Of a DNA stretch of 64,000 nucleotides, positions 1-64,000 are shown one piece after another. A program made the translations under genes and the position numbers. How positions within the stretch are numbered: position 1 is the first letter of the stretch; each line of letters opens with the position of its first letter. Below the pieces are notes generated by a model. The model saw nothing but the letters and a program-made list of their open reading frames with translations. It was not told the origin of the DNA and searched no databases. Source of the stretch: Opitutus sp. ER46 (GTDB lineage Bacteria > Verrucomicrobiota > Verrucomicrobiia > Opitutales > Opitutaceae); contig NZ_QAYX01000024.1 in assembly GCF_003054705.1 (NCBI RefSeq), positions 434,001 through 498,000 on the forward strand, read 5' to 3'.

Positions 1-1
1 C

Positions 2-358
2 TGCCATGAGCCGCACAAGGGCAACGCCCTCAAGGGCCATGGCGCCACGCTCGAGGCCGAGACCGAGACCTGCACCAAGTGCCACACGTCCCAGAAGGGA
101 CCGTTCATCTTCAAGCACAACGCCATGAAGGAGGGCTGCACCTCTTGTCATAACCCGCACGGCTCCGTGAATCAGAAGATGCTCGTGTCGCCCGACGCGA
201 ATCTCTGCCTGCGCTGCCACGCCACGGTGTCCACGACGCATGCGATCAACGCCGGCGACCGCGACCATCGTGCGAACATCCAGAACGGCACGTGCTGGGG
301 CCAGGGCTGCCACGAGGCGGTCCACGGCTCAAACTCCAGCGAGGCCCTGCGCTACTAA
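2..358 (+). CDS. C-terminal part of a DmsE/MtrA-like decaheme cytochrome c (5' end outside window)
   Basis: The reading frame is open from the window edge and gives the last 118 residues of a multihaem cytochrome c. Haem motifs visible are the tail of one (CH at the edge), CTKCH, CTSCH, CLRCH and a final expanded CWGQGCH (CX4CH). The ending (AVHGSN, then LRY) resembles the DmsE/MtrA periplasmic decaheme family. Members of that family sit inside an MtrB-type barrel and carry electrons across the outer membrane. The barrel gene starts 18 bp after the stop, so the two are almost certainly co-transcribed. The total haem number cannot be counted here. The expanded last motif could be a family feature or a special haem site. 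Family assignment is good; function in extracellular electron transfer is inferred from neighbours. Confidence 0.82.
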   Translation, partial: CHEPHKGNALKGHGATLEAETETCTKCHTSQKGPFIFKHNAMKEGCTSCHNPHGSVNQKMLVSPDANLCLRCHATVSTTHAINAGDRDHRANIQNGTCWGQGCHEAVHGSNSSEALRY

Positions 359-376
359 CCCGCAACCAGTCACGCC

Positions 377-2599
377 ATGAAAGCGATCTCATCTTTCCTT
401 CCACGCGCCGCTGGCCTGGTTGCCGGTGCGCTCATCGCCGCCTCCGCCGCCTCGGCGGCCGAGGCGGATGCCTTCCCGGCCTTCACCAACAACTACGTCA
501 AGTTCTCGGCGCTCGGCGCCTCCGTCAGCGGTAGCAAGGCCGCCTATCAGGCCCGCACTCAGAATACCAAGGCCGGCGCCGGTGGCATCGAGGACCTGCG
601 TTTCGAGTACGACCTCGGCAAGGCCACGACGCTCCAGATGGATGCTCGTGCGCTCGCCGGCCAGGAGGATTACCTGCTCCAGTTCAAGGTCACCAAGGAG
701 GAGGTCGGTTCCGTTGAAGCCGGGTACAAGACGTTCCGCACGTTCTACGACGGCGCGGGCGGCTTCTTCCCCATCAACAACGCCTGGCTGCCGATCTATC
801 GCCGTCCGCTCTTCGTCGATCGTGGCAAGTTCTTCATCAACGCGACCATCGCGATGCCGAAGGCCCCGGTCTTCACGTTCAAGTACACGAACGAGACGCG
901 CGACGGCCGCAAGGACACCACGATCTGGGGTGACACCGACCTGACCGGCATTCCGATCATGGCCGGCACCGGCGCCTCCAATCCCGTGAGCGCCGTCCGC
1001 AAGATCGTTCCCGCCTACATCGATCTCAACGAGCGCAACGAGACGTGGGAGGCCTCCATGCGCCACACGTTCGGCAACACCGAACTCGTGGTCACGTACG
1101 GCGGCCAGCGCATCAATAACCAGCAGGCCCGCTCGCTCTACCGTTTCCCCGGTGAACTCCGCACGTACCCATTCCCGACCTACACGGTGCCGACGCAGAT
1201 CCCGAACAATATCAACAACAACCCGCAGTTCGGGATGTATGCGACGGGCTTCCGGGAGATGAACCATCACGTCGGCGCCGAGTTTGAAACGGCGTTCAAC
1301 GACAAGGTCACCCTCTTCGGTGGCATCAAGTACCTCACGGCCGAGCATGACATCGACAAGTCGCGCCTGATCTACACCACGCTGTGGACCGCCACGGGCG
1401 TCGCCTCCTACTTGGGAGGCACCAACGCTGGCGGCCGTCCGCCGTACACCGTCACGGGCGCGGGCGAGATGAAACAGGACGTCCTGACTGCCAATGCCGG
1501 CGTGCGTCTCAAGCCCACCCCGAACCTGTTCGTCGAGGCTAGCCTGCGTGGCGAGCGCCTGAAGGACTCCGGGACCAATGCGGCCAACTTCATTGCCACC
1601 TCCGTCGTCCTCGCCACCGGCGTCGCGACCGAGATGACGCCCTCCGGCACGAGCGCGTTCCAGAACAAGGAGACGCCGATCACGCCGACGCTCGATGTCC
1701 GCTACACCGGGATCAAGAACCTTGCCCTCTACGGCTCGGCTGAGTTCCGGACCACCGACCAGAACGAGAAGAACACGTACGCCGGGCTGAACGTGAGCAC
1801 GTCGGGCGGCAAGACCACCGTCAGCGTCTCGCCGACCTACATCGACAAGGATATCGAGGAGCAGCACCTCAACGCGACCGTCGGCGCCAACTGGACGCCC
1901 ACCCGCCTCCTGAACGTGCGGGCTGAGCTCTTCACGAAGGATCACGAGAACACCTTCACCGGCACCGGCGTCAGCCTGGGCAGCCTCTACGTGCTCAATT
2001 ACGATATCTACGGCACGAAGCTCACGGGCGTTGTGAAGCCGCTCAATACGCTGACGCTGACCTCCCGCTATATCCTCCAGCGCGGCAAGGCGGCCGTCCT
2101 CCATCAGGGCCTCGCCGAAGGCCGCAACGGCAGCGTCACCGGCAACGACTCCATGCGGCATCAGTTCACGGAGTCCGTCGCCTGGAATCCGCGGAAGTCG
2201 GTGTACGTGCAGGGCAACGTCAACGTGGTGTTCGACCAGATCAAGACGGTCTACCCGTGGGTCACCGGCCTCGCCCGTGACGTGATTCGCAACACGAACA
2301 ACAACTATTGGAACAGCGACGTGGTGGTGGGCTTCGTGGTCGATCGCGACACCGACGCCCAGATCCAGGGTACGTACTACCGCGCCGACAACTACGAGCC
2401 TGCGATGGCCGCCACGGCTCTCCCGCTCGATGCCAGTACCGACGAGTACACGCTCACGGTTGGCTTCAAGCACAAGCTCAGTCCCAAGACCGTGGTGGGG
2501 GTCCGCGTGGGCTACTTCGAGAGCAACAACGATACGCGGGGCGGCTTCGCCAACTTCCGCGGCCCGGTCGGTTACGCGACCCTCGAGCACGCGTTCTAA
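377..2599 (+). CDS. MtrB/PioB-like outer-membrane beta-barrel (decaheme-associated porin)
   Basis: 740 residues. It has a Sec signal peptide (MKAISSFLPR, a hydrophobic stretch, cut near ASA-AEA), then alternating polar/aromatic strands across the whole length, and a C-terminal phenylalanine (EHAF) typical of BAM substrates. No cysteine is seen, so it lacks the N-terminal CXXC of Shewanella MtrB. Proteins of this family sheath a periplasmic multihaem cytochrome and pass electrons through the outer membrane. The cytochrome gene lies 18 bp upstream, which fits that role. A non-electron-transfer porin is the main alternative. No outer-surface cytochrome gene is seen just downstream, so the conduit may end in the barrel complex, or its outer partner may lie outside the window. 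Confidence 0.78.
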   Translation: MKAISSFLPRAAGLVAGALIAASAASAAEADAFPAFTNNYVKFSALGASVSGSKAAYQARTQNTKAGAGGIEDLRFEYDLGKATTLQMDARALAGQEDYLLQFKVTKEEVGSVEAGYKTFRTFYDGAGGFFPINNAWLPIYRRPLFVDRGKFFINATIAMPKAPVFTFKYTNETRDGRKDTTIWGDTDLTGIPIMAGTGASNPVSAVRKIVPAYIDLNERNETWEASMRHTFGNTELVVTYGGQRINNQQARSLYRFPGELRTYPFPTYTVPTQIPNNINNNPQFGMYATGFREMNHHVGAEFETAFNDKVTLFGGIKYLTAEHDIDKSRLIYTTLWTATGVASYLGGTNAGGRPPYTVTGAGEMKQDVLTANAGVRLKPTPNLFVEASLRGERLKDSGTNAANFIATSVVLATGVATEMTPSGTSAFQNKETPITPTLDVRYTGIKNLALYGSAEFRTTDQNEKNTYAGLNVSTSGGKTTVSVSPTYIDKDIEEQHLNATVGANWTPTRLLNVRAELFTKDHENTFTGTGVSLGSLYVLNYDIYGTKLTGVVKPLNTLTLTSRYILQRGKAAVLHQGLAEGRNGSVTGNDSMRHQFTESVAWNPRKSVYVQGNVNVVFDQIKTVYPWVTGLARDVIRNTNNNYWNSDVVVGFVVDRDTDAQIQGTYYRADNYEPAMAATALPLDASTDEYTLTVGFKHKLSPKTVVGVRVGYFESNNDTRGGFANFRGPVGYATLEHAF

Positions 2600-2627
2600 C
2601 CCAGGATTTGGTTACCCTCCAAAAATG

Positions 2628-2659
2628 CCGGCCGCGTGGCTTGTGGGGCCCGCGGCCGG
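2628..2659 (+). terminator. GC-rich hairpin after the barrel gene
   Basis: A 9-bp inverted repeat (CCGGCCGCG at 2628-2636 and CGCGGCCGG at 2651-2659) with a 14-nt loop lies 29 bp after the barrel stop. It is followed by TTCAATTT rather than a clean T tract, so it is only a weak candidate for an intrinsic terminator. The rest of the 263-bp gap shows no gene. Confidence 0.3.
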
Positions 2660-2862
2660 TTCAATTTCCGGCGGTCCGCGGTCGCTTGATCGCGGGCCGC
2701 GCCCGTTTCCGCCGGGCGCAAGGTGAGCCGACCGCTGCTGAACCCTAAATCTCTTTCCTCGTCCGCGCCCCGCTCGCAAACGGCGCCCAGCTTTCGTCAA
2801 CCCATGCGAAGACCAGGGTCGCCGGTCACGTTACGCTAGGTATAACCAAACCCATTACGCCC

Positions 2863-5103
2863 ATGTCGCCTTTCGGGACGGTCTCAGCCGCCATGCGCGG
2901 GTCGATGCGCACGCCGCGGTGTGCTTTCGGTGCGTGGCTCCTGGCCAGCTTTCTTCTCGGTACCCTGTCCATCCGCGCGGCCGAGGGCCCCGCGTCCGCG
3001 CCGGCTCCCAGCTCCAGCGCGAGCTGCCTCGAGTGCCACAGCGACGAGACGCTTTCGTTCAAGCGCGGCGGCAAGAAGATCTCCCTGTTCGTGGATCAGA
3101 AGCAGGCGGCCAAATCGGTGCACGGATCGCTCGAGTGCGTCGATTGCCACGAGAAGTTCGACGGCGATGCGATCCCGCATCGTACGCCGATCGCGCCGGT
3201 CGACTGCACCTCCTGCCACGACGACCTCGGCAAAAAGCACGCGTTTCATCCGCGACTCGCCGCGAAGGACATACCCGCGGGCGAAGATACCTCCTGCGTT
3301 GCCTGCCACGGCAGCCACGGCATCGCCGCGGCGAAGGCCTCGCCGTTTCTCACGAGCGGCGCCGCCCAGCGCGACGCCTGCGGCAAGTGCCACACCGAGG
3401 CGCGCGACCACTTCGTCGCCTCCGCTCATGGGCGCGCCCTTGCCGCTCATGAAAAGAGCGCTCCCGATTGCCTGACCTGCCATCGCGCGCCCGTCGTTGC
3501 GGCCCGGGACGCCAAGCCGACGCTCGAACAGAAACTCGCCCAGACCCGCCAGTGCGAATCCTGCCACGTCGACAAACCCGACGTCGCCAGCCACGCGATC
3601 CGCGGCACCAAGTTTGTCAGCCTGTTCGAATCGAGCGTCCACGGCGCCGCCCTGCAGAAGGGTGACGCCAAGGCGGCCAACTGCGTGGACTGCCACGGCG
3701 CGCACGAAATGAACCGCGCGATGGCCGCCGACGCGCGCATCAACAAGCTCCGCGTCGCCGAGACCTGCGGCCAGTGCCATGAGAAGACCGCGCACGAATT
3801 CAAGGACAGCGTCCACGCCGCCGCGCTGAACAAGGGCAATCTCGACTCGGCCACGTGCACCGATTGCCACGGCGAGCACGATATCCTCGGCCGCAAGGAC
3901 CCCAACTCGCCGGTCCACGCCGCCAATGTCGCCCAGCAGGTCTGTGCCAACTGCCACGCCTCCCTCAAGCTTACCAAGAAGTACGGCATCGCCTCACACA
4001 CCTTCCAGACCTTCGCCGACAGCTACCACGGGCTTGCGGTGCGCGGCGGCTCGGTCGAGGTCGTGAACTGCGCCAGTTGCCACAGTTCGCACGCGATTCG
4101 TTCCCAGGACGATCCCGCCTCCTCCACCAACAAGGCCAATCTGGTGCAGACCTGCGGCCAGTGTCACCCCGGGGCCAATACCCGCTTCGCCGTCGGCAAG
4201 GTCCACGTCAGCCCCGAGGCGGCCAAGGGCAGTGATGGCAACGACCCGATTCTCTACATTGTCTCCACGCTCTACATCATCCTGATCGTGGTCGTGGTCG
4301 GTGGCATGTTCGTCCACAACCTGCTCGACTTCATCAAGAAGATCCGCCGCAAGCTCGCGATCCAGAAGGGCCTCATCGAGGAGGAGCACGTGGCCCATCG
4401 CCTGTACCTGCGCATGACGGCGCACGAGCGCGTCCAGCACGCGATCCTGGTCCTCAGTTTCGTCACCCTGGTGATCACCGGCTTCATGCTCCGCTACCCG
4501 GATGCGTGGTGGGTCGTCGCGATCCGCAACCTGAGCACCGAGGCGTTCGAACTGCGCACCTGGTCGCACCGCATCGCCGGCGTGGTCATGATCCTCGCGG
4601 GCATCTGGCACATCGGCTACCTGTTCTTCACCAAGCCGGGGCGCTCGCTCCTGCGCGACCTCCTGCCGAAGTGGCGCGACTGCACCGATCCCATCGGCGT
4701 GTTGAAGTACAACCTGGGGCTCTCCCCGACGAAGCCCGCCTTCGGCCGCTTCTCCTACATCGAGAAGGCCGAGTACTGGGCCCTCGTCTGGGGCACGATC
4801 CTGATGGGCATCACGGGCGCCATCCTCTGGTTCGAGAACACCTCGATGGGCCTCTTCACGAAGCTCGGCTTCGACATCTCGCGCACGGTCCACTTCTACG
4901 AGGCCATCCTCGCGACGCTCGCAATCATCGTGTGGCACTTCTACTTCGTCATCTTCAACCCTGACATCTACCCGATGAACCTCTCCTGGCTCACCGGCCG
5001 CATGTCGGAGAAGGAAATGCTCGAGGAACACCCGCTCGAGCTCGAGCGGCTGAAGCAGGCCGAAGCGCAGGACGAAAAACCGGAGACGAAGGACAAGCCC
5101 TGA
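2863..5103 (+). CDS. 13-haem cytochrome c fused to a membrane cytochrome b domain (CbcL-like layout)
   Basis: 746 residues. A signal segment is followed by a periplasmic part with 13 CxxCH motifs (CLECH through the last CGQCH, about residues 50-435). A transmembrane helix comes next (ILYIVSTLYIILIVVVVGG), then a four-helix cytochrome b561-like domain with histidines in the helices (for example WSHRIAG, WHIGYLFF, VHFYEAI, WHFYFV), ending in a charged tail. This layout parallels Geobacter CbcL, an inner-membrane multihaem/b-type quinol oxidase used at low redox potential; that role is inferred. It lies downstream of the cytochrome-barrel pair on the same strand. ATG codons at 2893 and 2905 would give more typical signal peptides than the ATG at 2863, so the exact start is uncertain. 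Confidence 0.8.
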   Translation: MSPFGTVSAAMRGSMRTPRCAFGAWLLASFLLGTLSIRAAEGPASAPAPSSSASCLECHSDETLSFKRGGKKISLFVDQKQAAKSVHGSLECVDCHEKFDGDAIPHRTPIAPVDCTSCHDDLGKKHAFHPRLAAKDIPAGEDTSCVACHGSHGIAAAKASPFLTSGAAQRDACGKCHTEARDHFVASAHGRALAAHEKSAPDCLTCHRAPVVAARDAKPTLEQKLAQTRQCESCHVDKPDVASHAIRGTKFVSLFESSVHGAALQKGDAKAANCVDCHGAHEMNRAMAADARINKLRVAETCGQCHEKTAHEFKDSVHAAALNKGNLDSATCTDCHGEHDILGRKDPNSPVHAANVAQQVCANCHASLKLTKKYGIASHTFQTFADSYHGLAVRGGSVEVVNCASCHSSHAIRSQDDPASSTNKANLVQTCGQCHPGANTRFAVGKVHVSPEAAKGSDGNDPILYIVSTLYIILIVVVVGGMFVHNLLDFIKKIRRKLAIQKGLIEEEHVAHRLYLRMTAHERVQHAILVLSFVTLVITGFMLRYPDAWWVVAIRNLSTEAFELRTWSHRIAGVVMILAGIWHIGYLFFTKPGRSLLRDLLPKWRDCTDPIGVLKYNLGLSPTKPAFGRFSYIEKAEYWALVWGTILMGITGAILWFENTSMGLFTKLGFDISRTVHFYEAILATLAIIVWHFYFVIFNPDIYPMNLSWLTGRMSEKEMLEEHPLELERLKQAEAQDEKPETKDKP

Positions 5104-5173
5104 CCGGCGGCGGCATCGCCCGTCGCTGGTGGTAGCGCGCCTCGCGGCGGCCGGGGGCATCGGCTCGGCTCGT

Positions 5174-5198
5174 CACGGCGGTCCCTGGGACCGCCGTG
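5174..5198. terminator. Perfect palindrome between the cytochrome and PHP genes
   Basis: CACGGCGGTCC and GGACCGCCGTG form an 11-bp stem with a 3-nt centre in the 198-bp gap after the 13-haem cytochrome. There is no T tract. It may act as a Rho-independent-like stop or a repeat hairpin; nothing else is recognisable in the gap. Confidence 0.35.
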
Positions 5199-5301
5199 CC
5201 CGGCCGCATCCTCGCCTGGGCGCAAGGACTGGGTCCAGGACGGCGGTCAACTCCGGGGTTTGCACTGCGCGCCAAACTTGAAAGCGTGGTGGACGCGAAA
5301 A

Positions 5302-6123
5302 ATGGCCTCCACTCCTCTGCTCTACGAATCCCACTGCCACACGCCCCTCTGCAAACATGCGACGGGCCTGCCGGTGGAGTATGCGCGCAAGGCGGCTGCG
5401 CGCGGCCTCCGTGGCATCATCTTCACCGATCACTGTCCGCTGCCTGACGGGATTTCCGCCCGGGTGCGCATGGCCCCCGAACAATTCGACGAGTACGTCG
5501 CGCTCATCGCCCTCGCGCGCGAGGAGATGGCCGGCCAGGTCGACGTTCGGCTCGGGCTCGAGAGCGATTACTATCCCGGCGTCGAGCCCTGGCTCGAGCA
5601 ACTGCACGAGCGCGTGCCGTTGCACTATGTGATCGGCTCCGTCCATCCGCAGGTGCCGGAGTACCGCGCCCGCTTCTTTCACGGCGACTGGTTCGAGTAC
5701 CAGACGACGTATTTCCAGCACCTCGCGGAGTCGGCTGAGACCGGGCTGTACGACGCGCTGGCCCACCCGGATTTGGTGAAAAACGAGCAGCCTTCCGCCT
5801 GGTCGTACCGCCGGATCGAGCCGGCCATCGAGCGTGCCCTCGATCGCATCGCCCAGACTGGCGTGGCGATGGAACTCAACACCTCCGGCGTGAACAAGGC
5901 GCTGCCGGAGATGAACCCGAGCGTTGCCATGCTTACGCTCATGCAGGCGCGGGGCATCCCCGTCGTGCTCGGCGCTGATGCCCACCGACCCGAGCGCGTG
6001 GGCGACGGCTACGAGGTGGCGCTCCGCACACTCCGCTCCGTGGGCTACACGGAGGTTCGCTACTTCCTCGAACGCAGGCCGCAGATCGTCGCCATCGACG
6101 CGGCCCTCGCGTCGCTGGCTTAG
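5302..6123 (+). CDS. PHP-domain histidinol-phosphatase-like phosphoesterase
   Basis: 273 residues from the ATG at 5302; an in-frame upstream ATG at 5260 would add an unlikely 14-residue lead. Metal-binding PHP motifs are in order: SHCHTPLCKHA, FTDHCPLP, GLESDYYPG, GSVHPQ, AHPDL and LGADAHRPE. This pattern fits HisK-type histidinol-phosphate phosphatases, which use a trinuclear metal site in histidine synthesis. hisC lies far away at 38721, so the two are not in one operon. Other PHP phosphoesterase activity is possible. It follows the respiratory genes after a hairpin and looks unrelated to them. Confidence 0.8.
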   Translation: MASTPLLYESHCHTPLCKHATGLPVEYARKAAARGLRGIIFTDHCPLPDGISARVRMAPEQFDEYVALIALAREEMAGQVDVRLGLESDYYPGVEPWLEQLHERVPLHYVIGSVHPQVPEYRARFFHGDWFEYQTTYFQHLAESAETGLYDALAHPDLVKNEQPSAWSYRRIEPAIERALDRIAQTGVAMELNTSGVNKALPEMNPSVAMLTLMQARGIPVVLGADAHRPERVGDGYEVALRTLRSVGYTEVRYFLERRPQIVAIDAALASLA

Positions 6124-6129
6124 TGGTAG

Positions 6130-6335
6130 GGCGAAGGCCGGAGGACGGAAGCCGGAGGCCGGACATCAGACGTCGGATGTCAGACGTCAGAGGCCAGAGG
6201 CCGGAAGCCAGAAGCCGGAGGCCAGAGGTCAGAAGCCGGAGGCCAGAAGCCAGAAGCCAGAGGCCAGAGGCCGGAAGCCGGACATCAGACGTCGGAAGTC
6301 AGATGTCAGACGTCAGAAACAAGCCCGATGCCCGA
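6130..6335. repeat. Heptamer repeat tract
   Basis: About 200 bp built from 7-bp units of the form RGARGYC (GGAGGCC, AGAAGCC, AGAGGTC, AGACGTC, AGATGTC). The same heptamers recur at 14415-14700, 60290-60415 and 62941-63370, in both orientations. Open frames through it (reading like SDVRRQ and RKPEAG) are repeat artefacts, not genes. Confidence 0.85.
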
Positions 6336-6419
6336 AACCTTAGGCCGGGCAGAGTGCGTGCGACTGGATGCCGGAGCCGCCCTGAGGAAGGGCGGCACTA
6401 GTGGCGTCACTCGCGGCGG

Positions 6420-7916
6420 CTATTTCTGGATACCGCCGTTGTGGCAGTCGGAGCAGGCGAGCTCGGGGTCGAGTTCGCCGCCGGGGTGCGCGAATTTCAG
6501 GCCCTTCGCCGAGAGTAGCTCGAGCGCGGCACCGCTGCCCTGCGCCAGGATGGTGTGGCAGGAGGTGCAATCGCTCGAGCGCACGGCCTGCCCTTGGGCG
6601 GTCTTGTGCTTGTCGTCGTGGCAGCGGAAGCAGCCGGGCCAGTCCTTGTGGCCGATGTTGTTCGGGTACACGCGCCAGTCGGCCTTCCGTTCCGGGAAGA
6701 TCGTCGTCGCGTAGATGGCCTGCAGCTCCGTGATCGTGCTCGCGACCTCGGTCGCGACCTCACGGTCGGGGTATTTGCCGCGGACGAAATCGGCGATCTT
6801 CTGCGGCGCCTCGTCGGCGGTCGCGATCTTCGTCTCGGTCAACGCCTGCACCGCGACCTGCTTGATCTTGGGCAGCTTGGCGCTGAGGCGGCCGGCGAAC
6901 AGTGAACGCTCCACGGCGTCGTTGGCGGTCGGGAAGACGTGGGCCGGCCGGTTGTGGCAATCCATGCAGTCCATGGTGCGGATCTGGTCCGCCGGCGGCT
7001 CGCCCTTGAAGTCTGCGGTGCGGAAGACACGCGAGGTGCCGTCCTTCGTGTCCACCACACGCATCCAGGGAATCTCCTGCCGCTTCTCGTCCTTGGCGTA
7101 GTATTCGACGCGAGTGCTGGGATTCACGTGCCAGTGGATGCCGCCGGCCGGCGCGCCGGGCTGGCTGGTGTTCACGTGCATCAGCATGCGCACGCTGAAG
7201 GGGGTGTTCTTCCGGTCGGAGAGGAAGTGCTCGTAGTTCACGTCGATGTTGCCGTGAAACTTCTCCGGCCAGTGGCACTTTTCGCAGATGTCCTGAGCCG
7301 GGCGCAGGTTCTTGATCGGCGTCTCGATCGGCCGCTTGTAGTTGTCCAGCGTGTACGCGATCAGCTGGTGGGTGCCGTTGATCTTCGCCTTCACGAACCA
7401 CTGGGCGCCGGAGCCGACGTGGCACTCCACGCACTCGACGCGCGCATGCGAGCCGCGGCGGTAGGTCACGTATTCCGGGGCCATCGCCTTGTGGCAGACC
7501 TCGCCGCAGAACTGCGTCGACTCCGAGTAGTGATACGTCTGGTAGCTGCCGAAGGCGCTCAGCATGAGAAACGCCACGCCGCCGAACGCGAACGAGATGA
7601 TCAGCCGCCGCTGCTTCCGATTGGAGAAATCAATCTGCCACCGGTCCGGGCGGTTGGCCGCGTGCTTGATCGCATAGCGGCGCTGCATCCATGCCCCGAG
7701 GAACGTCAGGCCGATGCCGCCGATCAGGAAGATCGGTGCGACCACATAGGTGAGAATGCCGAGGTACGGGTTCTTCTCGCCCTGCGAGAAGTCCATCCAG
7801 ACCAGGAAGGCGAAGGAGAACAGCGCCCCCACGGCGAGCACACCGCCGATGGCGCTGATCCAGTTGTTGAAGACGGAGCGGGGCTTGGCGGGCTGGGCGG
7901 GGGCGGTCTCAGGCAT
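6420..7916 (-). CDS. NapC/NirT-like heptahaem membrane cytochrome c (ImcH-like layout)
   Basis: 498 residues. Three transmembrane helices occupy about residues 20-45, 55-80 and 107-128. They precede a periplasmic part with seven haem-binding motifs: an expanded FCGEVCHKAM (CX3CH, with a Met three residues beyond the His, as in NrfH haem 1), then CVECH, CEKCH, CMDCH, CFRCH, CTSCH and CSDCH. NapC/NirT proteins take electrons from membrane quinol. Length and haem count parallel Geobacter ImcH, which serves high-potential extracellular acceptors; that role is inferred. It is transcribed in the same direction as, and downstream of, the small cytochrome c at 8341-8006. Confidence 0.82.
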   Translation of the reverse strand: MPETAPAQPAKPRSVFNNWISAIGGVLAVGALFSFAFLVWMDFSQGEKNPYLGILTYVVAPIFLIGGIGLTFLGAWMQRRYAIKHAANRPDRWQIDFSNRKQRRLIISFAFGGVAFLMLSAFGSYQTYHYSESTQFCGEVCHKAMAPEYVTYRRGSHARVECVECHVGSGAQWFVKAKINGTHQLIAYTLDNYKRPIETPIKNLRPAQDICEKCHWPEKFHGNIDVNYEHFLSDRKNTPFSVRMLMHVNTSQPGAPAGGIHWHVNPSTRVEYYAKDEKRQEIPWMRVVDTKDGTSRVFRTADFKGEPPADQIRTMDCMDCHNRPAHVFPTANDAVERSLFAGRLSAKLPKIKQVAVQALTETKIATADEAPQKIADFVRGKYPDREVATEVASTITELQAIYATTIFPERKADWRVYPNNIGHKDWPGCFRCHDDKHKTAQGQAVRSSDCTSCHTILAQGSGAALELLSAKGLKFAHPGGELDPELACSDCHNGGIQK

Positions 7917-8005
7917 GGGAGGGGGCGCAGGTGGTTAAGACAAAACGGCCGGCCCGCCGGTGCGCGGGCCGGGCAGGCTGGCCGAAACAGAAATGAGCGG
8001 AGACC

Positions 8006-8341
8006 TCAGGCCTTGAACTTGCGGACCAGCGCCACGAGCTCGTCGATCTCGGCGGCCGAGAGCTCGTCCTTGTAGGCTTTCATGCGCTCCTTGCCGTTCT
8101 CGCTCACGCCGGCGCTGATCGCCTTGACCATGTCGGCGTCCTTCATCTCGGCCTGCACCTTGGCGTCGGTGTAGTCCTTCAAATTGAGTTTTTTGCCGAT
8201 CTTGGTCTGACCCTTGCCGTCGGCGCCGTGGCACCGGGCACAGAGGTTTTCCCAGTTCTCGGCGGCCGGAGCGGCCTGGCTGATCGCCGCCGCGGCGGCG
8301 AAGGTGAGGGACAAGGCGAGGATGCGGGTGGTGGATTTCAT
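8006..8341 (-). CDS. Class I monohaem cytochrome c, periplasmic
   Basis: 111 residues with a clear signal peptide (MKSTTRILALSLTFAAAAA, cut near SQA-AP). A single CARCH motif sits at residues 34-38, and a later Met (ERMKAYKDEL) is the likely distal ligand. The ending (SAAEIDELVALVRKF) is the usual C-terminal helix of cytochrome c6/c553-type carriers. It lies 89 bp upstream of the heptahaem cytochrome on the same strand, which suggests it is a soluble partner of that protein. Confidence 0.88.
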   Translation of the reverse strand: MKSTTRILALSLTFAAAAAISQAAPAAENWENLCARCHGADGKGQTKIGKKLNLKDYTDAKVQAEMKDADMVKAISAGVSENGKERMKAYKDELSAAEIDELVALVRKFKA

Positions 8342-8552
8342 GCGGGATTTGGGATGGGTTCGAACGACTATGGCCGAAGGGCCGCGGGGGTACTGCGCAT
8401 GATTTGTTCAGCTCGGTGCAGAGCTTGCGGACAGTGGCCGGTCACGCGCAGTTCGCCGGTCTCCGCCCGGGAAACCGGCGGCCGCCCAGACGCGGCAGAG
8501 GCCGATTCCGGCCTCCACCGTATCGCCTACCGTCACTACCGCAACCCCGCGT

Positions 8553-9143
8553 TTAGGCTCCAAGGTGCCAGCCATGCATGCGATCGATCCATGCCGGCCG
8601 GTGGTGTTCATGCCAGAACCGGAACCGGCGTATCCAGTCGGCCAGCCCGTATCCCGCCGCCATGACCACCAGGCTGCCGCCCAGGAAGCCCGCCACATAG
8701 GGTACGTCAGCGTAGGTTCGCGTGATCAGGTAGCCGTCCGAGAGCCCATGGAACAGCGCGAAGCCGCCCAGCAGGCTGGCGACCGTGGCGAGCACCAGGT
8801 GCACCTTGCCGAGCAGCAGGAGCGCGAAACACAGCACCGTCGTCAGGATGACGTCGGACATGGGGGCCACCGCGCCTTCCCGGCCAAAGACCAGGCCGCA
8901 GGTGGTCAGCCCGACAAACATCAGCGGCAGGCCCCAGGCCGAGCGCCCGCCCAGCAACGCCGCCGCGATCCCGAGGACCAGCAGCGCGCCCAGGTGAGGC
9001 ATCTCCGCGAAGGGATGAACCAAGCCGCCGAGCCACGACGCCTCGGCCGCATCCAGCGTGGCTGGACGAGCGATCGTCGGAAACAGGAGCAGGCACGCGC
9101 CGGCCGAACCGGCGAGGTGCCCGGATCGGGATGTCGGTTTCAT
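8553..9143 (-). CDS. HupE/UreJ-like membrane protein
   Basis: 196 residues from the ATG at 9143; a more upstream ATG at 9194 adds 17 residues lacking signal character. A signal-like start is followed by HPFAEMPHLGALLVLGIAAA, matching the HP..G.xH opening of HupE/UreJ proteins, and about five more hydrophobic helices. The second family motif is weak: FHGLSDGYL in place of HGxxHGxE. Family members are linked to nickel or cobalt uptake for hydrogenase or urease, but no such enzyme is seen in the window. The metal role is therefore doubtful. The 211 bp between this gene and the cytochrome c gene show no feature. Confidence 0.55.
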   Translation of the reverse strand: MKPTSRSGHLAGSAGACLLLFPTIARPATLDAAEASWLGGLVHPFAEMPHLGALLVLGIAAALLGGRSAWGLPLMFVGLTTCGLVFGREGAVAPMSDVILTTVLCFALLLLGKVHLVLATVASLLGGFALFHGLSDGYLITRTYADVPYVAGFLGGSLVVMAAGYGLADWIRRFRFWHEHHRPAWIDRMHGWHLGA

Positions 9144-9293
9144 GGGCGCAACGTAGTGCCGCGGCGGGGTGGGGCGTGCGCGTTTGTTGGCCATTCATGC
9201 GCACAAATTGGCCTCGGGCGGCCGGTCGCTGGACGCCCTGCCGGACTGGGAGTATTTGAGGCGGTGCCGGCGTTGACCGGCCCCTTTTCCGCC

Positions 9294-9686
9294 ATGAAAA
9301 AACTCCTCCAGCGCCCGGCCGCTGCGGCGGCTTCTGTCGATGCCGATATTGGCGACCTGCTGCTCCGCGTGACGGGGTTTGTGCCCGCGGCGGAGTATCA
9401 TCCTTTCGTCGTGAGCGTGGCCCGCCGCCTGGGGCTCAAGGGCTGGATCCGCCATGATGCCGCGGGCGCGCTCATCCGCGCCGAGGGTTACGAACGCGAG
9501 CTGGCGCGCCTCGTGCGCGCGCTTCGGGACGACGCTCCGCCGGGTACTCGCGTGCGCAGCTTTGATCCGCAGGTGATCACCGCGGACATGCCGCCGGTGG
9601 GCGACTGGTTCGTGGCGCTCGTGGAGGAGCCCATCGCGTATCCGGCGTCCGCGACTCCGACCGTGGCGGTGGCCGACGTGGCCTGA
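9294..9686 (+). CDS. Degenerate acylphosphatase-like protein
   Basis: 130 residues. Residues about 20-100 follow the acylphosphatase fold pattern (RVTGFVPAAEYHPFV, then ARRLGLKGWIRHD, EGYERELARL, PPGTRV). The two catalytic positions differ: the loop Arg of GxGFR is replaced by His (EYHPF) and the Asn of GWxRN is His (GWIRH). The wording resembles the HypF N-terminal domain as much as a free enzyme. It is probably a structural or binding relative rather than an active acylphosphatase. It stands alone between the HupE-like gene and the cytochrome c maturation operon, which may be coincidental. Confidence 0.6.
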   Translation: MKKLLQRPAAAAASVDADIGDLLLRVTGFVPAAEYHPFVVSVARRLGLKGWIRHDAAGALIRAEGYERELARLVRALRDDAPPGTRVRSFDPQVITADMPPVGDWFVALVEEPIAYPASATPTVAVADVA

Positions 9687-9899
9687 GCGCGCTGGGGGGG
9701 CGTTACTTCACCTACCGTCGCGCGGGCGCGGCTGGAGCCGGTGCCCCGCGCGCGGCGCTGAGAATCTGCCGCGGCGGCGAAGTCGATTCTGCGGCCGCCG
9801 GTCCGTTCATCCCGTGGAACAGGCCGCCTCCCGGGCCGCCCACAATTTCCGCCCGCTTCCCCGCAAGAACTGCGGAGCGAGTGGGGTGGGCGTGTGGCA

Positions 9900-9919
9900 G
9901 ATTAGCAAACGAGCTAATC
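9900..9919. promoter_or_regulatory. Inverted repeat upstream of the resB operon
   Basis: GATTAGC-N6-GCTAATC is a perfect 7-bp inverted repeat that ends 13 bp before the lipoprotein start at 9933. Its AT-rich arms stand out in a GC-rich gap of 246 bp. It is a candidate operator or 5' UTR hairpin for the cytochrome c maturation operon; the binding protein is unknown. No gene is supported in the rest of the gap. Confidence 0.4.
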
Positions 9920-9932
9920 CTCACCGCAAAAA

Positions 9933-10652
9933 ATGCAGCCCACACCCACCCTGCCGCCCTGCGTGCCGTCCCCCCGCGCCCGGGTCTGGACCACTTCGCT
10001 TCACGCTTTCCTCTTCCTCGCCCTGCTGGGGCTGGCCGCGTGCCGGGACCCGAAGGTCACCGCCTATCGTGCGCCCAAGGACGCTCCCAGTCCCGCGGCC
10101 AAGTCGCCCCACGGCAACATGGCGGCTCCGGGGGGCGCGAGCGCTCCCGCCGGCATGGGCGGCACGGGCATGCCGGCCACCGGTGACCTCCAGGTTGCGA
10201 CCGGTCACAGCCTCACTTGGACCGCCCCGGCGGGTTGGGAGTCCCGCCAGGGCAGCACGATGCGCAAGGCCACCTTTGCTGTCCTTGGGGCCGACGGTGC
10301 CTCGGCCGATCTCGCGATCACGGCCTTCCCGGGCGATGTGGGCGGCGATGCCGCGAACGTGAACCGGTGGCGCGGCCAGCTCGGGCTGGCGCCCGTGAGC
10401 GAGGCCGACGCGCTCGCCGCGATCGAGCGTTTCGAGGCCAACGGGCTCAAGGTCGGGGTCGTCGACCTCGTCGACCGCACCGCGCAGAACCCGGTGCACA
10501 TGCTCGGCGGCATCGTGCCGTTCGAGGGCGCGACCTGGTTCTTCAAACTCACCGGGCCCGACGCCGTCGTCGCGCCCGCCAAGCCGGCGTTTCTCGCCTT
10601 CATGCGTTCCGTCAAACCCGCCGCCGCCGCGCCGGCTCCCGCCACGCCATGA
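9933..10652 (+). CDS. Lipoprotein of unknown function at the head of the resB-ccsA operon
   Basis: 239 residues. The N-terminus has a hydrophobic segment ending in a lipobox (LGLAAC, Cys37), then a low-complexity Ala/Pro/Gly/Met-rich linker (about 45-85). A compact domain follows (about 88-225) with TWTAPAGWE, GGDAANVNRWRGQLG and TWFFKLTGP. Secretion and membrane anchoring are clear; the function is not recognised. The stop overlaps the resB start (ATGA at 10649-10652), so translation is coupled and a role in cytochrome c assembly or haem delivery is likely, but this is inferred from position only. Confidence 0.75.
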   Translation: MQPTPTLPPCVPSPRARVWTTSLHAFLFLALLGLAACRDPKVTAYRAPKDAPSPAAKSPHGNMAAPGGASAPAGMGGTGMPATGDLQVATGHSLTWTAPAGWESRQGSTMRKATFAVLGADGASADLAITAFPGDVGGDAANVNRWRGQLGLAPVSEADALAAIERFEANGLKVGVVDLVDRTAQNPVHMLGGIVPFEGATWFFKLTGPDAVVAPAKPAFLAFMRSVKPAAAAPAPATP

Positions 10653-11812
10653 AGTCGCTCCTGCTCTCCCTCCGCGACGTGCTCGTCTCGCTGAAGCTCA
10701 CCGTCGTGCTGCTGGTCTTCAGCATGCTGCTGGTGTTCGTCGCCACGCTGGACCAGGTGAACCTCGGCATCTGGGCGGTGCAGGCGAAGTACTTTCGCTC
10801 CTTCATCGTGTATTCGCGGATCGGAGACCTCACGATCCCGATCTTCCCCGGCGGCTACCTCGTGGGCGGCCTCCTCCTGGCCAACCTCATCGCCGGGCAC
10901 ATCTACCGCTGGGGTTTCCAGCTGCGCAAAGCCGGCATCATCCTCACGCACTTCGGCCTGATCCTCCTGCTCGTCGGCGAACTGCTCAGCGGCCTCTGGC
11001 AGAAGGAGTACCACCTGCGGCTCAGCGAGGGTGAAACCCGCAGCTACGCCGAGAGCTTCCGCGAGAACGAACTCGTGATCATGGACATCACCGACCCCAA
11101 GTTCGACGACGTCGTGGCCCTTCCCGAGCCGCTTCTCGCCCGCAAGGCCGAGGTCCAGCACCCCCGCCTGCCGTTCCGCGTCGTGCCCAAGGCCTATTAT
11201 CCCAACGCCGATCTGCTCCGGCGCACCGACGCTACGCGTCCCGCGGTCGCGACCACTGGTTTCGGCACCACCCTCGACGCGATTCCGCAGCCGGTCACGC
11301 ATCGCGAGGACCAGCGCAACCTGCCGGCCGCGTTCGTCGAACTCGTCGCCCCGGACCAATCCCTCGGGACGTTCCTCGTCTCGCTCCAGCTCGTGATGCC
11401 GCAGGACTTTACCTACGGCGGCCGCACCTGGCGGATCATGCTGCGCACCGCCCGCGCGTACTACCCGTTCTCGCTCAAGCTCCTGAAGTTCACGCACGAC
11501 CGCTATCCCGGCACCGAGATTCCCAAGAACTTCTCCAGCCGGCTGCGGCTGCAGACGCCGGATGGCCGCGATGACCGCGAGGTCCTCGTGTACATGAACA
11601 ACCCGCTGCGCTACGCGGGCCTCACGTTCTACCAGGCGGGCTTTGAGAACAACGACACCACCACCGTCCTCCAGGTCGTGCGCAATCCGTCCTGGCTGAT
11701 CCCGTACATCGCCTGCGCGCTCATGTCCCTCGGCCTGCTCGTCCAGTTCTCGATCCATCTCGTTGGCTTCGCGCGCCGCCGCCGCCGCGCGCCGCAACCC
11801 GCCGCCGCCTGA
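10649..11812 (+). CDS. resB: ResB-like cytochrome c maturation protein (System II)
   Basis: 387 residues starting at the ATG that overlaps the lipoprotein stop. An N-terminal amphipathic/transmembrane pair (LVSLKLTVVLLVFSMLLVFVAT), two more helices (GGYLVGGLLLANLIAG, ILTHFGLILLLVGELLSG), a periplasmic domain of about 230 residues, and a final helix (WLIPYIACALMSLGLLVQF) match ResB/Ccs1. The NPLRYAGLTFYQAGF motif before the last helix is typical of the family. With CcsA next to it, it forms the membrane haem-cytochrome c synthase that attaches haem to CxxCH motifs, fitting the multihaem cytochromes upstream. It is slightly shorter than many ResB proteins. Confidence 0.9.
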   Translation: MKSLLLSLRDVLVSLKLTVVLLVFSMLLVFVATLDQVNLGIWAVQAKYFRSFIVYSRIGDLTIPIFPGGYLVGGLLLANLIAGHIYRWGFQLRKAGIILTHFGLILLLVGELLSGLWQKEYHLRLSEGETRSYAESFRENELVIMDITDPKFDDVVALPEPLLARKAEVQHPRLPFRVVPKAYYPNADLLRRTDATRPAVATTGFGTTLDAIPQPVTHREDQRNLPAAFVELVAPDQSLGTFLVSLQLVMPQDFTYGGRTWRIMLRTARAYYPFSLKLLKFTHDRYPGTEIPKNFSSRLRLQTPDGRDDREVLVYMNNPLRYAGLTFYQAGFENNDTTTVLQVVRNPSWLIPYIACALMSLGLLVQFSIHLVGFARRRRRAPQPAAA

Positions 11813-11823
11813 CTCTGCCGCCC

Positions 11824-13674
11824 ATGAAGAAGCTCTTTGCTCCCGCGCTCGTTTTCCTGGCCGTGCTGGTCGTCGGGTTCACGCTCCTCGCCCCGCGCAA
11901 TCCCGACGAGTACGACGTCGTGGGCTTCAGTCGCCTGCCGACGCTCGTCAACGGTCGCGTCAAGCCGCTCGACACCGTCGCGCGCACCACGCTCCTCGTG
12001 CTCCAGGGGCGGCAGACCGTGCGCACCCTCGAGGGGCGGCGGCTTACGCCGGCGGAGTGGCTGCTCGATGTCCTGTACCGGCCGGAGCAGGCGAGCACGT
12101 ATCCGGTGTTCGAGATCGTGAATCCCGACCTGCTCGCGCTGCTCGATCTCACGCCGGAGCAGGGCGTGCGCGGCAAGCGCTTCTCCGCCGCCCAGTTTTC
12201 GCCCCGGCTGGCCGAACTGGACCGGCAGGCGCGGCTGGCCGACGACGTGGCCGCGAACACGCGCACCGGCTTCCAGCAGGCCGTCGTGCAACTGCGCAGC
12301 GCGGTCATCCTCTACCAGCGGTTGCAGGCGAGCCTCATGCCGCCGGGCGACGCCCACTATTTCGAGCAGTTCGCCAAACTGCCCGCTGCGCTCAACGGTC
12401 CGCGCGCCCCGGGCATGAACCGGCCGCAGGATCCGGCGGCGGCGCAGCTCGTCCTCGAGCTCAATCGCGCGTTCACGGTGATGGATGCCGACGGCTACCT
12501 GCGCCCGATTCCGGGCGCCGGCGACATGGCGAACCTCGCCGCTTGGCAGACCGAGGGCGGCTCGCTTGCGGCGTCGGTCGCCAGCGGACAGTTCAATCCC
12601 GCGGCGCTCACGTACGCCGATCTGGGCCGCGCCTGGCGCGACCGCCAGCCCGAGGCCTTCAATCGCGCGGTGCGCGACTACCGCGGCCGGCTCGAGAGCG
12701 GTATTCCGGCGCTGCTGCGCAAGTGCGACGTCGAGTGGCGCTTCAATGGCGCCCAGCCGTTCTACTCCAGCATGCTGATCTACGTCGTGGCGTTTCTCGC
12801 CGCGGTGGTCTCGTGGCTCCGCTGGCCCGAGGCGCTCGGCCGCGTCGCGTTTGGCCTGGTCGCGCTCGCGTTTGTCGTATCCACCGTGGGGATTCTCACC
12901 CGCATGTGGCTCGAGGCGCGGCCGCCGGTGACCAACCTCTACTCGTCCGCGCTGTTCGTGGGCTGGGGGGCGGTGGCGCTCTGCCTGGTACTCGAGCGGA
13001 TGCATCGGAACGCGATCGGCAGCGCCGCCGCCGGCTTGATCGGCTTCGCCTCGTTGCTCGTCGCGCACCATCTCGCGCTCGGCGGCGACACGCTCGAGAT
13101 GATGCGCGCGGTCCTTGACTCCAACTTCTGGCTCGCGACCCACGTCGTCACCATCGCGGTTGGCTACTCAGCGACGTTCCTCGCCGGCTTCCTGGCCATC
13201 ATCTACGTGCTGCGCGGCGTGCTCACGCGTTCGCTCGATCCGCGCACGGCCGACGCGCTGGCGCGCATGATCTACGGCATCGTCTGTTTCGCCACGCTGT
13301 TCAGCTTCATCGGTACCGTGCTCGGCGGCATCTGGGCTGACCAGTCCTGGGGCCGGTTCTGGGGGTGGGACCCGAAGGAAAATGGCGCGCTCATCCTGGT
13401 CCTCTGGAACGCCGTGATCCTGCACGCCCGCTGGGGTGGCCTGGTCCGCCAGCGCGGCCTCGCCGTCCTGGCGATCGCCGGCAACATCGTCACCGCCTGG
13501 AGCTGGTTTGGCGTGAACATGCTCGGCGTCGGCCTGCACAGCTACGGCTTCATGAACTCCGCCTTCTGGGCCCTCATTGGTTTTGTCGCCAGCCAGGTGG
13601 CGCTCATCGCGCTCGCCGGGGTGCCGCTGGCCCACTGGCGGAGCTTCCGCGCCGGCCCCGCCGCCCAGGGCTGA
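11824..13674 (+). CDS. ccsA: CcsA/ResC-like haem-handling cytochrome c synthase subunit
   Basis: 616 residues, starting 11 bp after resB. A first helix is followed by a large periplasmic domain (about 30-310; RLPTLVNGRVKPLDTVART). Then come about eight helices holding the tryptophan-rich haem motif (WGRFWGWDPKENGAL) and conserved histidines in flanking helices (ATHVVTIAVGYSATF; GVNMLGVGLHSYGF). This is the CcsA/ResC family; the long N-terminal periplasmic part is seen in Bacteroidota and Verrucomicrobiota relatives. It exports and presents haem together with ResB. The three-gene operon 9933-13674 is a complete System II module. Confidence 0.9.
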   Translation: MKKLFAPALVFLAVLVVGFTLLAPRNPDEYDVVGFSRLPTLVNGRVKPLDTVARTTLLVLQGRQTVRTLEGRRLTPAEWLLDVLYRPEQASTYPVFEIVNPDLLALLDLTPEQGVRGKRFSAAQFSPRLAELDRQARLADDVAANTRTGFQQAVVQLRSAVILYQRLQASLMPPGDAHYFEQFAKLPAALNGPRAPGMNRPQDPAAAQLVLELNRAFTVMDADGYLRPIPGAGDMANLAAWQTEGGSLAASVASGQFNPAALTYADLGRAWRDRQPEAFNRAVRDYRGRLESGIPALLRKCDVEWRFNGAQPFYSSMLIYVVAFLAAVVSWLRWPEALGRVAFGLVALAFVVSTVGILTRMWLEARPPVTNLYSSALFVGWGAVALCLVLERMHRNAIGSAAAGLIGFASLLVAHHLALGGDTLEMMRAVLDSNFWLATHVVTIAVGYSATFLAGFLAIIYVLRGVLTRSLDPRTADALARMIYGIVCFATLFSFIGTVLGGIWADQSWGRFWGWDPKENGALILVLWNAVILHARWGGLVRQRGLAVLAIAGNIVTAWSWFGVNMLGVGLHSYGFMNSAFWALIGFVASQVALIALAGVPLAHWRSFRAGPAAQG

Positions 13675-13837
13675 GACCGCCACCGCTGCCGGGGGCGCGC
13701 GGGTTCACACCGCGTTTGCCTGACTTCGTCCCAACTCCGTTGGCGATCCCCCGGGGCGCCGCTGGTATGCCAGCGTGCGCTCAACCTCTCTTTCCACCTA
13801 CCAGCGGCCTGCGACCGACCCGCATTCTCCGGAGCTC

Positions 13838-14413
13838 ATGGACCTCGTCGATCGCGCCCGCATCGGCGACCTGGACGCCCAGTCCGAGCTCGTGCGGCGG
13901 TACACGCCGCGGATCAGCGGGTTCGTCCGCCCCATCGTGGGCCAGCCGAGCGCCGTGGAGGATGTGGTCCAGATGGTCTTCATCAAGATGGTCCGGCGCT
14001 TCAAACTGCTCCGGAACTCGGCCGCCTTCGAGTCGTGGCTGTTCCGGTTGGCGCGCAACACCGCCCTCGACTCGATCCGGCGCCGGCGGTGCCGGCCGGT
14101 GACGGTGGACGACGAGATCGAGCTGGAGCGCGCCGCGGACACCAGCAGCGAGCGGGTGATCGGTGAAATCCAGGAGGCTTTTGAACTGGCGGTGCGGCGG
14201 CTGAACCCGATCGACCGGGAACTCGTCCGCATGATCGTCGAGGGTCACAGCTACAGCATCGCCGCCGAACGCTCGGGCCTGACCGTCGGCGCGGTCAAGG
14301 TGCGGCTCTGCCGGGTGCGGCCCTTCCTGCGCTGCAGTGTCGGCGGCGAAACCGGCGCGCGTCTCCCCGAAACCGCGGTTTACGCACCGCCGCGCCGCCG
14401 CGCGGCGGCGTGA
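13838..14413 (+). CDS. ECF-type RNA polymerase sigma factor
   Basis: 191 residues from the ATG at 13838, which has a GGAG element just upstream; a GTG at 13775 would add 21 unconserved residues. Region 2 is seen in DLDAQSELVRRYTPRISGFV, DVVQMVFIKM and ESWLFRLARNTALDSIRRR, and region 4 in AVRRLNPIDRELVRMIVEGHSYSIAAERSGLTVGAVKVRL. Sigma-70-family ECF factors direct RNA polymerase to stress or envelope promoters. No anti-sigma gene is next to it. The C-terminal tail (about 25 residues, Arg/Ala-rich) is unusual. It is followed by repeats and a paired hairpin. Confidence 0.85.
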   Translation: MDLVDRARIGDLDAQSELVRRYTPRISGFVRPIVGQPSAVEDVVQMVFIKMVRRFKLLRNSAAFESWLFRLARNTALDSIRRRRCRPVTVDDEIELERAADTSSERVIGEIQEAFELAVRRLNPIDRELVRMIVEGHSYSIAAERSGLTVGAVKVRLCRVRPFLRCSVGGETGARLPETAVYAPPRRRAAA

Positions 14414-14414
14414 G

Positions 14415-14700
14415 CGCCGGAGGCCGGAAGCCAGAGGTCGGAGGCCGGAAGCCGGAAGCCGACCCCAATGGAGATAACTAGCCAAATCTGGCTAGTTACG
14501 TCCGATAACTAGCCAGATTTGGCTAGTTATCTCCCGCCGTCCGACAGCGGACTTCTGATTTTTGTCTTCTGTCTTCCGGCCTCTGACTGCGTCCGGCCTG
14601 GATTCTGGTCTCAGGCTTCCGGCTTCCGCCTTCGGCTTCTGACATCTGACGTCTGACTTCTGACATCTGGCCTCAGGCCTCAGGCTTCAGGCTTCGATGC
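14415..14700. repeat. Heptamer repeat tract interrupted by a paired hairpin
   Basis: Heptamers of the RGARGYC type run in one orientation at 14415-14462 and in the other (CTTCTGA, CATCTGA, CTTCCGG) at 14555-14700, on both sides of the paired hairpin at 14471-14533. The orientation switch around the hairpin is visible directly. The minus-strand frame ending at 14680 takes its last codons from this tract. Confidence 0.8.
14471..14533. repeat. Paired hairpin, copy 1 (GATAAC-TA-GCC core)
   Basis: Two mirror-image hairpins lie side by side. The first is GATAACTAGCC-AAATCT-GGCTAGTTA, the second GATAACTAGCC-AGATTT-GGCTAGTTATC. The second is nearly the reverse complement of the first, so the whole 63 bp can also fold as one long stem bounded by GAGATAAC and GTTATCTC. 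A second copy at 16376-16438 keeps the GCCAAATCTGGC core but changes the outer stem with compensating bases. Confidence 0.8.
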
Positions 14701-14949
14701 GGCCAGCGGGGAGAACGCCGCGAAGAAGTCGGCCAGTCCGCGTACGTAGATCGCACGCGATTCCGCTTCAGCGATGGGTTGGTCACGAGGCGCCGCAACG
14801 AGCCGCTCGGGCAAGGCGTGAGTCGCGTGTCCGCGCGGGGCATCGGCAGTCTGCAGCACATCCGTGTGCGGCGGCGCGGCCGTGCCGGCAGAAACACCTG
14901 TCGCGCGCGGCGCGGTCCTCAGGGAGGTGGAAGTGAGTGGTAGGGACAT
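14680..14949 (-). CDS. Small protein of unknown function downstream of the sigma-factor gene
   Basis: 89 residues, beginning MSLPLTSTSLRTAPRATG and ending LAASKPEA, the last codons lying in the heptamer repeat. No motif, signal peptide or membrane segment is recognised. It is last in a minus-strand series after the sigma factor (16029-15475), a membrane protein (15461-15087) and a possible 24-residue peptide. Codon use looks ordinary, but the short length and repeat-derived end make this a tentative call. Confidence 0.35.
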   Translation of the reverse strand: MSLPLTSTSLRTAPRATGVSAGTAAPPHTDVLQTADAPRGHATHALPERLVAAPRDQPIAEAESRAIYVRGLADFFAAFSPLAASKPEA

Positions 14950-14972
14950 GCGGGCAGGGAGGCGCGATTCGC

Positions 14973-15047
14973 TCAATCGCCGGCGGAGGATCCGTCGATG
15001 GCGACGAGGAGCGTCAGCAGACAGATCAGGAGGACGGCGAAAAGCAT
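14973..15047 (-). CDS. Possible 24-residue membrane peptide
   Basis: A minus-strand ATG frame of 25 codons gives MLFAVLLICLLTLLVAIDGS then a short tail, a single hydrophobic helix. It lies 39 bp after the stop of the 15461-15087 membrane protein and 23 bp before the next small frame, in the same direction. Single-helix peptides are common next to envelope regulators, but length alone cannot prove expression. Confidence 0.25.
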   Translation of the reverse strand: MLFAVLLICLLTLLVAIDGSSAGD

Positions 15048-15086
15048 CAGGGTCTGGGAGCACCGGGCGGGGAGCGGCAAAACCGC

Positions 15087-15461
15087 TCACGGCGTCGGAG
15101 ACTTGGGCTCGTTGGTCGGGGTGTTTTCGGCGTCCGCCCACGGTGGGCGCGGCCAGTCGCCGAACCGATGGCGCATTTCCTCGCGCTGCTCGGGCGAAAG
15201 GCAGCTCCAGCGGCGGGCGAGCATGTGCTCCCGCCACGGCGGGCCGCCGAACTTGCCGCCGCGACACGGGAACCCGCCGAAGAGAATCTTGGCGAGGACG
15301 AGCAGGCCAAGCGCCTGCCAGTACGTGATGGTCTTCACGGGCAGGACGTCGGCCAGAACGCCGTTCCACAGCGCGTAGACGGCGAAGGTGAACAGCGCGA
15401 GGAAGCCGAGCACGGCGATCGGGATGAGGAAGCGATAGCGGCGGCAAGGGTGCGGATTCAT
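15087..15461 (-). CDS. Small membrane protein in the sigma-factor operon
   Basis: 124 residues. Two hydrophobic helices (FLIPIAVLGFLALFTFAVYALW and ALGLLVLAKILFGGF) precede a soluble tail rich in Pro, Trp and Arg (WREHMLARRWSCLSPEQREEMRHRFGDWPRPPW). The tail resembles the short SPEQREEMRHRF-type helix found in proteins encoded beside some ECF sigma factors. It begins 13 bp after the sigma gene stop, so they are co-transcribed. It could be an anti-sigma-like partner, but no ZAS or other known anti-sigma motif is seen. Function unknown. Confidence 0.7.
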   Translation of the reverse strand: MNPHPCRRYRFLIPIAVLGFLALFTFAVYALWNGVLADVLPVKTITYWQALGLLVLAKILFGGFPCRGGKFGGPPWREHMLARRWSCLSPEQREEMRHRFGDWPRPPWADAENTPTNEPKSPTP

Positions 15462-15474
15462 GGTGAAAAAGGGT

Positions 15475-16029
15475 TCAGCGCGGCGGCGTGAGAAACTCGC
15501 GGCGCAGGGATTCGAGGCGGGTGCGCAGGTGCAGGACGGCGTAGCGCTTGCGCGAAAGGAGCGTGTTCACGTTCTCGCCGGTGAGCGCTGCGATGTCCTC
15601 GAACGACAGCGCCTCGAGCTCGTGCCAGACGAAGACCTGGCGCTGCTCGTCCGGCAGTTCGGCCAGCGCGGCGTGCAACTCCTCCCAGAAGCGGCGGCGC
15701 AGGTGCTCGGTGCGGGGCGTCTTGTCATCGCGCAACAACCACTCCGCCATGTCCAGCCCGTCGTCCTCGTCCTCCGCCAGGGCGTCGAGCGAGGTCGGGC
15801 TGGGTTTCCGGCGGCGGTCGATGATGCGGTTGCGGGCGACGGTGTAGAGCCACGCGCCCACCTGTTCGATGGGGCCGGAGTCGAGGGTCGTGATGAGCTG
15901 CTGCCAGACGTCCTGCAGGATGTCGTCCGCATCCGCCTGGGTCGCGACGCGCGCCCGGACGAAACGCATGAGCTGCCGCCCCACGCCGGCGACGGCCGCC
16001 GTGACGGTGGTTTTCTTGTCGGTGCTCAT
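15475..16029 (-). CDS. ECF-type RNA polymerase sigma factor
   Basis: 184 residues from the ATG at 16029 (MSTDKKTTVTAAVAGVG); upstream in-frame starts at 16143 add an unconserved lead. Region 2 (QLMRFVRARVATQADADDILQDVWQQL, GAWLYTVARNRIIDRRR) and region 4 (ALAELPDEQRQVFVWHELEALSFEDIAALTGENVNTLLSRKRYAVLHLR) are clear. The acidic linker (DALAEDEDDGLDMAEWLL) is long. It heads an operon with a small membrane protein that may act as its regulator. The 346 bp upstream hold a palindrome-ended element. Confidence 0.88.
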   Translation of the reverse strand: MSTDKKTTVTAAVAGVGRQLMRFVRARVATQADADDILQDVWQQLITTLDSGPIEQVGAWLYTVARNRIIDRRRKPSPTSLDALAEDEDDGLDMAEWLLRDDKTPRTEHLRRRFWEELHAALAELPDEQRQVFVWHELEALSFEDIAALTGENVNTLLSRKRYAVLHLRTRLESLRREFLTPPR

Positions 16030-16132
16030 GTAGGTCGGAAGCTGCCGGGCGGCATCCATTTGCCCCAGCAGACGAAAGACCCGGCACAATATTGTAAGGT
16101 CGGTCTTTTTTCCTGAGGACCGGCGCATCCAG

Positions 16133-16265
16133 GTGTCACGCAATACGTGACAAATGCCAGAGGAGCTCTGGCTGTTGTGTGCGTTGTTAATTGCGACGCA
16201 TTAATAACTAACGCGACATTCCAGGCGCGCGTCGAGGTCTGGCGCTGTCACGTATGGCGTGACAC
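16133..16265. mobile_element. MITE-like element with palindromic inverted ends
   Basis: Both ends carry the 19-bp palindrome TGTCACG-N5-CGTGACA: CAATA spacer at 16134-16152 and TATGG spacer at 16246-16264. The right copy is the reverse complement of the left with one mismatch, and the match continues inward (CCAGA on both sides), making ends of about 28 bp around a 133-bp unit without coding capacity. No target duplication is visible. Two binding sites for one regulator upstream of the sigma factor is the alternative reading. Confidence 0.5.
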
Positions 16266-16300
16266 AAAAAAGGGCGGGACCTGTGGGAGGCCCCGCCCTT
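16266..16300 (-). terminator. Rho-independent terminator on the minus strand after katA
   Basis: Read on the minus strand, AAGGGCGGG and CCCGCCCTT form a 9-bp stem with a 13-nt loop, directly followed by six T residues. It lies 170 bp beyond the catalase stop, past the paired hairpin, and is oriented to stop transcription coming from katA. Confidence 0.6.
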
Positions 16301-16375
16301 GTTGTGGGTTGTGGGAAGTGTGGGAGACCCGGGCTCGAGGCGCGCGGCAGGTGGAGTCGCGGGTGGGAGCGACTT

Positions 16376-16438
16376 GAGATAACACGCCAAATCTGGCGTA
16401 TTATCTCAGATAACGCGCCAGATTTGGCGTGTTATCTC
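16376..16438. repeat. Paired hairpin, copy 2 (GATAAC-AC-GCC core)
   Basis: Same architecture as 14471-14533: GATAACACGCC-AAATCT-GGCGTATTATC, then its mirror image GATAACGCGCC-AGATTT-GGCGTGTTATC, bounded by GAGATAAC and GTTATCTC. Relative to copy 1 the TA/TA base pairs of the stem become AC/GT or GC/GT, so pairing is kept while sequence changes. It lies between the katA stop and its terminator. Confidence 0.8.
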
Positions 16439-16469
16439 GGTTTGGCGGCGGGAGCGCCGGTGGAAGGGA

Positions 16470-17990
16470 TCAGGCGTGCGGCGCGGCCGGGCCGGTCGCG
16501 GGAGGCTGGGCGCTTGAGGGGCGCCCGCCGGCGTGGGCAGCGGCGGCCTTCACGAACTCGGAGATGTCGAGCTCGAGCGCCTTCGCGACGCCGAGGCCGT
16601 ACGCCGGGTCGGCGCGGAAGAAGTTACACACGGCGCGGAGCTGGATCTCCTGCGGCACGCCGGCCATGGAGCGGCCGATGTTGCCGAAGAGGCGCTGCTG
16701 CTGGTCGGGCGTCATCAGCCGGAACAGGTTTCCAGCCTGCGTGAAGTCGTCGTTGCCGAGGCGGTGATTGTGGCGGTCCGCTTCGCCCGTGAGCTTCAGC
16801 GGCGGCTCGGCCGCGGCGGGACACTCCTTCGGACCGTTGAAGGAATTCGGCTCGTAGTTCACGGAGCCGCCGCCGTTGCCGTCGAAGCGCATGGCGCCAT
16901 CCCGCTGGTAGTGGAACACCGGGCAGCGCGGGGCGTTGACGGGCAGCGCGCCGAAATTGACGCCGATCCGGTAGCGGTGGGCGTCGCCGTAGGAGAAGAT
17001 GCGCGCCTGGAGCATCTTGTCGGGCGAGTGGCCGATGCCCGGGACGACGTTCGCCGGCGTGAAGGCGGCCTGCTCGACCTCGGCAAAATAGTTCTGCGGG
17101 TTGCGGTTCAGCTCGAGGATGCCGACCTCGATCAGCGGGTAGTCGGCGTGCGGCCAGACCTTCGTGAGATCGAACGGGTTCACGTGATAGGTCTCGGCGT
17201 CCTTCTCCGGCATGAGCTGCACGCAGAAGCGCCAGCGCGGGAAGTTGCCCTTGGCGATCGCGTGGAACAGGTCGGCCTGGGCGGACTCGCGGTCGCGGCC
17301 GACGAGGTCGGCGGCCTCCTGGTCGGTGTAATACGTGACGCCCTGGAGCGACTTGAAGTGGAACTTTACCCAGTAGCGTTCGCCGATGGCGTTGATGAAC
17401 GAGTAGGTGTGCGAGCCGAAGCCGTGCATCTCGCGGAAGTTCCGTGGCAGGCCGCGGTCGCTCATGAGGATTGTCACCTGGTGGAGCGTTTCCGGGGAGA
17501 GCGACCAGAAGTCCCAGGCGGCGGTGGCGCTGCGCAGGTTGGTCTGCGGGTCGCGCTTCTGGGTGTGGATGAAGTCGGGAAACTTGAGCGGGTCGCGGAC
17601 GAAGAAGACGGGCGTGTTGTTGCCCACGATGTCCCAGTTGCCCTCCTCGGTGTAGATCTTGAGGGCGAAGCCGCGCACGTCGCGCTCGGCATCGGCCGCG
17701 CCGCGCTCGCCGGCGACGGTGGAGAACCGGAGGAACACCTCGGCCTGCTTGCCGACCTGGCTGAAGAGCCTGGCGCGCGAGTAGCGGGAAATGTCCTGCG
17801 TGATCGTGAGGGTGCCGTAGGCGCCGGAGCCCTTGGCGTGCACGACGCGCTCGGGGATGCGCTCGCGGTTGAAGTTGGCGAGCTTCTCGAGGAGGTGGAA
17901 GTCCTGCAGCAGCACCGGACCGCGCGGGCCGGCGGTGAGGGAATTCTGGTTGTCGGCGACGGGGGCGCCAGAGGTGGTGGTGAGGTGCAT
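16470..17990 (-). CDS. katA: Monofunctional haem catalase
   Basis: 506 residues from the ATG at 17990. The distal-side signature [19 protein letters not shown] carries catalytic His51, [11 protein letters not shown] carries the distal Asn, and [14 protein letters not shown] carries the proximal haem Tyr. It converts hydrogen peroxide to water and oxygen. The length fits small-subunit clade catalases. The gene is divergent from an OxyR-type regulator whose operator-like dyad lies in the shared 117-bp gap, so induction by peroxide is likely. The long in-frame extension upstream of 17990 overlaps oxyR and is not coding. The stop is followed by a paired hairpin and a terminator. Confidence 0.95.
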
Positions 17991-18061
17991 GAAAGGGAGT
18001 GGGGAGTGGGAACAGGCCCGGGCCAGTCGGCCGGAGCGGGGCGAGACTAACAGCTTGAGCG

Positions 18062-18109
18062 ATAGGCGTGAAATATTACTTTCCACTCTCAGTAATAGGG
18101 ACCGTCTAT
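18062..18109. promoter_or_regulatory. OxyR-like dyad operator between katA and oxyR
   Basis: Exactly symmetric about 18085.5: ATAG (18062-18065), ATTACT (18075-18080), AGTAAT (18091-18096) and CTAT (18106-18109). It contains ATAG-N7-ATAT (18062-18076) and ATAG-N7-CTAT (18095-18109), close to the OxyR half-site ATAG-N7-CTAT. The half-sites are 33 bp apart rather than the usual 22, that is one helical turn more. The right half covers the oxyR start codon, pointing to autorepression. Confidence 0.6.
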
Positions 18110-19058
18110 GGAGCTCCACCAACTGCGCTACTTCCTCGCCGTCACCCGCACGCACAATTTCTGCCGCGCGGCGGACCAGTGCCACGTGGCGCAGCCATCG
18201 CTCAGCCAGCAGATCATGAAGCTGGAGGACGAACTCGGGGAGCGGCTCTTTGAGCGCACCAAGCGGGAGGTGCGGCTGACCGCGGCCGGCGAGCTGCTGC
18301 GCGAGCATGCCGAGCGGGTGCTGGAGGAGGTGGAGCTGGCGCGCGACAAGGTGCGGGAGGTGAGGGGGCTGGTCCGGGGGCGGGTGGCGCTGGGCGCGCT
18401 GCCGACGGTGGCGCCGTATTTCCTGCCGCCGCGGTTGCGCGAGTTTTCGCGCCGGCATCCGGGCATCGAGATCGAGGTGCACGAGGACACGACGGCGCAG
18501 CTGGCGGCGGCGGTCCTGGCGAAGGAGATCGACGTCGCCGTGGTCAGCCTGCCGATCGAGCGCGCGGGCCTCGTCGCCGAGGAGCTCTTCACCGAGGACC
18601 TGCTGGTGGCGCTGCCGCGACGGCACGCGCTGGCGACGCGGCGGGAACTGCAGGTGGACGACCTGGAGAAGGAGACGTTTATCCTGCTGAAGGAGGGCCA
18701 CTGTCTCGCGGGGCAGGCGCTGCAATTCTGCCGGCTGAGCGGCTTCTCGCCGCAGGTAAGCTTCCGTACCGCGCAGATCGAGACGATCCTGTGTTTCGTG
18801 GCGGCGGGCTGGGGCATCTCGATCGTCCCCCGCATGGCCTGCGCCGGCCGGGCGCGGGGCATCGTGTACCGGCCGGTGGCGGGGCTGACGCGGCCGATCG
18901 GGGTGATCCACCGCGAAGGCCGGCCGCTGACGCACGCGGCGCGGGCGCTGGTGGCGTTTTTCCGGGAGCGGCTGGAGGAGACTCCGGCCGGGCGGTCGAC
19001 GCGGGCGATCGAGCCGCGGACGGCGGGGCGGCGGGAGCGCCCGGCGCGGGCCCGGTGA
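18108..19058 (+). CDS. oxyR: LysR-family peroxide sensor OxyR
   Basis: 316 residues. The N-terminal winged helix-turn-helix reads [32 protein letters not shown], followed by a LysR effector domain. The redox pair is present at Cys199 and Cys208 ([14 protein letters not shown]), the same numbers as in E. coli OxyR; oxidation to a disulfide switches the protein to its active form. It is divergent from katA with a dyad site between them. The C-terminal tail after about residue 290 is Arg/Pro-rich and not conserved. Assignment as a true OxyR is strong because both cysteines and their spacing are kept. Confidence 0.92.
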
Positions 19059-19166
19059 CGTCGGGCCGGGGCGGCGGCCCCTGATTCGGCCCGGCGACCG
19101 CGTTCAGGGTGTACCAGCATAAAAATTACGCGTGCCACCCGGAGGCCGTTTCGCAGCGTGGTCGCC

Positions 19167-20645
19167 ATGCTTTCCCGTTTCTCCCGCTTCGGCGCGGTCT
19201 TCGTTTGCATCTGCGCGCTGATCGCCCGGGCAGTCGCTGCCACGGCCACGGTCGTCGTGCTGCACACGAACGATCTGCACGACCACGTGCGGTCCGGCCA
19301 GGACCAGCAGGGCGGGCTGCCTTGGATCTCCGCCTATGTGAAGCAGCTCCGCGCGGAACGTTCCGACGTGATCCTTCTCGATGCCGGCGACGTATCCGAA
19401 AAGGGCGATATGGTCTCAGCCCGCACGGACAGCGTCATCATGTACGAGGCCATGCGGCGCATCGGCTACGACGCGGTGACGATCGGGAACCACGACTGCG
19501 ACGTCGGCTTCGACCGCGCCCGCAAGTACCAGGAGGCGCTGGGCCAGGCCTTTCTGAACTGCAGCCTTTTCAATCCCGACGGCACCGCCGCGTTTGCGCC
19601 GACGCGCATCCTGACCGTGGGCCAGCTCAAGATCGGGATCATCGGCGCGATGACGCCGTGGAAACGCGATTCGCTGAACGAAGCGGAGATCGGCGCCGCC
19701 ATACATCGGCACGCGCTCGAACTGCGGCCCAAGGTGCAATTGCTGATCGCGCTCTGTCATGAGGGCTCGAAGGTCTGCACCAAGTGGTCGCGGCAGGCGC
19801 CCGAGGTCGACGTTTTCGTGAGCGCCCACACGCACGAACTGCTCGAGCATCCGGTGATCGTGCCGGGCACCGGCGCGCGCATCGTGCAGGCCGGCCGCTA
19901 TGGCCAGCACGTCGGCCGGCTCGACCTCACGGTCGACCTCGAGCAGCGGAAGATCGTCGCGGCGCGGGACGAGATCGTGCCGCTGCCGCATGCAACCTCT
20001 CCGGTTGACGCCGCCATGCTCGCCTGGGTGCGGGCGCGGGAGCAGAAGGTCTGCCCCGAGGCCGCGCGCATGCTGGTGGAGCACAATGCGGATCATCTGG
20101 CCGCCGCGAAGGTCGCGGCGCTCGGCGCCGAGGCGGTGCGGCGGGCGGCCAAGGCCGACCTCGGCTTTTGCGGCGCCGAACGCGGGGTGCGCAGCCCGAT
20201 CTATCCCGGCCCGCTCGACGTGAACGCGGTGTTCTGCTCGGTCGGGATGGGGGGCGAACTCATGGCGGCCGAGCTGACCGGCGCGGAGATCACCGCGTAT
20301 CTGACCTCGCTGCAGCAACGCGACCAGGAGCAGACCAATTGGGCGGGGTTCAAGGCCAAGCGCGGCAAGGGGGGCGCGTGGACGACCAACCTGGAGCCGG
20401 CGAAAAAGTACCGCGTCGCCTTCAGCAAGCTCGAATGGAACACCCGCTTCCTGCGCGCCGTGGATCGCGAACGCGCGGCGGACAGCCCCGCGACGCATCC
20501 GCTGCTCGCCCGCAAGTTCAAGGCCAAGGCGGGCAAGACCGACCTCACCCTCGCCCTCTCCGACTACATTGCGGGATTGAATTCCGCCCACACCAGCCTC
20601 GCACGACGTGCCGAGGAGCTGGTGGCCGCCGGGAAGCTGGACTGA
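19167..20645 (+). CDS. Secreted 5'-nucleotidase/UshA-like metallophosphoesterase
   Basis: 492 residues from the ATG at 19167; a GTG three codons upstream is the alternative. The signal peptide (MLSRFSRFGAVFVCICALIARAVA) leads to a calcineurin-type domain with HTNDLHDH, LLDAGDV, GNHDCDVGFD and SAHTHELLEHP as metal ligands. A 5'-nucleotidase C-terminal domain (about 310-440) follows, with VFCSVGMGGELMAAELTGAEITAYL. Such enzymes release phosphate from nucleotides or related esters in the periplasm. Substrate cannot be read from sequence. It is monocistronic and ends just before GA-rich repeats. Confidence 0.82.
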   Translation: MLSRFSRFGAVFVCICALIARAVAATATVVVLHTNDLHDHVRSGQDQQGGLPWISAYVKQLRAERSDVILLDAGDVSEKGDMVSARTDSVIMYEAMRRIGYDAVTIGNHDCDVGFDRARKYQEALGQAFLNCSLFNPDGTAAFAPTRILTVGQLKIGIIGAMTPWKRDSLNEAEIGAAIHRHALELRPKVQLLIALCHEGSKVCTKWSRQAPEVDVFVSAHTHELLEHPVIVPGTGARIVQAGRYGQHVGRLDLTVDLEQRKIVAARDEIVPLPHATSPVDAAMLAWVRAREQKVCPEAARMLVEHNADHLAAAKVAALGAEAVRRAAKADLGFCGAERGVRSPIYPGPLDVNAVFCSVGMGGELMAAELTGAEITAYLTSLQQRDQEQTNWAGFKAKRGKGGAWTTNLEPAKKYRVAFSKLEWNTRFLRAVDRERAADSPATHPLLARKFKAKAGKTDLTLALSDYIAGLNSAHTSLARRAEELVAAGKLD

Positions 20646-20659
20646 GGACGTCGTCCAGT

Positions 20660-20763
20660 CTTTCTCGTACTCTTCCTCTTTCTCTTACTCTCGGGCGCCG
20701 GCGCCAACGGCGCGGGCGTCTGCGTGGGGAGAGTAAGAGAAAGAGGAAGAGTAAGAGAAAGAG
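20660..20763. repeat. GA-rich repeat pair in inverted orientation
   Basis: A roughly 33-bp GA tract beginning GAGTAAGAGAAAGAGG is present at 20731-20763, and its near-complement (CTTTCTC..CTCTTAC) at 20660-20692, so the 104 bp can form a long stem. An identical copy lies at 23198-23230 on the other side of the LytTR/histidine kinase pair. Confidence 0.75.
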
Positions 20764-20782
20764 GCCGTCGACTCTCCCCGCG

Positions 20783-21544
20783 TTAGCTGAACCGCAAGCG
20801 GTCCTGCAGTTCGCGCAGGCCGCGGGTGAGCGGGAGGCGGGTGCCATCGGTGAGGACGACGACGTGCTCGTTGTTGAAGGCGGGCTCGACCTGGCGGATG
20901 CGGTCGAGATTCACCATCGCGGAGCGGCTCAGCCGCAGGAACTCTTTGGGCGAAAGCTGCGACTCGAGCGCGGTGAGCGTCTCCCGCAGCACGTGGTTTT
21001 CGCGACCAGCGTGGATCACGATGTAGTTGCCGGAGGCCTCCAGCCAGTCGATCTCCGAGGTCTTCACGAAACGTACGCGGTCGCGGTCGCGCACGGCCAG
21101 GCGCGTCACGTGGGTCGCGGGCGCCTCGCTCCGCGTCTCGAGCAGGCTCAGCAACTGGCGCGTGATCGCCTCCGGCTGCCGGTGGGAGAGCTGTTCGCGC
21201 GCGCGGGCGACGGCCGCCTTGAAGCGCGCGGGCTTGAAGGGCTTCAGCAGGTAATCGAGCGCCTGAGCCTCGAAGGCACGCACCGCGTGCTCGTCGAAGG
21301 CGGTGGTGAAAATCACGAGCGGGAGCGGCGTACCCAGCGCGCGCAGGACCGCAAACCCGTCCATCTCCGGCATCTGCACGTCGAGAAACAGCAGGTCGGG
21401 CGCCTGGCGCCGGCAGGCCGCGACGGCCTCGGGGCCGTTGGCGCATTCCGCGAGCAGCGTGATGTCAGGCTCGGCCGCCAGCAGGGTGCGGACCCGTTCG
21501 CGGGCCAGGGGTTCGTCGTCAACGAGGATGGCGGTGAGGTTCAT
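20783..21544 (-). CDS. LytTR-family response regulator
   Basis: 253 residues. The receiver domain (1-120) has phospho-acceptor Asp55 (LLFLDVQMPEMDG), acidic pair DDE at 9-11, and Lys near 102 (LLKPFKP). The LytTR DNA-binding domain (about 150-250) has DRVRFVKTSEIDWLEASGNYIVIH, LSPKEFLRLSRSAMVNLDRI and LPLTRGLRELQDRL. It is encoded 30 bp downstream of a LytS-type kinase, the usual partner. LytTR regulators bind direct repeats and often control secreted or membrane functions. Targets cannot be told here. Confidence 0.93.
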   Translation of the reverse strand: MNLTAILVDDEPLARERVRTLLAAEPDITLLAECANGPEAVAACRRQAPDLLFLDVQMPEMDGFAVLRALGTPLPLVIFTTAFDEHAVRAFEAQALDYLLKPFKPARFKAAVARAREQLSHRQPEAITRQLLSLLETRSEAPATHVTRLAVRDRDRVRFVKTSEIDWLEASGNYIVIHAGRENHVLRETLTALESQLSPKEFLRLSRSAMVNLDRIRQVEPAFNNEHVVVLTDGTRLPLTRGLRELQDRLRFS

Positions 21545-21574
21545 GCGGCGGGTGAGGGACGGGCGACGGGGGCG

Positions 21575-23008
21575 TCAGGTCTGGGCGGGCGGGACGTCGG
21601 CCGTCGGGGCGGGGGGCGTGGTGCTGAAGGGCAGCGTGATCTCCACCTCCACGCCGCCGCCGGCGGGCGTCGAGATGACGAGTTGGGCGGCGTCGCCGTG
21701 CAGGGCCTGCAGGCGGGCCTCGGTATTGCTGATGCCGATACCGCGGCGCGAGGCGGAGCCGGTCTGGCCGAGGCCGACGCCATCATCCCGGACCGAGAGG
21801 TGCAGGCGTTCACCCACGCGGCGGGCTTGGACCGTGATGGTACCGGGCGCGAGGCGCGGCTCGATCCCGTGGCGGATGGCGTTCTCGACGAGCGGCTGCA
21901 GGACGAAGGTCGGCACGAGTGCGGCGGCGGTATCGGGCGCGATCTCGCGGACGAGGCGCAGGCGGTCGCCGAGGCGCGTTTGTTCGATGGCGAGGTAGCG
22001 ACCGAGCAGCTCGAGTTCGCGCGCGAGCGGCACCTGGTGGTCGGTGGTCTGCAGCGAAAGCCGGAGGAGGTCGCTCAGGTCGCCGATGAGGTTGTCGGCG
22101 GCGTCGGCGTCGCGATGCACCAGGGTGGAGATCGCGTTGAGCGTGTTGAAGAGGAAGTGCGGTTGGAGCTGGAGCCGGAGGGCGTCGAGCTTCGCCCGAT
22201 TGAGCCCCGCGGCGAGGGCGGCGGCATGGCGGTCGCGTTCCTGGGCGCGGCGGTAGAAGGCGAGGGCGTGCGCGGCGGCGACGATGATGAGGTAGATCGC
22301 GGCGTCGACGTTGGCGCGGCGGCCACCGGGGCCGATGACGAGGCGCCAGAACGTGAGGCGCTGGCCAAAGCGCTCGGGCGGCATGCCGGGCCCGAAGAGG
22401 CGCAGGCCCTCGGGCGGTGGGCCCCCGGGACCGGCGTCGCCCTCCGGGCGAAACGGGGGCGCGGAGGGGGTGTCATCGCCCACGAGTGGACCGGCGGGGC
22501 GGGCGGCGTCGGCGCGATTCTCGGACGTGTCTGGGCGGGCGACGTCGGTCGCCTTGTTCGCAGACGTGATCGTCGCGTTGCCGGCGGGGGCCGGATTGCC
22601 GGGCACAGCGGGCGCCGGGGCGCGGCCGGAGATCACGAGCCCGCGCTCGCGGGGCCAGAACCGCTGGTCACCGAAGCGGCGCGGCGGGCGCTGCATGAAG
22701 GTGAACGTGGATGACATCCAGAGGATGAGGGAGACGCAGGCGATGGCGCCAAGCGCGTGGGCCGGGATGCTCCGGCGCAGGTGGCCGCGCTCGATCGGGA
22801 AGCGGTGCGAATACCAGACGACGATCGGGGTGAGGAGCGCCCAGGGCAGCCAGTTGGCCGCAGCGAACCGCAACGCTTCCGGCCACTCCTCAAACCCGCC
22901 GAACGTGACCTGGGCGGCGGACGCCACGGTGAGCGCGATCCAGACCAGGGCCTGGAGAACGAACGGGACCGCCAGCTTGAGCGGGCGTCTGGGCGTGGGC
23001 GACTCCAC
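21575..23008 (-). CDS. LytS/YehU-type sensor histidine kinase
   Basis: About 477 residues from a GTG at 23008; upstream codons are repeat-like and no good ATG is seen. Four hydrophobic helices (about 15-110 and 240-265) surround a Pro/Gly/Ala-rich loop of about 120 residues. The His_kinase domain carries the phospho-His in QLQPHFLFNTLNAISTLVHRD, and a HATPase domain follows (PLVENAIRHGIEP, DDGVGL, GIGISNTEARL). It phosphorylates the LytTR regulator encoded just downstream. The long disordered loop between helices is unusual. The start codon is the least certain part. Confidence 0.87.
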   Translation of the reverse strand: MESPTPRRPLKLAVPFVLQALVWIALTVASAAQVTFGGFEEWPEALRFAAANWLPWALLTPIVVWYSHRFPIERGHLRRSIPAHALGAIACVSLILWMSSTFTFMQRPPRRFGDQRFWPRERGLVISGRAPAPAVPGNPAPAGNATITSANKATDVARPDTSENRADAARPAGPLVGDDTPSAPPFRPEGDAGPGGPPPEGLRLFGPGMPPERFGQRLTFWRLVIGPGGRRANVDAAIYLIIVAAAHALAFYRRAQERDRHAAALAAGLNRAKLDALRLQLQPHFLFNTLNAISTLVHRDADAADNLIGDLSDLLRLSLQTTDHQVPLARELELLGRYLAIEQTRLGDRLRLVREIAPDTAAALVPTFVLQPLVENAIRHGIEPRLAPGTITVQARRVGERLHLSVRDDGVGLGQTGSASRRGIGISNTEARLQALHGDAAQLVISTPAGGGVEVEITLPFSTTPPAPTADVPPAQT

Positions 23009-23197
23009 ACGGGGTGATTTGGGTCGGGCGCGAAGTGAGTTCAATGGCGAACTCGAATCAGGCCCGGAAGCCGTCCCCGGGACAACAGGGGTGGGACGAA
23101 CCGGCCGGAACGCGCCGCGGCCGGGCGGATGCCGGGGACCAAACGGAAACTGGCGCCGCCGGTTTGCCGGAGGGTGCCGTGAACGAGGCCGGAAGGG

Positions 23198-23576
23198 AGT
23201 AAGAGAAAGAGGAAGAGTAAGAGAAAGAGTGGGCGGGCCGGCCCCCAATCCCGCCGGGAAAACGGGCAGGACACAGAGGCCACCAAGAGCGGAGGAGGGA
23301 CACGGAGCGGAGCTGGCCGGTTTGCCTCCGTGTCCTCCTCCGGCCTCGATGAGCGCTGTGACGAGAACGCCTTCGGAGTGAAAGTGAAAGTGAGAGTGAA
23401 GGTGAGCCGCTAAGTGGCACGGGCTTCAATCCCTCCAGGCGGAGCACGGAGGTCACCGAGATCGGATGAGGGCACGGAGCGAAACCTCAGGTTCTCCTCG
23501 GTGTCCTCCTCCGGCCTCGGTGAGCTCCGTGACGAGACAGAAAGAGAACGAGAACGAGAACGAGAACGAGAACGGT
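23198..23576. repeat. Cluster of GA-rich and long-hairpin repeats
   Basis: This gap of about 600 bp holds no gene. It contains a GA tract (23198-23230) identical to 20731-20763. Two related hairpins of about 90 bp lie at 23272-23360 (arms starting CACAGAGG and ending GCTGTG) and 23445-23531 (CACGGAGG to CTCCGTG), in direct orientation. GTGAAA-type repeats lie near 23380-23405, and five GAGAAC units at about 23546-23575. Confidence 0.75.
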
Positions 23577-23606
23577 GGCGCCGGCTAGGAAAAGGGTGGC
23601 GCGGCC

Positions 23607-25415
23607 TCAATCCCTCAATCCCTCGCCAAACCGGTGCTGGGCGGCGGCGTGGCGGCGGTGGATGTCGATGTAGGTTTCGTCGACGAGTTGGTCGATGGCA
23701 GCGGCGGCCGGAAACGCGGCCGAGAAACCGGGCGCGTGCAGGTCGAGGGCGAGCCGGGCAACGGCGAGGAAGTCGCGGATGAGCTCGCGCGGGTCCTCGT
23801 CGCCGACGGCGATGCGAATCGTGGTGGGCGCGATGCCGGCGGCGTGGAGCGCCTCGGGCGAGAGTTCGCTGTGGGACGTGAGCGCGGGGCAGAGCACCAC
23901 GGTGTTGCCCTGGCCGAGCGTCACCTGGTGGCCGAACATCGGCGAGAGGGAGTCGAAGAACCGCTCGAACGTGAGCCGGTCGAGGCCGGCGGATTCGAAG
24001 TCGATCGTGAAGAGCGGGGCGGGCAGCCCGAGGTAGCTGAGTTGCGCGCAGACCGGCGCGCTGGGGTCGCACGGGTTGGCGGGACCGTTGACGCGGATCT
24101 TGGGGTGGGCGGCGAGCCAGCGGGAAAGGACGAGGGTGTTGATGCACTTCTTCAGCATGCGCAGCTCGAGCGTCTTCATGCCGGTGAGCACCTCGTAGGC
24201 TTTGTCGGCGTCGAGGAAGGCACCCTTGATGTAGTATACATTCCAGAAGAGCGTGTGCTCCCAGCCGGGCTCGCCCTTGGGCAGGAACATGTCGGCGTTG
24301 CGGCCGATGACCACGCCGGCGGTGGTGTTGCCGCTGCCCGTGAGGTCCTTGGTGTAGCTGTGGATGACGAAGTCGGGGCGCTCAACGACGTCGGCGCGCT
24401 GGAGCGGGCGCACGAGGAAGGGCGTGCCGACCGTCGCGTCGAGCATGACCGTCAGTCCGGCGGCGTGGGCGTGCCGGCAGATGGCGGGAACATCGAGGAA
24501 GCGGCCGTGCGGGTTGCACGGGCTTTCGAGGAAGACATAGATCGCCCGCCCGGCGGCGAGCCGGCCGGCGTGGCGCGCCTGGGCGGCGGCGAGCGCGGCG
24601 CCGAAGTCGGCCGCGGTGGCGCCGTCAAAGAACTCGACGGCGACGTTGAGGTTGGAGGCCTTGGCGTACCAGTCATGGAGCAGTTGATACGTGCCGCCGT
24701 ACACGTTGCGCGAGGTGAGGATGATGTCCTCGTAGCCGACGAGGTGGGACAGGATCGTGTCGATCGCGGCCATGCCGCTGTTGAAGTTCCACGCCAGGTA
24801 CTCGGGCGCGAGCGGGCCGGCCTCGACGTCGACGATGTGATTGGCGAGCGAGATCGAGGTCGGATTCAGCAGCCGGGAGTAGATTTCATGGAGGAACTCG
24901 CGACCGTGAAATGCGTCGTCGATCCACTCGGTGCAGGCGAAGATGTAGGTGGCGGTGCGGGTGATGACCGGGTTGGCGGAGAAGAGCGCCGCGACGTTGT
25001 CGAAAGTCGGATACGGTCCCTTGGCGAGCGTGGTGGCGGTGGAGTGGCCAAGGGACTGGTGGACGGCGCGGGTCGGGTTCTGCAGCAGGTCGAGGAGCTT
25101 CGCCAACTGGAAGGCGACAAATTTCTTGGCGTTGAACAGCGCGAGCCGGTCCCCGCGCGGCAGGGTGGCGAGGGTGCGGGTGGTGGCCTGCCACAGCTCG
25201 TCGAGGTCGCCGTGCGCGGTGTAGAGCTTTTCCGCCAGCCGCTGCAGCGGGGCGCCGACGGGCGACGCCGGATCGAGGTGGAAGTGGGCAAGCTGCTCGG
25301 CCGCGAGCTCGGCCGGCGAGGTGGCGGTGGTGGTGCGCCGGCGCGGCGACAGCAGTTGGCCGACGGGGGCGGGCGACGCAGGGGCGGCAGGCGACAGTGG
25401 GGTGGGGTTGCGCAT
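23607..25415 (-). CDS. Large Cys/Met-metabolism-type PLP enzyme with an N-terminal extension
   Basis: 602 residues from the ATG at 25415. Residues about 1-180 form an extension with no recognised domain. The rest follows the cystathionine gamma-synthase fold: NFNSGMAAIDTILSHL, SRNVYGGTYQLL, FLESPCNPHGRFLDVPAI, VMLDATVGTPFL, and the PLP lysine in HSYTKDLTGSGNTTAG. Ordinary family members are about 400 residues, so this one is half as long again. It is probably a C-S lyase or gamma-replacement enzyme in sulfur amino-acid metabolism, but the substrate is not clear. It is not in an operon with methionine or cysteine genes. Hairpin repeats lie downstream. Confidence 0.78.
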   Translation of the reverse strand: MRNPTPLSPAAPASPAPVGQLLSPRRRTTTATSPAELAAEQLAHFHLDPASPVGAPLQRLAEKLYTAHGDLDELWQATTRTLATLPRGDRLALFNAKKFVAFQLAKLLDLLQNPTRAVHQSLGHSTATTLAKGPYPTFDNVAALFSANPVITRTATYIFACTEWIDDAFHGREFLHEIYSRLLNPTSISLANHIVDVEAGPLAPEYLAWNFNSGMAAIDTILSHLVGYEDIILTSRNVYGGTYQLLHDWYAKASNLNVAVEFFDGATAADFGAALAAAQARHAGRLAAGRAIYVFLESPCNPHGRFLDVPAICRHAHAAGLTVMLDATVGTPFLVRPLQRADVVERPDFVIHSYTKDLTGSGNTTAGVVIGRNADMFLPKGEPGWEHTLFWNVYYIKGAFLDADKAYEVLTGMKTLELRMLKKCINTLVLSRWLAAHPKIRVNGPANPCDPSAPVCAQLSYLGLPAPLFTIDFESAGLDRLTFERFFDSLSPMFGHQVTLGQGNTVVLCPALTSHSELSPEALHAAGIAPTTIRIAVGDEDPRELIRDFLAVARLALDLHAPGFSAAFPAAAAIDQLVDETYIDIHRRHAAAQHRFGEGLRD

Positions 25416-25537
25416 GGCCGGAGCCTGGCCAACCGGCGCGCGGACGGCAAACCCGCCCGTGCGGCCGCAGGCCGGATTACGCCAACCGAAGGAGTCGGCG
25501 CGCGCGACACCCTGGCCCACGCGGTGGCGCCCGGCGC

Positions 25538-25975
25538 TCAGCGCACGCGCTCGATGGACGTGAGGTGGTCGTCGGCGAACGTGAGGCGCAAGCGGTAGGG
25601 CACGAGGTGTGGGAACGCCTTCTCGTCGACCGGCTCGGTGATGATCTCGTTGCCGCGCTTCACCGGGTTGTAAACGACCCGCTGCCGGAACCCGCCGAAG
25701 ACGCGCTCATTGGGGCCGACGAGCGGCGGACGGTCGTAGAACCACACCGGGTGGCCGGCGGCGTCGACGGTGGTCTCGGTCGCGCGGCCGAGCGCCATCG
25801 TCACCATGGCCGGCGTGTACCCCGGCTCCACCTCGCCCCGGCGGATGGCGGCCTGGGTGGCCGCCGGCAGGGCGGCAAATTCCGCGGCGTGTTCCCGGAG
25901 GCGGGCGGGCGTGGACTGGCAGCCGGGGAGCAGCGCGGCGGGGATAAAAACGGCGGCGAGGAGGAAGCGGCGCAT
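25538..25975 (-). CDS. Small outer-membrane-type lipoprotein, SmpA-like
   Basis: 145 residues. The signal peptide ends in a lipobox (LLPGC, Cys19), so the protein is lipidated. The body contains AIRRGEVEPGYTPAMVTMALGRATETT and HPVWFYDRP, a helix-helix-strand pattern like the SmpA/OmlA (BamE) fold in which a G-x-T-x-x-V-x-x-x-G element recurs. No exact motif confirms that family. It stands alone on the minus strand, 122 bp upstream of the PLP enzyme start and 89 bp downstream of the EamA transporter. The function is unknown. Confidence 0.72.
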   Translation of the reverse strand: MRRFLLAAVFIPAALLPGCQSTPARLREHAAEFAALPAATQAAIRRGEVEPGYTPAMVTMALGRATETTVDAAGHPVWFYDRPPLVGPNERVFGGFRQRVVYNPVKRGNEIITEPVDEKAFPHLVPYRLRLTFADDHLTSIERVR

Positions 25976-26064
25976 GGGGCCAAGGAAACCCGGTTTGCGG
26001 TCCGGGGCAACGCGGCCGCCATCCGCCGCGCGCCGCCGGCGGGCGCGAACACCGGGCCGGCCGG

Positions 26065-27039
26065 TCACTTCCGCGCGTGGGCTTTCTGCGCGGTGATGAT
26101 GGCGACGGCGGCGACGATGATGGCCGAGGCGACCAGCGTGCGGGAGGTGATTGGTTCGCCGAGCAGCAGCCAGCCGAGGAACACCGCGACGATCGGGTTC
26201 ACGTACGCGTACGTGGCGACGCGCGCCGGCGGAGCGTGCTTCATCAGCCACACGAAGGTGGAGAACCCGATCAGCGAGCCCACGCCGATGAGGTAAAACA
26301 GTGCGAACCAGGCGCGAGGCTCGACGCGGGCGAAGGAGAACGCCGCGAAGTCGCCGTGCCACGCGGCGGTCAGCAGGAGCATCGCGCTGCCGCCCAGCAT
26401 CTGGAGCGCGGAGGCCATCGCCGGCGTGGCGCCGTGCTTGGCGTGGCGCGAGTAGATCGAGCCGATGCCCCAGCACAGGCAGCCGACGAGGATCGCGAGC
26501 ACGCCCCCGAGGTGCAGCGCGCCGTGCGCACTCGATTCCCAGGGCGCCGCGAGCCAGGCCACGCCCACAAAGCCGAGCAGCAGTGCTCCCATGGTGATCG
26601 CGGAGGGCCGGGAGCCGCCGGGCCAGGCCCACTCGGTGAGCACGATGAAGAGCGGGCCGATCCCGATCAGCAGGGCGGTGATGCCGGAAGGCACGAACTG
26701 CTCGGCCCACACGACCGTCCCGTTGCCGCCGAGCAGGAGGAACGTGCCGATGATCGTGTTCGCCCGCCATTGCGTCCGCGTGGGCCAGGCCGCGCCGCGC
26801 AGTTTCAGGTAGGTGAACAGGAGCGCGCCCGCGATGAGGAATCGGACGCCCGCCATCAGAAACGGCGGCAGGGTGGCGACGCCCACGCGAATCGCGAGGT
26901 AGGTGCTCCCCCAGATCAGGTAGATCGCGGTGAAGGCGAGAATCAGCGCCGAGCGGGCAGGCGCCGCGGGCGCAACCGGTTCGGCCGCGAGGGCGGCCGG
27001 GACGGCGGGCCCGGCGGAGGAGGATTCGGCGGAAGACAT
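26065..27039 (-). CDS. EamA/DMT-family permease
   Basis: 324 residues. After a 30-residue Ala/Pro-rich lead, ten hydrophobic helices form two EamA repeats. Signature stretches are FTAIYLIWGSTYLAIRVGV at the start of the first repeat and GSLIGFSTFVWLMKHAPPARVATYAYVNPIVAVFLGWLLLGEP in the second. These transporters export metabolites such as amino acids, but the substrate cannot be predicted. A MocR-type regulator gene lies 119 bp upstream in the same direction. MocR regulators often control adjacent exporters, so the pair may respond to a PLP-related or amino-acid signal. Confidence 0.88.
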   Translation of the reverse strand: MSSAESSSAGPAVPAALAAEPVAPAAPARSALILAFTAIYLIWGSTYLAIRVGVATLPPFLMAGVRFLIAGALLFTYLKLRGAAWPTRTQWRANTIIGTFLLLGGNGTVVWAEQFVPSGITALLIGIGPLFIVLTEWAWPGGSRPSAITMGALLLGFVGVAWLAAPWESSAHGALHLGGVLAILVGCLCWGIGSIYSRHAKHGATPAMASALQMLGGSAMLLLTAAWHGDFAAFSFARVEPRAWFALFYLIGVGSLIGFSTFVWLMKHAPPARVATYAYVNPIVAVFLGWLLLGEPITSRTLVASAIIVAAVAIITAQKAHARK

Positions 27040-27158
27040 GACGACGAAATGGGATTAGGAACGAAAACGAAGGCAAAGCCGCGGCCGCAAAGCCGGGGCA
27101 CAGCGGTGGAACGCCGGGGCGGGAACAGCGCGGCTCGGCCGGTGGCGCCGCGCGGGCA

Positions 27159-28628
27159 TCAGCCCTGCAACTGGCGCTTGGCCAGCTCGCCGATGGTCTG
27201 CAGCGCGCGGTCGATCGTGTCGGTCCACGGCATGCCGCAGCTCATGCGCAGGCAGCTCCGGTAGCGGTCCTTGACGGAGAAGAGCGGGCCGGGCGCGGTG
27301 TTGATGCGGTGCTTCAGCGCCTCCTGTTGCAGGACGAGCGTGTCGATGCCGTGTGGGAGCTCGACCCACAGGATGAAGCCACCCTCGGGCCGGCTGAACC
27401 GCGTGCCCTCCGGGAAGTGGCGCAGCATCGCCTGGGAGAACAGGTGCACCTGGTGGTGATACGCGCGCCGGATCGAGCGCAGGTGGTGGTCATAGCCGCC
27501 GTTGCGCAGGAAATCGGACACCGTCTTCTGCAGCACGATCGGCGTGCCGAGCGTGTTGGTGAACTTGAGCCGCCGCACGCGCTCCAGGTATCGCCCCGGC
27601 GCGCACCAGCCGACGCGCAGCGAGGGCGCGAGCGTCTTGCCGAACGAGCTGCAGAGCAGCACGCGCCCGTCGGTGTCCCACGCCTTCAGCGGCTTGGGCC
27701 GGCGGTCGCCAAAGTGGAGGTCGCCGTAGATGTCATCCTCGATGGCCGGGACGTCGAACTCGGCGAGCAGTTGGTAGAGTTCCTCCTTCTTCGCGTCGGG
27801 CATGCAGGAGCCCAGCGGGTTCTGGTAGCTCGGCATCACGAGCAGCGCCTTCACGTCGTTCTGCGCGAGCGCGGCGCGCGTGGCGTCGAGGCAGAGGCCG
27901 GTGCGCGGATCGGTGGGAATCTCGAGGACGCGCAGGTTGAGGCTCTGGATCGTCTCGAGAAACCCGAAGTACGCGGGCGTCTCCACCGCCACGGTGTCGC
28001 CGGGCTTGGTGACGGCGCGGAGCGAAAGGTTGAGGGCTTCGGCGCAGCCGACGGTGACGACGAGTTCGTCGTGGCCGATGGGGCAGCCGCTCTGCAGGTA
28101 GCGCCGGGCAATTTCGCGGGCGAGCGGATCGAAGGCCCAGTTCATCGCGTAGCGGCCGAGCATGGCGGGATCGTTGCGGCCGACCGCGGCGAGGATGCGC
28201 GCGAGCTTCTTGGTGGGGAACAGGCTCGAATCCGGGCACGCCGAGCCGAGCGGGACGTAGTTCGGGTCGACGGAAAGCGCGATGAGCTCGGCGGTAAGGT
28301 CCTTCACACCGACATAGCTCGGCTTCGCCATCGGCCGCGCCATGCGTGGCTCCGGCGCGCTCGGCAGCCGCGGACGCACGTAGTAGCCGGACTGCGGGCG
28401 GGCCTCGATGCAGCCGCGGTTCTCCAGAAGCGTGTACGCCTGGAGCACGGTGGAGATGCTGACGTCGCGCTGCAGCGACATCCGCCGGACGGACGGGAGG
28501 CGGTGGCCGGGACGCAGGGTGCCCTGGCTGATGAGTTGTTCAATCGAGCGGGCGAGCTCCACGTAGAGTGGAGCGGGGGCGGGAGCGACGAGCGTTTCGA
28601 TCATGGCGGCGGGAACACGGTTCAGCAT
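27159..28628 (-). CDS. MocR/PdxR-type GntR regulator fused to an aminotransferase fold
   Basis: 489 residues from the ATG at 28628; an ATG at 28604 is equally possible. The N-terminal winged helix (PLYVELARSIEQLISQGTLRPGHRLPSVRRMSLQRDVSISTVLQAYTLLENRG) is a GntR domain. A class I aminotransferase domain follows, with the PLP lysine in SSFGKTLAPSLRVGW, AIEDDIYGDL and MPSYQNPLG. MocR proteins use PLP or an amine as effector. The gene precedes the EamA permease on the same strand and is its likely regulator. Confidence 0.9.
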   Translation of the reverse strand: MLNRVPAAMIETLVAPAPAPLYVELARSIEQLISQGTLRPGHRLPSVRRMSLQRDVSISTVLQAYTLLENRGCIEARPQSGYYVRPRLPSAPEPRMARPMAKPSYVGVKDLTAELIALSVDPNYVPLGSACPDSSLFPTKKLARILAAVGRNDPAMLGRYAMNWAFDPLAREIARRYLQSGCPIGHDELVVTVGCAEALNLSLRAVTKPGDTVAVETPAYFGFLETIQSLNLRVLEIPTDPRTGLCLDATRAALAQNDVKALLVMPSYQNPLGSCMPDAKKEELYQLLAEFDVPAIEDDIYGDLHFGDRRPKPLKAWDTDGRVLLCSSFGKTLAPSLRVGWCAPGRYLERVRRLKFTNTLGTPIVLQKTVSDFLRNGGYDHHLRSIRRAYHHQVHLFSQAMLRHFPEGTRFSRPEGGFILWVELPHGIDTLVLQQEALKHRINTAPGPLFSVKDRYRSCLRMSCGMPWTDTIDRALQTIGELAKRQLQG

Positions 28629-28771
28629 AGGCGAAGGCGCGGCCCGGCGGGAGGATTAGCGCCAAGCGTTTGCCACCGGTACAGTTTTCGAATCGCGGCG
28701 TTGTGACCAGCACAAGAAGGCAAATGCGGAATGAAGAATGCAGAATGGCGGCCGGCCGGGTGCGTTGGTGC

Positions 28772-28854
28772 GTTCAGGACATCCTATCCTTCGGAGGTTC
28801 AGGACATCCTATTCTCGGGGGCATGAAAGGTAGGAGGACAGGACGTCCTGAACC
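28772..28854. repeat. Three copies of a GTTCAGGACATCCT motif
   Basis: TTCAGGACATCCTAT occurs at about 28773-28787 and 28798-28812 as direct repeats, and AGGACGTCCTGAACC at about 28840-28854 is the inverted copy with one change. The unit can fold back on itself. It lies in a 606-bp gap between the MocR gene and a response regulator; the rest of that gap shows no supported gene. Confidence 0.55.
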
Positions 28855-29234
28855 TGCGCGGGCGAAACGTCCACGGGGCGCGGGCGGGGCAAGTTGGCCG
28901 GACAGTGGGAAGGCGAGCAGGGCGAGTCCATACGCTGGATACCGGCCGCGGCGGGCGCGATCGGGGCCGGCAGCTCCGGGCGCGGGCGCCGCAAGTCTCC
29001 TCTGGTGGACGGGTTTCGCGCGTTCGTGGGCGGTCGCGAGCGCGGGCGGGTGGAGCTCGCAAATGCCACGGACTCTCGCCGCCGACGAGGAGGCGCGAGA
29101 GGCAAAATCCCTGCGCGGGATGCGCAATGCGGGCTTGAGTTCCGCGAGGGGGATTGGCAGATGGTTTGCACGCAACCAGCCAAATTCCGCGGCACTCTCC
29201 GTAGTGTTGCGCGAGCAATAACGCTTACTTCCCC

Positions 29235-29891
29235 GTGCTAGATCCTCGCATCAAAATCCGCGCCGTCCTGATCGAAGACGAAACGATGTTTCGCCAGCTC
29301 ATCTTGCTGACGCTGGGCAAAGTGAAGGACCTCCAGGTGGTGGGAGAATTTGGTGTCGGCCGCGCCGGCCTCGATTTCTGTCTCCGCGAGAAGCCCGACC
29401 TGCTGGTCGTCGATCTCATGTTGCCGGACATGAACGGCATCGAAGTGGCGCGCGAAGTGCGCCGCGCGTTGCCCGAAATCAAAATTCTCGTGATCACCGC
29501 GCACCCGAGCGACCGCCTGCCGGCGGACCTCATGGCGATCGGCGTGAACGGTTACGTGGATAAGACCGAGCCGATCGACTATGTGCTCAGCGCCGTCGAC
29601 ACGGTGCGCAACGGCGGGATGTTCTTTGCCAGCCGCGTGCGTGCGCGCGGCGGTGCCGGTGGCGCATTGCCAGCGGCTCGGCCTTCTATCCCGGTGCCGC
29701 TCACCGAGCGGGAGCAGGAAATTGCCCGCCTCGTGGCGGCGGGCCAGATGTCCAAGGAGATCGCCGCGAAGCTCAATCTCAGCGTCCGCACGGTGGAGAA
29801 GCACCGCGCGAACATCATGGAAAAGATTGGCGTGCGCGAAGTCGCGAGCCTCACCCGCTGGTGCATTCAGGCGGGTTTGCTCGATACCTGA
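29235..29891 (+). CDS. NarL/FixJ-type response regulator
   Basis: 218 residues from a GTG start; the next ATG would cut into the receiver. The receiver has Asp60 as phospho-acceptor (DLLVVDLMLPDMNG), the acidic pair IEDE near 13-16, and Lys in VDKTEP. After a Gly/Ala/Arg linker, a LuxR-type helix-turn-helix closes the protein (LTEREQEIARLVAAGQMSKEIAAKLNLSVRTVEKHRANIMEKIGV). No kinase is adjacent. A single-domain HPt protein is encoded convergently 39 bp away, so signal may arrive through a phosphorelay. Confidence 0.92.
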   Translation: MLDPRIKIRAVLIEDETMFRQLILLTLGKVKDLQVVGEFGVGRAGLDFCLREKPDLLVVDLMLPDMNGIEVAREVRRALPEIKILVITAHPSDRLPADLMAIGVNGYVDKTEPIDYVLSAVDTVRNGGMFFASRVRARGGAGGALPAARPSIPVPLTEREQEIARLVAAGQMSKEIAAKLNLSVRTVEKHRANIMEKIGVREVASLTRWCIQAGLLDT

Positions 29892-29930
29892 GCGGGCGAC
29901 GGTAAACGGGGTTCGCGGCTGGCCGCGGAC

Positions 29931-30299
29931 TCAGGCGATGCGGCGCGCCGCCGTTGCGGTGTCGACGGCGCCGGCGGCGAACTCGCGCAGCGGATCCGCC
30001 GCGGCGTTGAACGCATCACCGATCCACTCGATGTCGTCGGGCCGCAGTATGTCATCGCCGGGGCCGAGCAGCCGTTCCTCGAACGCGGCCATGCGTTCCC
30101 ACAAGGCCTGCTCCCCGATGATGTGGGCGTTGCTCTTCAGGCTGTGCACCATCCGGTGCTGGGTGCGCCGATCGCTGGTCGCCAGTTGCGCGAGCAACTC
30201 GGGGTACTCCTTGAGGAAGGTCCGCACGAGCTGACGCACATTCTGTTCGCCCAGGAGGGAAACAAGATTGGTGAGTTCGCGATTCAGCGGCCCGGGCAT
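29931..30299 (-). CDS. Stand-alone HPt phosphotransfer protein
   Basis: 122 residues from the ATG at 30299; an upstream in-frame start at 30353 adds 18 unconserved residues. The HPt signature is MVHSLKSNAHIIGEQAL, with His52 as phospho-acceptor and the following Lys as usual. The rest is predicted helical, fitting a four-helix bundle. Stand-alone HPt proteins pass phosphoryl groups between a hybrid kinase and a response regulator. The response regulator encoded tail-to-tail is a natural partner, and its kinase must lie elsewhere. Confidence 0.82.
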   Translation of the reverse strand: MPGPLNRELTNLVSLLGEQNVRQLVRTFLKEYPELLAQLATSDRRTQHRMVHSLKSNAHIIGEQALWERMAAFEERLLGPGDDILRPDDIEWIGDAFNAAADPLREFAAGAVDTATAARRIA

Positions 30300-30415
30300 G
30301 GTGCCTACGGGATCAACAGGACTCGAAGGCGCCAATCGAAAACAACCGCCCAAGCATGGGTACTTTCCAGTGGGGCCTTGCTGCGGCGTAGGGGCATTTC
30401 CGAAGCGAGCGTAGG

Positions 30416-31243
30416 TCAGCCGGGCAGGTTGATCTCGCCCCGCAAATAGAGTCGGGTCGCGCCGGCGATGCGGACGCGATTCAGCTCAGGAGCGACTTCG
30501 CACCAGAGCTCGCCGCCGCGCGGGGAAAGTTGTCGCGCGTGCAAGCGGTTGCGCCCCAGTCGTTCGGCCCAGTACGGGGCGAGCGCACAGTGCGCCGAGC
30601 CGGTGACGGGATCCTCGGGAATGCCGGCCTGCGGCGCGAAGAAGCGCGACACAAAGTCGCACGTGCCGTCCCCCGGCGCGGTGACGATGAGACCGCGGCC
30701 ACCAGCGGCGGCCACGGCCGCAAAGTCAGGCCGCAACGTCCGCACTGTCTCTGCAGTCGGCAGCACCGCAAAGCGGTCGAAGCAGGACCGGCCGAGCCAG
30801 GCGGGCGCGCCACCGAGGGCGCGCGCGACGGCGGCGGCGACTCCGGCATCGGTTTCAGGCGACACCGGGGTGATGGGAAAGCTGAGCTCGAGCTGTTCGC
30901 CGCGCCGCGTGACTTCGAGCACGCCGGATCGGGAATCGAACGCGACCGACTCCGCCTCCGGGCGAAGTTCGCGCAGGATCACGTGGCCGGTCGCGAGCGT
31001 GGCATGGCCGCACAAGTCGACTTCGACGGCTGGGGTGAACCAGCGGAGGTGAAAACGCGGCTGCCGGGCTGGCGCCGCCGTGGCGACGGGGACGATGAAC
31101 GCGGTTTCGGCGAGACCATTTTCAAACGCGATCTGCTGCAGGGTGCGATCGGGCAGCCATTGCGTGAGGGGCACGACTGCGGCGGGGTTGCCGGTGAAGG
31201 GCGCGGACGCAAAGGCGTCGATCCAGTAGAGCGGCAGTTGCAT
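30416..31243 (-). CDS. PhzF-family isomerase-like protein
   Basis: 275 residues from the ATG at 31243. The family's two mirrored halves are visible: WIDAFASAPFTGNPAAVV, ENGLAETAFIV, LRWFTPAVEVDLCGHATLATGHV in the first, and FFAPQAGIPEDPVTGSAHCALAPYWAERLG in the second. PhzF proteins fold like diaminopimelate epimerase and catalyse isomerisation or hydrogen shifts in secondary metabolism; most homologues have unknown substrates. No phenazine genes are nearby, so it is one of the many housekeeping-like PhzF proteins. Confidence 0.9.
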   Translation of the reverse strand: MQLPLYWIDAFASAPFTGNPAAVVPLTQWLPDRTLQQIAFENGLAETAFIVPVATAAPARQPRFHLRWFTPAVEVDLCGHATLATGHVILRELRPEAESVAFDSRSGVLEVTRRGEQLELSFPITPVSPETDAGVAAAVARALGGAPAWLGRSCFDRFAVLPTAETVRTLRPDFAAVAAAGGRGLIVTAPGDGTCDFVSRFFAPQAGIPEDPVTGSAHCALAPYWAERLGRNRLHARQLSPRGGELWCEVAPELNRVRIAGATRLYLRGEINLPG

Positions 31244-31398
31244 GCCGCCATTCCACCCAACGCACAGCGCCGCGCCATCGAATCCGTGGTGCCGCGCCGT
31301 CACACCGCCGCACCTTTTTCGCCAGACCACGGCGAAATCTGACCGGGTATTTACGGAAACCCATCCGCCCGAGGCGGGTCTGAGCGCCACTGTCTCCC

Positions 31399-31797
31399 AT
31401 GAAAAACTCCCATATTCGCACCCGGATTGTTGCCGCCCTCTTGCTTTTGACGCCTGTCGCCGTGACCACGGGCTGCCTAGCCGTCGCGGCCGGCGCCGCC
31501 GGGGCCGGGACGGTCGCTTACATCCGCGGGGAGCTCGACGCCTCGCTGGGGCACAATCTCGATACCGTGGACCGAGCCGCGAACCGGGCCGCCGAGCAGC
31601 TTCGTTTTGTGAAGATCAGCGAGAGTGCTGACGCGATCTCACGGGTGATCACCCTCCGTACCGCGGAGGACAAGAAGGTCGAGGTCCACCTGAACCGCAC
31701 CTCCGACACGCTGACGCGGGTGCGCATCCGCGTCGGGGTTTTCGGCAACGAGAGCCTCTCGCGCCTGTTCCTCGAGCGGCTGCAGTCGAACCTGTAG
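31399..31797 (+). CDS. DUF3568-type lipoprotein
   Basis: 132 residues. The signal peptide ends in TTGC (lipobox, Cys26), followed by LAVAAGAAGAGTVAYIRGELDASLGHNLDTV, a stretch seen in DUF3568 proteins of Verrucomicrobiota and relatives. The second half forms strands (ITLRTAEDKKVEVHLNR, LTRVRIRVGVFGNESLSRLFLERLQ). It is a lipid-anchored envelope protein of unknown role. It is monocistronic; the divergent PhzF gene starts 155 bp upstream. Confidence 0.82.
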   Translation: MKNSHIRTRIVAALLLLTPVAVTTGCLAVAAGAAGAGTVAYIRGELDASLGHNLDTVDRAANRAAEQLRFVKISESADAISRVITLRTAEDKKVEVHLNRTSDTLTRVRIRVGVFGNESLSRLFLERLQSNL

Positions 31798-31852
31798 CCC
31801 GCGCGCGAATCGCCGCCGCACGGCGCCCGCGTTCCCTGGCGGATCTGCGGTC

Positions 31853-31858
31853 TATAAT
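31853..31858 (+). promoter_or_regulatory. -10 box TATAAT upstream of the DEAD-box helicase
   Basis: A perfect TATAAT stands in otherwise GC-rich DNA, without a good -35 hexamer (GTTCCC lies about 17 bp upstream). Transcription from here would leave a 5' UTR of about 135 nt before the ATG at 32002, as is common for cold-induced helicase genes. Confidence 0.5.
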
Positions 31859-32001
31859 CGCTTCATCATTAAGTTGATGTGCCTTCGGGGTGCGGCGGTT
31901 GCGGCGCGAACCGCCAGATGGGCGTTTCGGCCCGGGACGGGCGGGGTTTTGGCGATTGCAAAGAGAGCGGATTCGCAGAGGCTAGCGCGTTTTCGATTCT
32001 C

Positions 32002-33657
32002 ATGCTGAAGAAATTGTTTGCGAAGCTGCGCCAAAAGATCGCTCCGGCACCGGAGGTACGGCCAGCCGCGTCCAAGGCGGGTAAGCCCGCCGCCAAGTCT
32101 CATAGTGGTGGCCAACAGCGTGGTTCTGGCTCCAGCCAAGGCCGTCCGGCAGGTGATGCCCCGGTGTGCCGGGAGCGGGCCGACCGGGCTCCTGAAGGTC
32201 GCCAGGAGGGCGAAGGTTACAGCCGCCGCGAGCGCGGTGGCCGTGGCAGCGGCCGGGGTTTTGGTGGCGGTGGTGGTGGCCGGGGCGATGAGCACGGCTC
32301 CCGTGGCGGTCGCGGGGGTGGATTTGGCTCGCGGGGCGGGCGGGGTGGCCGCAGTGGCGGCGGACCGCGCGCCGAACGGCAGCCTGACAACTTTGAACAT
32401 CCGCGGCGCGAGCCGGTGAAGCCGGTCGTCCCGGTCGACGTGCCCAAGATGGACACGGCCTTCTCCAAGCTTGGCTTGAGCGACGCGCTCGCGTTTGCCG
32501 TGCAGGAGATGGGCTACCAGGAGCCCACGCCGATTCAGGCGCAGGCGATCCCGGTGGTGCTCCGCGGCGGTGACGTGATCGGTTCCGCGCAGACCGGCAC
32601 CGGCAAGACCGCCGCCTTCGCGCTTCCGATCATCCAGCGCCTCGGCAGCCATGGCGCGCTGCGCTGCCTCATCCTCGAACCCACGCGCGAACTCGCGCTG
32701 CAGGTCGAGGAGGCGTTCCAGAAGTACGCCAAGTTCACCGATCTCCGCGTGACCATCGTGTACGGCGGTGTCGGTTACGGGAAGCAGGTCGAGGACCTGC
32801 GCAATGGCGTCGACATTCTCGCCGCCACTCCGGGCCGGCTCCTGGACCACATGGAACAGGGCAACTGCTCGCTCGATCACGTCGACATCCTGGTGCTCGA
32901 CGAGGTCGACCGCATGCTCGACATGGGCTTCCTGCCGGATGTGAAACGCATCGTGCAGCGCTGCCCGAAGAGCCGCCAGACCCTCTTCTTCACCGCGACG
33001 CTCCCGCCGGAGATCGAGCAGCTCGCCAGCTGGGCGCTGCGCGACCCAGTGAAGGTCGAGATCGGCCGCGTGCGTTCGCCCGCCGAGACGGTCTCGCATG
33101 GGTTCTACCCGGTGGTCGCCTCGCAGAAGTTCGACCTGCTGCAACTGCTGCTCGACCGTACCGAGTTCAAGAGCGTGCTGATCTTCTGCCGCACCCGCAT
33201 GGGCGCGGATCGCATCGCCTCCCGGCTCGAGACCAAGGGCCACACCGTGGGCGTCATGCACTCCGACCGCAGCCAGCGCGAACGCGTCGAGGCGCTCGAT
33301 GGCTTCAAGAGCGGCCGGTTCGAGGTGCTCGTCGCGACCGACATCGCGGCCCGCGGCCTCGACATCGCCGGCGTCTCGCACGTCATCAACTACGACGTGC
33401 CGGAGAATCCCGAGGACTACGTGCACCGCATCGGCCGCACCGGCCGCGCCCACAACACGGGCGAGGCGTTCACGCTCGTCACGGAGGAGGATGTCCGCGA
33501 CGCCCGCTCGATCGAGCGCTACATGGGCGTGTCGGTGGAACGCAAGAAGCTCGAGGGCTTCCCTTACATCTACTCCGCGCTGTTCGACGATAAGGCGCTC
33601 GCCGAGAGCGCCGCGCCGAAATCCACCAGCCGCCTCCATCGCGGCATGCGGCGCTAA
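32002..33657 (+). CDS. DEAD-box ATP-dependent RNA helicase
   Basis: 551 residues from the ATG at 32002; the frame is open further upstream but those codons lie in the leader. The N-terminal 130 residues are a Gly/Arg-rich, RGG-like disordered tail. The helicase core follows: Q motif (QEPTPIQAQAIP), AQTGTGKT, PTRELALQ, TPGRL, the Walker B box as DEVD rather than DEAD, FFTATLP, and RGLDIAGVSHVINYD with HRIGRTGR. It unwinds structured RNA, probably in ribosome assembly or cold adaptation, as suggested by the long leader. The RG-rich tail on the N-terminal side is less usual than a C-terminal one. Confidence 0.92.
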   Translation: MLKKLFAKLRQKIAPAPEVRPAASKAGKPAAKSHSGGQQRGSGSSQGRPAGDAPVCRERADRAPEGRQEGEGYSRRERGGRGSGRGFGGGGGGRGDEHGSRGGRGGGFGSRGGRGGRSGGGPRAERQPDNFEHPRREPVKPVVPVDVPKMDTAFSKLGLSDALAFAVQEMGYQEPTPIQAQAIPVVLRGGDVIGSAQTGTGKTAAFALPIIQRLGSHGALRCLILEPTRELALQVEEAFQKYAKFTDLRVTIVYGGVGYGKQVEDLRNGVDILAATPGRLLDHMEQGNCSLDHVDILVLDEVDRMLDMGFLPDVKRIVQRCPKSRQTLFFTATLPPEIEQLASWALRDPVKVEIGRVRSPAETVSHGFYPVVASQKFDLLQLLLDRTEFKSVLIFCRTRMGADRIASRLETKGHTVGVMHSDRSQRERVEALDGFKSGRFEVLVATDIAARGLDIAGVSHVINYDVPENPEDYVHRIGRTGRAHNTGEAFTLVTEEDVRDARSIERYMGVSVERKKLEGFPYIYSALFDDKALAESAAPKSTSRLHRGMRR

Positions 33658-33717
33658 AAAAAAGCTGCGTCCGCGCGCGGGGCTTCGCGTCAGCAGAGGT
33701 TGAACCTGCCTTTGCTG

Positions 33718-34518
33718 ATGAAGACCTCGACTGACCTGAGCACCGAAAAGGTGCGCGAATTCGTGCGCGAGCGCTACGGCGCCATCGCGGAACAGAGCGA
33801 TGCCGCCTGCGGCTGCGCTCCAAGCGGCTGCTGCGGCGGCGGCGCGACGGAGAATTACGGCGAGAAACTCGGCTACACCGCCGAGCAACTCGCCGCCGCG
33901 CCTGCCGGCTCCGACCTCGGCCTCGGCTGCGGCAACCCGCTCGCGATCGCGAGCATCCGTCCCGGCGAGGTCGTCGTCGACCTCGGGAGCGGCGCCGGCT
34001 TCGACTGTTTCCTGGCCGCGCGCCAACTCGTCGGCACCGGCCGCGTGATCGGCGTGGACATGACGCCCGCCATGGTCAGCAAGGCCCGCGCAAACGCGGC
34101 GAAGAGCGGCCTCACCAACGTCGAGTTCCGGCTCGGCGAGATCGAGGCGCTGCCCGTCGCGGACGGCGTGGTCGACCTCATCATCTCCAACTGCGTGATC
34201 AACCTGTCGCCCGAGAAGGCGCGCGTGTTCGCCGAGGCGTTTCGCGTGCTCAAGCCCGGCGGCCGGCTCGCGATCGCCGACGTGGTGGCGACCAAACCGC
34301 TGCCGGAGGCGATCCGCACGAAGCTCGGCGCCATCGGCGCCTGCGTGGGCGGCGCGACGCTCGTCGACGAACTGCGGGCGCTGCTGACCGCGGCCGGCTT
34401 TGGCCGGATCGACATCGCGCTGCGCGAGAGCTCGCGCGCGTACATCCGCGAGTGGACCGACGATGCGAGCGCGGGCGACTACGTCGTGAGCGCCTTGATC
34501 ACCGCGTACAAACCCTGA
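33718..34518 (+). CDS. arsM: Arsenite S-adenosylmethionine methyltransferase
   Basis: 266 residues from the ATG at 33718; a TTG at 33700 would add six residues. The SAM-binding motif is VVVDLGSGAGFDCF. The three arsenic-binding cysteines of the family are present in GLGCGNPLAIAS, ISNCVINLS and GACVGGA. A Cys-rich N-terminal segment (DAACGCAPSGCCGG) is also typical. ArsM methylates As(III) to mono-, di- and trimethyl forms. It opens a plus-strand arsenic cluster running to 37854. Confidence 0.93.
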   Translation: MKTSTDLSTEKVREFVRERYGAIAEQSDAACGCAPSGCCGGGATENYGEKLGYTAEQLAAAPAGSDLGLGCGNPLAIASIRPGEVVVDLGSGAGFDCFLAARQLVGTGRVIGVDMTPAMVSKARANAAKSGLTNVEFRLGEIEALPVADGVVDLIISNCVINLSPEKARVFAEAFRVLKPGGRLAIADVVATKPLPEAIRTKLGAIGACVGGATLVDELRALLTAAGFGRIDIALRESSRAYIREWTDDASAGDYVVSALITAYKP

Positions 34519-34573
34519 GCCGCGGCCCGCTTCACCCCCGGCCCACCAACGCACTTGCGAGGATTCGTCCGCC

Positions 34574-35623
34574 ATGTCCAATCCTGTCCCTGCCATGAAA
34601 CCGGCGCCTGCGCTCTCGATTCGTCCCGCCCGGAAGGCTGACACCCGCGCGATCACTGCGCTGCTGCAGATTTCCGGACTGGGGCACGACGACCTGGCGG
34701 CGCACCTGCGTCACTTCCTCGTGGCGCAGGATGGCGAGGACGTGGTGGGCGTCATCGGCGCGGAAGTGCACGCCGGGGCGGCGCTGTTGCGGTCGCTCGC
34801 GGTTGCGCCGGCGCACCGCGGCACGGGCCTCGGTCGGGCGCTGGTACGGGCGGCCGACGAGGCGGGCGCCCGCTGGGGCGTGACGCAGTGGTGGCTGCTG
34901 ACCACCTCGGCAGAGGCGTTTTTTGCGCGCGACGGGTTTCGAGTGGCCGAGCGCGGGGAGGCGCCGCCGGAGATCCAGCGGACGGGCCAGTTTACCGGCG
35001 GCGTGTGCCGCTCGGCCGTGTGCCTGACCCGCGCGCGCCGGGCGACGCCGGAGTTCGATGCGGCGCTGGCCGAGTTCACGACGAAGCTTCGCGCATTCAT
35101 CCGGCGCCGGGTGCGCGATGATGCGACGGCGGACGACCTGACGCAGGAGACGCTGCTCAAGGTCTATCGCTCGCGCGCCTCACTGCGCGACGGCCAGCGG
35201 CTCGAGGCGTGGGTGTACCGGATCGCGCGCACGACGCTGATCGATCATTTCCGCCGGCAGCGGCCGAGCGACGAACTGCCGGAGAGCCTGGCGTCGGAAC
35301 CGGCCGACGAGGTGGCGGCGATCCGCGGCGTGATCGTGCACGCGACGCGAATCTACCTCGAGGAGTTGCCCGACGCCTACCGCGAGCCGGTGCGCCTGGC
35401 CGAGTTCGAGGGCCTGCCGCTGGCGAAGATCGCGCTACGGCTCGGGCTGTCGCTGACGGCGGTGAAGTCGCGCGTGCAGCGCGGTCGGGCGATGCTGAAG
35501 AAGAAGCTGCAGGACTGCTGCCGTTTCGAATTCGACCGCGGCGGCAAACTCATCGGCTACGAGCGGCGGCGTGCGCCGGGCCCGGTCACGGAGGCCGCCG
35601 CGCGGCGCGGCTGCGTGTGCTGA
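34574..35623 (+). CDS. ArsN2-type acetyltransferase fused to a SigZ-like ECF sigma factor
   Basis: 349 residues in one uninterrupted frame. Residues 14-152 match ArsN2, a GNAT protein of arsenic operons: [21 protein letters not shown] with the acetyl-CoA loop at 82-87, [17 protein letters not shown], and CRSAVCL. Residues about 155-330 are an ECF sigma factor of SigZ type: [90 protein letters not shown]. After region 4 come CC (315-316) and a CVC tail (347, 349). GTG codons at 35003 and 35018 could start a separate sigma product. It stands where an arsR repressor is usually found and may control the cluster; that is inferred. Confidence 0.85.
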
Positions 35624-35649
35624 TCATTCGCCGCCGCCGACAATTTCCC

Positions 35650-36147
35650 ATGACTGAATCCACTCCCACCCCGTTTCCCGTGACGTCGAAGAAACCGCTG
35701 GTGCTCGTGCTGTGCACGGGCAACTCGTGCCGCAGCCACCTGGCGGAAGGATTCCTGCGCGCGGCCGCGGGCGACCTGTTTGAGGTGGCCAGCGCCGGAT
35801 CGAAGCCCGCGGGCTACGTGCATCCGCTGGCGGTGCGCGTGATGGCCGAGGCCGGGATCGATATCCGCGGCCACCGCTCCAAGCACCTCAGCGAGTTCAC
35901 GCAGGCGGAGGTCGAGACGGTGATCACGGTGTGCGGTCACGCGGATCAGGCGTGCCCGATCTTTCCCGGGCAGGTAAACCGGCATCACTGGCCATTCGAC
36001 GATCCGGCGCCTGCGACCGGCACGGAGGCGGAACAGCTGGCGGTGTTCCGGCGCGTGCGCGACGAGATCAAGCGGACGTTCCAGGCGTATGCGGACGGAC
36101 GTCGCGACCAGGCGCGCGTGCGGCGCGGCGAGGAGGCGACCCGATGA
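35650..36147 (+). CDS. arsC: Thioredoxin-coupled arsenate reductase
   Basis: 165 residues, low-molecular-weight phosphatase fold. The P-loop is [14 protein letters not shown], with the nucleophile Cys and Arg of CX5R. The two relay cysteines are in [15 protein letters not shown], seven residues apart as Cys82 and Cys89 of S. aureus ArsC. It reduces As(V) to As(III) using thioredoxin. A 15-residue Thr/Pro-rich lead precedes the fold. The stop overlaps the acr3 start by four bases (ATGA), so reduction and efflux are translationally coupled. Confidence 0.93.
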
Positions 36148-37235
36148 ACGCGGAGAAGCATCCCCTGCTGGGCCGGCTGTCGTTCATCGACCGGTATCTC
36201 ACGCTCTGGATTTTCCTGGCGATGGTGGTCGGCGTGCTGGCGGGCCGGTACGTGCCGGCGCTGCCGCGACTGCTCACCTCGTGGAGCATTGGGACCACCT
36301 CGGTGCCGATCGCGATCGGGCTGATCCTGATGATGTACCCGCCGCTGGCGAAGGTGCGCTACGAGGAGCTCGGCGACGTGTTCCGCGACCGGAAGGTCCT
36401 CGCACTTTCCCTCGTGCAGAACTGGCTCGTGGGGCCGGTGCTGATGTTTGTTTTGGCGACGCTGTTCCTGCGGGATTATCCCGAGTACTTCGCCGGGCTG
36501 GTGCTCATCGGCCTGGCGCGCTGCATCGCGATGGTGATCGTGTGGAACGACCTGGCGGGCGGCAGCCGCGAATACTGCGCGGGGCTCGTGGCGTTCAACG
36601 CGCTGTTCCAGGTGTTCATGTTCGCCCCGATGGCGTGGCTCTTCCTGAAGGTGCTGCCCGGCTGGGTCGGCGTGAGCACGGGCGAGCTGGATCTCTCGAG
36701 CGTCACGATCGGCGCGGTGGCGAAGAGCGTGATGATTTACCTGGGCATCCCCTTTCTCGGCGGGCTGGTGTCGCGGCTCGGGCTGCGGCGCGGGGCGCGG
36801 GTGGAGTGGTACGACCGGGTGTTCCTGCCGTTCATCAGCCCGGTCACGCTGATCGCGTTGCTCTTCACCATCGTCGTGATGTTCAGCCTCAAGGGAGACA
36901 CGGTGCTCTCAATCCCGCTCGACGTGCTGCGGGTGGCGCTGCCGCTCGTGGTGTACTTCGCGGTGATGTTCGTCGCGACCTTCTGGGCGAGTGTGTCGGC
37001 GGGGGCCGACTACGCGCGGGCGGCCACGCTCGCGTTCACCGCCTCGGGCAACAACTTCGAGCTGGCGATCGCCGTCGCGGTGGGCGTGTTCGGCATCGCG
37101 TCCGGTGCGGCGTTTGCCGCGGTGATCGGGCCGCTGGTGGAAGTGCCGGCGCTGATCGCGCTGGTATCGGTCGCACTGCGCTGGAAGCGCAGCGTCGACG
37201 CGCGCCAGGCGGGAGCAACGGCGGCGCGGCCTTAG
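36144..37235 (+). CDS. acr3: Arsenite efflux permease, ACR3 family
   Basis: 363 residues with about ten transmembrane helices. The essential Cys of the fourth helix is in [16 protein letters not shown], and the acidic residue of the ninth in [22 protein letters not shown]3 exports As(III) (and sometimes antimonite) using the proton-motive force. It overlaps arsC by four bases. The end is followed after 100 bp by an arsN1-like acetyltransferase. Confidence 0.94.
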
Positions 37236-37335
37236 CCGCAGGCGGGAGAAAAGAACGGGCGGCGGGGAAGGAGCGCGCCGGCGGCGGGCCCCGTCTTGTG
37301 TCCGCTCCGGCACCGGAAATGCTCGGGCGAGGGGT

Positions 37336-37854
37336 ATGGACCTGAGGATTGAACCCATGACGGAGAAGGACTGGCCGGCGGTGGCGGCCATCTACGCCGA
37401 AGGCATCGCCACCGGGGATTCGACGTTTGCGACCGAGCCGCCGGCGACGTTTGCGGCGTTCATGGCGGGACGCCTGCAGGCGGGGGCGCTGGTGGCGCGG
37501 GGCGCCAACGGGGCGGTGCTGGGCTGGACCACGCTGTCTCCGTATTCGGCGCGCGCGGTGTACGCGGGCGTGGCCGACGTGGCGATCTACGTGGCGGCGG
37601 TGGCGCGCGGGCTGGGAGTCGGGTCGGCGTTGCTCGCACGGCTGGTGGCGGTCGCGGAGGCGGCGGGTTTCTGGACGCTGCAGGCGGGGGTGTTTCCGGA
37701 GAACCGGGGCAGCCTCGCCCTACACCAACGGCAGGGATTTCGGGTGGTCGGCGTGCGCGAACGCATCGGGCGGATGGCCCACGGGCACCGGGCCGGGCAA
37801 TGGCGCGACACCGTGCTGCTGGAACGCCGGAGCCGGGTGACGGGAGTAAGTTGA
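37336..37854 (+). CDS. GNAT acetyltransferase, ArsN1/Pat-like (arsinothricin or phosphinothricin type)
   Basis: 172 residues. The start (IEPMTEKDWPAVAAIYAEGIATGDSTFATEPP) and the acetyl-CoA region (VADVAIYVAAVARGLGVGSALLARLV, then FPENRGSLALHQRQGFRVVGVRERIGR) match the phosphinothricin-acetyltransferase group that includes ArsN1. ArsN1 acetylates the amino group of arsinothricin, an organoarsenical antibiotic. Sequence alone cannot separate ArsN1 from Pat, but the position directly after acr3 favours ArsN1. Confidence 0.78.
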   Translation: MDLRIEPMTEKDWPAVAAIYAEGIATGDSTFATEPPATFAAFMAGRLQAGALVARGANGAVLGWTTLSPYSARAVYAGVADVAIYVAAVARGLGVGSALLARLVAVAEAAGFWTLQAGVFPENRGSLALHQRQGFRVVGVRERIGRMAHGHRAGQWRDTVLLERRSRVTGVS

Positions 37855-37896
37855 AGGTTGAAAGTTCGTCCGGCGGTGCGAGCGTCGTCAGCTCGC

Positions 37897-38511
37897 ATGA
37901 AACTGGAGATTCCGACCGGCGAATTCGCCGGCTACATTTTCGATCTGGACGGCACCCTCGTAGACACGATGCCGCTGCACTACCGCGCCTGGAACCAGGC
38001 GATGAAGGCAGTGGGGCTGACGAGCGAGCTGGACGAGGAACTCTTCTATTCGCTGGGCGGCGTGCCGACGCGGGACGTGGCCGAGCTGATCGCGAAGCAC
38101 TACGGGCTGAAGATCGATGCGATGGCGGTGTTTCACCACAAGGAGTCGCTGTTCCGCTCGCTGCAGAAGGATGCCAAGCTGATCGAGCCGGTGGTGGAGT
38201 TTGCGCGGCGGGCGGCGCTGACGCACCCGGTGGCGATCGCGTCGGGCGGCCCGCGGGAGATCGTGCGGCGCTCGATCGAGATCGCGGGGCTGGTTTCGCT
38301 GTTCAGCATCGTGATCACGCCCGAGGACGTCGTGAACGGAAAGCCGGCGCCCGACATGTTCCTGCTGGCGGCGAAGCGGATGGGGGTGCCGCCGGAAAAG
38401 TGCCTCGTTTTTGAGGACGCGGAGCCCGGGATGCGGGCGGCGGAGGCGGCGGGCATGCGCTGGGTGCGGGTGCCGAGTCGCGCGCCGGCGAAGAAGAAGC
38501 CGGCCAATTGA
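37897..38511 (+). CDS. HAD-family phosphatase, beta-phosphoglucomutase-like
   Basis: 204 residues from the ATG at 37897; the frame opens at 37858 but that lead is not conserved. Motif I is YIFDLDGTLVDTMPLHYRAWNQAM, motif II IASGG, motif III GKPAPDMF, motif IV VFEDAEPGMRAAEAAGM. The short helical cap fits subfamily I of HAD phosphatases or phosphomutases. Likely substrates are small phosphorylated metabolites. It follows the arsenic cluster by 42 bp but its function does not suggest a link. Confidence 0.88.
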   Translation: MKLEIPTGEFAGYIFDLDGTLVDTMPLHYRAWNQAMKAVGLTSELDEELFYSLGGVPTRDVAELIAKHYGLKIDAMAVFHHKESLFRSLQKDAKLIEPVVEFARRAALTHPVAIASGGPREIVRRSIEIAGLVSLFSIVITPEDVVNGKPAPDMFLLAAKRMGVPPEKCLVFEDAEPGMRAAEAAGMRWVRVPSRAPAKKKPAN

Positions 38512-38720
38512 CGAGACCTGACCGCCGAGCCTTGCGCGACGGCGGCCGACGAAGCAGGCCTCAGAAATCGGCTCGCGGTGCGGGAGTTGAAAGTGACTGG
38601 CTGTTGAGCCTGGCGGCCAGGCGAAGGCATCGCGTTGCGATCGATTAGGGCGGATGCTGTGCGTGTTGGCTCGGGAATTTGGCTTCCGAGGGGAGGCGGA
38701 ATGGTGTTCCTGTGAAGGCG

Positions 38721-39812
38721 ATGACCTACGCGAAACTGGCGAAACCTTCGGTCCTGACGCAGCCGGTGTACGAGCCCGGCAAGCCGATTGAGTACGTGGC
38801 GCGCGAGCTTGGGCTCGATCCGGCCGGGATCATCAAGCTGGCCTCCAACGAGAATCCGTTCGGCCCCTCGCCGCTGGCGGTGGCGGCGGCGAAGCGCGCG
38901 CTGGACCAGGGCGAGCTCTATCCCGACGGCGGGTGCTTTGAGTTGCGCCAGAAGCTGGCGGCGAAGTGGGGTTTGGGCGCGGACCAATTCGTGATCGGCA
39001 ACGGTTCCAACGAACTTATCGAGCTGCTGGCCCACGCCTTTGTCGGCCAGGGCGACGAAGTGGTGATGGGGGCGCCGGCGTTCGTGGTGTACAAGCTGGC
39101 GACGCTCCTATTCGGCGCGAAGCCGGTGGAGGTGCCGTTGCGGAACTGGGTGCATGACCTTCCGGCAATGGCGGCAGCGGTGACGCCCCGAACGAAGTTG
39201 GTTTACGTCTGCGCGCCGAACAACCCCACGGGCACGACGAATTCGCCGGCGGAGCTCATCGCTTTTGTCCGGGCGCTTCCCGCCCATGTGATTGCCGTGA
39301 TCGATGAAGCCTACGCCGAGTACCTGGAGACGGCGCCGGACTTTCGTCCGCTGATCGCGGAAGGCCGCCTGGTGGTGTGCCTGAGGACCTTTTCGAAGAT
39401 CTATGGCCTGGCGTCCCTGCGCGTCGGCTACGCTTACGGCAGCGCGGAGTTGTGCGGGCTGCTGAACCGCGTCCGCCAGCCCTTCAACGTCAACGCCATC
39501 GCGCAGGCAGCAGCCGTGGCTGCGCTCGACGACCATGCATTTGCCGCCAAGTGCGCGCGCGACAACCGGGCCGGACTTCGCCAACTGGAGGACGGGTGCC
39601 GCCGACTCGGTCTGGAGGTGGTCCCGAGTGTCGCTAATTTCCTGCTGGTTCGGGTCGGCCATGGGGCAAAGGTCTTCAATTATCTGCAAGCCCGTGGCGT
39701 CATCGTCCGTCCGGTTGCCTCCTATGGTTTGCCGGAGTGGATCCGGATCACCGTGGGCACCGCGGCGCAGAACGAGCGGCTGCTCGCCGAGTTGCCCGCA
39801 GCCCTCCGCTGA
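38721..39812 (+). CDS. hisC: Histidinol-phosphate aminotransferase
   Basis: 363 residues from the ATG at 38721; a GTG at 38712 is the alternative. Typical class I/II motifs are IIKLASNENPFGPSP, YPDGGCFELRQKLA, NGSNELIELLA, VCAPNNPTGT, VIDEAYAEY and the PLP lysine in RTFSKIYGLASLRVGYAYG. HisC transfers the amino group from glutamate in histidine synthesis and can also act on aromatic keto acids. It is not in an operon with other his genes. A 7-bp stem (GTACCGG and CTGGTAC) just after the stop could end transcription. Confidence 0.9.
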   Translation: MTYAKLAKPSVLTQPVYEPGKPIEYVARELGLDPAGIIKLASNENPFGPSPLAVAAAKRALDQGELYPDGGCFELRQKLAAKWGLGADQFVIGNGSNELIELLAHAFVGQGDEVVMGAPAFVVYKLATLLFGAKPVEVPLRNWVHDLPAMAAAVTPRTKLVYVCAPNNPTGTTNSPAELIAFVRALPAHVIAVIDEAYAEYLETAPDFRPLIAEGRLVVCLRTFSKIYGLASLRVGYAYGSAELCGLLNRVRQPFNVNAIAQAAAVAALDDHAFAAKCARDNRAGLRQLEDGCRRLGLEVVPSVANFLLVRVGHGAKVFNYLQARGVIVRPVASYGLPEWIRITVGTAAQNERLLAELPAALR

Positions 39813-40087
39813 CGTACCGGCTTTTCTGGTACGGACGCAGCCGGCTCCGGAAGCCTCCGGGGAGGGATTTTACGAGGGAGGAGAACCCCCGTGCCCGCCT
39901 GGGGATTATGACCTAAATTGGGGACTTAGTTTTCGGTTGCCATCCCCCCGGTAAATCCTTCTGCTCCCGCACGCTTATCGAGCTCCGCTACCACCTGATC
40001 GCCGCTTGACGACCAGAAAGGGGGGTTCGGCATGCGCCGAGAAGCCCATCTCCCACACACTAAGGGTTCACCACGCACCTGCACGCT
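39813..40087 (+). other. 275-bp leader-like intergenic region before the exopolysaccharide barrel
   Basis: No gene is seen. The stretch has a stem just after hisC (39815-39833), then CCGG and CTCCGG/CCTCCGG inverted elements near 39840-39860, a GGGAGGAGAACCCCC hairpin near 39873, and CGGCATGCGCCG near 40030. The number of small stems suggests a structured mRNA leader or attenuator, but it matches no riboswitch class I can recognise. Confidence 0.35.
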
Positions 40088-41212
40088 ATGAACAAACCGA
40101 TTCGTTGTCTCATTCTTTCGGCCGCTGTCGCCTCAGTTGCGCAGGCCGCGCCCTTTATGGCTATCGGCGATAGCGCCGAGCTGTTTGTCACCGGTACGCT
40201 CGCGATGCGTGCGGACGACAACATCATCCTGGCCAAAGAGGCTACCAGTGACGTCATCACGGATGCCGGCGTTGGCGCCGAGCTCACTTTTGGCAAGAAC
40301 TCACAGACGCAAGGTGCTATCACCCTGCGACATGTGTTTACCAACTACGCTGAGGAGAGTAAGTACAATACCAATCTCTTCAACGGCGACGTAGTGGCCA
40401 AGTTCGACGACGGCAAGATGAAGCTCGGCTTCAATGCCGGCTATCATGAGCTGAACCAGAACACGGTCGACGTGCGTGGTCTGATCCGCCGCGACGTCGC
40501 GAATGTGGGTGCCAACACCGAGGTCGGCGTTTCGCAGATCACTGCCGCCGCCGGTGCGGTCGCCTACAGCCGCGAAAATTATCATCCGCAGGGCTTCGTC
40601 GACTCCGAGACCGTCACGGTTCCGCTCAACTTCTATTACAAGTGGACCCCGAAGGTGGACCTGAGTCTCGGCTATCGCTACCGCGACTATAAGGTCAATA
40701 GCGGCAGCGCTTTGGATTCGGTCGACAATTTCTTCAGCGTGGGTGCCCGCGGCGAGTTCTCGCCGAAGCTCACCGGCACTTTCGCGGTCGGTTATACGCA
40801 GCGCCGCTATGCTGGCAACGCGGGCAACCGCGGCCTGCCGGGCGTCGACGCCAGTTTCGCCTACGAAGTCTCCCCGAAGACTTCCTTCCAGCTGTCCGCC
40901 TCGAACGACTTCGGCACCAGCGCCACCGGCCTCCAGCAGAAGAATCTCACCATCAATGGGTTGGTGACTACGAAGCTGAACGAGGAATGGTCCATCAATG
41001 GCGGTCTCAGCTACCGCGGCATCAAGTATGATTTCCAGAACACCGCCGGCCGGACCGACGATTTCTGGGAGGCCAACCTCGGCGCGACCTACGTTCTCAA
41101 TGCGAACGTGAGCTTCGTCGGCGGCTATACCTATCGTACGTTCCAGTCACAGCTTTCCGAGACCGAGTTTGATAACAACGTGTTCAGCCTCGCGCTGAAT
41201 GTCCGCTATTAA
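40088..41212 (+). CDS. Outer-membrane beta-barrel of an exopolysaccharide export locus
   Basis: 374 residues. The signal peptide (MNKPIRCLILSAAVASVAQA) is followed by alternating amphipathic strands to the C-terminus, ending in an aromatic residue (ALNVRY). Repeated patterns such as NFYYKWTPKVDLSLGYRYRDYKV are typical of barrel proteins of the EpsL/putative polysaccharide porin group. The export gene and Wzc-like kinase follow directly. GC content looks lower than in neighbours in its first half. It probably forms or supports an exit pore for polymer. Confidence 0.8.
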   Translation: MNKPIRCLILSAAVASVAQAAPFMAIGDSAELFVTGTLAMRADDNIILAKEATSDVITDAGVGAELTFGKNSQTQGAITLRHVFTNYAEESKYNTNLFNGDVVAKFDDGKMKLGFNAGYHELNQNTVDVRGLIRRDVANVGANTEVGVSQITAAAGAVAYSRENYHPQGFVDSETVTVPLNFYYKWTPKVDLSLGYRYRDYKVNSGSALDSVDNFFSVGARGEFSPKLTGTFAVGYTQRRYAGNAGNRGLPGVDASFAYEVSPKTSFQLSASNDFGTSATGLQQKNLTINGLVTTKLNEEWSINGGLSYRGIKYDFQNTAGRTDDFWEANLGATYVLNANVSFVGGYTYRTFQSQLSETEFDNNVFSLALNVRY

Positions 41213-41239
41213 TTGACAAACTCCGCCTGAGAAGCTTTT

Positions 41240-41275
41240 GGCGGAAGAAGATCTAGGGTCTTCTTCCGCCTTTTT
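41240..41275 (+). terminator. Strong Rho-independent terminator between barrel and export genes
   Basis: GGCGGAAGAAGA (41240-41251) and TCTTCTTCCGCC (41259-41270) form a perfect 12-bp stem with a 7-nt loop, followed by five T. It ends about 7 bp before the export gene start and may act as an attenuator that lowers export-gene transcription relative to the barrel. Confidence 0.85.
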
Positions 41276-41281
41276 GTTGCC

Positions 41282-41905
41282 ATGAATTCACTGCTGCGGC
41301 TGCCCGCTCTTTCTCTGTTTTTTTGCCTGTTATGCACCGCCGTTGTCTCGGCGGAATCGGCTGCGAGCGCGCGGGCAGGGAAGGGTACGAAACTGGATTA
41401 CATTCTTCAGCCTCAGGATGTTGTGAAGGTTCAGGTCTTCCAGGAAGACGACATCAACAAGCAGGGTGATGGCATCAGTATCTCGCAGAAACACACGATC
41501 TCGCTGCCTCTGATCGGCGAGATCAGCCTCCGCGGCAAGACGGTGCGCGAGGCCGAAGAGATCATCCGCGAGCTCTACGACAAGGACTACATCGTCAACC
41601 CGCAGGTTAGCGTGACGGTGTTGAAGTACGCGGAGCGGACCGTGAACGTCATCGGCTCCGTCACCAACCAGGGCCGCATCCAGTTCCCGCAGGAGCGCGG
41701 GCTGTCGATCGTGGACGCAATTTCGCTCGCCGGCGGCCAGACCCGTCTGGCGGACCTCAAACGCGTGAAGCTTTCCCGGAAGAATGACCGCGGTGACACC
41801 GAGGTCATGATCGTCGATGTCGACGCAATGATGAAGACCGGGGGCACGGACCAGGTCGTCCTCGAACCGGACGACGTCATCTTCGTGCCGGAACGTATTC
41901 TCTAA
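41282..41905 (+). CDS. Wza-like polysaccharide export protein
   Basis: 207 residues with a signal peptide (SLFFCLLCTAVVSAESA). The Poly_export domain reads LDYILQPQDVVKVQVFQEDDI, ISLPLIGEISLRGKTVREAEEIIRELY and is followed by a SLBB-type part (VNVIGSVTNQGRIQFPQERGLSIVDAISLAGGQT) ending DDVIFVPERIL. It lacks the lipobox and the C-terminal helix barrel of E. coli Wza, so another outer-membrane protein, likely the barrel upstream, should complete the channel. The Wzc-like gene follows 17 bp downstream. Confidence 0.88.
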   Translation: MNSLLRLPALSLFFCLLCTAVVSAESAASARAGKGTKLDYILQPQDVVKVQVFQEDDINKQGDGISISQKHTISLPLIGEISLRGKTVREAEEIIRELYDKDYIVNPQVSVTVLKYAERTVNVIGSVTNQGRIQFPQERGLSIVDAISLAGGQTRLADLKRVKLSRKNDRGDTEVMIVDVDAMMKTGGTDQVVLEPDDVIFVPERIL

Positions 41906-41922
41906 CCCCACAAGGAAGAAAC

Positions 41923-44151
41923 ATGGCTGCTGAACAGGAGAAACATGCCCCCGGCGAGAGCGGGGGCGGGTATTCATATGGCACGGGGGGTAACTACGCT
42001 GGGTATTCGGCGGCCGGTTACGGTTATGGCGACGCGGGGGAATCGAGCACCATCCAGCGCACGTTCCAGGACTACCTGCTGATCGTCCGCGAGCGCATCT
42101 GGTACATCGTCGTGGTGTTCCTCGTCGTGTTCTCCAGCGCGCTGGTCTACACGCTCAGCAAGCCCAAGATCTACGAGTCGACCGCGACCGTGCAGATTTT
42201 CCGTCGCGATCCGACCATCATGCCCGGTCAGCAGGTCGTCGACACCGACATCCGCTCCACCGAGGACCTCAACACGCAGGTGAAGGTCATCGAGAGCGAG
42301 GCGATCATCGAATCCGTCGCCAGCCGGATCACCGGTCAGGAGCTGCGCGAGTTCCTTGCGCCCTACGACACCGGCGCCCCGGAAAAGCCCTCGGTCGCCC
42401 GCCTCCTGAAGCTGAACCGCCGCGTGATTCCGCAGCGCCTCACGCTCATGGTCTGGATCGCCTACAAGCATCCCAACCGCTTCGTTGCCGCCAAGGTCGC
42501 CAACCATTTCGCGCGCGCCTACATCGACTACAACACCCAGCTCCGCATTTCCGAGGGTGTGAAAGCCGTCGAGGACCTCAAGGGGCCCGTCGAAACCCAG
42601 CGCAAGCTCGTCGAGCGCCTCGCCAGCGAGCTCCAGCGTTACAAGGAGCAGCACAAAATGGTGTCGCTCGACCAGCGTAAGGACATCGTCAGCGAGTCGC
42701 TCAAGGCCATCAACCTCGAGGTCGCCCGCGCCAGCATCGCCCTCAACGCCGCCGAGAACCGCCGCAATCAGGTCGCCGAGCTCAAGGCGCGTGGCGGCAA
42801 CCTCACCGAGCTGCCGTTCATCGCCACCCAGGCCACCATCGTCGAACTACTTAAGCAGCTCGCCGCCCAGAAGGTGCAGCTCGAGCAGCTCGGCGCCCGC
42901 TACCGCGCGAAGTTTCCGAAGATGATCGAGGCCCAGAACTCCTACGATCAGATCAAACGCGAACTCGACCGCGCCATCGCCTCCGCCTGCGCCCAGGTCG
43001 AGTCGGATTATCAGTCCGCCCTCAACACCTACCGTCAGAACCAGGAGGAGTTGAAACGGCGCACCCAGGACTCCCTCGCCGTCGACCACGCCGCGCTTGA
43101 TTACGAGAACATGCAGCGCGAGCTCAAGATCCAGGAGGATATCCTCACCACGATCACCGCCCGCCGCACCGAGACGTCGATGTCGAGCAACATTGCCACG
43201 CAGAATGCCCGTATCATCGACCTCGCGCAGGAAAGCCCCGAGGGCCGGCCGATCTCGCCCAACGTGCCGCTCAATCTCGGGCTCGGCGTCATCGGCGGCC
43301 TCGGACTCGGTCTCGCGTTCGCCTTCTTCGTCGCGTTCATCGACGACCGCGTGAAGAGCTCCTTCGACATCGAGGGCGTTGTCGGCCTCCCGCTCATCGG
43401 CATCATCCCCGAGATCAAGAAACTCGAGCAGGTTGAAAAGGCGCAGATCGTTGCGACCAACACCGACCGCCTGGCCTCGGAAGCCTTCCTCACTCTCCAC
43501 TCCAGCCTGCGGCTGAAGGACGAGAGCAAGAACGCGAAGTGCATCCTCACCACCAGCACGATCCCCGGTGAGGGCAAATCGCTCACCACCACCAATCTCG
43601 CGCTGACCTTCGCCGCTCATGGCGAAAAGGTTATCGTCGTCGATTGCGATCTCCGGAAGCCGAACATCCACAAATCATTCCGGATCGAGAATATCCGCGG
43701 CGTCATCGATGTCTGCTCCGGCAAGGCCACTCTCGACGAGGTGATCGTCCGCAACCAGCAGCCCAACCTCGACGTGCTGCCCACCGGTGGCCGCGCGAAG
43801 AACCCCACGCACATCCTCAACAGCAAGGCGTTCGAGACGATGATCGCCGACCTGCGCAAGCGCTACGACCGCGTGTTCATCGACACGCCGCCGCTGGCCG
43901 CCGTGAGCGACGCCCTCATCATCCTCCCGCTGGTCGACGGCTCGATCTTCACGATCTTCTTCAACAAGGTCCGCCGGAAGGCCGCGCAGTTTGCCGCCAA
44001 GCGCCTGCTCGACTCCAACGTGCCGAACTTCGGCGCCGTCCTCAACGGCCTCAACCTCGTCGTGTCGGGCTACTACTACGCCCAGTACTACGACAAGTCG
44101 TACAAGGACTACTACGTCGTCTCGAAGGGCGACACCGAGCAGGAGCGCTGA
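41923..44151 (+). CDS. Wzc-like polysaccharide co-polymerase with a tyrosine-kinase domain
   Basis: 742 residues with a good ribosome-binding site (AAGGAAG). A Gly/Tyr-rich N-terminal tail, a first transmembrane helix (IWYIVVVFLVVFSSALVYTL), a long periplasmic coiled coil (about 220-430) and a second helix (LGLGVIGGLGLGLAFAFFVAF) form the Wzz part. The cytoplasmic BY-kinase domain has Walker A STIPGEGKS, Walker A' VDCDLRKP and a Tyr cluster at the end (GYYYAQYYDKSYKDYY) for autophosphorylation. It controls polymer length and export. No glycosyltransferases follow; a terminator closes the operon. Confidence 0.93.
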   Translation: MAAEQEKHAPGESGGGYSYGTGGNYAGYSAAGYGYGDAGESSTIQRTFQDYLLIVRERIWYIVVVFLVVFSSALVYTLSKPKIYESTATVQIFRRDPTIMPGQQVVDTDIRSTEDLNTQVKVIESEAIIESVASRITGQELREFLAPYDTGAPEKPSVARLLKLNRRVIPQRLTLMVWIAYKHPNRFVAAKVANHFARAYIDYNTQLRISEGVKAVEDLKGPVETQRKLVERLASELQRYKEQHKMVSLDQRKDIVSESLKAINLEVARASIALNAAENRRNQVAELKARGGNLTELPFIATQATIVELLKQLAAQKVQLEQLGARYRAKFPKMIEAQNSYDQIKRELDRAIASACAQVESDYQSALNTYRQNQEELKRRTQDSLAVDHAALDYENMQRELKIQEDILTTITARRTETSMSSNIATQNARIIDLAQESPEGRPISPNVPLNLGLGVIGGLGLGLAFAFFVAFIDDRVKSSFDIEGVVGLPLIGIIPEIKKLEQVEKAQIVATNTDRLASEAFLTLHSSLRLKDESKNAKCILTTSTIPGEGKSLTTTNLALTFAAHGEKVIVVDCDLRKPNIHKSFRIENIRGVIDVCSGKATLDEVIVRNQQPNLDVLPTGGRAKNPTHILNSKAFETMIADLRKRYDRVFIDTPPLAAVSDALIILPLVDGSIFTIFFNKVRRKAAQFAAKRLLDSNVPNFGAVLNGLNLVVSGYYYAQYYDKSYKDYYVVSKGDTEQER

Positions 44152-44178
44152 GCCGGTCGCTCACCTTTCCCGTCTTCA

Positions 44179-44208
44179 CGCGCGGCCGATCCGGCCGCGC
44201 GTTTTTTT
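44179..44208 (+). terminator. Rho-independent terminator after the Wzc-like gene
   Basis: CGCGCGGCCG (44179-44188) and CGGCCGCGCG (44192-44201) form a 10-bp stem with a 3-nt loop, followed by seven T. It closes the export operon. Confidence 0.85.
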
Positions 44209-44332
44209 CGCCGCCGCGCGCCTCCGCCGGGTGCCGTGAGACTCGATCCGCTCCCGGTGCGCGGCATGGCCACGCGCATGCGGCGTCCACGTTGCCCCCG
44301 GCTTGCGCCGCGCCTGGGCGCCACCCGCCCGA

Positions 44333-45334
44333 TCAGCGCTTCGCCGCCGCGCGCCGCAGCCGGTCGTTGATCGCGTCCGCGATTCCGTCGCCCGGCGCGA
44401 GTTCGACGTGGATGCGCGCAAAACTGCCTTCGTCCAGCCGGCGCAGCGCTGCGAACAGGCCGCGCGCCGCCCGCCGCAGGTCGCCCCGCGTATCGAGGCT
44501 GAAGACATTGCGCGGCCGCCGTCCCGCGGGCGCCTGCAGAAAGAGAAAGGCCTCGCGCGGCGCGTACGCGGCGTCGTCGACCGAGAGGGTTGCATGCAGC
44601 TCTACCGGCGTGCGCGGGCTGTAGTGGCGGGTCAGCATGCCAGGAGCGACCTGCGCGCGGTCGGACGCCACCGGGATGTGTCGCTTGACGACCTCGACCT
44701 TCCGGCCGAGCACCGCCTCGAGCTGCTCCCGTGTCACCGCGCCCGGCCGCAGCAGCCGCGGCGTCGCCTCGTCCCGCAGGTCCACGATTGTCGACTCGAG
44801 TCCGATCGGACACTCACCGCCGTCGAGGATGAAGCCGATGCGCTCACCGAGTCCCTGCCGCACATGCGCGGCGGAGGTCGGGCTCACGTAGCCAAAAGGA
44901 TTCGCGCTCGGCGCGGCGAGCGGCAGGCCGGACAACTTCAGGAGCTGGCGAAACACACGGTGCGCCGGTACCCGCACCGCCACGCTGTCCTTGCCCGCCG
45001 TCACGATTGCCGGGATCGCGTCGGTCTTCGGCAGCACGAGTGTGAGCGGTCCCGGCCAGAACGCTGCGGCGAGCCGGCGCGCGGAGTCATTGGGCCGGCA
45101 GACCTCCGGCAACTGCTTCGCCGCGTACAGGTGCACGATCAGCGGATCGTTGGCCGGCCGGCGCTTCGCGCGGAAGATGCCGCGGCACGCCTTCGCATCG
45201 AGCGCGTTGGCGGCAAGGCCATACACCGTTTCGGTCGGCGCGGCGACGAGTTCGCCCGCGCGGAGCTTGCGGGCCAGCAGCGCGAGATTGCGCGGGGTCG
45301 GCCGGAGCGTGCGGGCGGAGACTGGCTTGGTCAC
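44333..45334 (-). CDS. Sua5-type threonylcarbamoyl-AMP synthase
   Basis: 333 residues. The YrdC domain has AGELVAAPTETVYGLAANA, the AKRRPANDPLIVH site, and SVAVRVPAH, PLAAPSANPFGYVSPT. A C-terminal Sua5 domain follows the linker GMLTRHYSPRTPVELH. It makes threonylcarbamoyl-AMP for the t6A base at position 37 of ANN-decoding tRNAs. The length with a C-terminal domain marks it as Sua5 rather than the shorter TsaC. It starts just after the bS18 terminator. Confidence 0.92.
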   Translation of the reverse strand: MTKPVSARTLRPTPRNLALLARKLRAGELVAAPTETVYGLAANALDAKACRGIFRAKRRPANDPLIVHLYAAKQLPEVCRPNDSARRLAAAFWPGPLTLVLPKTDAIPAIVTAGKDSVAVRVPAHRVFRQLLKLSGLPLAAPSANPFGYVSPTSAAHVRQGLGERIGFILDGGECPIGLESTIVDLRDEATPRLLRPGAVTREQLEAVLGRKVEVVKRHIPVASDRAQVAPGMLTRHYSPRTPVELHATLSVDDAAYAPREAFLFLQAPAGRRPRNVFSLDTRGDLRRAARGLFAALRRLDEGSFARIHVELAPGDGIADAINDRLRRAAAKR

Positions 45335-45340
45335 GACATG

Positions 45341-45368
45341 AAAAAGGCCGGAGTGGTGACTCCGGCCT
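45341..45368 (-). terminator. Rho-independent terminator of rpsR
   Basis: On the minus strand AGGCCGGAGT and ACTCCGGCCT form a 10-bp stem with a 4-nt loop, then TTTTT. It sits between the bS18 stop and the sua5 start codon, leaving only 6 bp before the latter. Confidence 0.85.
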
Positions 45369-45391
45369 GAAAGAGAACGTGCGCCGGCGCG

Positions 45392-45586
45392 TTACTGCGC
45401 GAGCAGCATGTTGCGCGAGTGCTTGATCGTGCGGGTGACCGCGCGCTGGTGCTTCGCGGAAAGGCCCGTGTACTTGCGCGGCAGAATCTTGCCCGTGTCA
45501 GTGACGTACCGGCTCATCGCCTGCGGCTGGGTGAACGGGATTTCCGCGGGCGTGGGAGTCTGCTGCTTCTGTTCGGTCGTGCTCAT
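45392..45586 (-). CDS. rpsR: Small-subunit ribosomal protein bS18
   Basis: 64 residues. A short polar Gln/Thr/Pro-rich lead precedes the conserved core: YVTDTGKILPRKYTGLSAKHQRAVTRTIKHSRNMLLAQ. The KILPRK-TGLS-KHQR-lt-IK-aR pattern is diagnostic. It binds 16S rRNA next to bS6 in the platform. It is encoded alone here (bS6 and bL9 are not adjacent), which differs from the usual rpsF-rpsR-rplI order. Confidence 0.93.
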   Translation of the reverse strand: MSTTEQKQQTPTPAEIPFTQPQAMSRYVTDTGKILPRKYTGLSAKHQRAVTRTIKHSRNMLLAQ

Positions 45587-46194
45587 GCTTGAAAAGGAAG
45601 GGAGAAGCTGGAGTCCGTGCCGGCAGTGTCAACCTGCATTTTTGCCGCTCCGAGCGCCAAACCGCACCTGCCGCGTAACTCGCTGTGCAATAGATTATAA
45701 CCATCAAGTCGGCAGTCGTTCTCGCCCTGCGGGCCAGTGGTGGCTCCCCGGGGACTGACGGCTTCGCGTCCGCTCCGGGCTGCCCCCGTGGACCGTTTCG
45801 CGTTCTTGCCCATCTGCCCCTTCGTTTCCGTGTCCTCCGCCGGGCCCAGCGTTCTCCGCGGTTGCGGCCACGGCTTGGCCGGGCGGTTGTGCCGGCCGCG
45901 GTTCATCTGCCTCGTGCATCCACCATCCCAAATCGGGGACGCGAAATCCCACTCTCGGGACGTTCTCAGGTGCAAAACAGCTGAGGGCCGTAAGCGCTGC
46001 TGATTTCGCCCGTTCGGCCAATAGGAAGCAGCCTGCCATTCGTCGGTAATACGGCACCGTTCTCTTTCTGGAACATCGCGTGCTCGTCCACCGAACTCCC
46101 AGCGCGTCGTCGGCCCCCGGCTCCAATCCACCTCGTCCTGCGGTTCGCGGCGTCGCTTTTCTCCCCCGCTTCGTCGTTTCCAGCGCCTCCTTCC
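45587..46194. other. Gene-free gap of about 600 bp between rpsR and the FtsX permease
   Basis: No supported gene. Short frames here lack conserved features. A degenerate CCGTGTCCTCCG segment near 45825-45845 resembles arms of the hairpin repeats seen at 23272-23531. The divergent rpsR promoter should lie near its right-hand side of 45586, but no clear boxes stand out. Confidence 0.4.
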
Positions 46195-48639
46195 ATGTCT
46201 GTCCTGTGCCTCGCCCGTCGTTTCCTCTGCAAAGACCGCGCGTTCTCCGCGCTCGCGATCTTTGTCCTCACCCTCGGCATCGGCGGCGTCGCCACGATGA
46301 TCAGCGTGATCAATGGCCTGCTGCTGCGGCTCCCGGATTTTCCCGCCGCCGAGCAGCTCGTGAGCGTCAGCCTCTTTGACACGGTGCGCAACCGCAGCAC
46401 CGGCGGAGCCGCCGCGGCGGACTACCTCGACTGGCAGGCGCACCAGCGCTCCTTCCAGGAACTCGCGCTCTTCGGCGCCCGCCTCAGCATCAACATCACG
46501 CACGACGACGTGCCGCGCCGCTACGGCGGTGTGTACGTGACGCACAACTTCTTCCGCACGCTAGGCGTGCAGCCGATGCTGGGCCGCGATTTCACGCCCG
46601 CCGATGACCAGCCGGGCGCGGCCAAGGTGATCATCATCAGCCACCGTGCGTGGCTGGATGAGTTTGGCGGGCAACCCTCGGTCGTGGGCGAGCACGTGCA
46701 GGTCAACGGCCGCGTGGGCACGATCATCGGCGTCATGCCGCCCGACTTCGGGTTCCCGTATCGCGAGCAGGTGTGGACTCCTCTCTTTGCCGAGTTCGCC
46801 GGCCGCGCGCGCACCGATCCGCAGGCATTCGGCGGCAACGTCCTCGGCCGGCTCCAGCCCGATGTCTCGCTCAACCAGGCCTCCGCCGAGCTCGGCACCT
46901 TCGCGCGCCGCCTCGCGGTCGAATTCCCGCAAACCAACCGCGCGCTCACCGCGGTCGAGCTCCTGCCCCTTACCCAGACCTTCCTCGGCCCGCAGATGCG
47001 CCAGTTGCTGCTGATCATGCTCGGGGCCGTCGTGGTGGTGCTCCTGATCGCCTGCGTGAACGTCATGAACATGCAGTTCGCCCGCGCCACCCGCCGCGCG
47101 CGCGATCTCGCCGTGTGCAGCGCCCTCGGCGCCGGCCGCTGGCAGCTCATGCGCCAGATGCTCGTCGAAAGCCTGACCCTCACCACCTGCGGCGCGGTCG
47201 CCGGCACGCTGCTCGCGGTCTGGACGACCGGCCTGATGCTGCAACACTCGCGCTCCCTGCCCGTGCCGCCTCCCGCGTGGGTTTCCTTCACCCCCGACTG
47301 GCGCGTCCTCGCCGCAATCATCGGCGTCACGGTCGTCGCCGCGCTCGCCTCCGGCCTCGTGCCCGCCTGGCTCGCCTCGCGGATCAGCCCGCTCACGCTC
47401 CTGCGCGAGGGCGGCCGCGGCAGCACCAACCGCCGCACGCACCGCATCGTCCGCGGGCTCGTGGTCGTCCAGATCGCCCTCACCACCGCGCTGCTCGTCG
47501 TATCCACGTTCATGATCCGCTCGATGGTGAATCAGCAGCGGATCAACTGGGGCTACGACACGTCCTCCGTCCTGGCCGCGCGCGTGACGCTGTTCCAGGC
47601 CGACTATCCGACGCCCGAGGCGCTCGCGCGCCACTACGACCGCATTCTCGACACGCTGCGCGGCGACCCGCACTTCACCCACGCGGCGCTCTCCACCCGG
47701 TTCCGCATGGCGATTTCCAACCGCGCGCCGTTCGAACTCGAGGGCGGCGACTACAGCGACAGCCGGCCGCGTCCGACCGCCGCGGTGGAGAACGTCACCG
47801 ACGGCTACTTCGACGCGCTCGGCCTGAAGCTCGCCGCCGGGCGTGACTTTGCGCGGACCGACACGTTCGACGCGCCGCGCGTCATCATCGTCAACACGCA
47901 GTTCGCCCGCCGCCACTTCGGCACCGACAATCCGCTCGGCCGCCGCGTGCGCCTCGCGCCGCCGAATGCCCCGCCGGGGCCGTGGCTCACGATCGTCGGC
48001 GTCGCGCCCGATACGCACATGGAGGGCCCGACCGACGGGGTCGCCGATGGCTGCGGCATCTTTCAGCCGCTCTCCCAGGCACCCGCGCGCTGGATCACGC
48101 TCGTGGTTCGCGGGCGCGCCCCGGCGCTCACGCTGGCGGAGCCGCTGCGGCAGGCGATGGCGCGGCTCGATCGCAACCAACCGGTTTACCAGATCAACAC
48201 GGTCGATCGCCTGATCGACGGTACCTACACCCAGAACCGGCAGCTCGCGTCGCTGTTCTCCATCTTCGGCGGCGTGGCCATGCTGCTGGCCGCCGTGGGG
48301 CTCTACGGCGTAATGTCGTTCGCCGTCAGCCAGCGCACCAACGAGTACGGCATCCGCATGGCGCTCGGCGCTGATGCCGGCACGATCCTGCGCATGATTC
48401 TGCGCGAGGGGGCGGTACAACTGGGTTACGGGCTGCTCTTCGGTCTCGCGCTCGCCCTGGCGCTCATGAGCCTCGGCACGTCGTTTCTGCAGAGCTTCCT
48501 CTTCGGCGTGAGCCGCGCGGATCCCTTCGTGTGGGGCACGACGATCGCGCTGCTCAGCGTCGCCGCGTTCGTGGCTTGTCTCGCCCCGGCGTTGCGCGCG
48601 ACGCGCGTCGACCCCGTGGACGCGCTGCGGGCGGACTGA
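46195..48639 (+). CDS. MacB/FtsX-type permease with two FtsX domains (ADOP family)
   Basis: 814 residues. The start (ARRFLCKDRAFSALAIFVLTLGIGGVATMISVINGLLLR) and an alternating MacB periplasmic domain are followed by three helices (about 280-400). A second MacB_PCD domain and the final three helices (LLAAVGLYGVMSFAVSQRTNEYGIRMALGA, LLFGLALALALMSLG, IALLSVAAFVACLAPALRATRVDPVDALR) complete the duplicated layout. Such permeases usually work with a separate ATPase, which is not adjacent. The substrate is unknown; peptides or lipids are typical. Confidence 0.9.
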   Translation: MSVLCLARRFLCKDRAFSALAIFVLTLGIGGVATMISVINGLLLRLPDFPAAEQLVSVSLFDTVRNRSTGGAAAADYLDWQAHQRSFQELALFGARLSINITHDDVPRRYGGVYVTHNFFRTLGVQPMLGRDFTPADDQPGAAKVIIISHRAWLDEFGGQPSVVGEHVQVNGRVGTIIGVMPPDFGFPYREQVWTPLFAEFAGRARTDPQAFGGNVLGRLQPDVSLNQASAELGTFARRLAVEFPQTNRALTAVELLPLTQTFLGPQMRQLLLIMLGAVVVVLLIACVNVMNMQFARATRRARDLAVCSALGAGRWQLMRQMLVESLTLTTCGAVAGTLLAVWTTGLMLQHSRSLPVPPPAWVSFTPDWRVLAAIIGVTVVAALASGLVPAWLASRISPLTLLREGGRGSTNRRTHRIVRGLVVVQIALTTALLVVSTFMIRSMVNQQRINWGYDTSSVLAARVTLFQADYPTPEALARHYDRILDTLRGDPHFTHAALSTRFRMAISNRAPFELEGGDYSDSRPRPTAAVENVTDGYFDALGLKLAAGRDFARTDTFDAPRVIIVNTQFARRHFGTDNPLGRRVRLAPPNAPPGPWLTIVGVAPDTHMEGPTDGVADGCGIFQPLSQAPARWITLVVRGRAPALTLAEPLRQAMARLDRNQPVYQINTVDRLIDGTYTQNRQLASLFSIFGGVAMLLAAVGLYGVMSFAVSQRTNEYGIRMALGADAGTILRMILREGAVQLGYGLLFGLALALALMSLGTSFLQSFLFGVSRADPFVWGTTIALLSVAAFVACLAPALRATRVDPVDALRAD

Positions 48640-48666
48640 GTTCTTCCCACTTCATCCTCCTCCGCC

Positions 48667-50622
48667 ATGCTCGTCCTTCTCCCTGCCGTCGCGTTCGTCC
48701 TTGTGCTGGTACTCGCCCGGCGCCGATTCGCGCCGGGTTCCTGGCGCGACGCGTTTCTCCTCGCCGCGATTGGCCTGGGCGCGGTGTCCGTGCTGGCGAC
48801 GGAGGCGCTCAGTGCGGGTGGACTCATTGGCAGGCCGGGCGTCATCGCCTACTGGATCGCGGTGATCGCGGCCGCAGCCATTGGGCTCGCGCGTACTCCG
48901 CGCGCGGGCGGAACGGGTGGGGCAGCGGGAACCGAGCCGGCGCCGGCAGAGGCGGAGCGACTTACGCTGGGCGCGCGGCTGCTTCTAGCAGGCATCGTGG
49001 TGTACGTTGTTGGCACGGGAGTGATCGCGATCGTCGCGCCGCCGAACACCTGGGACGTGATGGAGTACCACCTGCCGAAGGTGATGCACTGGATCCAGAA
49101 CGGCAGCATTGGCTTCTATCCGACTGCCATCCCGCGGCAGAACCACCTCGCGCCCGGCGCCGAGTTCGCGGTGCTGCACCTGCACCTGCTCGCCGGCTCC
49201 GATCGTTTCACGAACCTCGTCGCCTGGTTCAGCATGCTCGGCTGCGCAATCGGCGTGTCGCTCATTACGCGCCGGCTCGGCGCCAACCTCCTGGCGCAGG
49301 TGGTCGCGACCGCCTTCACCGTCACGCTGCCGATGGGTATCATGCAGGCGTCGAGCGCGCAGACGGACTACGTTGCGGCTTTCTGGTTCGTGAGCTTTGT
49401 CTATTTCCTGCTGCGGCTGCTCGCCGCGCCGGCGCTCTCGTGGCCACTGCTGCTGGCGATGTCCGCCGCGCTCGGGCTGGCGGTGTTCACGAAGGCGACG
49501 GCGTATCTCCTGGCGCCGCCTTTCCTGGTCTGGATGGCGGTCGTACTCGTGCGCCGGCTGCGGTGGCGCGTGCTCGCGCCGTTCGCCGCGATCACGGCGG
49601 TGTTTCTCGTGCTCAACGCGGGCCACTATGCGCGCAACACCCGCGTTTATGGACACCCGCTCGGCCCGCGCGAGGAGCCGACGCCGAACTCACGGTACGC
49701 CTTGGAGTCGCACGCGCCCGCGGCGCTGGTCTCAAGCCTGGCGAAGCACGTCGGCACGCACCTCAACAGTCCGTGGGTCGGATTCAACGCGGCGGTGCAA
49801 CGGCAGTACGTCGCGCTGCATGAACACCTCGGCTGGAAATTCGACGACCCGCGCACGTCGTTTGGGCCGGCTTTTGCGCGGTTCCGGATCGGACGCACCG
49901 ACTTTCAGGACGAAACCGCGGGCAATCCGCTGCACTTCTTCGTGGGGCTGCTCGGTTTTGCGCTCGTGCTGGCGGTGCCAACGCTGCGGCGTGATCGCGC
50001 GCTGCTCACCTACGCGCTCGCGATCGGCGTGAGCTTCCTGCTGTTCGCGGGCTATCTGAAATGGCACCCGTGGATGAGCCGGCTGCATCTCGGCGTGTTC
50101 GTGGGCGCGGCGCCGTTTGTCGCGATCGCGCTCACGCGCGTCGCGCGCGGGTGGCCGGCCCTGGCGCTCGCGGGACTGCTCCTGGTGCTGAGCCTGCCTT
50201 GGCTGCTGTTTTGCCAGGAGCGGCCGCTGATTGCGCGGGAGAATATCTTCAACACGCCGCGCGAGGGGCTGTATTTCAAGACGCCGCACCAGAAGTACGC
50301 GGCGGCGTACGTGGCTGCGTCTGAATTCTTCCGCGCGCATCCCGTCACGCGCGTCGGTTTGATCACCGGCAACTCGAGTTGGGAGTACATGGCCTGGCGG
50401 CTGTTTCCCGGTGAGGCGTCCGAAATGCGGTTTCAACACGTGATGGTGCAGGATCCATCCGGCGCGCTCGCCGCGCTGCCGCCGTTTGGTGATTTCGGGC
50501 CCGAGGCGATCGTGGCACTCGACCAGAGAAACCTGGGCGAGAGTGTGACGATCGATGGTCGGACGTTCACGCGCCGCTGGCGCGAAGGCGCGGTGGCGAT
50601 CTTCCTGCCGCCGGCTCCGTAG
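48667..50622 (+). CDS. Membrane glycosyltransferase, GT39/ArnT-like
   Basis: 651 residues with about eleven hydrophobic helices. The first luminal loop contains NTWDVMEYHLPKVMHWIQNG and a QNHLAPGAEF segment, in the place where GT-C enzymes keep the catalytic acidic residues (here the Asp of TWD or Glu of MEYH). Other parts are hydrophobic with periplasmic loops. A C-terminal soluble domain (about 540-651) follows. GT-C enzymes transfer sugars from polyprenyl phosphate to lipids or proteins. The donor and acceptor are unknown. It follows the FtsX permease by 27 bp and may be co-transcribed. Confidence 0.75.
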   Translation: MLVLLPAVAFVLVLVLARRRFAPGSWRDAFLLAAIGLGAVSVLATEALSAGGLIGRPGVIAYWIAVIAAAAIGLARTPRAGGTGGAAGTEPAPAEAERLTLGARLLLAGIVVYVVGTGVIAIVAPPNTWDVMEYHLPKVMHWIQNGSIGFYPTAIPRQNHLAPGAEFAVLHLHLLAGSDRFTNLVAWFSMLGCAIGVSLITRRLGANLLAQVVATAFTVTLPMGIMQASSAQTDYVAAFWFVSFVYFLLRLLAAPALSWPLLLAMSAALGLAVFTKATAYLLAPPFLVWMAVVLVRRLRWRVLAPFAAITAVFLVLNAGHYARNTRVYGHPLGPREEPTPNSRYALESHAPAALVSSLAKHVGTHLNSPWVGFNAAVQRQYVALHEHLGWKFDDPRTSFGPAFARFRIGRTDFQDETAGNPLHFFVGLLGFALVLAVPTLRRDRALLTYALAIGVSFLLFAGYLKWHPWMSRLHLGVFVGAAPFVAIALTRVARGWPALALAGLLLVLSLPWLLFCQERPLIARENIFNTPREGLYFKTPHQKYAAAYVAASEFFRAHPVTRVGLITGNSSWEYMAWRLFPGEASEMRFQHVMVQDPSGALAALPPFGDFGPEAIVALDQRNLGESVTIDGRTFTRRWREGAVAIFLPPAP

Positions 50623-50800
50623 GCATCCGCGGTCTCTGCGATGAATCCCGAATAAATTCGGGGCGAAGAAGCGCTGCGGAGGATGTGCGGTGCGGGGCAA
50701 GCCCGTCGCAGGTTTTCGCGCGGGTTCGCGTACGTCGCGGTTTAGATCGGCTCATCGACTTGGTTCCGATTCCGAGGCCGGACGGGAGCAATTCTGCCCG

Positions 50801-50882
50801 CGAGTATCCGGACATTATGCGGCGAGTATCCGGACATTATTCCGGAGTATCTGGACATTATCCCGTAAGTATCTGGCGGTAG
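50801..50882. repeat. 22-bp tandem repeat array (GAGTATCCGGACATTAT)
   Basis: Three full 22-bp units start at 50801, 50823 and 50845, and a partial fourth at 50867. The conserved part is GAGTATC[C/T]GGACATTAT with variable 5-bp joints. On the other strand it reads ATAATGTCCGGATACTC, similar to the multiple terminal repeats of IS21-family elements. No transposase is present, so this may be a solitary end. Confidence 0.7.
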
Positions 50883-51057
50883 GTCGGTAATAATTGTAGC
50901 CCTCGTCCCCTGGGCTCGTGGCTTTGGACCAAAACCGCACCGGGTTTTGAAAAACCCCATGCAGATCTGGGGCAATTCTTCGCGCCAGACTCCATCCAAA
51001 ACCCCTCGAAACTCCGCGCCCATCGCCTCCGATTCCCGTTTCAGATTGAGTCAGATC

Positions 51058-51140
51058 TCACAGGAGATCGCTGAGCTCGCAGAGGACCCGATCAGGAGCC
51101 CCTCAGGATCGAACTCTGCGCCCTCCGCGTCCTCCTGTAA
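51058..51140. repeat. Long hairpin repeat, ACAGGAG type, copy A
   Basis: The left arm TCACAGGAGATCGCTGAG... (51058-51084) pairs with the right arm ...CTCCGCGTCCTCCTGTA (51114-51140), a stem of about 27 bp with a few mismatches. The reverse complement of the whole unit recurs at 58666-58748 with over 80% identity by eye. Between 50883 and 51337 no gene is seen. Confidence 0.7.
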
Positions 51141-51337
51141 GATGGTTTGGGAGACACATCCGGGGTTCATCCAAGTGATCCGAGGTTCACTCCTGTTTGA
51201 AAATTGTCCGGCTGCGGAGCTCGGTTTTGCGCGTTCTGCGCGTTTTTGCGGCCACAAACTCGATCTGATCCGTTGCCGATTCTGCAGCCGGTTCGATTAT
51301 TCCACTCTCACTCCTACTTTCACTCTCACTCCTGCCT

Positions 51338-51784
51338 TCACTCCGCTTTCGCCACGACCACGTCACCGACTTTGACGGTCGGGTCTTTCCAGTGACTGCC
51401 CTTCCAGTGGAGGTTGCCAGAGGCGCGGCGCAGCTGGGCGTAGTGATCCCTGAGCGCGACGACGGTGCGGCGGCAGCCCGGTTTCTCGACGACCAAGGCG
51501 CCGGGCAATCGACGCGGGGTGGGGTAGTCGTACACCGGGCACGGCGTGAACACCTTCACCAGCACGAGATCGTGGTGCTTGGGGACGACGAACGTGCCAT
51601 CCGCCGCGGAGGCTGTGCCGCCATCGTCATCGCCTTCGAAATGCACGCGCGCACCCGCGATGGGTGTGCCATCGGTGGTGACGACGCGCCCGTGAATTTC
51701 GGGCGCGGTGACTTGGATCTGCGGGGCGGGCAGTGCAACGCAACCGGCGCACGCGAGGACGAGCACAAGGGGCAGCCATTTCAT
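51338..51784 (-). CDS. Lipoprotein with a carboxypeptidase-regulatory-like domain
   Basis: 148 residues. The signal peptide ends in a lipobox (LACAGC, Cys15). A CarboxypepD_reg-like beta-sandwich follows (IHGRVVTTDGTPIAGARVHFEGDDDGGTASAADGTFVVP), as found in envelope proteins that bind substrates. The rest (RRLPGALVVEKPGCRRTVVALRDHYAQL) may form the remaining strands. Function unknown. The gene is alone, in a stretch rich in repeats. Confidence 0.72.
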   Translation of the reverse strand: MKWLPLVLVLACAGCVALPAPQIQVTAPEIHGRVVTTDGTPIAGARVHFEGDDDGGTASAADGTFVVPKHHDLVLVKVFTPCPVYDYPTPRRLPGALVVEKPGCRRTVVALRDHYAQLRRASGNLHWKGSHWKDPTVKVGDVVVAKAE

Positions 51785-51973
51785 GGGGCAGAGGCGAATT
51801 TAGCCGGCGCCAACCGTGCCGGAACGCGTGCGATGGGTCCAGAATGATGATGATAGTCCTGTTCGCCTCTTCCGCCGCGGTGCCGGGAGCGTGCGCAATG
51901 TTTACTGCGCCGAAACGGTCCTCTGTGCCTTCCGCGCATCAACATCCGAGCGTTTGAGTCCCAAGGCAGTTGA

Positions 51974-52056
51974 ACAGGAGGCAAGGGAGGAAACAGAGAT
52001 CCGATCCCGGAGGTTTTGACTCATTCGAACCCTCCGTTGCCTCCCTTTACTCCTGT
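51974..52056. repeat. Long hairpin repeat, ACAGGAG type, copy B
   Basis: The left arm ACAGGAGGCAAGGGAGG (from 51974) and the right arm CCTCCCTTTACTCCTGT (to 52056) form a roughly 25-bp stem with about 21 matches. It is followed by ATCCGAGTGATCTGAGGTTC (52097-52116), which also occurs in a close form after copy A near 51168-51190. This fills the 405-bp gap before the UPF0158 gene. Confidence 0.65.
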
Positions 52057-52189
52057 GAAATGGCTCGGGCTGTTTGGAGAAAATATCCGGCCTTTATCCG
52101 AGTGATCTGAGGTTCACTCCTCCGTCAGGACCAACCGAAGCGGAATTTTGGCGTGTGCGCTGGGGCGCTCCGGGGTAGAGGCAACGGGC

Positions 52190-52609
52190 ATGGCAAAGCT
52201 ACCGGTGGACATGATGATGCTGGAAGAGGCGTTCGACCACCACGGTGAAGGGGGGTGGTATTTGAACCTCGTGACGGGCGACGTGCTGATTCGATTCGAT
52301 GACCCTGACGTGGAGAACGAGATCGAGGGGAATCCCGACAAGTACCTCCTGATCGAGCCGACCTTGCCGGACGAGGACCATCGCGTGATGCTGGACTTCG
52401 TGGCCGGGCTGCCCGACGGCAAGGCGCGGCGCGAACTCGCGCGGGCGTTGAACGGCCCGAGGTCCTTTGGCCACTTCCGGGATGAGCTGCGCCGATGGCC
52501 TGACGTCCGTGAACAGTGGTTTGCCTTTCGCGACGCGAGGGTGACGGAACACGCCCGGCGCTGGCTCGCCGACCACGACATCGAGCCCGTGCCACGTCCG
52601 CCGGCGTGA
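52190..52609 (+). CDS. UPF0158 family protein
   Basis: 139 residues from the ATG at 52190; the frame opens at 52148 but that lead looks non-coding. The family pattern is clear: LEEAFDHHGEGGWYLNLVTGDVLIRFD, KYLLIEPTLPDEDHRVMLDFVAGL, ARRELARALNGPRSFGHFRDELRRWPDVREQWFAFRDARVTEHARRWL. The molecular function is unknown. It lies next to a toxin-antitoxin operon in a repeat-rich stretch, which is common for such small proteins. Confidence 0.8.
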   Translation: MAKLPVDMMMLEEAFDHHGEGGWYLNLVTGDVLIRFDDPDVENEIEGNPDKYLLIEPTLPDEDHRVMLDFVAGLPDGKARRELARALNGPRSFGHFRDELRRWPDVREQWFAFRDARVTEHARRWLADHDIEPVPRPPA

Positions 52610-52770
52610 TCGACGCGCGTGGTCGCGTGGTCTCGCCGCGGGCGGTCGACGTGGCGGCGCCCGACATCGCGGCGGCCGTGGTCACCGCGGCGGCGCAGCG
52701 GCTGTTCGGGCCGCCGACCAGCGGTGGCCGCCCCTGCGCGACGCCGACGCAGTTGCGCGTGGCGTTTTAG
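52606..52770 (+). CDS. Possible 54-residue hypothetical protein
   Basis: A GTG start overlaps the UPF0158 stop (GTGA at 52606). The product is Ala/Val-rich (VDVAAPDIAAAVVTAAAQRLFG) with no known motif. The overlap is the only support. It could be a chance frame. Confidence 0.22.
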   Translation: MIDARGRVVSPRAVDVAAPDIAAAVVTAAAQRLFGPPTSGGRPCATPTQLRVAF

Positions 52771-52792
52771 CGCTCGCGGCCGATTGGCCGGC

Positions 52793-53719
52793 TCACACGC
52801 CGAGGATTCGACGGCGGCTCTCGAGGAGCGTCAGGTAACGCGCTTTCATCTCGGCGGAGAGGAAGCTCGCCTCGATCCGATCTGGCCAGGTGGCACAGGC
52901 TTGGCGGAAGCGCGCTCGGGTTTGCTCGATGAGCGGAGCGCTGAGCCCGAGTCGCTCGGCCGCCAGGTACTGCCAAAAATCGCTCGTACGCAGATGGGAT
53001 CTCTTGCCGTGGAGCGGCAGCGCCAGCTCCTCTCGGCTGCGCGGATTGGGAATGGTGGAGTTGAGCAGATCGTAGGCCGGCGATAGCTGCACTTTGTCCT
53101 CCCGCGTGATGAGCGACCAGTTCTTGAGGTGCATGTCCTCGTTGCCGGTGAGAAACGCGCAGAGCAATCGGTCGAGGAGCTTCATCCGCTCCAGCGCGGG
53201 AAAGGTGCAGAAGCGGTCGATGATCTCGATCAATCGCTCCGTGCTGGAATCGTATTTCGTGTCGCGGGTCGCACCGCTGAGCTGCGCAAAGTCCTCCACC
53301 GGACGGCGGGTCCAGCCCGTGCGATCGAAGCGTCGGACAAAGTAGGAACGGGTGTCGTCCTGGTTGAGCAGCAGCCCGTGGGGCGGGACCTCGATGTCGA
53401 GGCTGGCGGCGAGCGACATGGTGAGCGCCTCATTCTCCGGGAGCTCCGCATAGACAAGATGCGGGGGCTTGACGATGTACCGGCCGTTGAGGTCCACGAT
53501 CTCCATGCGTCCCTCGGTCACGCGCAGGACGGCGCTGACCTTGGGTTGCATGCCCTGGATGGAGATCTTGGCCGCCCGCGCGGCGGCCTCCTCCAGCAAC
53601 TGCTCGCGGGTGTAAGGCAGGGGGGCGATGGCGCGCAGCCGCCGGTCGAGTCGGCGCAGCCCTGCGGGCGAATAAGGCCCGGGGCCATCCCACGGCTCAT
53701 TCGTGATCAGGCACCTCAT
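52793..53719 (-). CDS. hipT: HipT-like serine/threonine kinase toxin
   Basis: 308 residues from the ATG at 53719, overlapping the hipS-like gene by four bases. The start (MRCLITNEPW, YSPAGLRRLDRRL) and kinase body match HipA C-terminal lobes without the N-terminal subdomain. The flexible Gly loop is KISIQGMQPK (SIQ at 53-55) where E. coli HipT has SIS. The catalytic loop is GNEDMHLKNWSL and the metal site is SPAYDLLNS. HipT phosphorylates an aminoacyl-tRNA synthetase (TrpS in E. coli). Only the first of the two regulatory serines is kept. Confidence 0.88.
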   Translation of the reverse strand: MRCLITNEPWDGPGPYSPAGLRRLDRRLRAIAPLPYTREQLLEEAAARAAKISIQGMQPKVSAVLRVTEGRMEIVDLNGRYIVKPPHLVYAELPENEALTMSLAASLDIEVPPHGLLLNQDDTRSYFVRRFDRTGWTRRPVEDFAQLSGATRDTKYDSSTERLIEIIDRFCTFPALERMKLLDRLLCAFLTGNEDMHLKNWSLITREDKVQLSPAYDLLNSTIPNPRSREELALPLHGKRSHLRTSDFWQYLAAERLGLSAPLIEQTRARFRQACATWPDRIEASFLSAEMKARYLTLLESRRRILGV

Positions 53720-54024
53720 GGGGCGGGCTCGATGCGCAGGGAGCCAACCACGTCGCGACCGACGGCCAGCAGTTGGCCGAAGAGATCGTCGCGATCGAGT
53801 TTGCGGAGCCGGAGGAGGGCCTCGAGTTGGACGCCCTCGGGGAGCAGGCCTTCGAGCGGCGCGGGAAAGCGGGGAAACTCCCACACGCGCTGGCGCGTGG
53901 GCATGGTGAGCGAGATCGGCTCGCCGCGAAAGGCGTCGTCGTAGGCGAACCGATACGTGCCGTCATCGCACGCCTCGAGGACACCGGCGAACTGGTCCTG
54001 CTGGAAGATGAAGGCGCGTCTCAT
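53716..54024 (-). CDS. hipS: HipS-like N-terminal HipA subdomain as a separate protein
   Basis: 102 residues with the couple_hipA pattern: VLEACDDGTYRFAYDDAF, ISLTMPTRQRVWEFPRFPAPLEGLLPEGVQLEALLR. In full-length HipA this is the N-terminal domain; here it is a separate gene that overlaps both neighbours by four bases. In the E. coli HipBST system, HipS is the antitoxin that masks the kinase. The same role is likely here. It lies between the HipB-like and HipT-like genes, the canonical order. Confidence 0.87.
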   Translation of the reverse strand: MRRAFIFQQDQFAGVLEACDDGTYRFAYDDAFRGEPISLTMPTRQRVWEFPRFPAPLEGLLPEGVQLEALLRLRKLDRDDLFGQLLAVGRDVVGSLRIEPAP

Positions 54025-54353
54025 GGCGAGCGGCTCGGCTTTCTTCTCCCCCTCGAACCCGACGGTGACGGCGACGGCGACGCGGGAGCCGGCGTGATGT
54101 GCGACGATGATGCCTGCGTCGACGAGGCCGCGGGGGAAGACGCCGCGGCGCGATCGAGCAACGGGCTATGCCACACGACGGAGATGTTGAGGACGCGGAA
54201 GAGCTTCTGGAGGGTGTCCCACTGGATCGACTCCTTGCCGTGCTCGACGTCCCAGACGACGGTCTTGCCGACGCCGGCGAGCTGCGCGAGTTCGGCTTGA
54301 GCGAGGCCGGCCTTCCGGCGGTGGTCTCGGATGAGTTGAGAGAGCGGAAACAT
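54021..54353 (-). CDS. hipB: HipB-like XRE-family DNA-binding protein
   Basis: 110 residues. A helix-turn-helix of the XRE/HipB type spans about 5-60 (LSQLIRDHRRKAGLAQAELAQLAGVGKTVVWDVEHGKESIQWDTLQKLFRVLNI). The last 45 residues are Ser/Ala/Pro-rich and end in Arg/Lys. E. coli HipB lacks such a tail; it may bind HipS/HipT or be disordered. It is first in the tripartite operon and likely autoregulates at the palindromes just upstream. Confidence 0.87.
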   Translation of the reverse strand: MFPLSQLIRDHRRKAGLAQAELAQLAGVGKTVVWDVEHGKESIQWDTLQKLFRVLNISVVWHSPLLDRAAASSPAASSTQASSSHITPAPASPSPSPSGSRGRRKPSRSP

Positions 54354-54361
54354 TGCTGCTT

Positions 54362-54442
54362 TAGCGGTAAAATGGACCGATAAATGCCCAGTGCAAGCTC
54401 GAGTCCTTCGAAAGCAGAAGGAAATTACCGCGATAGCAGTAA
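54362..54442. promoter_or_regulatory. Candidate HipB operators
   Basis: TAGCGGTAA (54362-54370) recurs inverted as TTACCGCGA (54425-54433) and direct as TAGCAGTAA (54434-54442). The last two together form the near-palindrome TTACCGCGATAGCAGTAA of 18 bp. Spacing and position directly upstream of the hipB-like start fit HipB autorepression. Confidence 0.5.
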
Positions 54443-54485
54443 AGAAAGGCGCAATGGAGAAGCCTGCCCCCGGCTGGGACGTGGA

Positions 54486-54941
54486 TTATGATCCCTGTGG
54501 CTGAGAATCGCGCCCGGACGCGGCGGCTGGAGGCGGGAGCTTCTCAGCGAGTCGTTTTTCCAGCGCCCCTCCGACCTCTTCGCCGACCTGATAGTCGTGC
54601 GTCAGTCCGCTGCCGATGCAGACGCGCACCATCTTCCCATGGTGCACGCTGAAGGTGGCGAGGATCTTGCCCTCGCGGAGGAGGCGGACTTGGGGAGCGT
54701 TGCAGAGGCAGTCCGGCTGCCGGCGGTAATCTCCGTGGTTGAGGGTCTGCGCCAGCCGCTCCTGCCAGGCGGCATCGGTGACCCGAATGACCTGGATCTT
54801 GCGGCCGTCGAAATGATCGACCTCCACGACATCCGCTTTGCGGACGGCGTCGGCGAGCCGGCTCGCATCGAACCCAAACGACGACGTCGCCGCGACGGCG
54901 AAGACCAGGACGGTGAGGAAGGAGCGCAGCGAACGGACCAT
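54486..54941 (-). CDS. Secreted protein of unknown function
   Basis: 151 residues from the ATG at 54941. It has a signal peptide (SLRSFLTVLVFAVAATSSFGF), then FDASRLADAVRKADVVEVDHFDGRKIQVIRVTDAAWQERLAQTL, a CLC pair, and LREGKILATFSVHHGKMVRVCIGSG. No family is recognised; the strands suggest a small beta-rich periplasmic protein. A further-upstream TTG adds 40 poorly conserved residues. It lies upstream of the hip operon on the same strand but is separated by its promoter region. Confidence 0.6.
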   Translation of the reverse strand: MVRSLRSFLTVLVFAVAATSSFGFDASRLADAVRKADVVEVDHFDGRKIQVIRVTDAAWQERLAQTLNHGDYRRQPDCLCNAPQVRLLREGKILATFSVHHGKMVRVCIGSGLTHDYQVGEEVGGALEKRLAEKLPPPAAASGRDSQPQGS

Positions 54942-55392
54942 GGACAGATGCGACCGGCGAAGGCTTGGGTTGTTTCGGTCAGCGTCCGAGATCGCCGTGT
55001 CGCTGCTGAGCGCGGGCGATGTCCTCCAGCGCGCGCACGAACACCGGATTGCCGCGCACAATCGCGACCGAACCCAGCAACAAGGCCAGACCTCTCCACG
55101 GCACTTTCATTTCACGCCCCGGCTCAAATTCTGTGTGCGGTGGTATCCCTCAACTGGCCCCGAGGCGAGACGCTTCTGGCGCACCGTGCGCCCGCATCGC
55201 TGGGCGCGTCCCGTCGGGCGTCGCGGCGGTGCGTGCTCCAACGCACGTGCCGCGCGGGGACGCTGGTGTCCGGCGCGCGCCCTGTGCGGTGTTGAAACCT
55301 TCCCCCGCTGCGTCCTCACGCGCGTCCGGCGATTTCGCGAAGCGTCGGCTGGACGGAATCGCCCGACCCTGCTCAATGTGTGCCGACCTCAC
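54942..55392. other. Gap of 450 bp before tRNA-Arg
   Basis: No supported gene or repeat. GC content is high and several short open frames exist on both strands without motifs. The last bases (CCTCAC before the tRNA) are also present, inverted, next to the half-tRNA at 57045. Confidence 0.4.
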
Positions 55393-55468
55393 GTCCCCGT
55401 AGCTCAAGTGGATAGAGCCCGCGTTTCCTAAACGTGTTATCCGAGTTCGAGTCTCGGCGGGGGCACCA
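55393..55468 (+). tRNA. tRNA-Arg (anticodon CCT)
   Basis: A full cloverleaf: acceptor GTCCCCG pairs with CGGGGGC (one G-U); D arm GCTC/GAGC; anticodon stem CGCGT/ACGTG with loop TTCCTAA (anticodon CCT); T arm CCGAG/CTCGG with loop TTCGAGT; encoded CCA at 55466-55468. It reads AGG codons. It marks the left edge of a small AT-richer segment. Confidence 0.92.
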
Positions 55469-55687
55469 GTTCGCGTTCGTCTGACCGTAGGGTACCAGAT
55501 CGCGCTGCAGACGGTCGTAGTCTTGTGGGTCTGTCATTTTGACCAGCCTCCGACAAGGCGGTGAACGTCGATGGCCGTGGAGTTCCGGTGACCGTAAGTG
55601 CGCTGAGCACGCGTTTAGACGAACGGATTGGGCAACTTTCGATCAAGAACAGCGAACCGATCATCTGATCCGAGGGAGCGATAGTTG

Positions 55688-56839
55688 ATGGGCGAGAGGC
55701 CGCGCGTGAGCGCCCCGCCCTTTTCCTTGTTTACATGGTCAATTAGTGTCCAGAATTGTGTGATGAACAGATCGGACAACACGCCGAAAATTTCATTTGG
55801 GTATCGAAGAGAAACGAAATACGGCCCGCAATGGGCTTTGATCATCGACGGTCGAAGATTCGCAACAAGCTTGGGACATGTTTCAGCCCTTAGTGGCACG
55901 TACTTCGCTCATGTCTATAGTTCCGAGATTCGAGAAGCTCTAGGCGACAAAACTATAAAGTCATTGCTGGATCTGGCACAATATTGGAGGTTCGAAATAG
56001 AAACTGACTGGCGAGCTATGTCGCTTAACCTATGTCTAAATTCCGACATTCCCGTTGATCGTACACCGGATTTTCGTGCGGAGATTAGGACAGATCCTGA
56101 GTATTGGGATTATCCGTGGAGTGTCGCCGATTTTGGCACCTCTTTGAAGGAGACAATATCCGGTGGAAAGGCGGGAAAGTGCGAATTTGATGACGGCGAG
56201 AACGCGTGTACGGGGATTTATGTCACATTTCCTTTCCCTAGAACTAGCATTACTCTGTCCGCGTTGGTCCAGACTGCTTCTAATGAGATTCTCGAATCCG
56301 TAGAGACTGCCAAGCTCCGCCTCATCAAAGCCGTCAATGCAGACTCGCTAATTCGCTCTTTCAAGCTTCCCGATGAGCATCTTGTAGCATGTAAACAGTA
56401 TCTCGTGTATTTTTCGGAATTTCTTGGACTCGTTGGTGTTTCCGCGAGAACGGAGATCACTGATCAAGTCGGATCAGTTCTGTTTGCAGTGACTCCCAAG
56501 GATGGCCAGGCAGCACTTTCCCGAGTTAACGCGGCCCTCGACCTCTTTCTCGCGCTTCCGAGTACTGGCGGTATTTCTTTCGGCAAGGGTGATGTGCGAC
56601 TAAAGCGCCTTCTGGTGAACGTTGAGCACTTCAGAGAAATGATCGATCTTGAGGAAACTCCCGATTGTAGGGGGGAGATAGAGAGCCCCGCGGGCGGCTG
56701 CGTGCCGAAGAGAGCCACCTTCTTTTGGGGCGGCAAGCTGGCAGTGAAAAAATGGACGCGAGGCCCATTCGAACTAGATCTGCCAGCAATATTGGATGAT
56801 TTGATCCGGCGCTTCCCAATAATTCGGAAGCTCCAGTAG
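55688..56839 (+). CDS. Unrecognised protein on an AT-richer segment
   Basis: 383 residues from the ATG at 55688, which has GAGGGAG 9 bp upstream; an ATG at 55763 is a possible later start. Nothing matches a known family by eye. Noticeable parts are SFGYRRETKYGPQWALIIDGRRFATSLG near the N-terminus, a middle part with FGTSLKETISGG and YVTFPFPRTSITLS, and a charged end with WTRGPFELDLPAILDDLIRRFP. No signal peptide or membrane segment is seen. Base composition is near half G+C, well below the rest of the window, and codon use is relaxed, which points to transfer. It sits between tRNA-Arg and an inverted tRNA-Arg half. Confidence 0.75.
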   Translation: MGERPRVSAPPFSLFTWSISVQNCVMNRSDNTPKISFGYRRETKYGPQWALIIDGRRFATSLGHVSALSGTYFAHVYSSEIREALGDKTIKSLLDLAQYWRFEIETDWRAMSLNLCLNSDIPVDRTPDFRAEIRTDPEYWDYPWSVADFGTSLKETISGGKAGKCEFDDGENACTGIYVTFPFPRTSITLSALVQTASNEILESVETAKLRLIKAVNADSLIRSFKLPDEHLVACKQYLVYFSEFLGLVGVSARTEITDQVGSVLFAVTPKDGQAALSRVNAALDLFLALPSTGGISFGKGDVRLKRLLVNVEHFREMIDLEETPDCRGEIESPAGGCVPKRATFFWGGKLAVKKWTRGPFELDLPAILDDLIRRFPIIRKLQ

Positions 56840-57007
56840 AGCACCGAGGGAAACGGCTAGAATGTAATTCAAAAGCGTGACCGAGTGCCGGAACTTGGGC
56901 GGATTCGCGCGGACTCGCGAGTCATTCCGAGTCGTCTGGCTCACTTATCCGGAACTCCGGAGGGCTTGCGACGGCGGCGGCGTTTTCGACAGAACGCGTT
57001 CTCAAAT

Positions 57008-57045
57008 CGGAAAACCGCTGCTCTATCCAGTTGAGCTACGGGGAC
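57008..57045 (-). pseudogene. 5' half of a tRNA-Arg, truncated at the anticodon loop
   Basis: On the minus strand the sequence repeats tRNA-Arg from acceptor GTCCCCG through GTAGCTCAACTGGATAGAGC to AGCGGTTTTCC, then departs from any tRNA. The match to 55393-55419 is 25 of 26 positions and extends to CCTCAC upstream. The break falls at the anticodon loop, a common crossover site for tRNA-targeting integrases. Confidence 0.7.
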
Positions 57046-57285
57046 GTGAGGCCCGGCGAACCGGGCGCGTGAGTCGCCTCAGAAATGCGAGTGTCACCCG
57101 GTAAGGCAACCCCGCGGTTTCAGGCGGCGGGATACATGGACGGAAACTAGGAAGGTCCGAGTCGGCGCAAGCATCGGGCCGGCTCTTGTACGTTCACGCG
57201 AGCGTCATCGCCCAAGCAAGCGCCGCATCTCGTGCCAACAAGCCCCTCGACTTGACGGCAACCGCCGTAGATACAATGTAGGCAC

Positions 57286-57498
57286 ATGAGCGGAATCACG
57301 GCAAAAGTCTTCCAGGCCGGAAACTCCAAAGCCCTGCGCCTGCCGCGCTCTCTCGCGGTCAAGGCCAAGATCTACGAGGTCACGCCCATGCCCGACGGTT
57401 TCATGGTCGTCGATCCCGCCGCCAAGGCGCGCCGGCTGAAAGCCCTGGGCAAACTTCGGGCACTACCACCGATCCAGGAGGACTGGGTCCGTCCGTGA
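57286..57498 (+). CDS. vapB: VapB-like AbrB-fold antitoxin
   Basis: 70 residues. The AbrB/SpoVT N-terminus reads ITAKVFQAGNSKALRLPRSLAV, followed by an extended tail (KLRALPPIQEDWVRP) that would wrap the toxin. It starts 3 bp before the VapC gene once the stop is counted, so they are co-translated. A TACAATGTA palindrome at 57272-57280, overlapping a TACAAT -10-like box, could be its operator. The upstream TTGACG is only 14 bp from that box, so the promoter is uncertain. Confidence 0.82.
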   Translation: MSGITAKVFQAGNSKALRLPRSLAVKAKIYEVTPMPDGFMVVDPAAKARRLKALGKLRALPPIQEDWVRP

Positions 57499-57501
57499 TC
57501 G

Positions 57502-57921
57502 ATGGCTCTCTACCTGCTCGATACCAACGTCCTTTCGCGTCTCGCGCGGGGGATCGATAAGGACATCTCCGAGAATGTCGCCCGGCACATGGAGGACTGC
57601 GTCTTGTCCTCTGTGGCTTGGTACGAATTGGAATACGGCGCGGCCCGCAGTTCCGATCCCGTGAAGGCGTCCGAAAGGCTAACGTTGCTACGGTCGGCCT
57701 TTCCGTTCGTCCGGGCTTTCGGCGAAGAGGAAGCCGCTGAGGCTGCCTCGGTGCGGGCCTATCTCGAAACGCTCAAGCCCAACGCGCAACCCATCGGGCC
57801 GCATGACGTGCTCCTGGCTGGCCACGCGCTGGCGTTGGGTGCGGTCCTCGTGACCCACAACGTGCGCGAATTTGGCCGCGTGCCCCGCCTTGTCGTCGAG
57901 GATTGGCAAGCGACCGCGTGA
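57502..57921 (+). CDS. vapC: VapC-like PIN-domain ribonuclease toxin
   Basis: 139 residues. PIN acidic residues are seen in YLLDTNVLSRLARG, SSVAWYELEYGAARS and IGPHDVLLAGHALALGAVLVTHNVREFGRV. VapC toxins cleave tRNA or rRNA when the antitoxin is lost. The gene follows vapB directly and the pair is complete. Confidence 0.92.
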   Translation: MALYLLDTNVLSRLARGIDKDISENVARHMEDCVLSSVAWYELEYGAARSSDPVKASERLTLLRSAFPFVRAFGEEEAAEAASVRAYLETLKPNAQPIGPHDVLLAGHALALGAVLVTHNVREFGRVPRLVVEDWQATA

Positions 57922-58128
57922 CGGTGCGGTCACGCGCGGTCATCAGACGCTCAGCCTAGACGCGCGCTAGCCGACGCCCGAGTCGGCGCAAGCATCAGGC
58001 TGGGCCGAAGGCTCGACGGCGCTGAGTGGGACCTTAGCGTGGTCCGCATGAAGGAGCCTGCGCAGGAAGCGGTCGCGTCGATGTAGGTCGAACTCGTCGG
58101 GGGGATTATCATCGCCCGGATTCGGGGC

Positions 58129-58422
58129 GTGCCGACGGAGGCGCTGCTGCGCGAGTGTCAGCGGCGTGTCGCCCAGCTCCATGCGGACACCGGTTGCCGG
58201 GCCATCATGTACGACGCGCTCGAACTCGAGCGGCCGCCCATTGGCGCCGTGCTCACGCAGCAAAAGCTCTCCGATGAACTCAAGGCGTCGTCCATGAAGG
58301 TCGCGATCGTCGTGCCCAACACCGGCATCGCCTACCTCGCCCGACTCGCGTTCGGCGAAGCCAATCACCGGGTCTTCTACAACGACGTCGCCAGCGCCGT
58401 ACTGTGGCTGACGGCGCCTTAG
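58129..58422 (+). CDS. Truncated STAS/SpoIIAA-like protein, probable pseudogene
   Basis: 97 residues from a GTG at 58129. The frame upstream is also protein-like (ELVGGIIIARIRGVPTEALL...) back to an ATG at 58081, but the codon right after that ATG is TAG, perhaps from CAG. Reading through would give an N-terminal strand that fits the rest. The body (CRAIMYDALELERPPIGAVLTQQKLSDELKASSMKVAIVVPNTGIAYLARLAFGEANHRVFYNDVASAVLWL) resembles STAS/SEC14-like single-domain proteins. It is likely inactivated by the nonsense codon or translated from an alternative start. Confidence 0.5.
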   Translation: MPTEALLRECQRRVAQLHADTGCRAIMYDALELERPPIGAVLTQQKLSDELKASSMKVAIVVPNTGIAYLARLAFGEANHRVFYNDVASAVLWLTAP

Positions 58423-58665
58423 GGCGCCGAGTTCAAGGTGGTAAGGGGTAAGGTGCCAAGGTTCGGAATCGGTTGGTGCACGATCGAGCCTCCGATCGAT
58501 CTCTGTTTTCTCCCTTGGCTCCTGTGAGACCGCCTTGGTGCTTTGGTGACTCGGGGTTCTAGGCGCTGAGTCCCCGAGCCATTTTACAGGAAACGGAGGC
58601 ACAGAGGGGTAATCTCAAATTGCTCTGATCAAGGCAGGATAGGGGTGCTGAATCCAAGGCAGGTA

Positions 58666-58748
58666 TCACAGGAGGGCGCTGAGGGCGCAGAGTTCGACCC
58701 TGAGGGACTCTTGATCGAGCGCTCTGCGAGCTCAGCGATCTCCTGTGA
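58666..58748. repeat. Long hairpin repeat, ACAGGAG type, copy C (inverted relative to copy A)
   Basis: The unit from TCACAGGAGGGCGCTGAG to CTCAGCGATCTCCTGTGAG is the reverse complement of 51058-51140 with few changes. Nearby lie CACTCGAGGAATCTGAGGTTC (58783-58797 region), related to sequences after copies A and B. The 506-bp gap 58423-58928 holds no gene. Confidence 0.7.
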
Positions 58749-58928
58749 GATGATCGGATCCTGATTGATCCGGAATTCACTCGAGGAATCTGAGGTTCGA
58801 ACCGCGGCTGGCGATGATTACCAAAACGAGCGTGATTTCGGGGCTGGGCTCATAGTTTGGCCGGCCACGGCGCGGCTGCTGGTTGTGGCTTGCCCCGGGG
58901 TGCGAAGAACGGCTGTTTGTTGCCACTT

Positions 58929-60155
<1,227 letters not shown>

Positions 60156-60215
60156 GCGCCGCTGGCGGCGGCGCGTGGGCGAAGGCTGAAGGAGCGAATG
60201 CTGAAGGACTGAAAC

Positions 60216-60246
60216 GATCCGGCTGATCTGACTGATCAGTCGGATC
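60216..60246. terminator. Hairpin after pfp
   Basis: GATCCGGCTGATC (60216-60228) and GATCAGTCGGATC (60234-60246) form a 13-bp stem with one mismatch and a 5-nt loop, 60 bp after the pfp stop. No T tract follows, so intrinsic termination is uncertain. Confidence 0.4.
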
Positions 60247-60289
60247 TGCCGGAGCCTTCCGCCTGCGGCGCAACACGCCCGTGCGCGAA

Positions 60290-60415
60290 AGGGGCCTCCG
60301 ACTGCTGACCTCTGACGTCTGGCCTCTGACCTCTGACGTCTGACTTCTGACATCTGACTTCTGGCCTCTGGCTTCCGGCTTCCGACCCCCGGCCTCCGGC
60401 TTCCGGCCCCCGGCG
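60290..60415. repeat. Heptamer repeat tract before gspG
   Basis: Heptamers in the CTCTGAC/CTTCTGA/CTTCCGG orientation (reverse of those at 6130-6335), ending about 100 bp before gspG. It carries no supported gene. Confidence 0.8.
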
Positions 60416-60513
60416 TCGTTTGACGCCGGCAGGGGGCGGAGTAAGTAGACGCAACCTCCGGGGCTCCGGCGGCGTCTGGACAAGCTGGGGCTGCTCACCC
60501 AATCTCCAACATC

Positions 60514-60966
60514 ATGCAATTTTCCAAAGCCAAGCGCACCAAGCGCAACCGCGGTTTCACCATGCTCGAAATCATGGTGGTGCTGGCGATCATCGGCCTG
60601 CTCACCGGTCTCGGCATCTCGCAGGTCAACAAGATGCTCGATAACGCCCGCGTGGACACCGCGACGCTGTTCGTGAACACGTCGGTCAAGGTGCCGCTGA
60701 TGAGCTATCGCATGCACATGGGCGACTATCCCTCGACGCAGGAGGGTCTGCAGGCGCTCCTGACGCCTCCCTCCAGCCGCGCTGGCATGTGGCGCGGGCC
60801 CTACGTGGAGCGCATGTCTCTCGATCCCTGGGGCGAGCCGTACCAGTACGCGGCGCCCGGCACGCACAACAAGGACGGCTACGACGTGTGGTCGAAGGGT
60901 CCGGACAAACAGTCGGGGACCGAGGACGACATCGGCAACTGGGAGCGGAGCGCGCCCAAGCAGTGA
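60514..60966 (+). CDS. gspG: Type II secretion major pseudopilin GspG
   Basis: 150 residues. The prepilin leader ends RNRG before FTMLEIMVVLAIIGLLTGLGI (Gly14 then Phe, with Glu at +5). The C-terminal part has DYPSTQEGLQALLTPP and DPWGEPYQYAAPGTHNKDGYDVWSKGPDKQSGTEDDIGNW, the calcium-binding loop typical of GspG. It forms the shaft of the pseudopilus. First of five consecutive plus-strand pseudopilin genes. Confidence 0.95.
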   Translation: MQFSKAKRTKRNRGFTMLEIMVVLAIIGLLTGLGISQVNKMLDNARVDTATLFVNTSVKVPLMSYRMHMGDYPSTQEGLQALLTPPSSRAGMWRGPYVERMSLDPWGEPYQYAAPGTHNKDGYDVWSKGPDKQSGTEDDIGNWERSAPKQ

Positions 60967-61128
60967 TTTTCGCCGCCGCCCGCGGCCCGGAGCGCCGGGC
61001 CGGCCCGGGCGGATGCCGCTGCGGTCGGGGGCGCGTGAAGAATTTGCGGACCCAATCGACCGCCCCGTGAGTCCCTGAGCGGTCTGCAGCCCAGGACCCA
61101 CCACTCTCCCTTTTTCGAACCTGCTCGC

Positions 61129-61725
61129 ATGGCGCCATCCGTTGCCCCCGTTTCCCGGCTCGTTCCGAGCCTGCGGCGGCGCCTTGCATCGGCCCGGAAC
61201 GCGCGCAGCCGGCGGGCGGCGTTCACCATGATGGAGATCCTGCTGGTGCTGGCGCTGATCGGGCTCCTCGCGAGCATCCTGATCGGCGGCGCCGCGCAAC
61301 TGCTCAACGACAAGCCGGCGACCGCCGAGGAGGTCTTCTGGGCGTCGGTGCAGGAGGCGCGCAAGATGGCGCTGAAGAACGAGCGGGAGGTGACGCTCAA
61401 GTTCCTCGACGAGAAGGAGCGCGGCAAAAGCTTCGTCCTCTCCGACGGCGTCGACACCAAGACCATGCCGGTGCCGGCGCCGGGCGACCTCGAGGTCGCG
61501 TTTCTATCCACCCAGAAGGGCACCAATCTCATGATGATCGGCGGCACCGCGGTGGAGACGCAGCCGATTCCCTCGGTGAGCTTCTTCCCGGACGGCACGT
61601 GCACCTCGTTTCGCGTGCAATTCCTTCGCGGCGGCAACGTGCGGCTCCTCGCGATCGATCCCTGGACCTGCGCGCCGATGCTGTCGGCGGCCGATGCGGC
61701 CAGCGCGAGCGGCACGAACCGGTGA
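61129..61725 (+). CDS. gspH: Type II secretion minor pseudopilin GspH-like
   Basis: 198 residues. The leader runs ARSRRAA before FTMMEILLVLALIGLLASILIGG; the residue before the cut is Ala rather than the usual Gly, and Glu is at +5. The rest (VQEARKMALKNEREVTLKFLDEKERGKS) fits GspH. It lies 162 bp after gspG; its stop overlaps the GTG that may start gspI. Confidence 0.85.
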   Translation: MAPSVAPVSRLVPSLRRRLASARNARSRRAAFTMMEILLVLALIGLLASILIGGAAQLLNDKPATAEEVFWASVQEARKMALKNEREVTLKFLDEKERGKSFVLSDGVDTKTMPVPAPGDLEVAFLSTQKGTNLMMIGGTAVETQPIPSVSFFPDGTCTSFRVQFLRGGNVRLLAIDPWTCAPMLSAADAASASGTNR

Positions 61726-61742
61726 ACCCGCAACCTGCCGCC

Positions 61743-62249
61743 ATGCCTCGCCGCCTTTTCCGCTCTTCCCGTGCCGCCGGCCCGCGCCGCGGGTTCACGC
61801 TACCGGAGGTGCTGGTGTCGATGGCGATCTTCACCATGGCCGCGATCGTGCTCGCGGCGGCGTACATCGGCATCCTCAACGGCTACGACGCCGCGGCCCG
61901 GATGGGGACCTCGGACGTCGACGTCGCCTTCGCTCGCGCGTTGGTGCTCGCCGAGCCGGACCGCGAGAAGCTGGAGCAGGGCGGGGATTTCGATGCGGCC
62001 GACGGACGGCGCGTCCATTGGAGCGTGGAGATTTCGCCGACGACGATGCCCGACCTCTACCAGATCGTCTTCACCTGCGCGTTCTCAGGTGGGAACCAGC
62101 CGGTGAAGGGCGAGCCGGAGCAGGTCGTTGAAACCTTCCGCGTGTTGCGCCCGACCTGGGCGGTCGAGGTGGCCGAGCGCGACAAGCTGCGCGAAGCCGT
62201 GAAGGCGCGCATCGCCGAGATCCAGGGCAAGGAGGCCGGCGCCCGATGA
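61743..62249 (+). CDS. gspI: Type II secretion minor pseudopilin GspI-like
   Basis: 168 residues from the ATG at 61743; a GTG at 61722 that overlaps the gspH stop is the alternative. The leader ends PRRG before FTLPEVLVSMAIFTMAAIVLAAAYIG, with Glu at +5. The rest is a short pseudopilin domain with WSVEISPTTMPDLYQIVFTC. GspI, J and K form the tip complex. Its stop overlaps gspJ by four bases. Confidence 0.82.
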   Translation: MPRRLFRSSRAAGPRRGFTLPEVLVSMAIFTMAAIVLAAAYIGILNGYDAAARMGTSDVDVAFARALVLAEPDREKLEQGGDFDAADGRRVHWSVEISPTTMPDLYQIVFTCAFSGGNQPVKGEPEQVVETFRVLRPTWAVEVAERDKLREAVKARIAEIQGKEAGAR

Positions 62250-62920
62250 GCTTGCGCCCGCCGTTCCACCGCCGCGCCGCCGGAGCGCGGGGCTTCACGC
62301 TCATCGAGATGGTCGTCGCGCTCGCGCTCGTGTCGCTCGTGCTGATCGCGATGAACACGTTCGTGTTCTCGATGACGGAGCTCTGGGGCAAGAACACCGA
62401 CGTGCGGCTGTTCGAGCGGCACGTCCGGGCCGTCACGCGTTTCCTCAACCACGAACTCCGCGCGGCCACGTTTCCGCCGGCGGCGGTGGCCAACTCGACG
62501 CCCGTGGGCGTGCAGGAGATCCGCCCGCAGAGCGGCATGACGGAGAAGCTTCTTACCTTTGAACTGCCGGCGGGCAGCCGCCTGCTCGTCTGGCCCGAGC
62601 GTCCTCTCCCTGAGGTCGTGTGCTCGCTGCAGGTCCGGCGCGGCGAGGGGCTGCTGCTGCTGTGGCACTCGCGGCTGGAGCGCGACTTTGAAACCGACTC
62701 CCCGCGTGAGACGTTGATCACGCCGCTCGTGAGTGAAATGACCTACGATTATTACGACGCCGACCTGAGCCGGTGGACGACTGAGACGGCGCTGAAGCTC
62801 GACAACCAGGGCGAGGCGATGGCGCCGCAGCGGTTGCGGCTGAAGTTCACGTACCAAGGGCTCACCCGTGAGACGGTCATCATGATCCCAACCCCGAGCG
62901 CGACCCTGCCTGTATTCTGA
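62246..62920 (+). CDS. gspJ: Type II secretion minor pseudopilin GspJ-like
   Basis: 224 residues, ATG overlapping the gspI stop (ATGA). The leader ends GARG before FTLIEMVVALALVSLVLIAMNTFVFS, with Glu at +5. The C-terminal part (TPLVSEMTYDYYDADLSRWTTET, LRLKFTYQG) matches GspJ. It completes the tip with GspI and GspK. Confidence 0.88.
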   Translation: MSLRPPFHRRAAGARGFTLIEMVVALALVSLVLIAMNTFVFSMTELWGKNTDVRLFERHVRAVTRFLNHELRAATFPPAAVANSTPVGVQEIRPQSGMTEKLLTFELPAGSRLLVWPERPLPEVVCSLQVRRGEGLLLLWHSRLERDFETDSPRETLITPLVSEMTYDYYDADLSRWTTETALKLDNQGEAMAPQRLRLKFTYQGLTRETVIMIPTPSATLPVF

Positions 62921-62940
62921 TGACTACCGCGCGCCAATAT

Positions 62941-63370
62941 TGCCAGAGGCCGGAAGCCGGAAGCCAGAGGCCAGAGGCCGGAAGCCAGAGGCCGGAAGCC
63001 AGAGGCCAGAGGCCGGAAGCCGGAGGGCAGAAGCCGGATGTCAGAGGTCAGACGTCAGACGTCAGAGGTCAGACGTCAGAAGTCGGAGGCCGAAGGACGG
63101 AAGCCGGAGGCCGGAAGCCGGAGGTCAGATGTCAGACGTCAGATGTCAGGGGGCAAAAGTCGGAATCCAGAGGCCAAAAGCCGGAAGCCGGAGGACAGTT
63201 GGCGGAAACCAGAATCCGGAGAACGCCGGCCGCCACCGGACTTAGCCTGAACTCGTCCTCCGATCGCCGGCTTCCGTCCTCAGGATTCCAGCGTCCGGCC
63301 TCCGGCATCCGGCTTCCGGCTTCTGGAGTCTGGCTTCCGGCCTCTGGCTTCGGGCTTCCGGCTTCTGGCC
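62941..63370. repeat. Large heptamer repeat tract with an orientation switch, entering gspK
   Basis: Heptamers run in the GGAAGCC/AGAGGCC/AGACGTC orientation to about 63205 and in the opposite one (CTTCCGG, CTTCTGG) from about 63265 to 63370. The second half is read in frame by gspK as RLPASG-like repeats. The first half contains only repeat-artefact frames. Confidence 0.85.
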
Positions 63371-64000
63371 GCCGGCAGCCGCCGAGCGGCCGGCGCGGGT
63401 CGGTGCTGATCATTGTCCTGATCACGCTGGTGTTCGCTTCGCTCGCGCTGGTGACGTTCATGGACAAGGCCACGAACGACTTGCTGGTCGAGCATCGCGA
63501 GGTGCGCGGGCAGCGGCTGCGGATGGAGGCCTACTCCGCGCTCGAAACCACGCTCTCGGTGCTGGAGGAGTTTCGGCAGGTGAGCGGCGGGCTGCACAGC
63601 CCGGCGGAAGGCTGGGGCGATCCGCTCGGCTTTGCCGAATACACGCCCAGCGAGGGCCGGGTGGTCGAAGTCAGCTTCGAGGACGAAAGCGGCAAGCTCT
63701 CGCTGCCGCAGGCCAACATGCAGGTGATGAGCCGGCTCTTTCAGTTTTGGGAAGTGCCGCAAGCCGACGCCGATGTCCTCGCCGACAACCTCATGGGCTG
63801 GATGAAGCGCGATCACATCTACGCGACGACGGCCGAGCCCAGCTACGACCAGGGTGTGCTCCCGTACGTGGCGCCGCTGCGGCCGCTGCGGTCGTACACG
63901 GAACTCGCTGCCATCGATAAGGTCCGCGAGTTTTTCTATGACGCCGACGGGCACCCCAACGACAACTGGCGCCGCTTCGTCGCCAGCGTCTCGTTGTTCA
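63199..64000 (+). CDS. gspK: Type II secretion tip pseudopilin GspK-like, partial (runs off the window)
   Basis: The frame is open to the window end. The pseudopilin helix is GRRG before SVLIIVLITLVFASLALVTF (no Glu at +5, as usual for GspK), then DKATNDLLVEHREVRGQRLRMEAYSALETTLSVL and FEDESGKLSLPQANMQVMSRLF, the GspK domain. No ATG lies just before the helix. The only in-frame lead runs through repeat DNA (RLPSSG, RLPASG, WLPASG, GLPASG), with TTG at 63199 and CTG at 63247 as possible starts. A leader coded by the repeat is implied. Confidence 0.8.
   Translation, partial: MAETRIRRTPAATGLSLNSSSDRRLPSSGFQRPASGIRLPASGVWLPASGFGLPASGRRQPPSGRRGSVLIIVLITLVFASLALVTFMDKATNDLLVEHREVRGQRLRMEAYSALETTLSVLEEFRQVSGGLHSPAEGWGDPLGFAEYTPSEGRVVEVSFEDESGKLSLPQANMQVMSRLFQFWEVPQADADVLADNLMGWMKRDHIYATTAEPSYDQGVLPYVAPLRPLRSYTELAAIDKVREFFYDADGHPNDNWRRFVASVSLF

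Follow-up and report, generated by a model that had tools for sequence, protein, structure and literature searches.

The window, by which we denote the whole 64-kb stretch of DNA analysed in this study, contains an arsenic operon in which a single gene fuses an ArsN2-type GNAT acetyltransferase to a SigZ-type ECF sigma factor. Sigma factors are the RNA polymerase subunits that choose which genes are read, and SigZ is a sigma factor family with little study behind it. ArsR repressors form the usual account of bacterial arsenic resistance; judged from sequence comparison, SigZ probably switches on arsenic defence and thereby does the job that is usually ArsR's. The account that we favour, and hold to be the likelier one on balance, describes a two-domain protein whose SigZ half would activate its own operon, would be set by an arsenical through its C-terminal cysteines, and would carry the ArsN2 half as cargo. 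If true, one protein both modifies an arsenical and turns on the resistance operon. The fusion frame, the operon, the promoter and the conservation of the cysteines are directly observed and are described in turn.

The fusion gene and its operon

The arsN2-sigZ gene (34574..35623, + strand) starts at an ATG and runs as a single open frame through 349 codons without interruption. Its first part is an ArsN2 GNAT domain (approximately residues 1-154; 34574..35035, +), residues 24-153 of which score 127.5 bits with the NCBIfam model NF040501, closely above the cut-off of 125. The second part is a SigZ ECF sigma domain with a C-terminal extension (approximately residues 155-349; 35036..35623, +); here, residues 167-333 reach 182.7 bits with TIGR02959 (cut-off 168.65; positions 3-169 of the 170 of the profile), and a second SigZ model, NF007215, gives 175.6 bits, below its cut-off of 212. 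Pfam places GNAT at residues 46-123, sigma region 2 at 171-230 and region 4 at 262-308. By score, the protein is a member of both families, and the claim of an earlier sequence-only reading that one frame joins an ArsN2 GNAT domain to SigZ is borne out.

Residues 82-87 read RGTGLG, which we take to be the acetyl-CoA loop. Structure models were built from aligned relatives that cover one half of the fusion each, never both. The ArsN2 half is modelled confidently (pLDDT >90 across most ten-residue blocks) and finds its best solved-structure match in an N-acetylglutamate synthase; the sigma half, built with 51 rows, exceeds a pLDDT of 90 over most of regions 2 and 4. We infer that the ArsN2 half has acetyltransferase activity. 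Its likeness to N-acetylglutamate synthase is in agreement with what a passage of PMC6465285 states on ArsN2.

Upstream of the fusion lies arsM (33718..34518, +), encoding an As(III) methyltransferase (NF008823, 335.1 bits, cut-off 263); its frame extends to a TTG at 33700, and the ATG at 33718 was taken as the start. Downstream follow arsC for a thioredoxin-type arsenate reductase (35650..36147, +; TIGR02691, 140.5 bits, under the cut-off of 174.3) and acr3 for an arsenite efflux transporter (36144..37235, +; TIGR00832, 432.1 bits, cut-off 282.8). An ArsN1-like acetyltransferase gene (37336..37854, +; NF040503 (ArsN1a), 129.4 bits, under the cut-off of 170) may lie outside the operon. That no arsR is present had been claimed from the letters alone, and for the 64-kb window the claim holds: a local ArsR HMM matched none of its ORFs. 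Four HTH_metalloreg matches occur in the source genome, every one on another contig. With no ArsR gene nearby, the locus differs from an ArsR-controlled ars operon, although an unlinked ArsR may be encoded elsewhere in the genome. No anti-sigma factor was found among the four window neighbours checked.

SigZ loci and their promoter

For comparison, 59 SigZ loci were collected, 51 of them from a search of 252 genomes of the family, in which SigZ exceeds 150 bits in at least 50 genomes, and eight from a draw of 387 genomes of the phylum. The best 13 candidates per genome were scored in the family search and the best eight in the phylum draw, so that all SigZ counts are to be read as "at least". 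Family matches below 150 bits (19 of the 70 places among the matches listed) were left out. Of 13 genomes from the rest of the phylum, five were likewise left out, with scores at or under approximately 100 bits.

At 54 of the 59 loci, arsM, arsI, arsH, arsN2, arsC, or acr3, labelled by similarity to seed proteins, is found on the same strand no more than 1.2 kb away. By NCBIfam, ArsI adjoins SigZ in L145, L147, L151, and L165 (141-167 bits, cut-off 116), and ArsH does so in L171 and L174 (375 and 370 bits, cut-off 292). The loci without such a neighbour are L143, L144, L150, L175, and L176; the last two contain an FAD oxidoreductase that is weakly ArsO-like (28 and 33 of 425 bits). In L150, directly upstream of 7283, our own reading finds what appear to be the last arsN2 codons before sigZ, with no arsM nearby. 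Over the 252 genomes, arsM above its cut-off (50 genomes) and SigZ above 150 bits (50) co-occur in 40, where 9.9 are expected; as the genomes are related to one another, a probability calculated for this overlap comes out too small. An arsN2 gene is absent within 1.2 kb at 35 of the 59 loci. An ArsR gene is also present in the fetched stretch of 17, and the notion that SigZ loci lack ArsR is thus ruled out.

Outside the family and phylum genomes, four plasmid regions were examined, namely of Priestia, Ideonella, Hymenobacter, and Rhodococcus. The Ideonella plasmid carries a SigZ-like gene (L208:6028-6576; 161.2 of 168.65 bits) that overlaps acr3 and sits within an annotated ars cluster comprising arsI, arsC, and arsA.

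Immediately upstream of arsM, the window contains an exact copy of the ECF-type promoter TGCGTCC-N15-CGTC (33666..33691, +), 26 nt 5' of the arsM ATG, which we propose as the SigZ promoter. Extended to TGCGTCC-N15-CGTCAG, the pattern has one exact match in the window (33666-33693) and three with up to two mismatches, against 4.5 expected by chance. TGCGTC(C/T)-N15-CGTC stands exactly upstream of arsM in 41 of 45 SigZ-type loci, the same loci in which the motif had first been spotted by eye. The spacer is 15 in all 41 matches, and letter shuffles of the 45 arsM regions yield 0.01 of 45 with the motif. The four regions without an exact copy (L119, L126, L155, and L160) are off by one or two letters. 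Among the 45 are L112, whose SigZ-ArsN2 fusion is broken, and L119, whose sigZ is split; arsM matches below 180 bits were left out.

None of the seven SigZ-free arsM loci (genomes with arsM and no SigZ above 150 bits, minus L112 and five arsM-like regions) contains the motif, and in all seven arsM is preceded on its own strand by an ArsR gene. Those five arsM-like regions fit neither group, and one of them (L259) has the motif. Among the four without it is L256, in which arsM adjoins a gene that resembles sigZ (106.9 bits with a local HMM). Over 1.13 Mb of loci, the motif with one extra letter was matched 50 times, and its reversed control not once.

Less affected by the choice by eye are the zero of seven in the SigZ-free loci, the loci L147, L149, and L165, and the SigZ of the Rhodococcus plasmid. 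The arsI-sigZ loci L147 and L149 have CGCGTCY-N15-CGTC upstream, and the scan of loci found the motif upstream in L165, an arsI-sigZ locus as well. Before the Rhodococcus gene there is a TGCGTCC-N15-CGTC, found with a loose pattern and no control, and before the Hymenobacter gene a similar but altered site; no SigZ-type site was seen before the SigZ of the Priestia or Ideonella plasmids. A relaxed form of the promoter lies upstream in 29 of the 35 SigZ loci without arsN2, which makes the fusion dispensable for the pairing of promoter and SigZ.

Because the promoter is found at 41 of 45 SigZ-type loci and at none of the seven SigZ-free ones, we infer that SigZ drives its own arsM operon; that this particular SigZ uses the promoter in front of arsM is, on these comparisons, very likely. 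Direct drive of the cluster had been suggested by the sequence-only reading, and the conserved ECF-type promoter, which SigZ-type loci share and the seven SigZ-free ones lack, supports it. Its conservation also renders the claim directly testable by a reporter.

Throughout genome G000, a looser motif is not enriched (eight matches, ten for the reversed control), and the attempt to define a G000 regulon by means of the motif was dropped. One SigZ-type site, possibly a chance match, was observed at G000:C20:330026-330052 (L260), 11 nt 5' of an ATG; the ORF downstream of it resembles a histidine kinase in our own reading. On the Rhodococcus plasmid (L210), TGCGTCC-N15-CGTC occurs at 4878 (+), 4875 (-), and 5973 (-), around the SigZ-like gene, and no ars gene is annotated in the 10.6 kb examined.

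Origin of the junction and other fusions

In a DNA alignment of the window with the junctions of 13 relatives, the fusion junction maps to 35033..35053 (+; approximate bounds). In all 13 relatives, arsN2 and sigZ overlap, by ATGA in 12 cases and by GTGA in one, and sigZ lies in a different frame from arsN2. In the window, the overlapping stop/start is gone and the junction is 11 nt shorter than in the relative L002; between 35000 and 35075, the fusion frame is open, ATGA is absent, and a single stop falls in one of the two remaining frames. Separate ORFs with arsN2 directly 5' of sigZ occur in 21 other fetched loci, a set that shares some places with the 13 aligned junctions. Sigma matches in a search of 57 genomes are at most 72% identical, and separate ArsN2 matches adjoin several of them. 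Since both halves match genes that are adjacent and overlapping in related genomes, the fusion is more than chance. As its simplest origin, a small deletion would have taken out the overlapping stop/start of arsN2 and sigZ in an ancestor. In a tree of 56 SigZ, the branch of the window's sigma half has an unremarkable length of 0.27 (median 0.23).

We weighed two readings under which the junction would mean little. It might be a sequencing or assembly error, the genes being separate in the cell, which we regard as very improbable indeed. The ArsN2-SigZ order is found in one genome only, that of the window, and as assembled sequence only; yet one wrong base could not have produced a junction that has 11 nt fewer than L002, and a missing stop or frame error of that size does not account for it. 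The source genome, in 25 contigs, has a reported completeness of 100% and contamination of 0.02%, and fusions of the opposite order exist, one of them in a single-contig genome. The sequence-only reading had named a missed stop between the domains as a possible flaw; the assembled sequence has no in-frame stop there. Unlikely, too, is a second reading in which the halves act apart, with translation of SigZ starting also or only at an in-frame GTG (residue 144 or 149), or with the protein being cut, so that the fusion would have no regulatory meaning. Both GTG codons do exist (a third in-frame start, at residue 180, lies inside region 2), and the relatives make two proteins. However, no Shine-Dalgarno-like stretch was seen by eye in the 18 nt 5' of either GTG, and the ancestral overlapping start has been lost.

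Other fusions of the same two families, of the kind that the sequence-only reading had proposed to search for, were found, and all have the order SigZ-ArsN2. Two are intact, L109 (357 aa, from the single-contig genome) and L110; their ArsN2 scores are 137.9 and 142.2 bits, above the cut-off of 125, and their SigZ scores of 165.8 and 161.9 bits lie just under the cut-off of 168.65. The third, L112, is broken by frame changes. An ArsN2-sigma fusion is hence not unique to the window. When the tree of 56 SigZ is rooted at its midpoint, L109 and L110 form a pair (95/86), and the window sits apart from them in a clade of 31 rows (92/94); this placement and the reversed order speak for an origin of the ArsN2/SigZ fusion on at least two occasions. 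Among 1685 matching plasmid records, none covers 80% or more of the fusion in one place. Two further arrangements were observed in passing: L119:6913-7989, where sigZ is divided between two ORFs, and L113:2805-3608 (+), a single-frame ArsN2-cupin fusion from a genome that is not among the SigZ matches listed.

Cysteines and the proposed arsenical signal

All six cysteines to which the sequence-only reading drew attention (residues 145, 150, 315, 316, 347, and 349) are present in the translation. The motif C315-C316 (35516..35521, +) closes the helix of region 4 and precedes a predicted beta hairpin; the model has a helix at 294-315 and strands at 316-320 and 326-331, and is confident into the hairpin past the pair but weak at the final residues. 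Every one of the 56 aligned SigZ has a Cys-Cys after region 4; this alignment leaves out L119 (split sigZ), L174, and L176 (both of low score) from the 59. In the terminal C347-x-C349 (35612..35620, +), the column of C347 holds Cys in 52 of the 56 (four are without) and that of C349 in 28. The Priestia plasmid SigZ has the CC away from ars neighbours and without terminal Cys, so the CC alone is not arsenic-specific.

ArsN2 rows were aligned separately from SigZ rows, as mixed alignments misplaced them (14-26% identity). In the ArsN2 alignment (30 rows), column 144 holds a nearly invariant Cys, which the window replaces by Val (codon 35003-35005) with a Cys adjoining (C145); neither C145 nor C150 falls at a nearly invariant column. 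The earlier suggestion that the GNAT domain or Cys 145/150 might sense the arsenical is thus not supported. With Val in place of the nearly invariant Cys, the ArsN2 half is rather likely a cargo enzyme and not a sensor. By analogy with CorE of Myxococcus xanthus, the cysteines of the C-terminal extension are the likeliest arsenical sensor, and we put the chances evenly that the SigZ of the window in fact senses an arsenical through them.

In the mechanism that we propose, a basal level of the fusion would meet As(III) or methylarsenite, and the cysteines of the SigZ extension (C315/C316 with C347/C349) would bind the trivalent arsenical in a CorE-like manner. The arsenical-bound sigma half would become competent for core polymerase and would direct RNA polymerase to TGCGTCC-N15-CGTC at 33666-33691, 5' of arsM, whereupon ArsM, the fusion itself, ArsC, and Acr3 would all rise in a positive loop that takes ArsR's usual place. 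The ArsN2 half would be an enzyme carried at a fixed 1:1 ratio, and might have a regulatory role. ArsM, ArsI, and ArsH share the chemistry of trivalent methylated arsenicals, which makes methylarsenite a candidate signal. For arsM and arsI, an action on trivalent arsenicals is described in a passage of PMC5258700.

Two rivals concern the signal. ArsN2 itself may be the sensor, binding an arsenical (e.g., an amino-acid-like one) or acetyl-CoA and gating the sigma half. The juxtaposition of arsN2 and sigZ in 21 other loci, together with fusion in both orders, suggests a functional tie, and the GNAT fold is modelled well, its top structural matches including N-acetylglutamate synthases. This reading is improbable all the same: at 35 of 59 SigZ loci no arsN2 lies within 1.2 kb, and 29 of these keep the relaxed promoter; moreover, the nearly invariant Cys is replaced and C145/C150 are not nearly invariant. 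Somewhat unlikely, rather than improbable, is that SigZ drives the arsM operon without sensing arsenic, either constitutively or under control of its own transcription, of ArsR, or of an unlinked anti-sigma factor, its cysteines binding zinc or serving in redox; otherwise, this is compatible with the account that we favour. The presence of ArsR at 17 of 59 SigZ loci and the CC of the Priestia SigZ away from ars genes would fit it. Set against it are the usual partners arsM, arsI, and arsH, which handle trivalent arsenicals, and the lack of an anti-sigma factor among the four window neighbours checked.

The favoured account, an arsenical-set SigZ with ArsN2 as cargo, can be compared with known systems. 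Against SigZ proper (TIGR02959; Bacillus subtilis SigZ), the fusion exceeds the curated cut-off and has the CC after region 4 as in the Priestia SigZ; it differs from the family in being joined to ArsN2 within an arsenic operon, and from the Priestia protein in its terminal Cys pair. With ArsN2 (NF040501; named in a passage of PMC6465285) it shares a score above the cut-off, the ars operon, and the likeness to N-acetylglutamate synthase, and differs in the attached sigma factor and in Val144. In CorE and CorE2 of M. xanthus (ECF44, now ECF238), a C-terminal Cys extension replaces the anti-sigma factor, according to a passage of PMC8999054, and the CorE2 extension likewise starts with Cys-Cys (PMC9023288, in part). 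Factors of this kind depend for activity on their Cys-rich C-terminal domain and are activated by the bound metal ion. The window protein, however, has no CXC between sigma2 and sigma4, residues 151-314 being free of Cys; the section of PMC8999054 concerned gives this CXC as retained only in the former ECF44 and absent in approximately 85% of ECF238. Its cysteine spacing (CC, 30 residues, CxC) deviates from the spacings given in a passage of PMC9023288, and its operon is one for arsenic, while CorE belongs to copper, cadmium, or zinc. Due to the missing linker CXC and the different spacing, we did not class the fusion as CorE-like. OrbS of Burkholderia cenocepacia also has a C-terminal Cys cluster on an ECF sigma factor and is described as an on-board metal sensor in part of PMC9023288; it differs from the fusion in being inhibited by Fe(II), in its Cys pattern, and in its siderophore genes. 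ArsRM of Brevundimonas sp. M20, an ArsR-ArsM fusion, likewise unites an ars regulator with an arsenical-modifying enzyme, though its regulator is of the ArsR family and its enzyme ArsM; as stated in a passage of PMC10190100, it is such a fusion, and thus regulator-enzyme fusions do occur in ars biology.

Among the matches listed from open-licence papers, there is no arsenic-sensing ECF factor, no GNAT-sigma fusion, and no ArsN2-SigZ fusion, and no open-licence paper was found that has SigZ and arsM together. The passage of a 2023 review (PMC10141391) that deals with B. subtilis SigZ gives it only as an ECF factor. Should SigZ activate the operons of arsM, arsI, and arsH, this ECF family, which is listed without a role in B. 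subtilis, would gain one, and both research and the design of arsenic biosensors could draw on an activator that responds to arsenicals and has a promoter of its own. More generally, and with a confidence that falls a little short of even, SigZ proteins may be arsenic-sensing one-component activators that act at TGCGTCC-N15-CGTC in front of arsM, arsI, and arsH operons in Verrucomicrobiota, together with ArsR or replacing it, with ArsN2 welded on in either order in more than one lineage. The fusion is a natural object for asking whether ArsN2 takes part in signalling.

Small cysteine-containing ORFs were observed beside several SigZ-type sites. In L129, L131, and L132, two tandem TGCGTCY-N15-CGTC sites upstream of arsM lie on either side of a short ORF (60 to 66 codons, four Cys), whose 3' end is overlapped by the second site. 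In L143, a 46-codon ORF with 14 Cys lies between 8041 and 7813 (-), between a SigZ-type promoter and sigZ; it looks like a metal-binding peptide.
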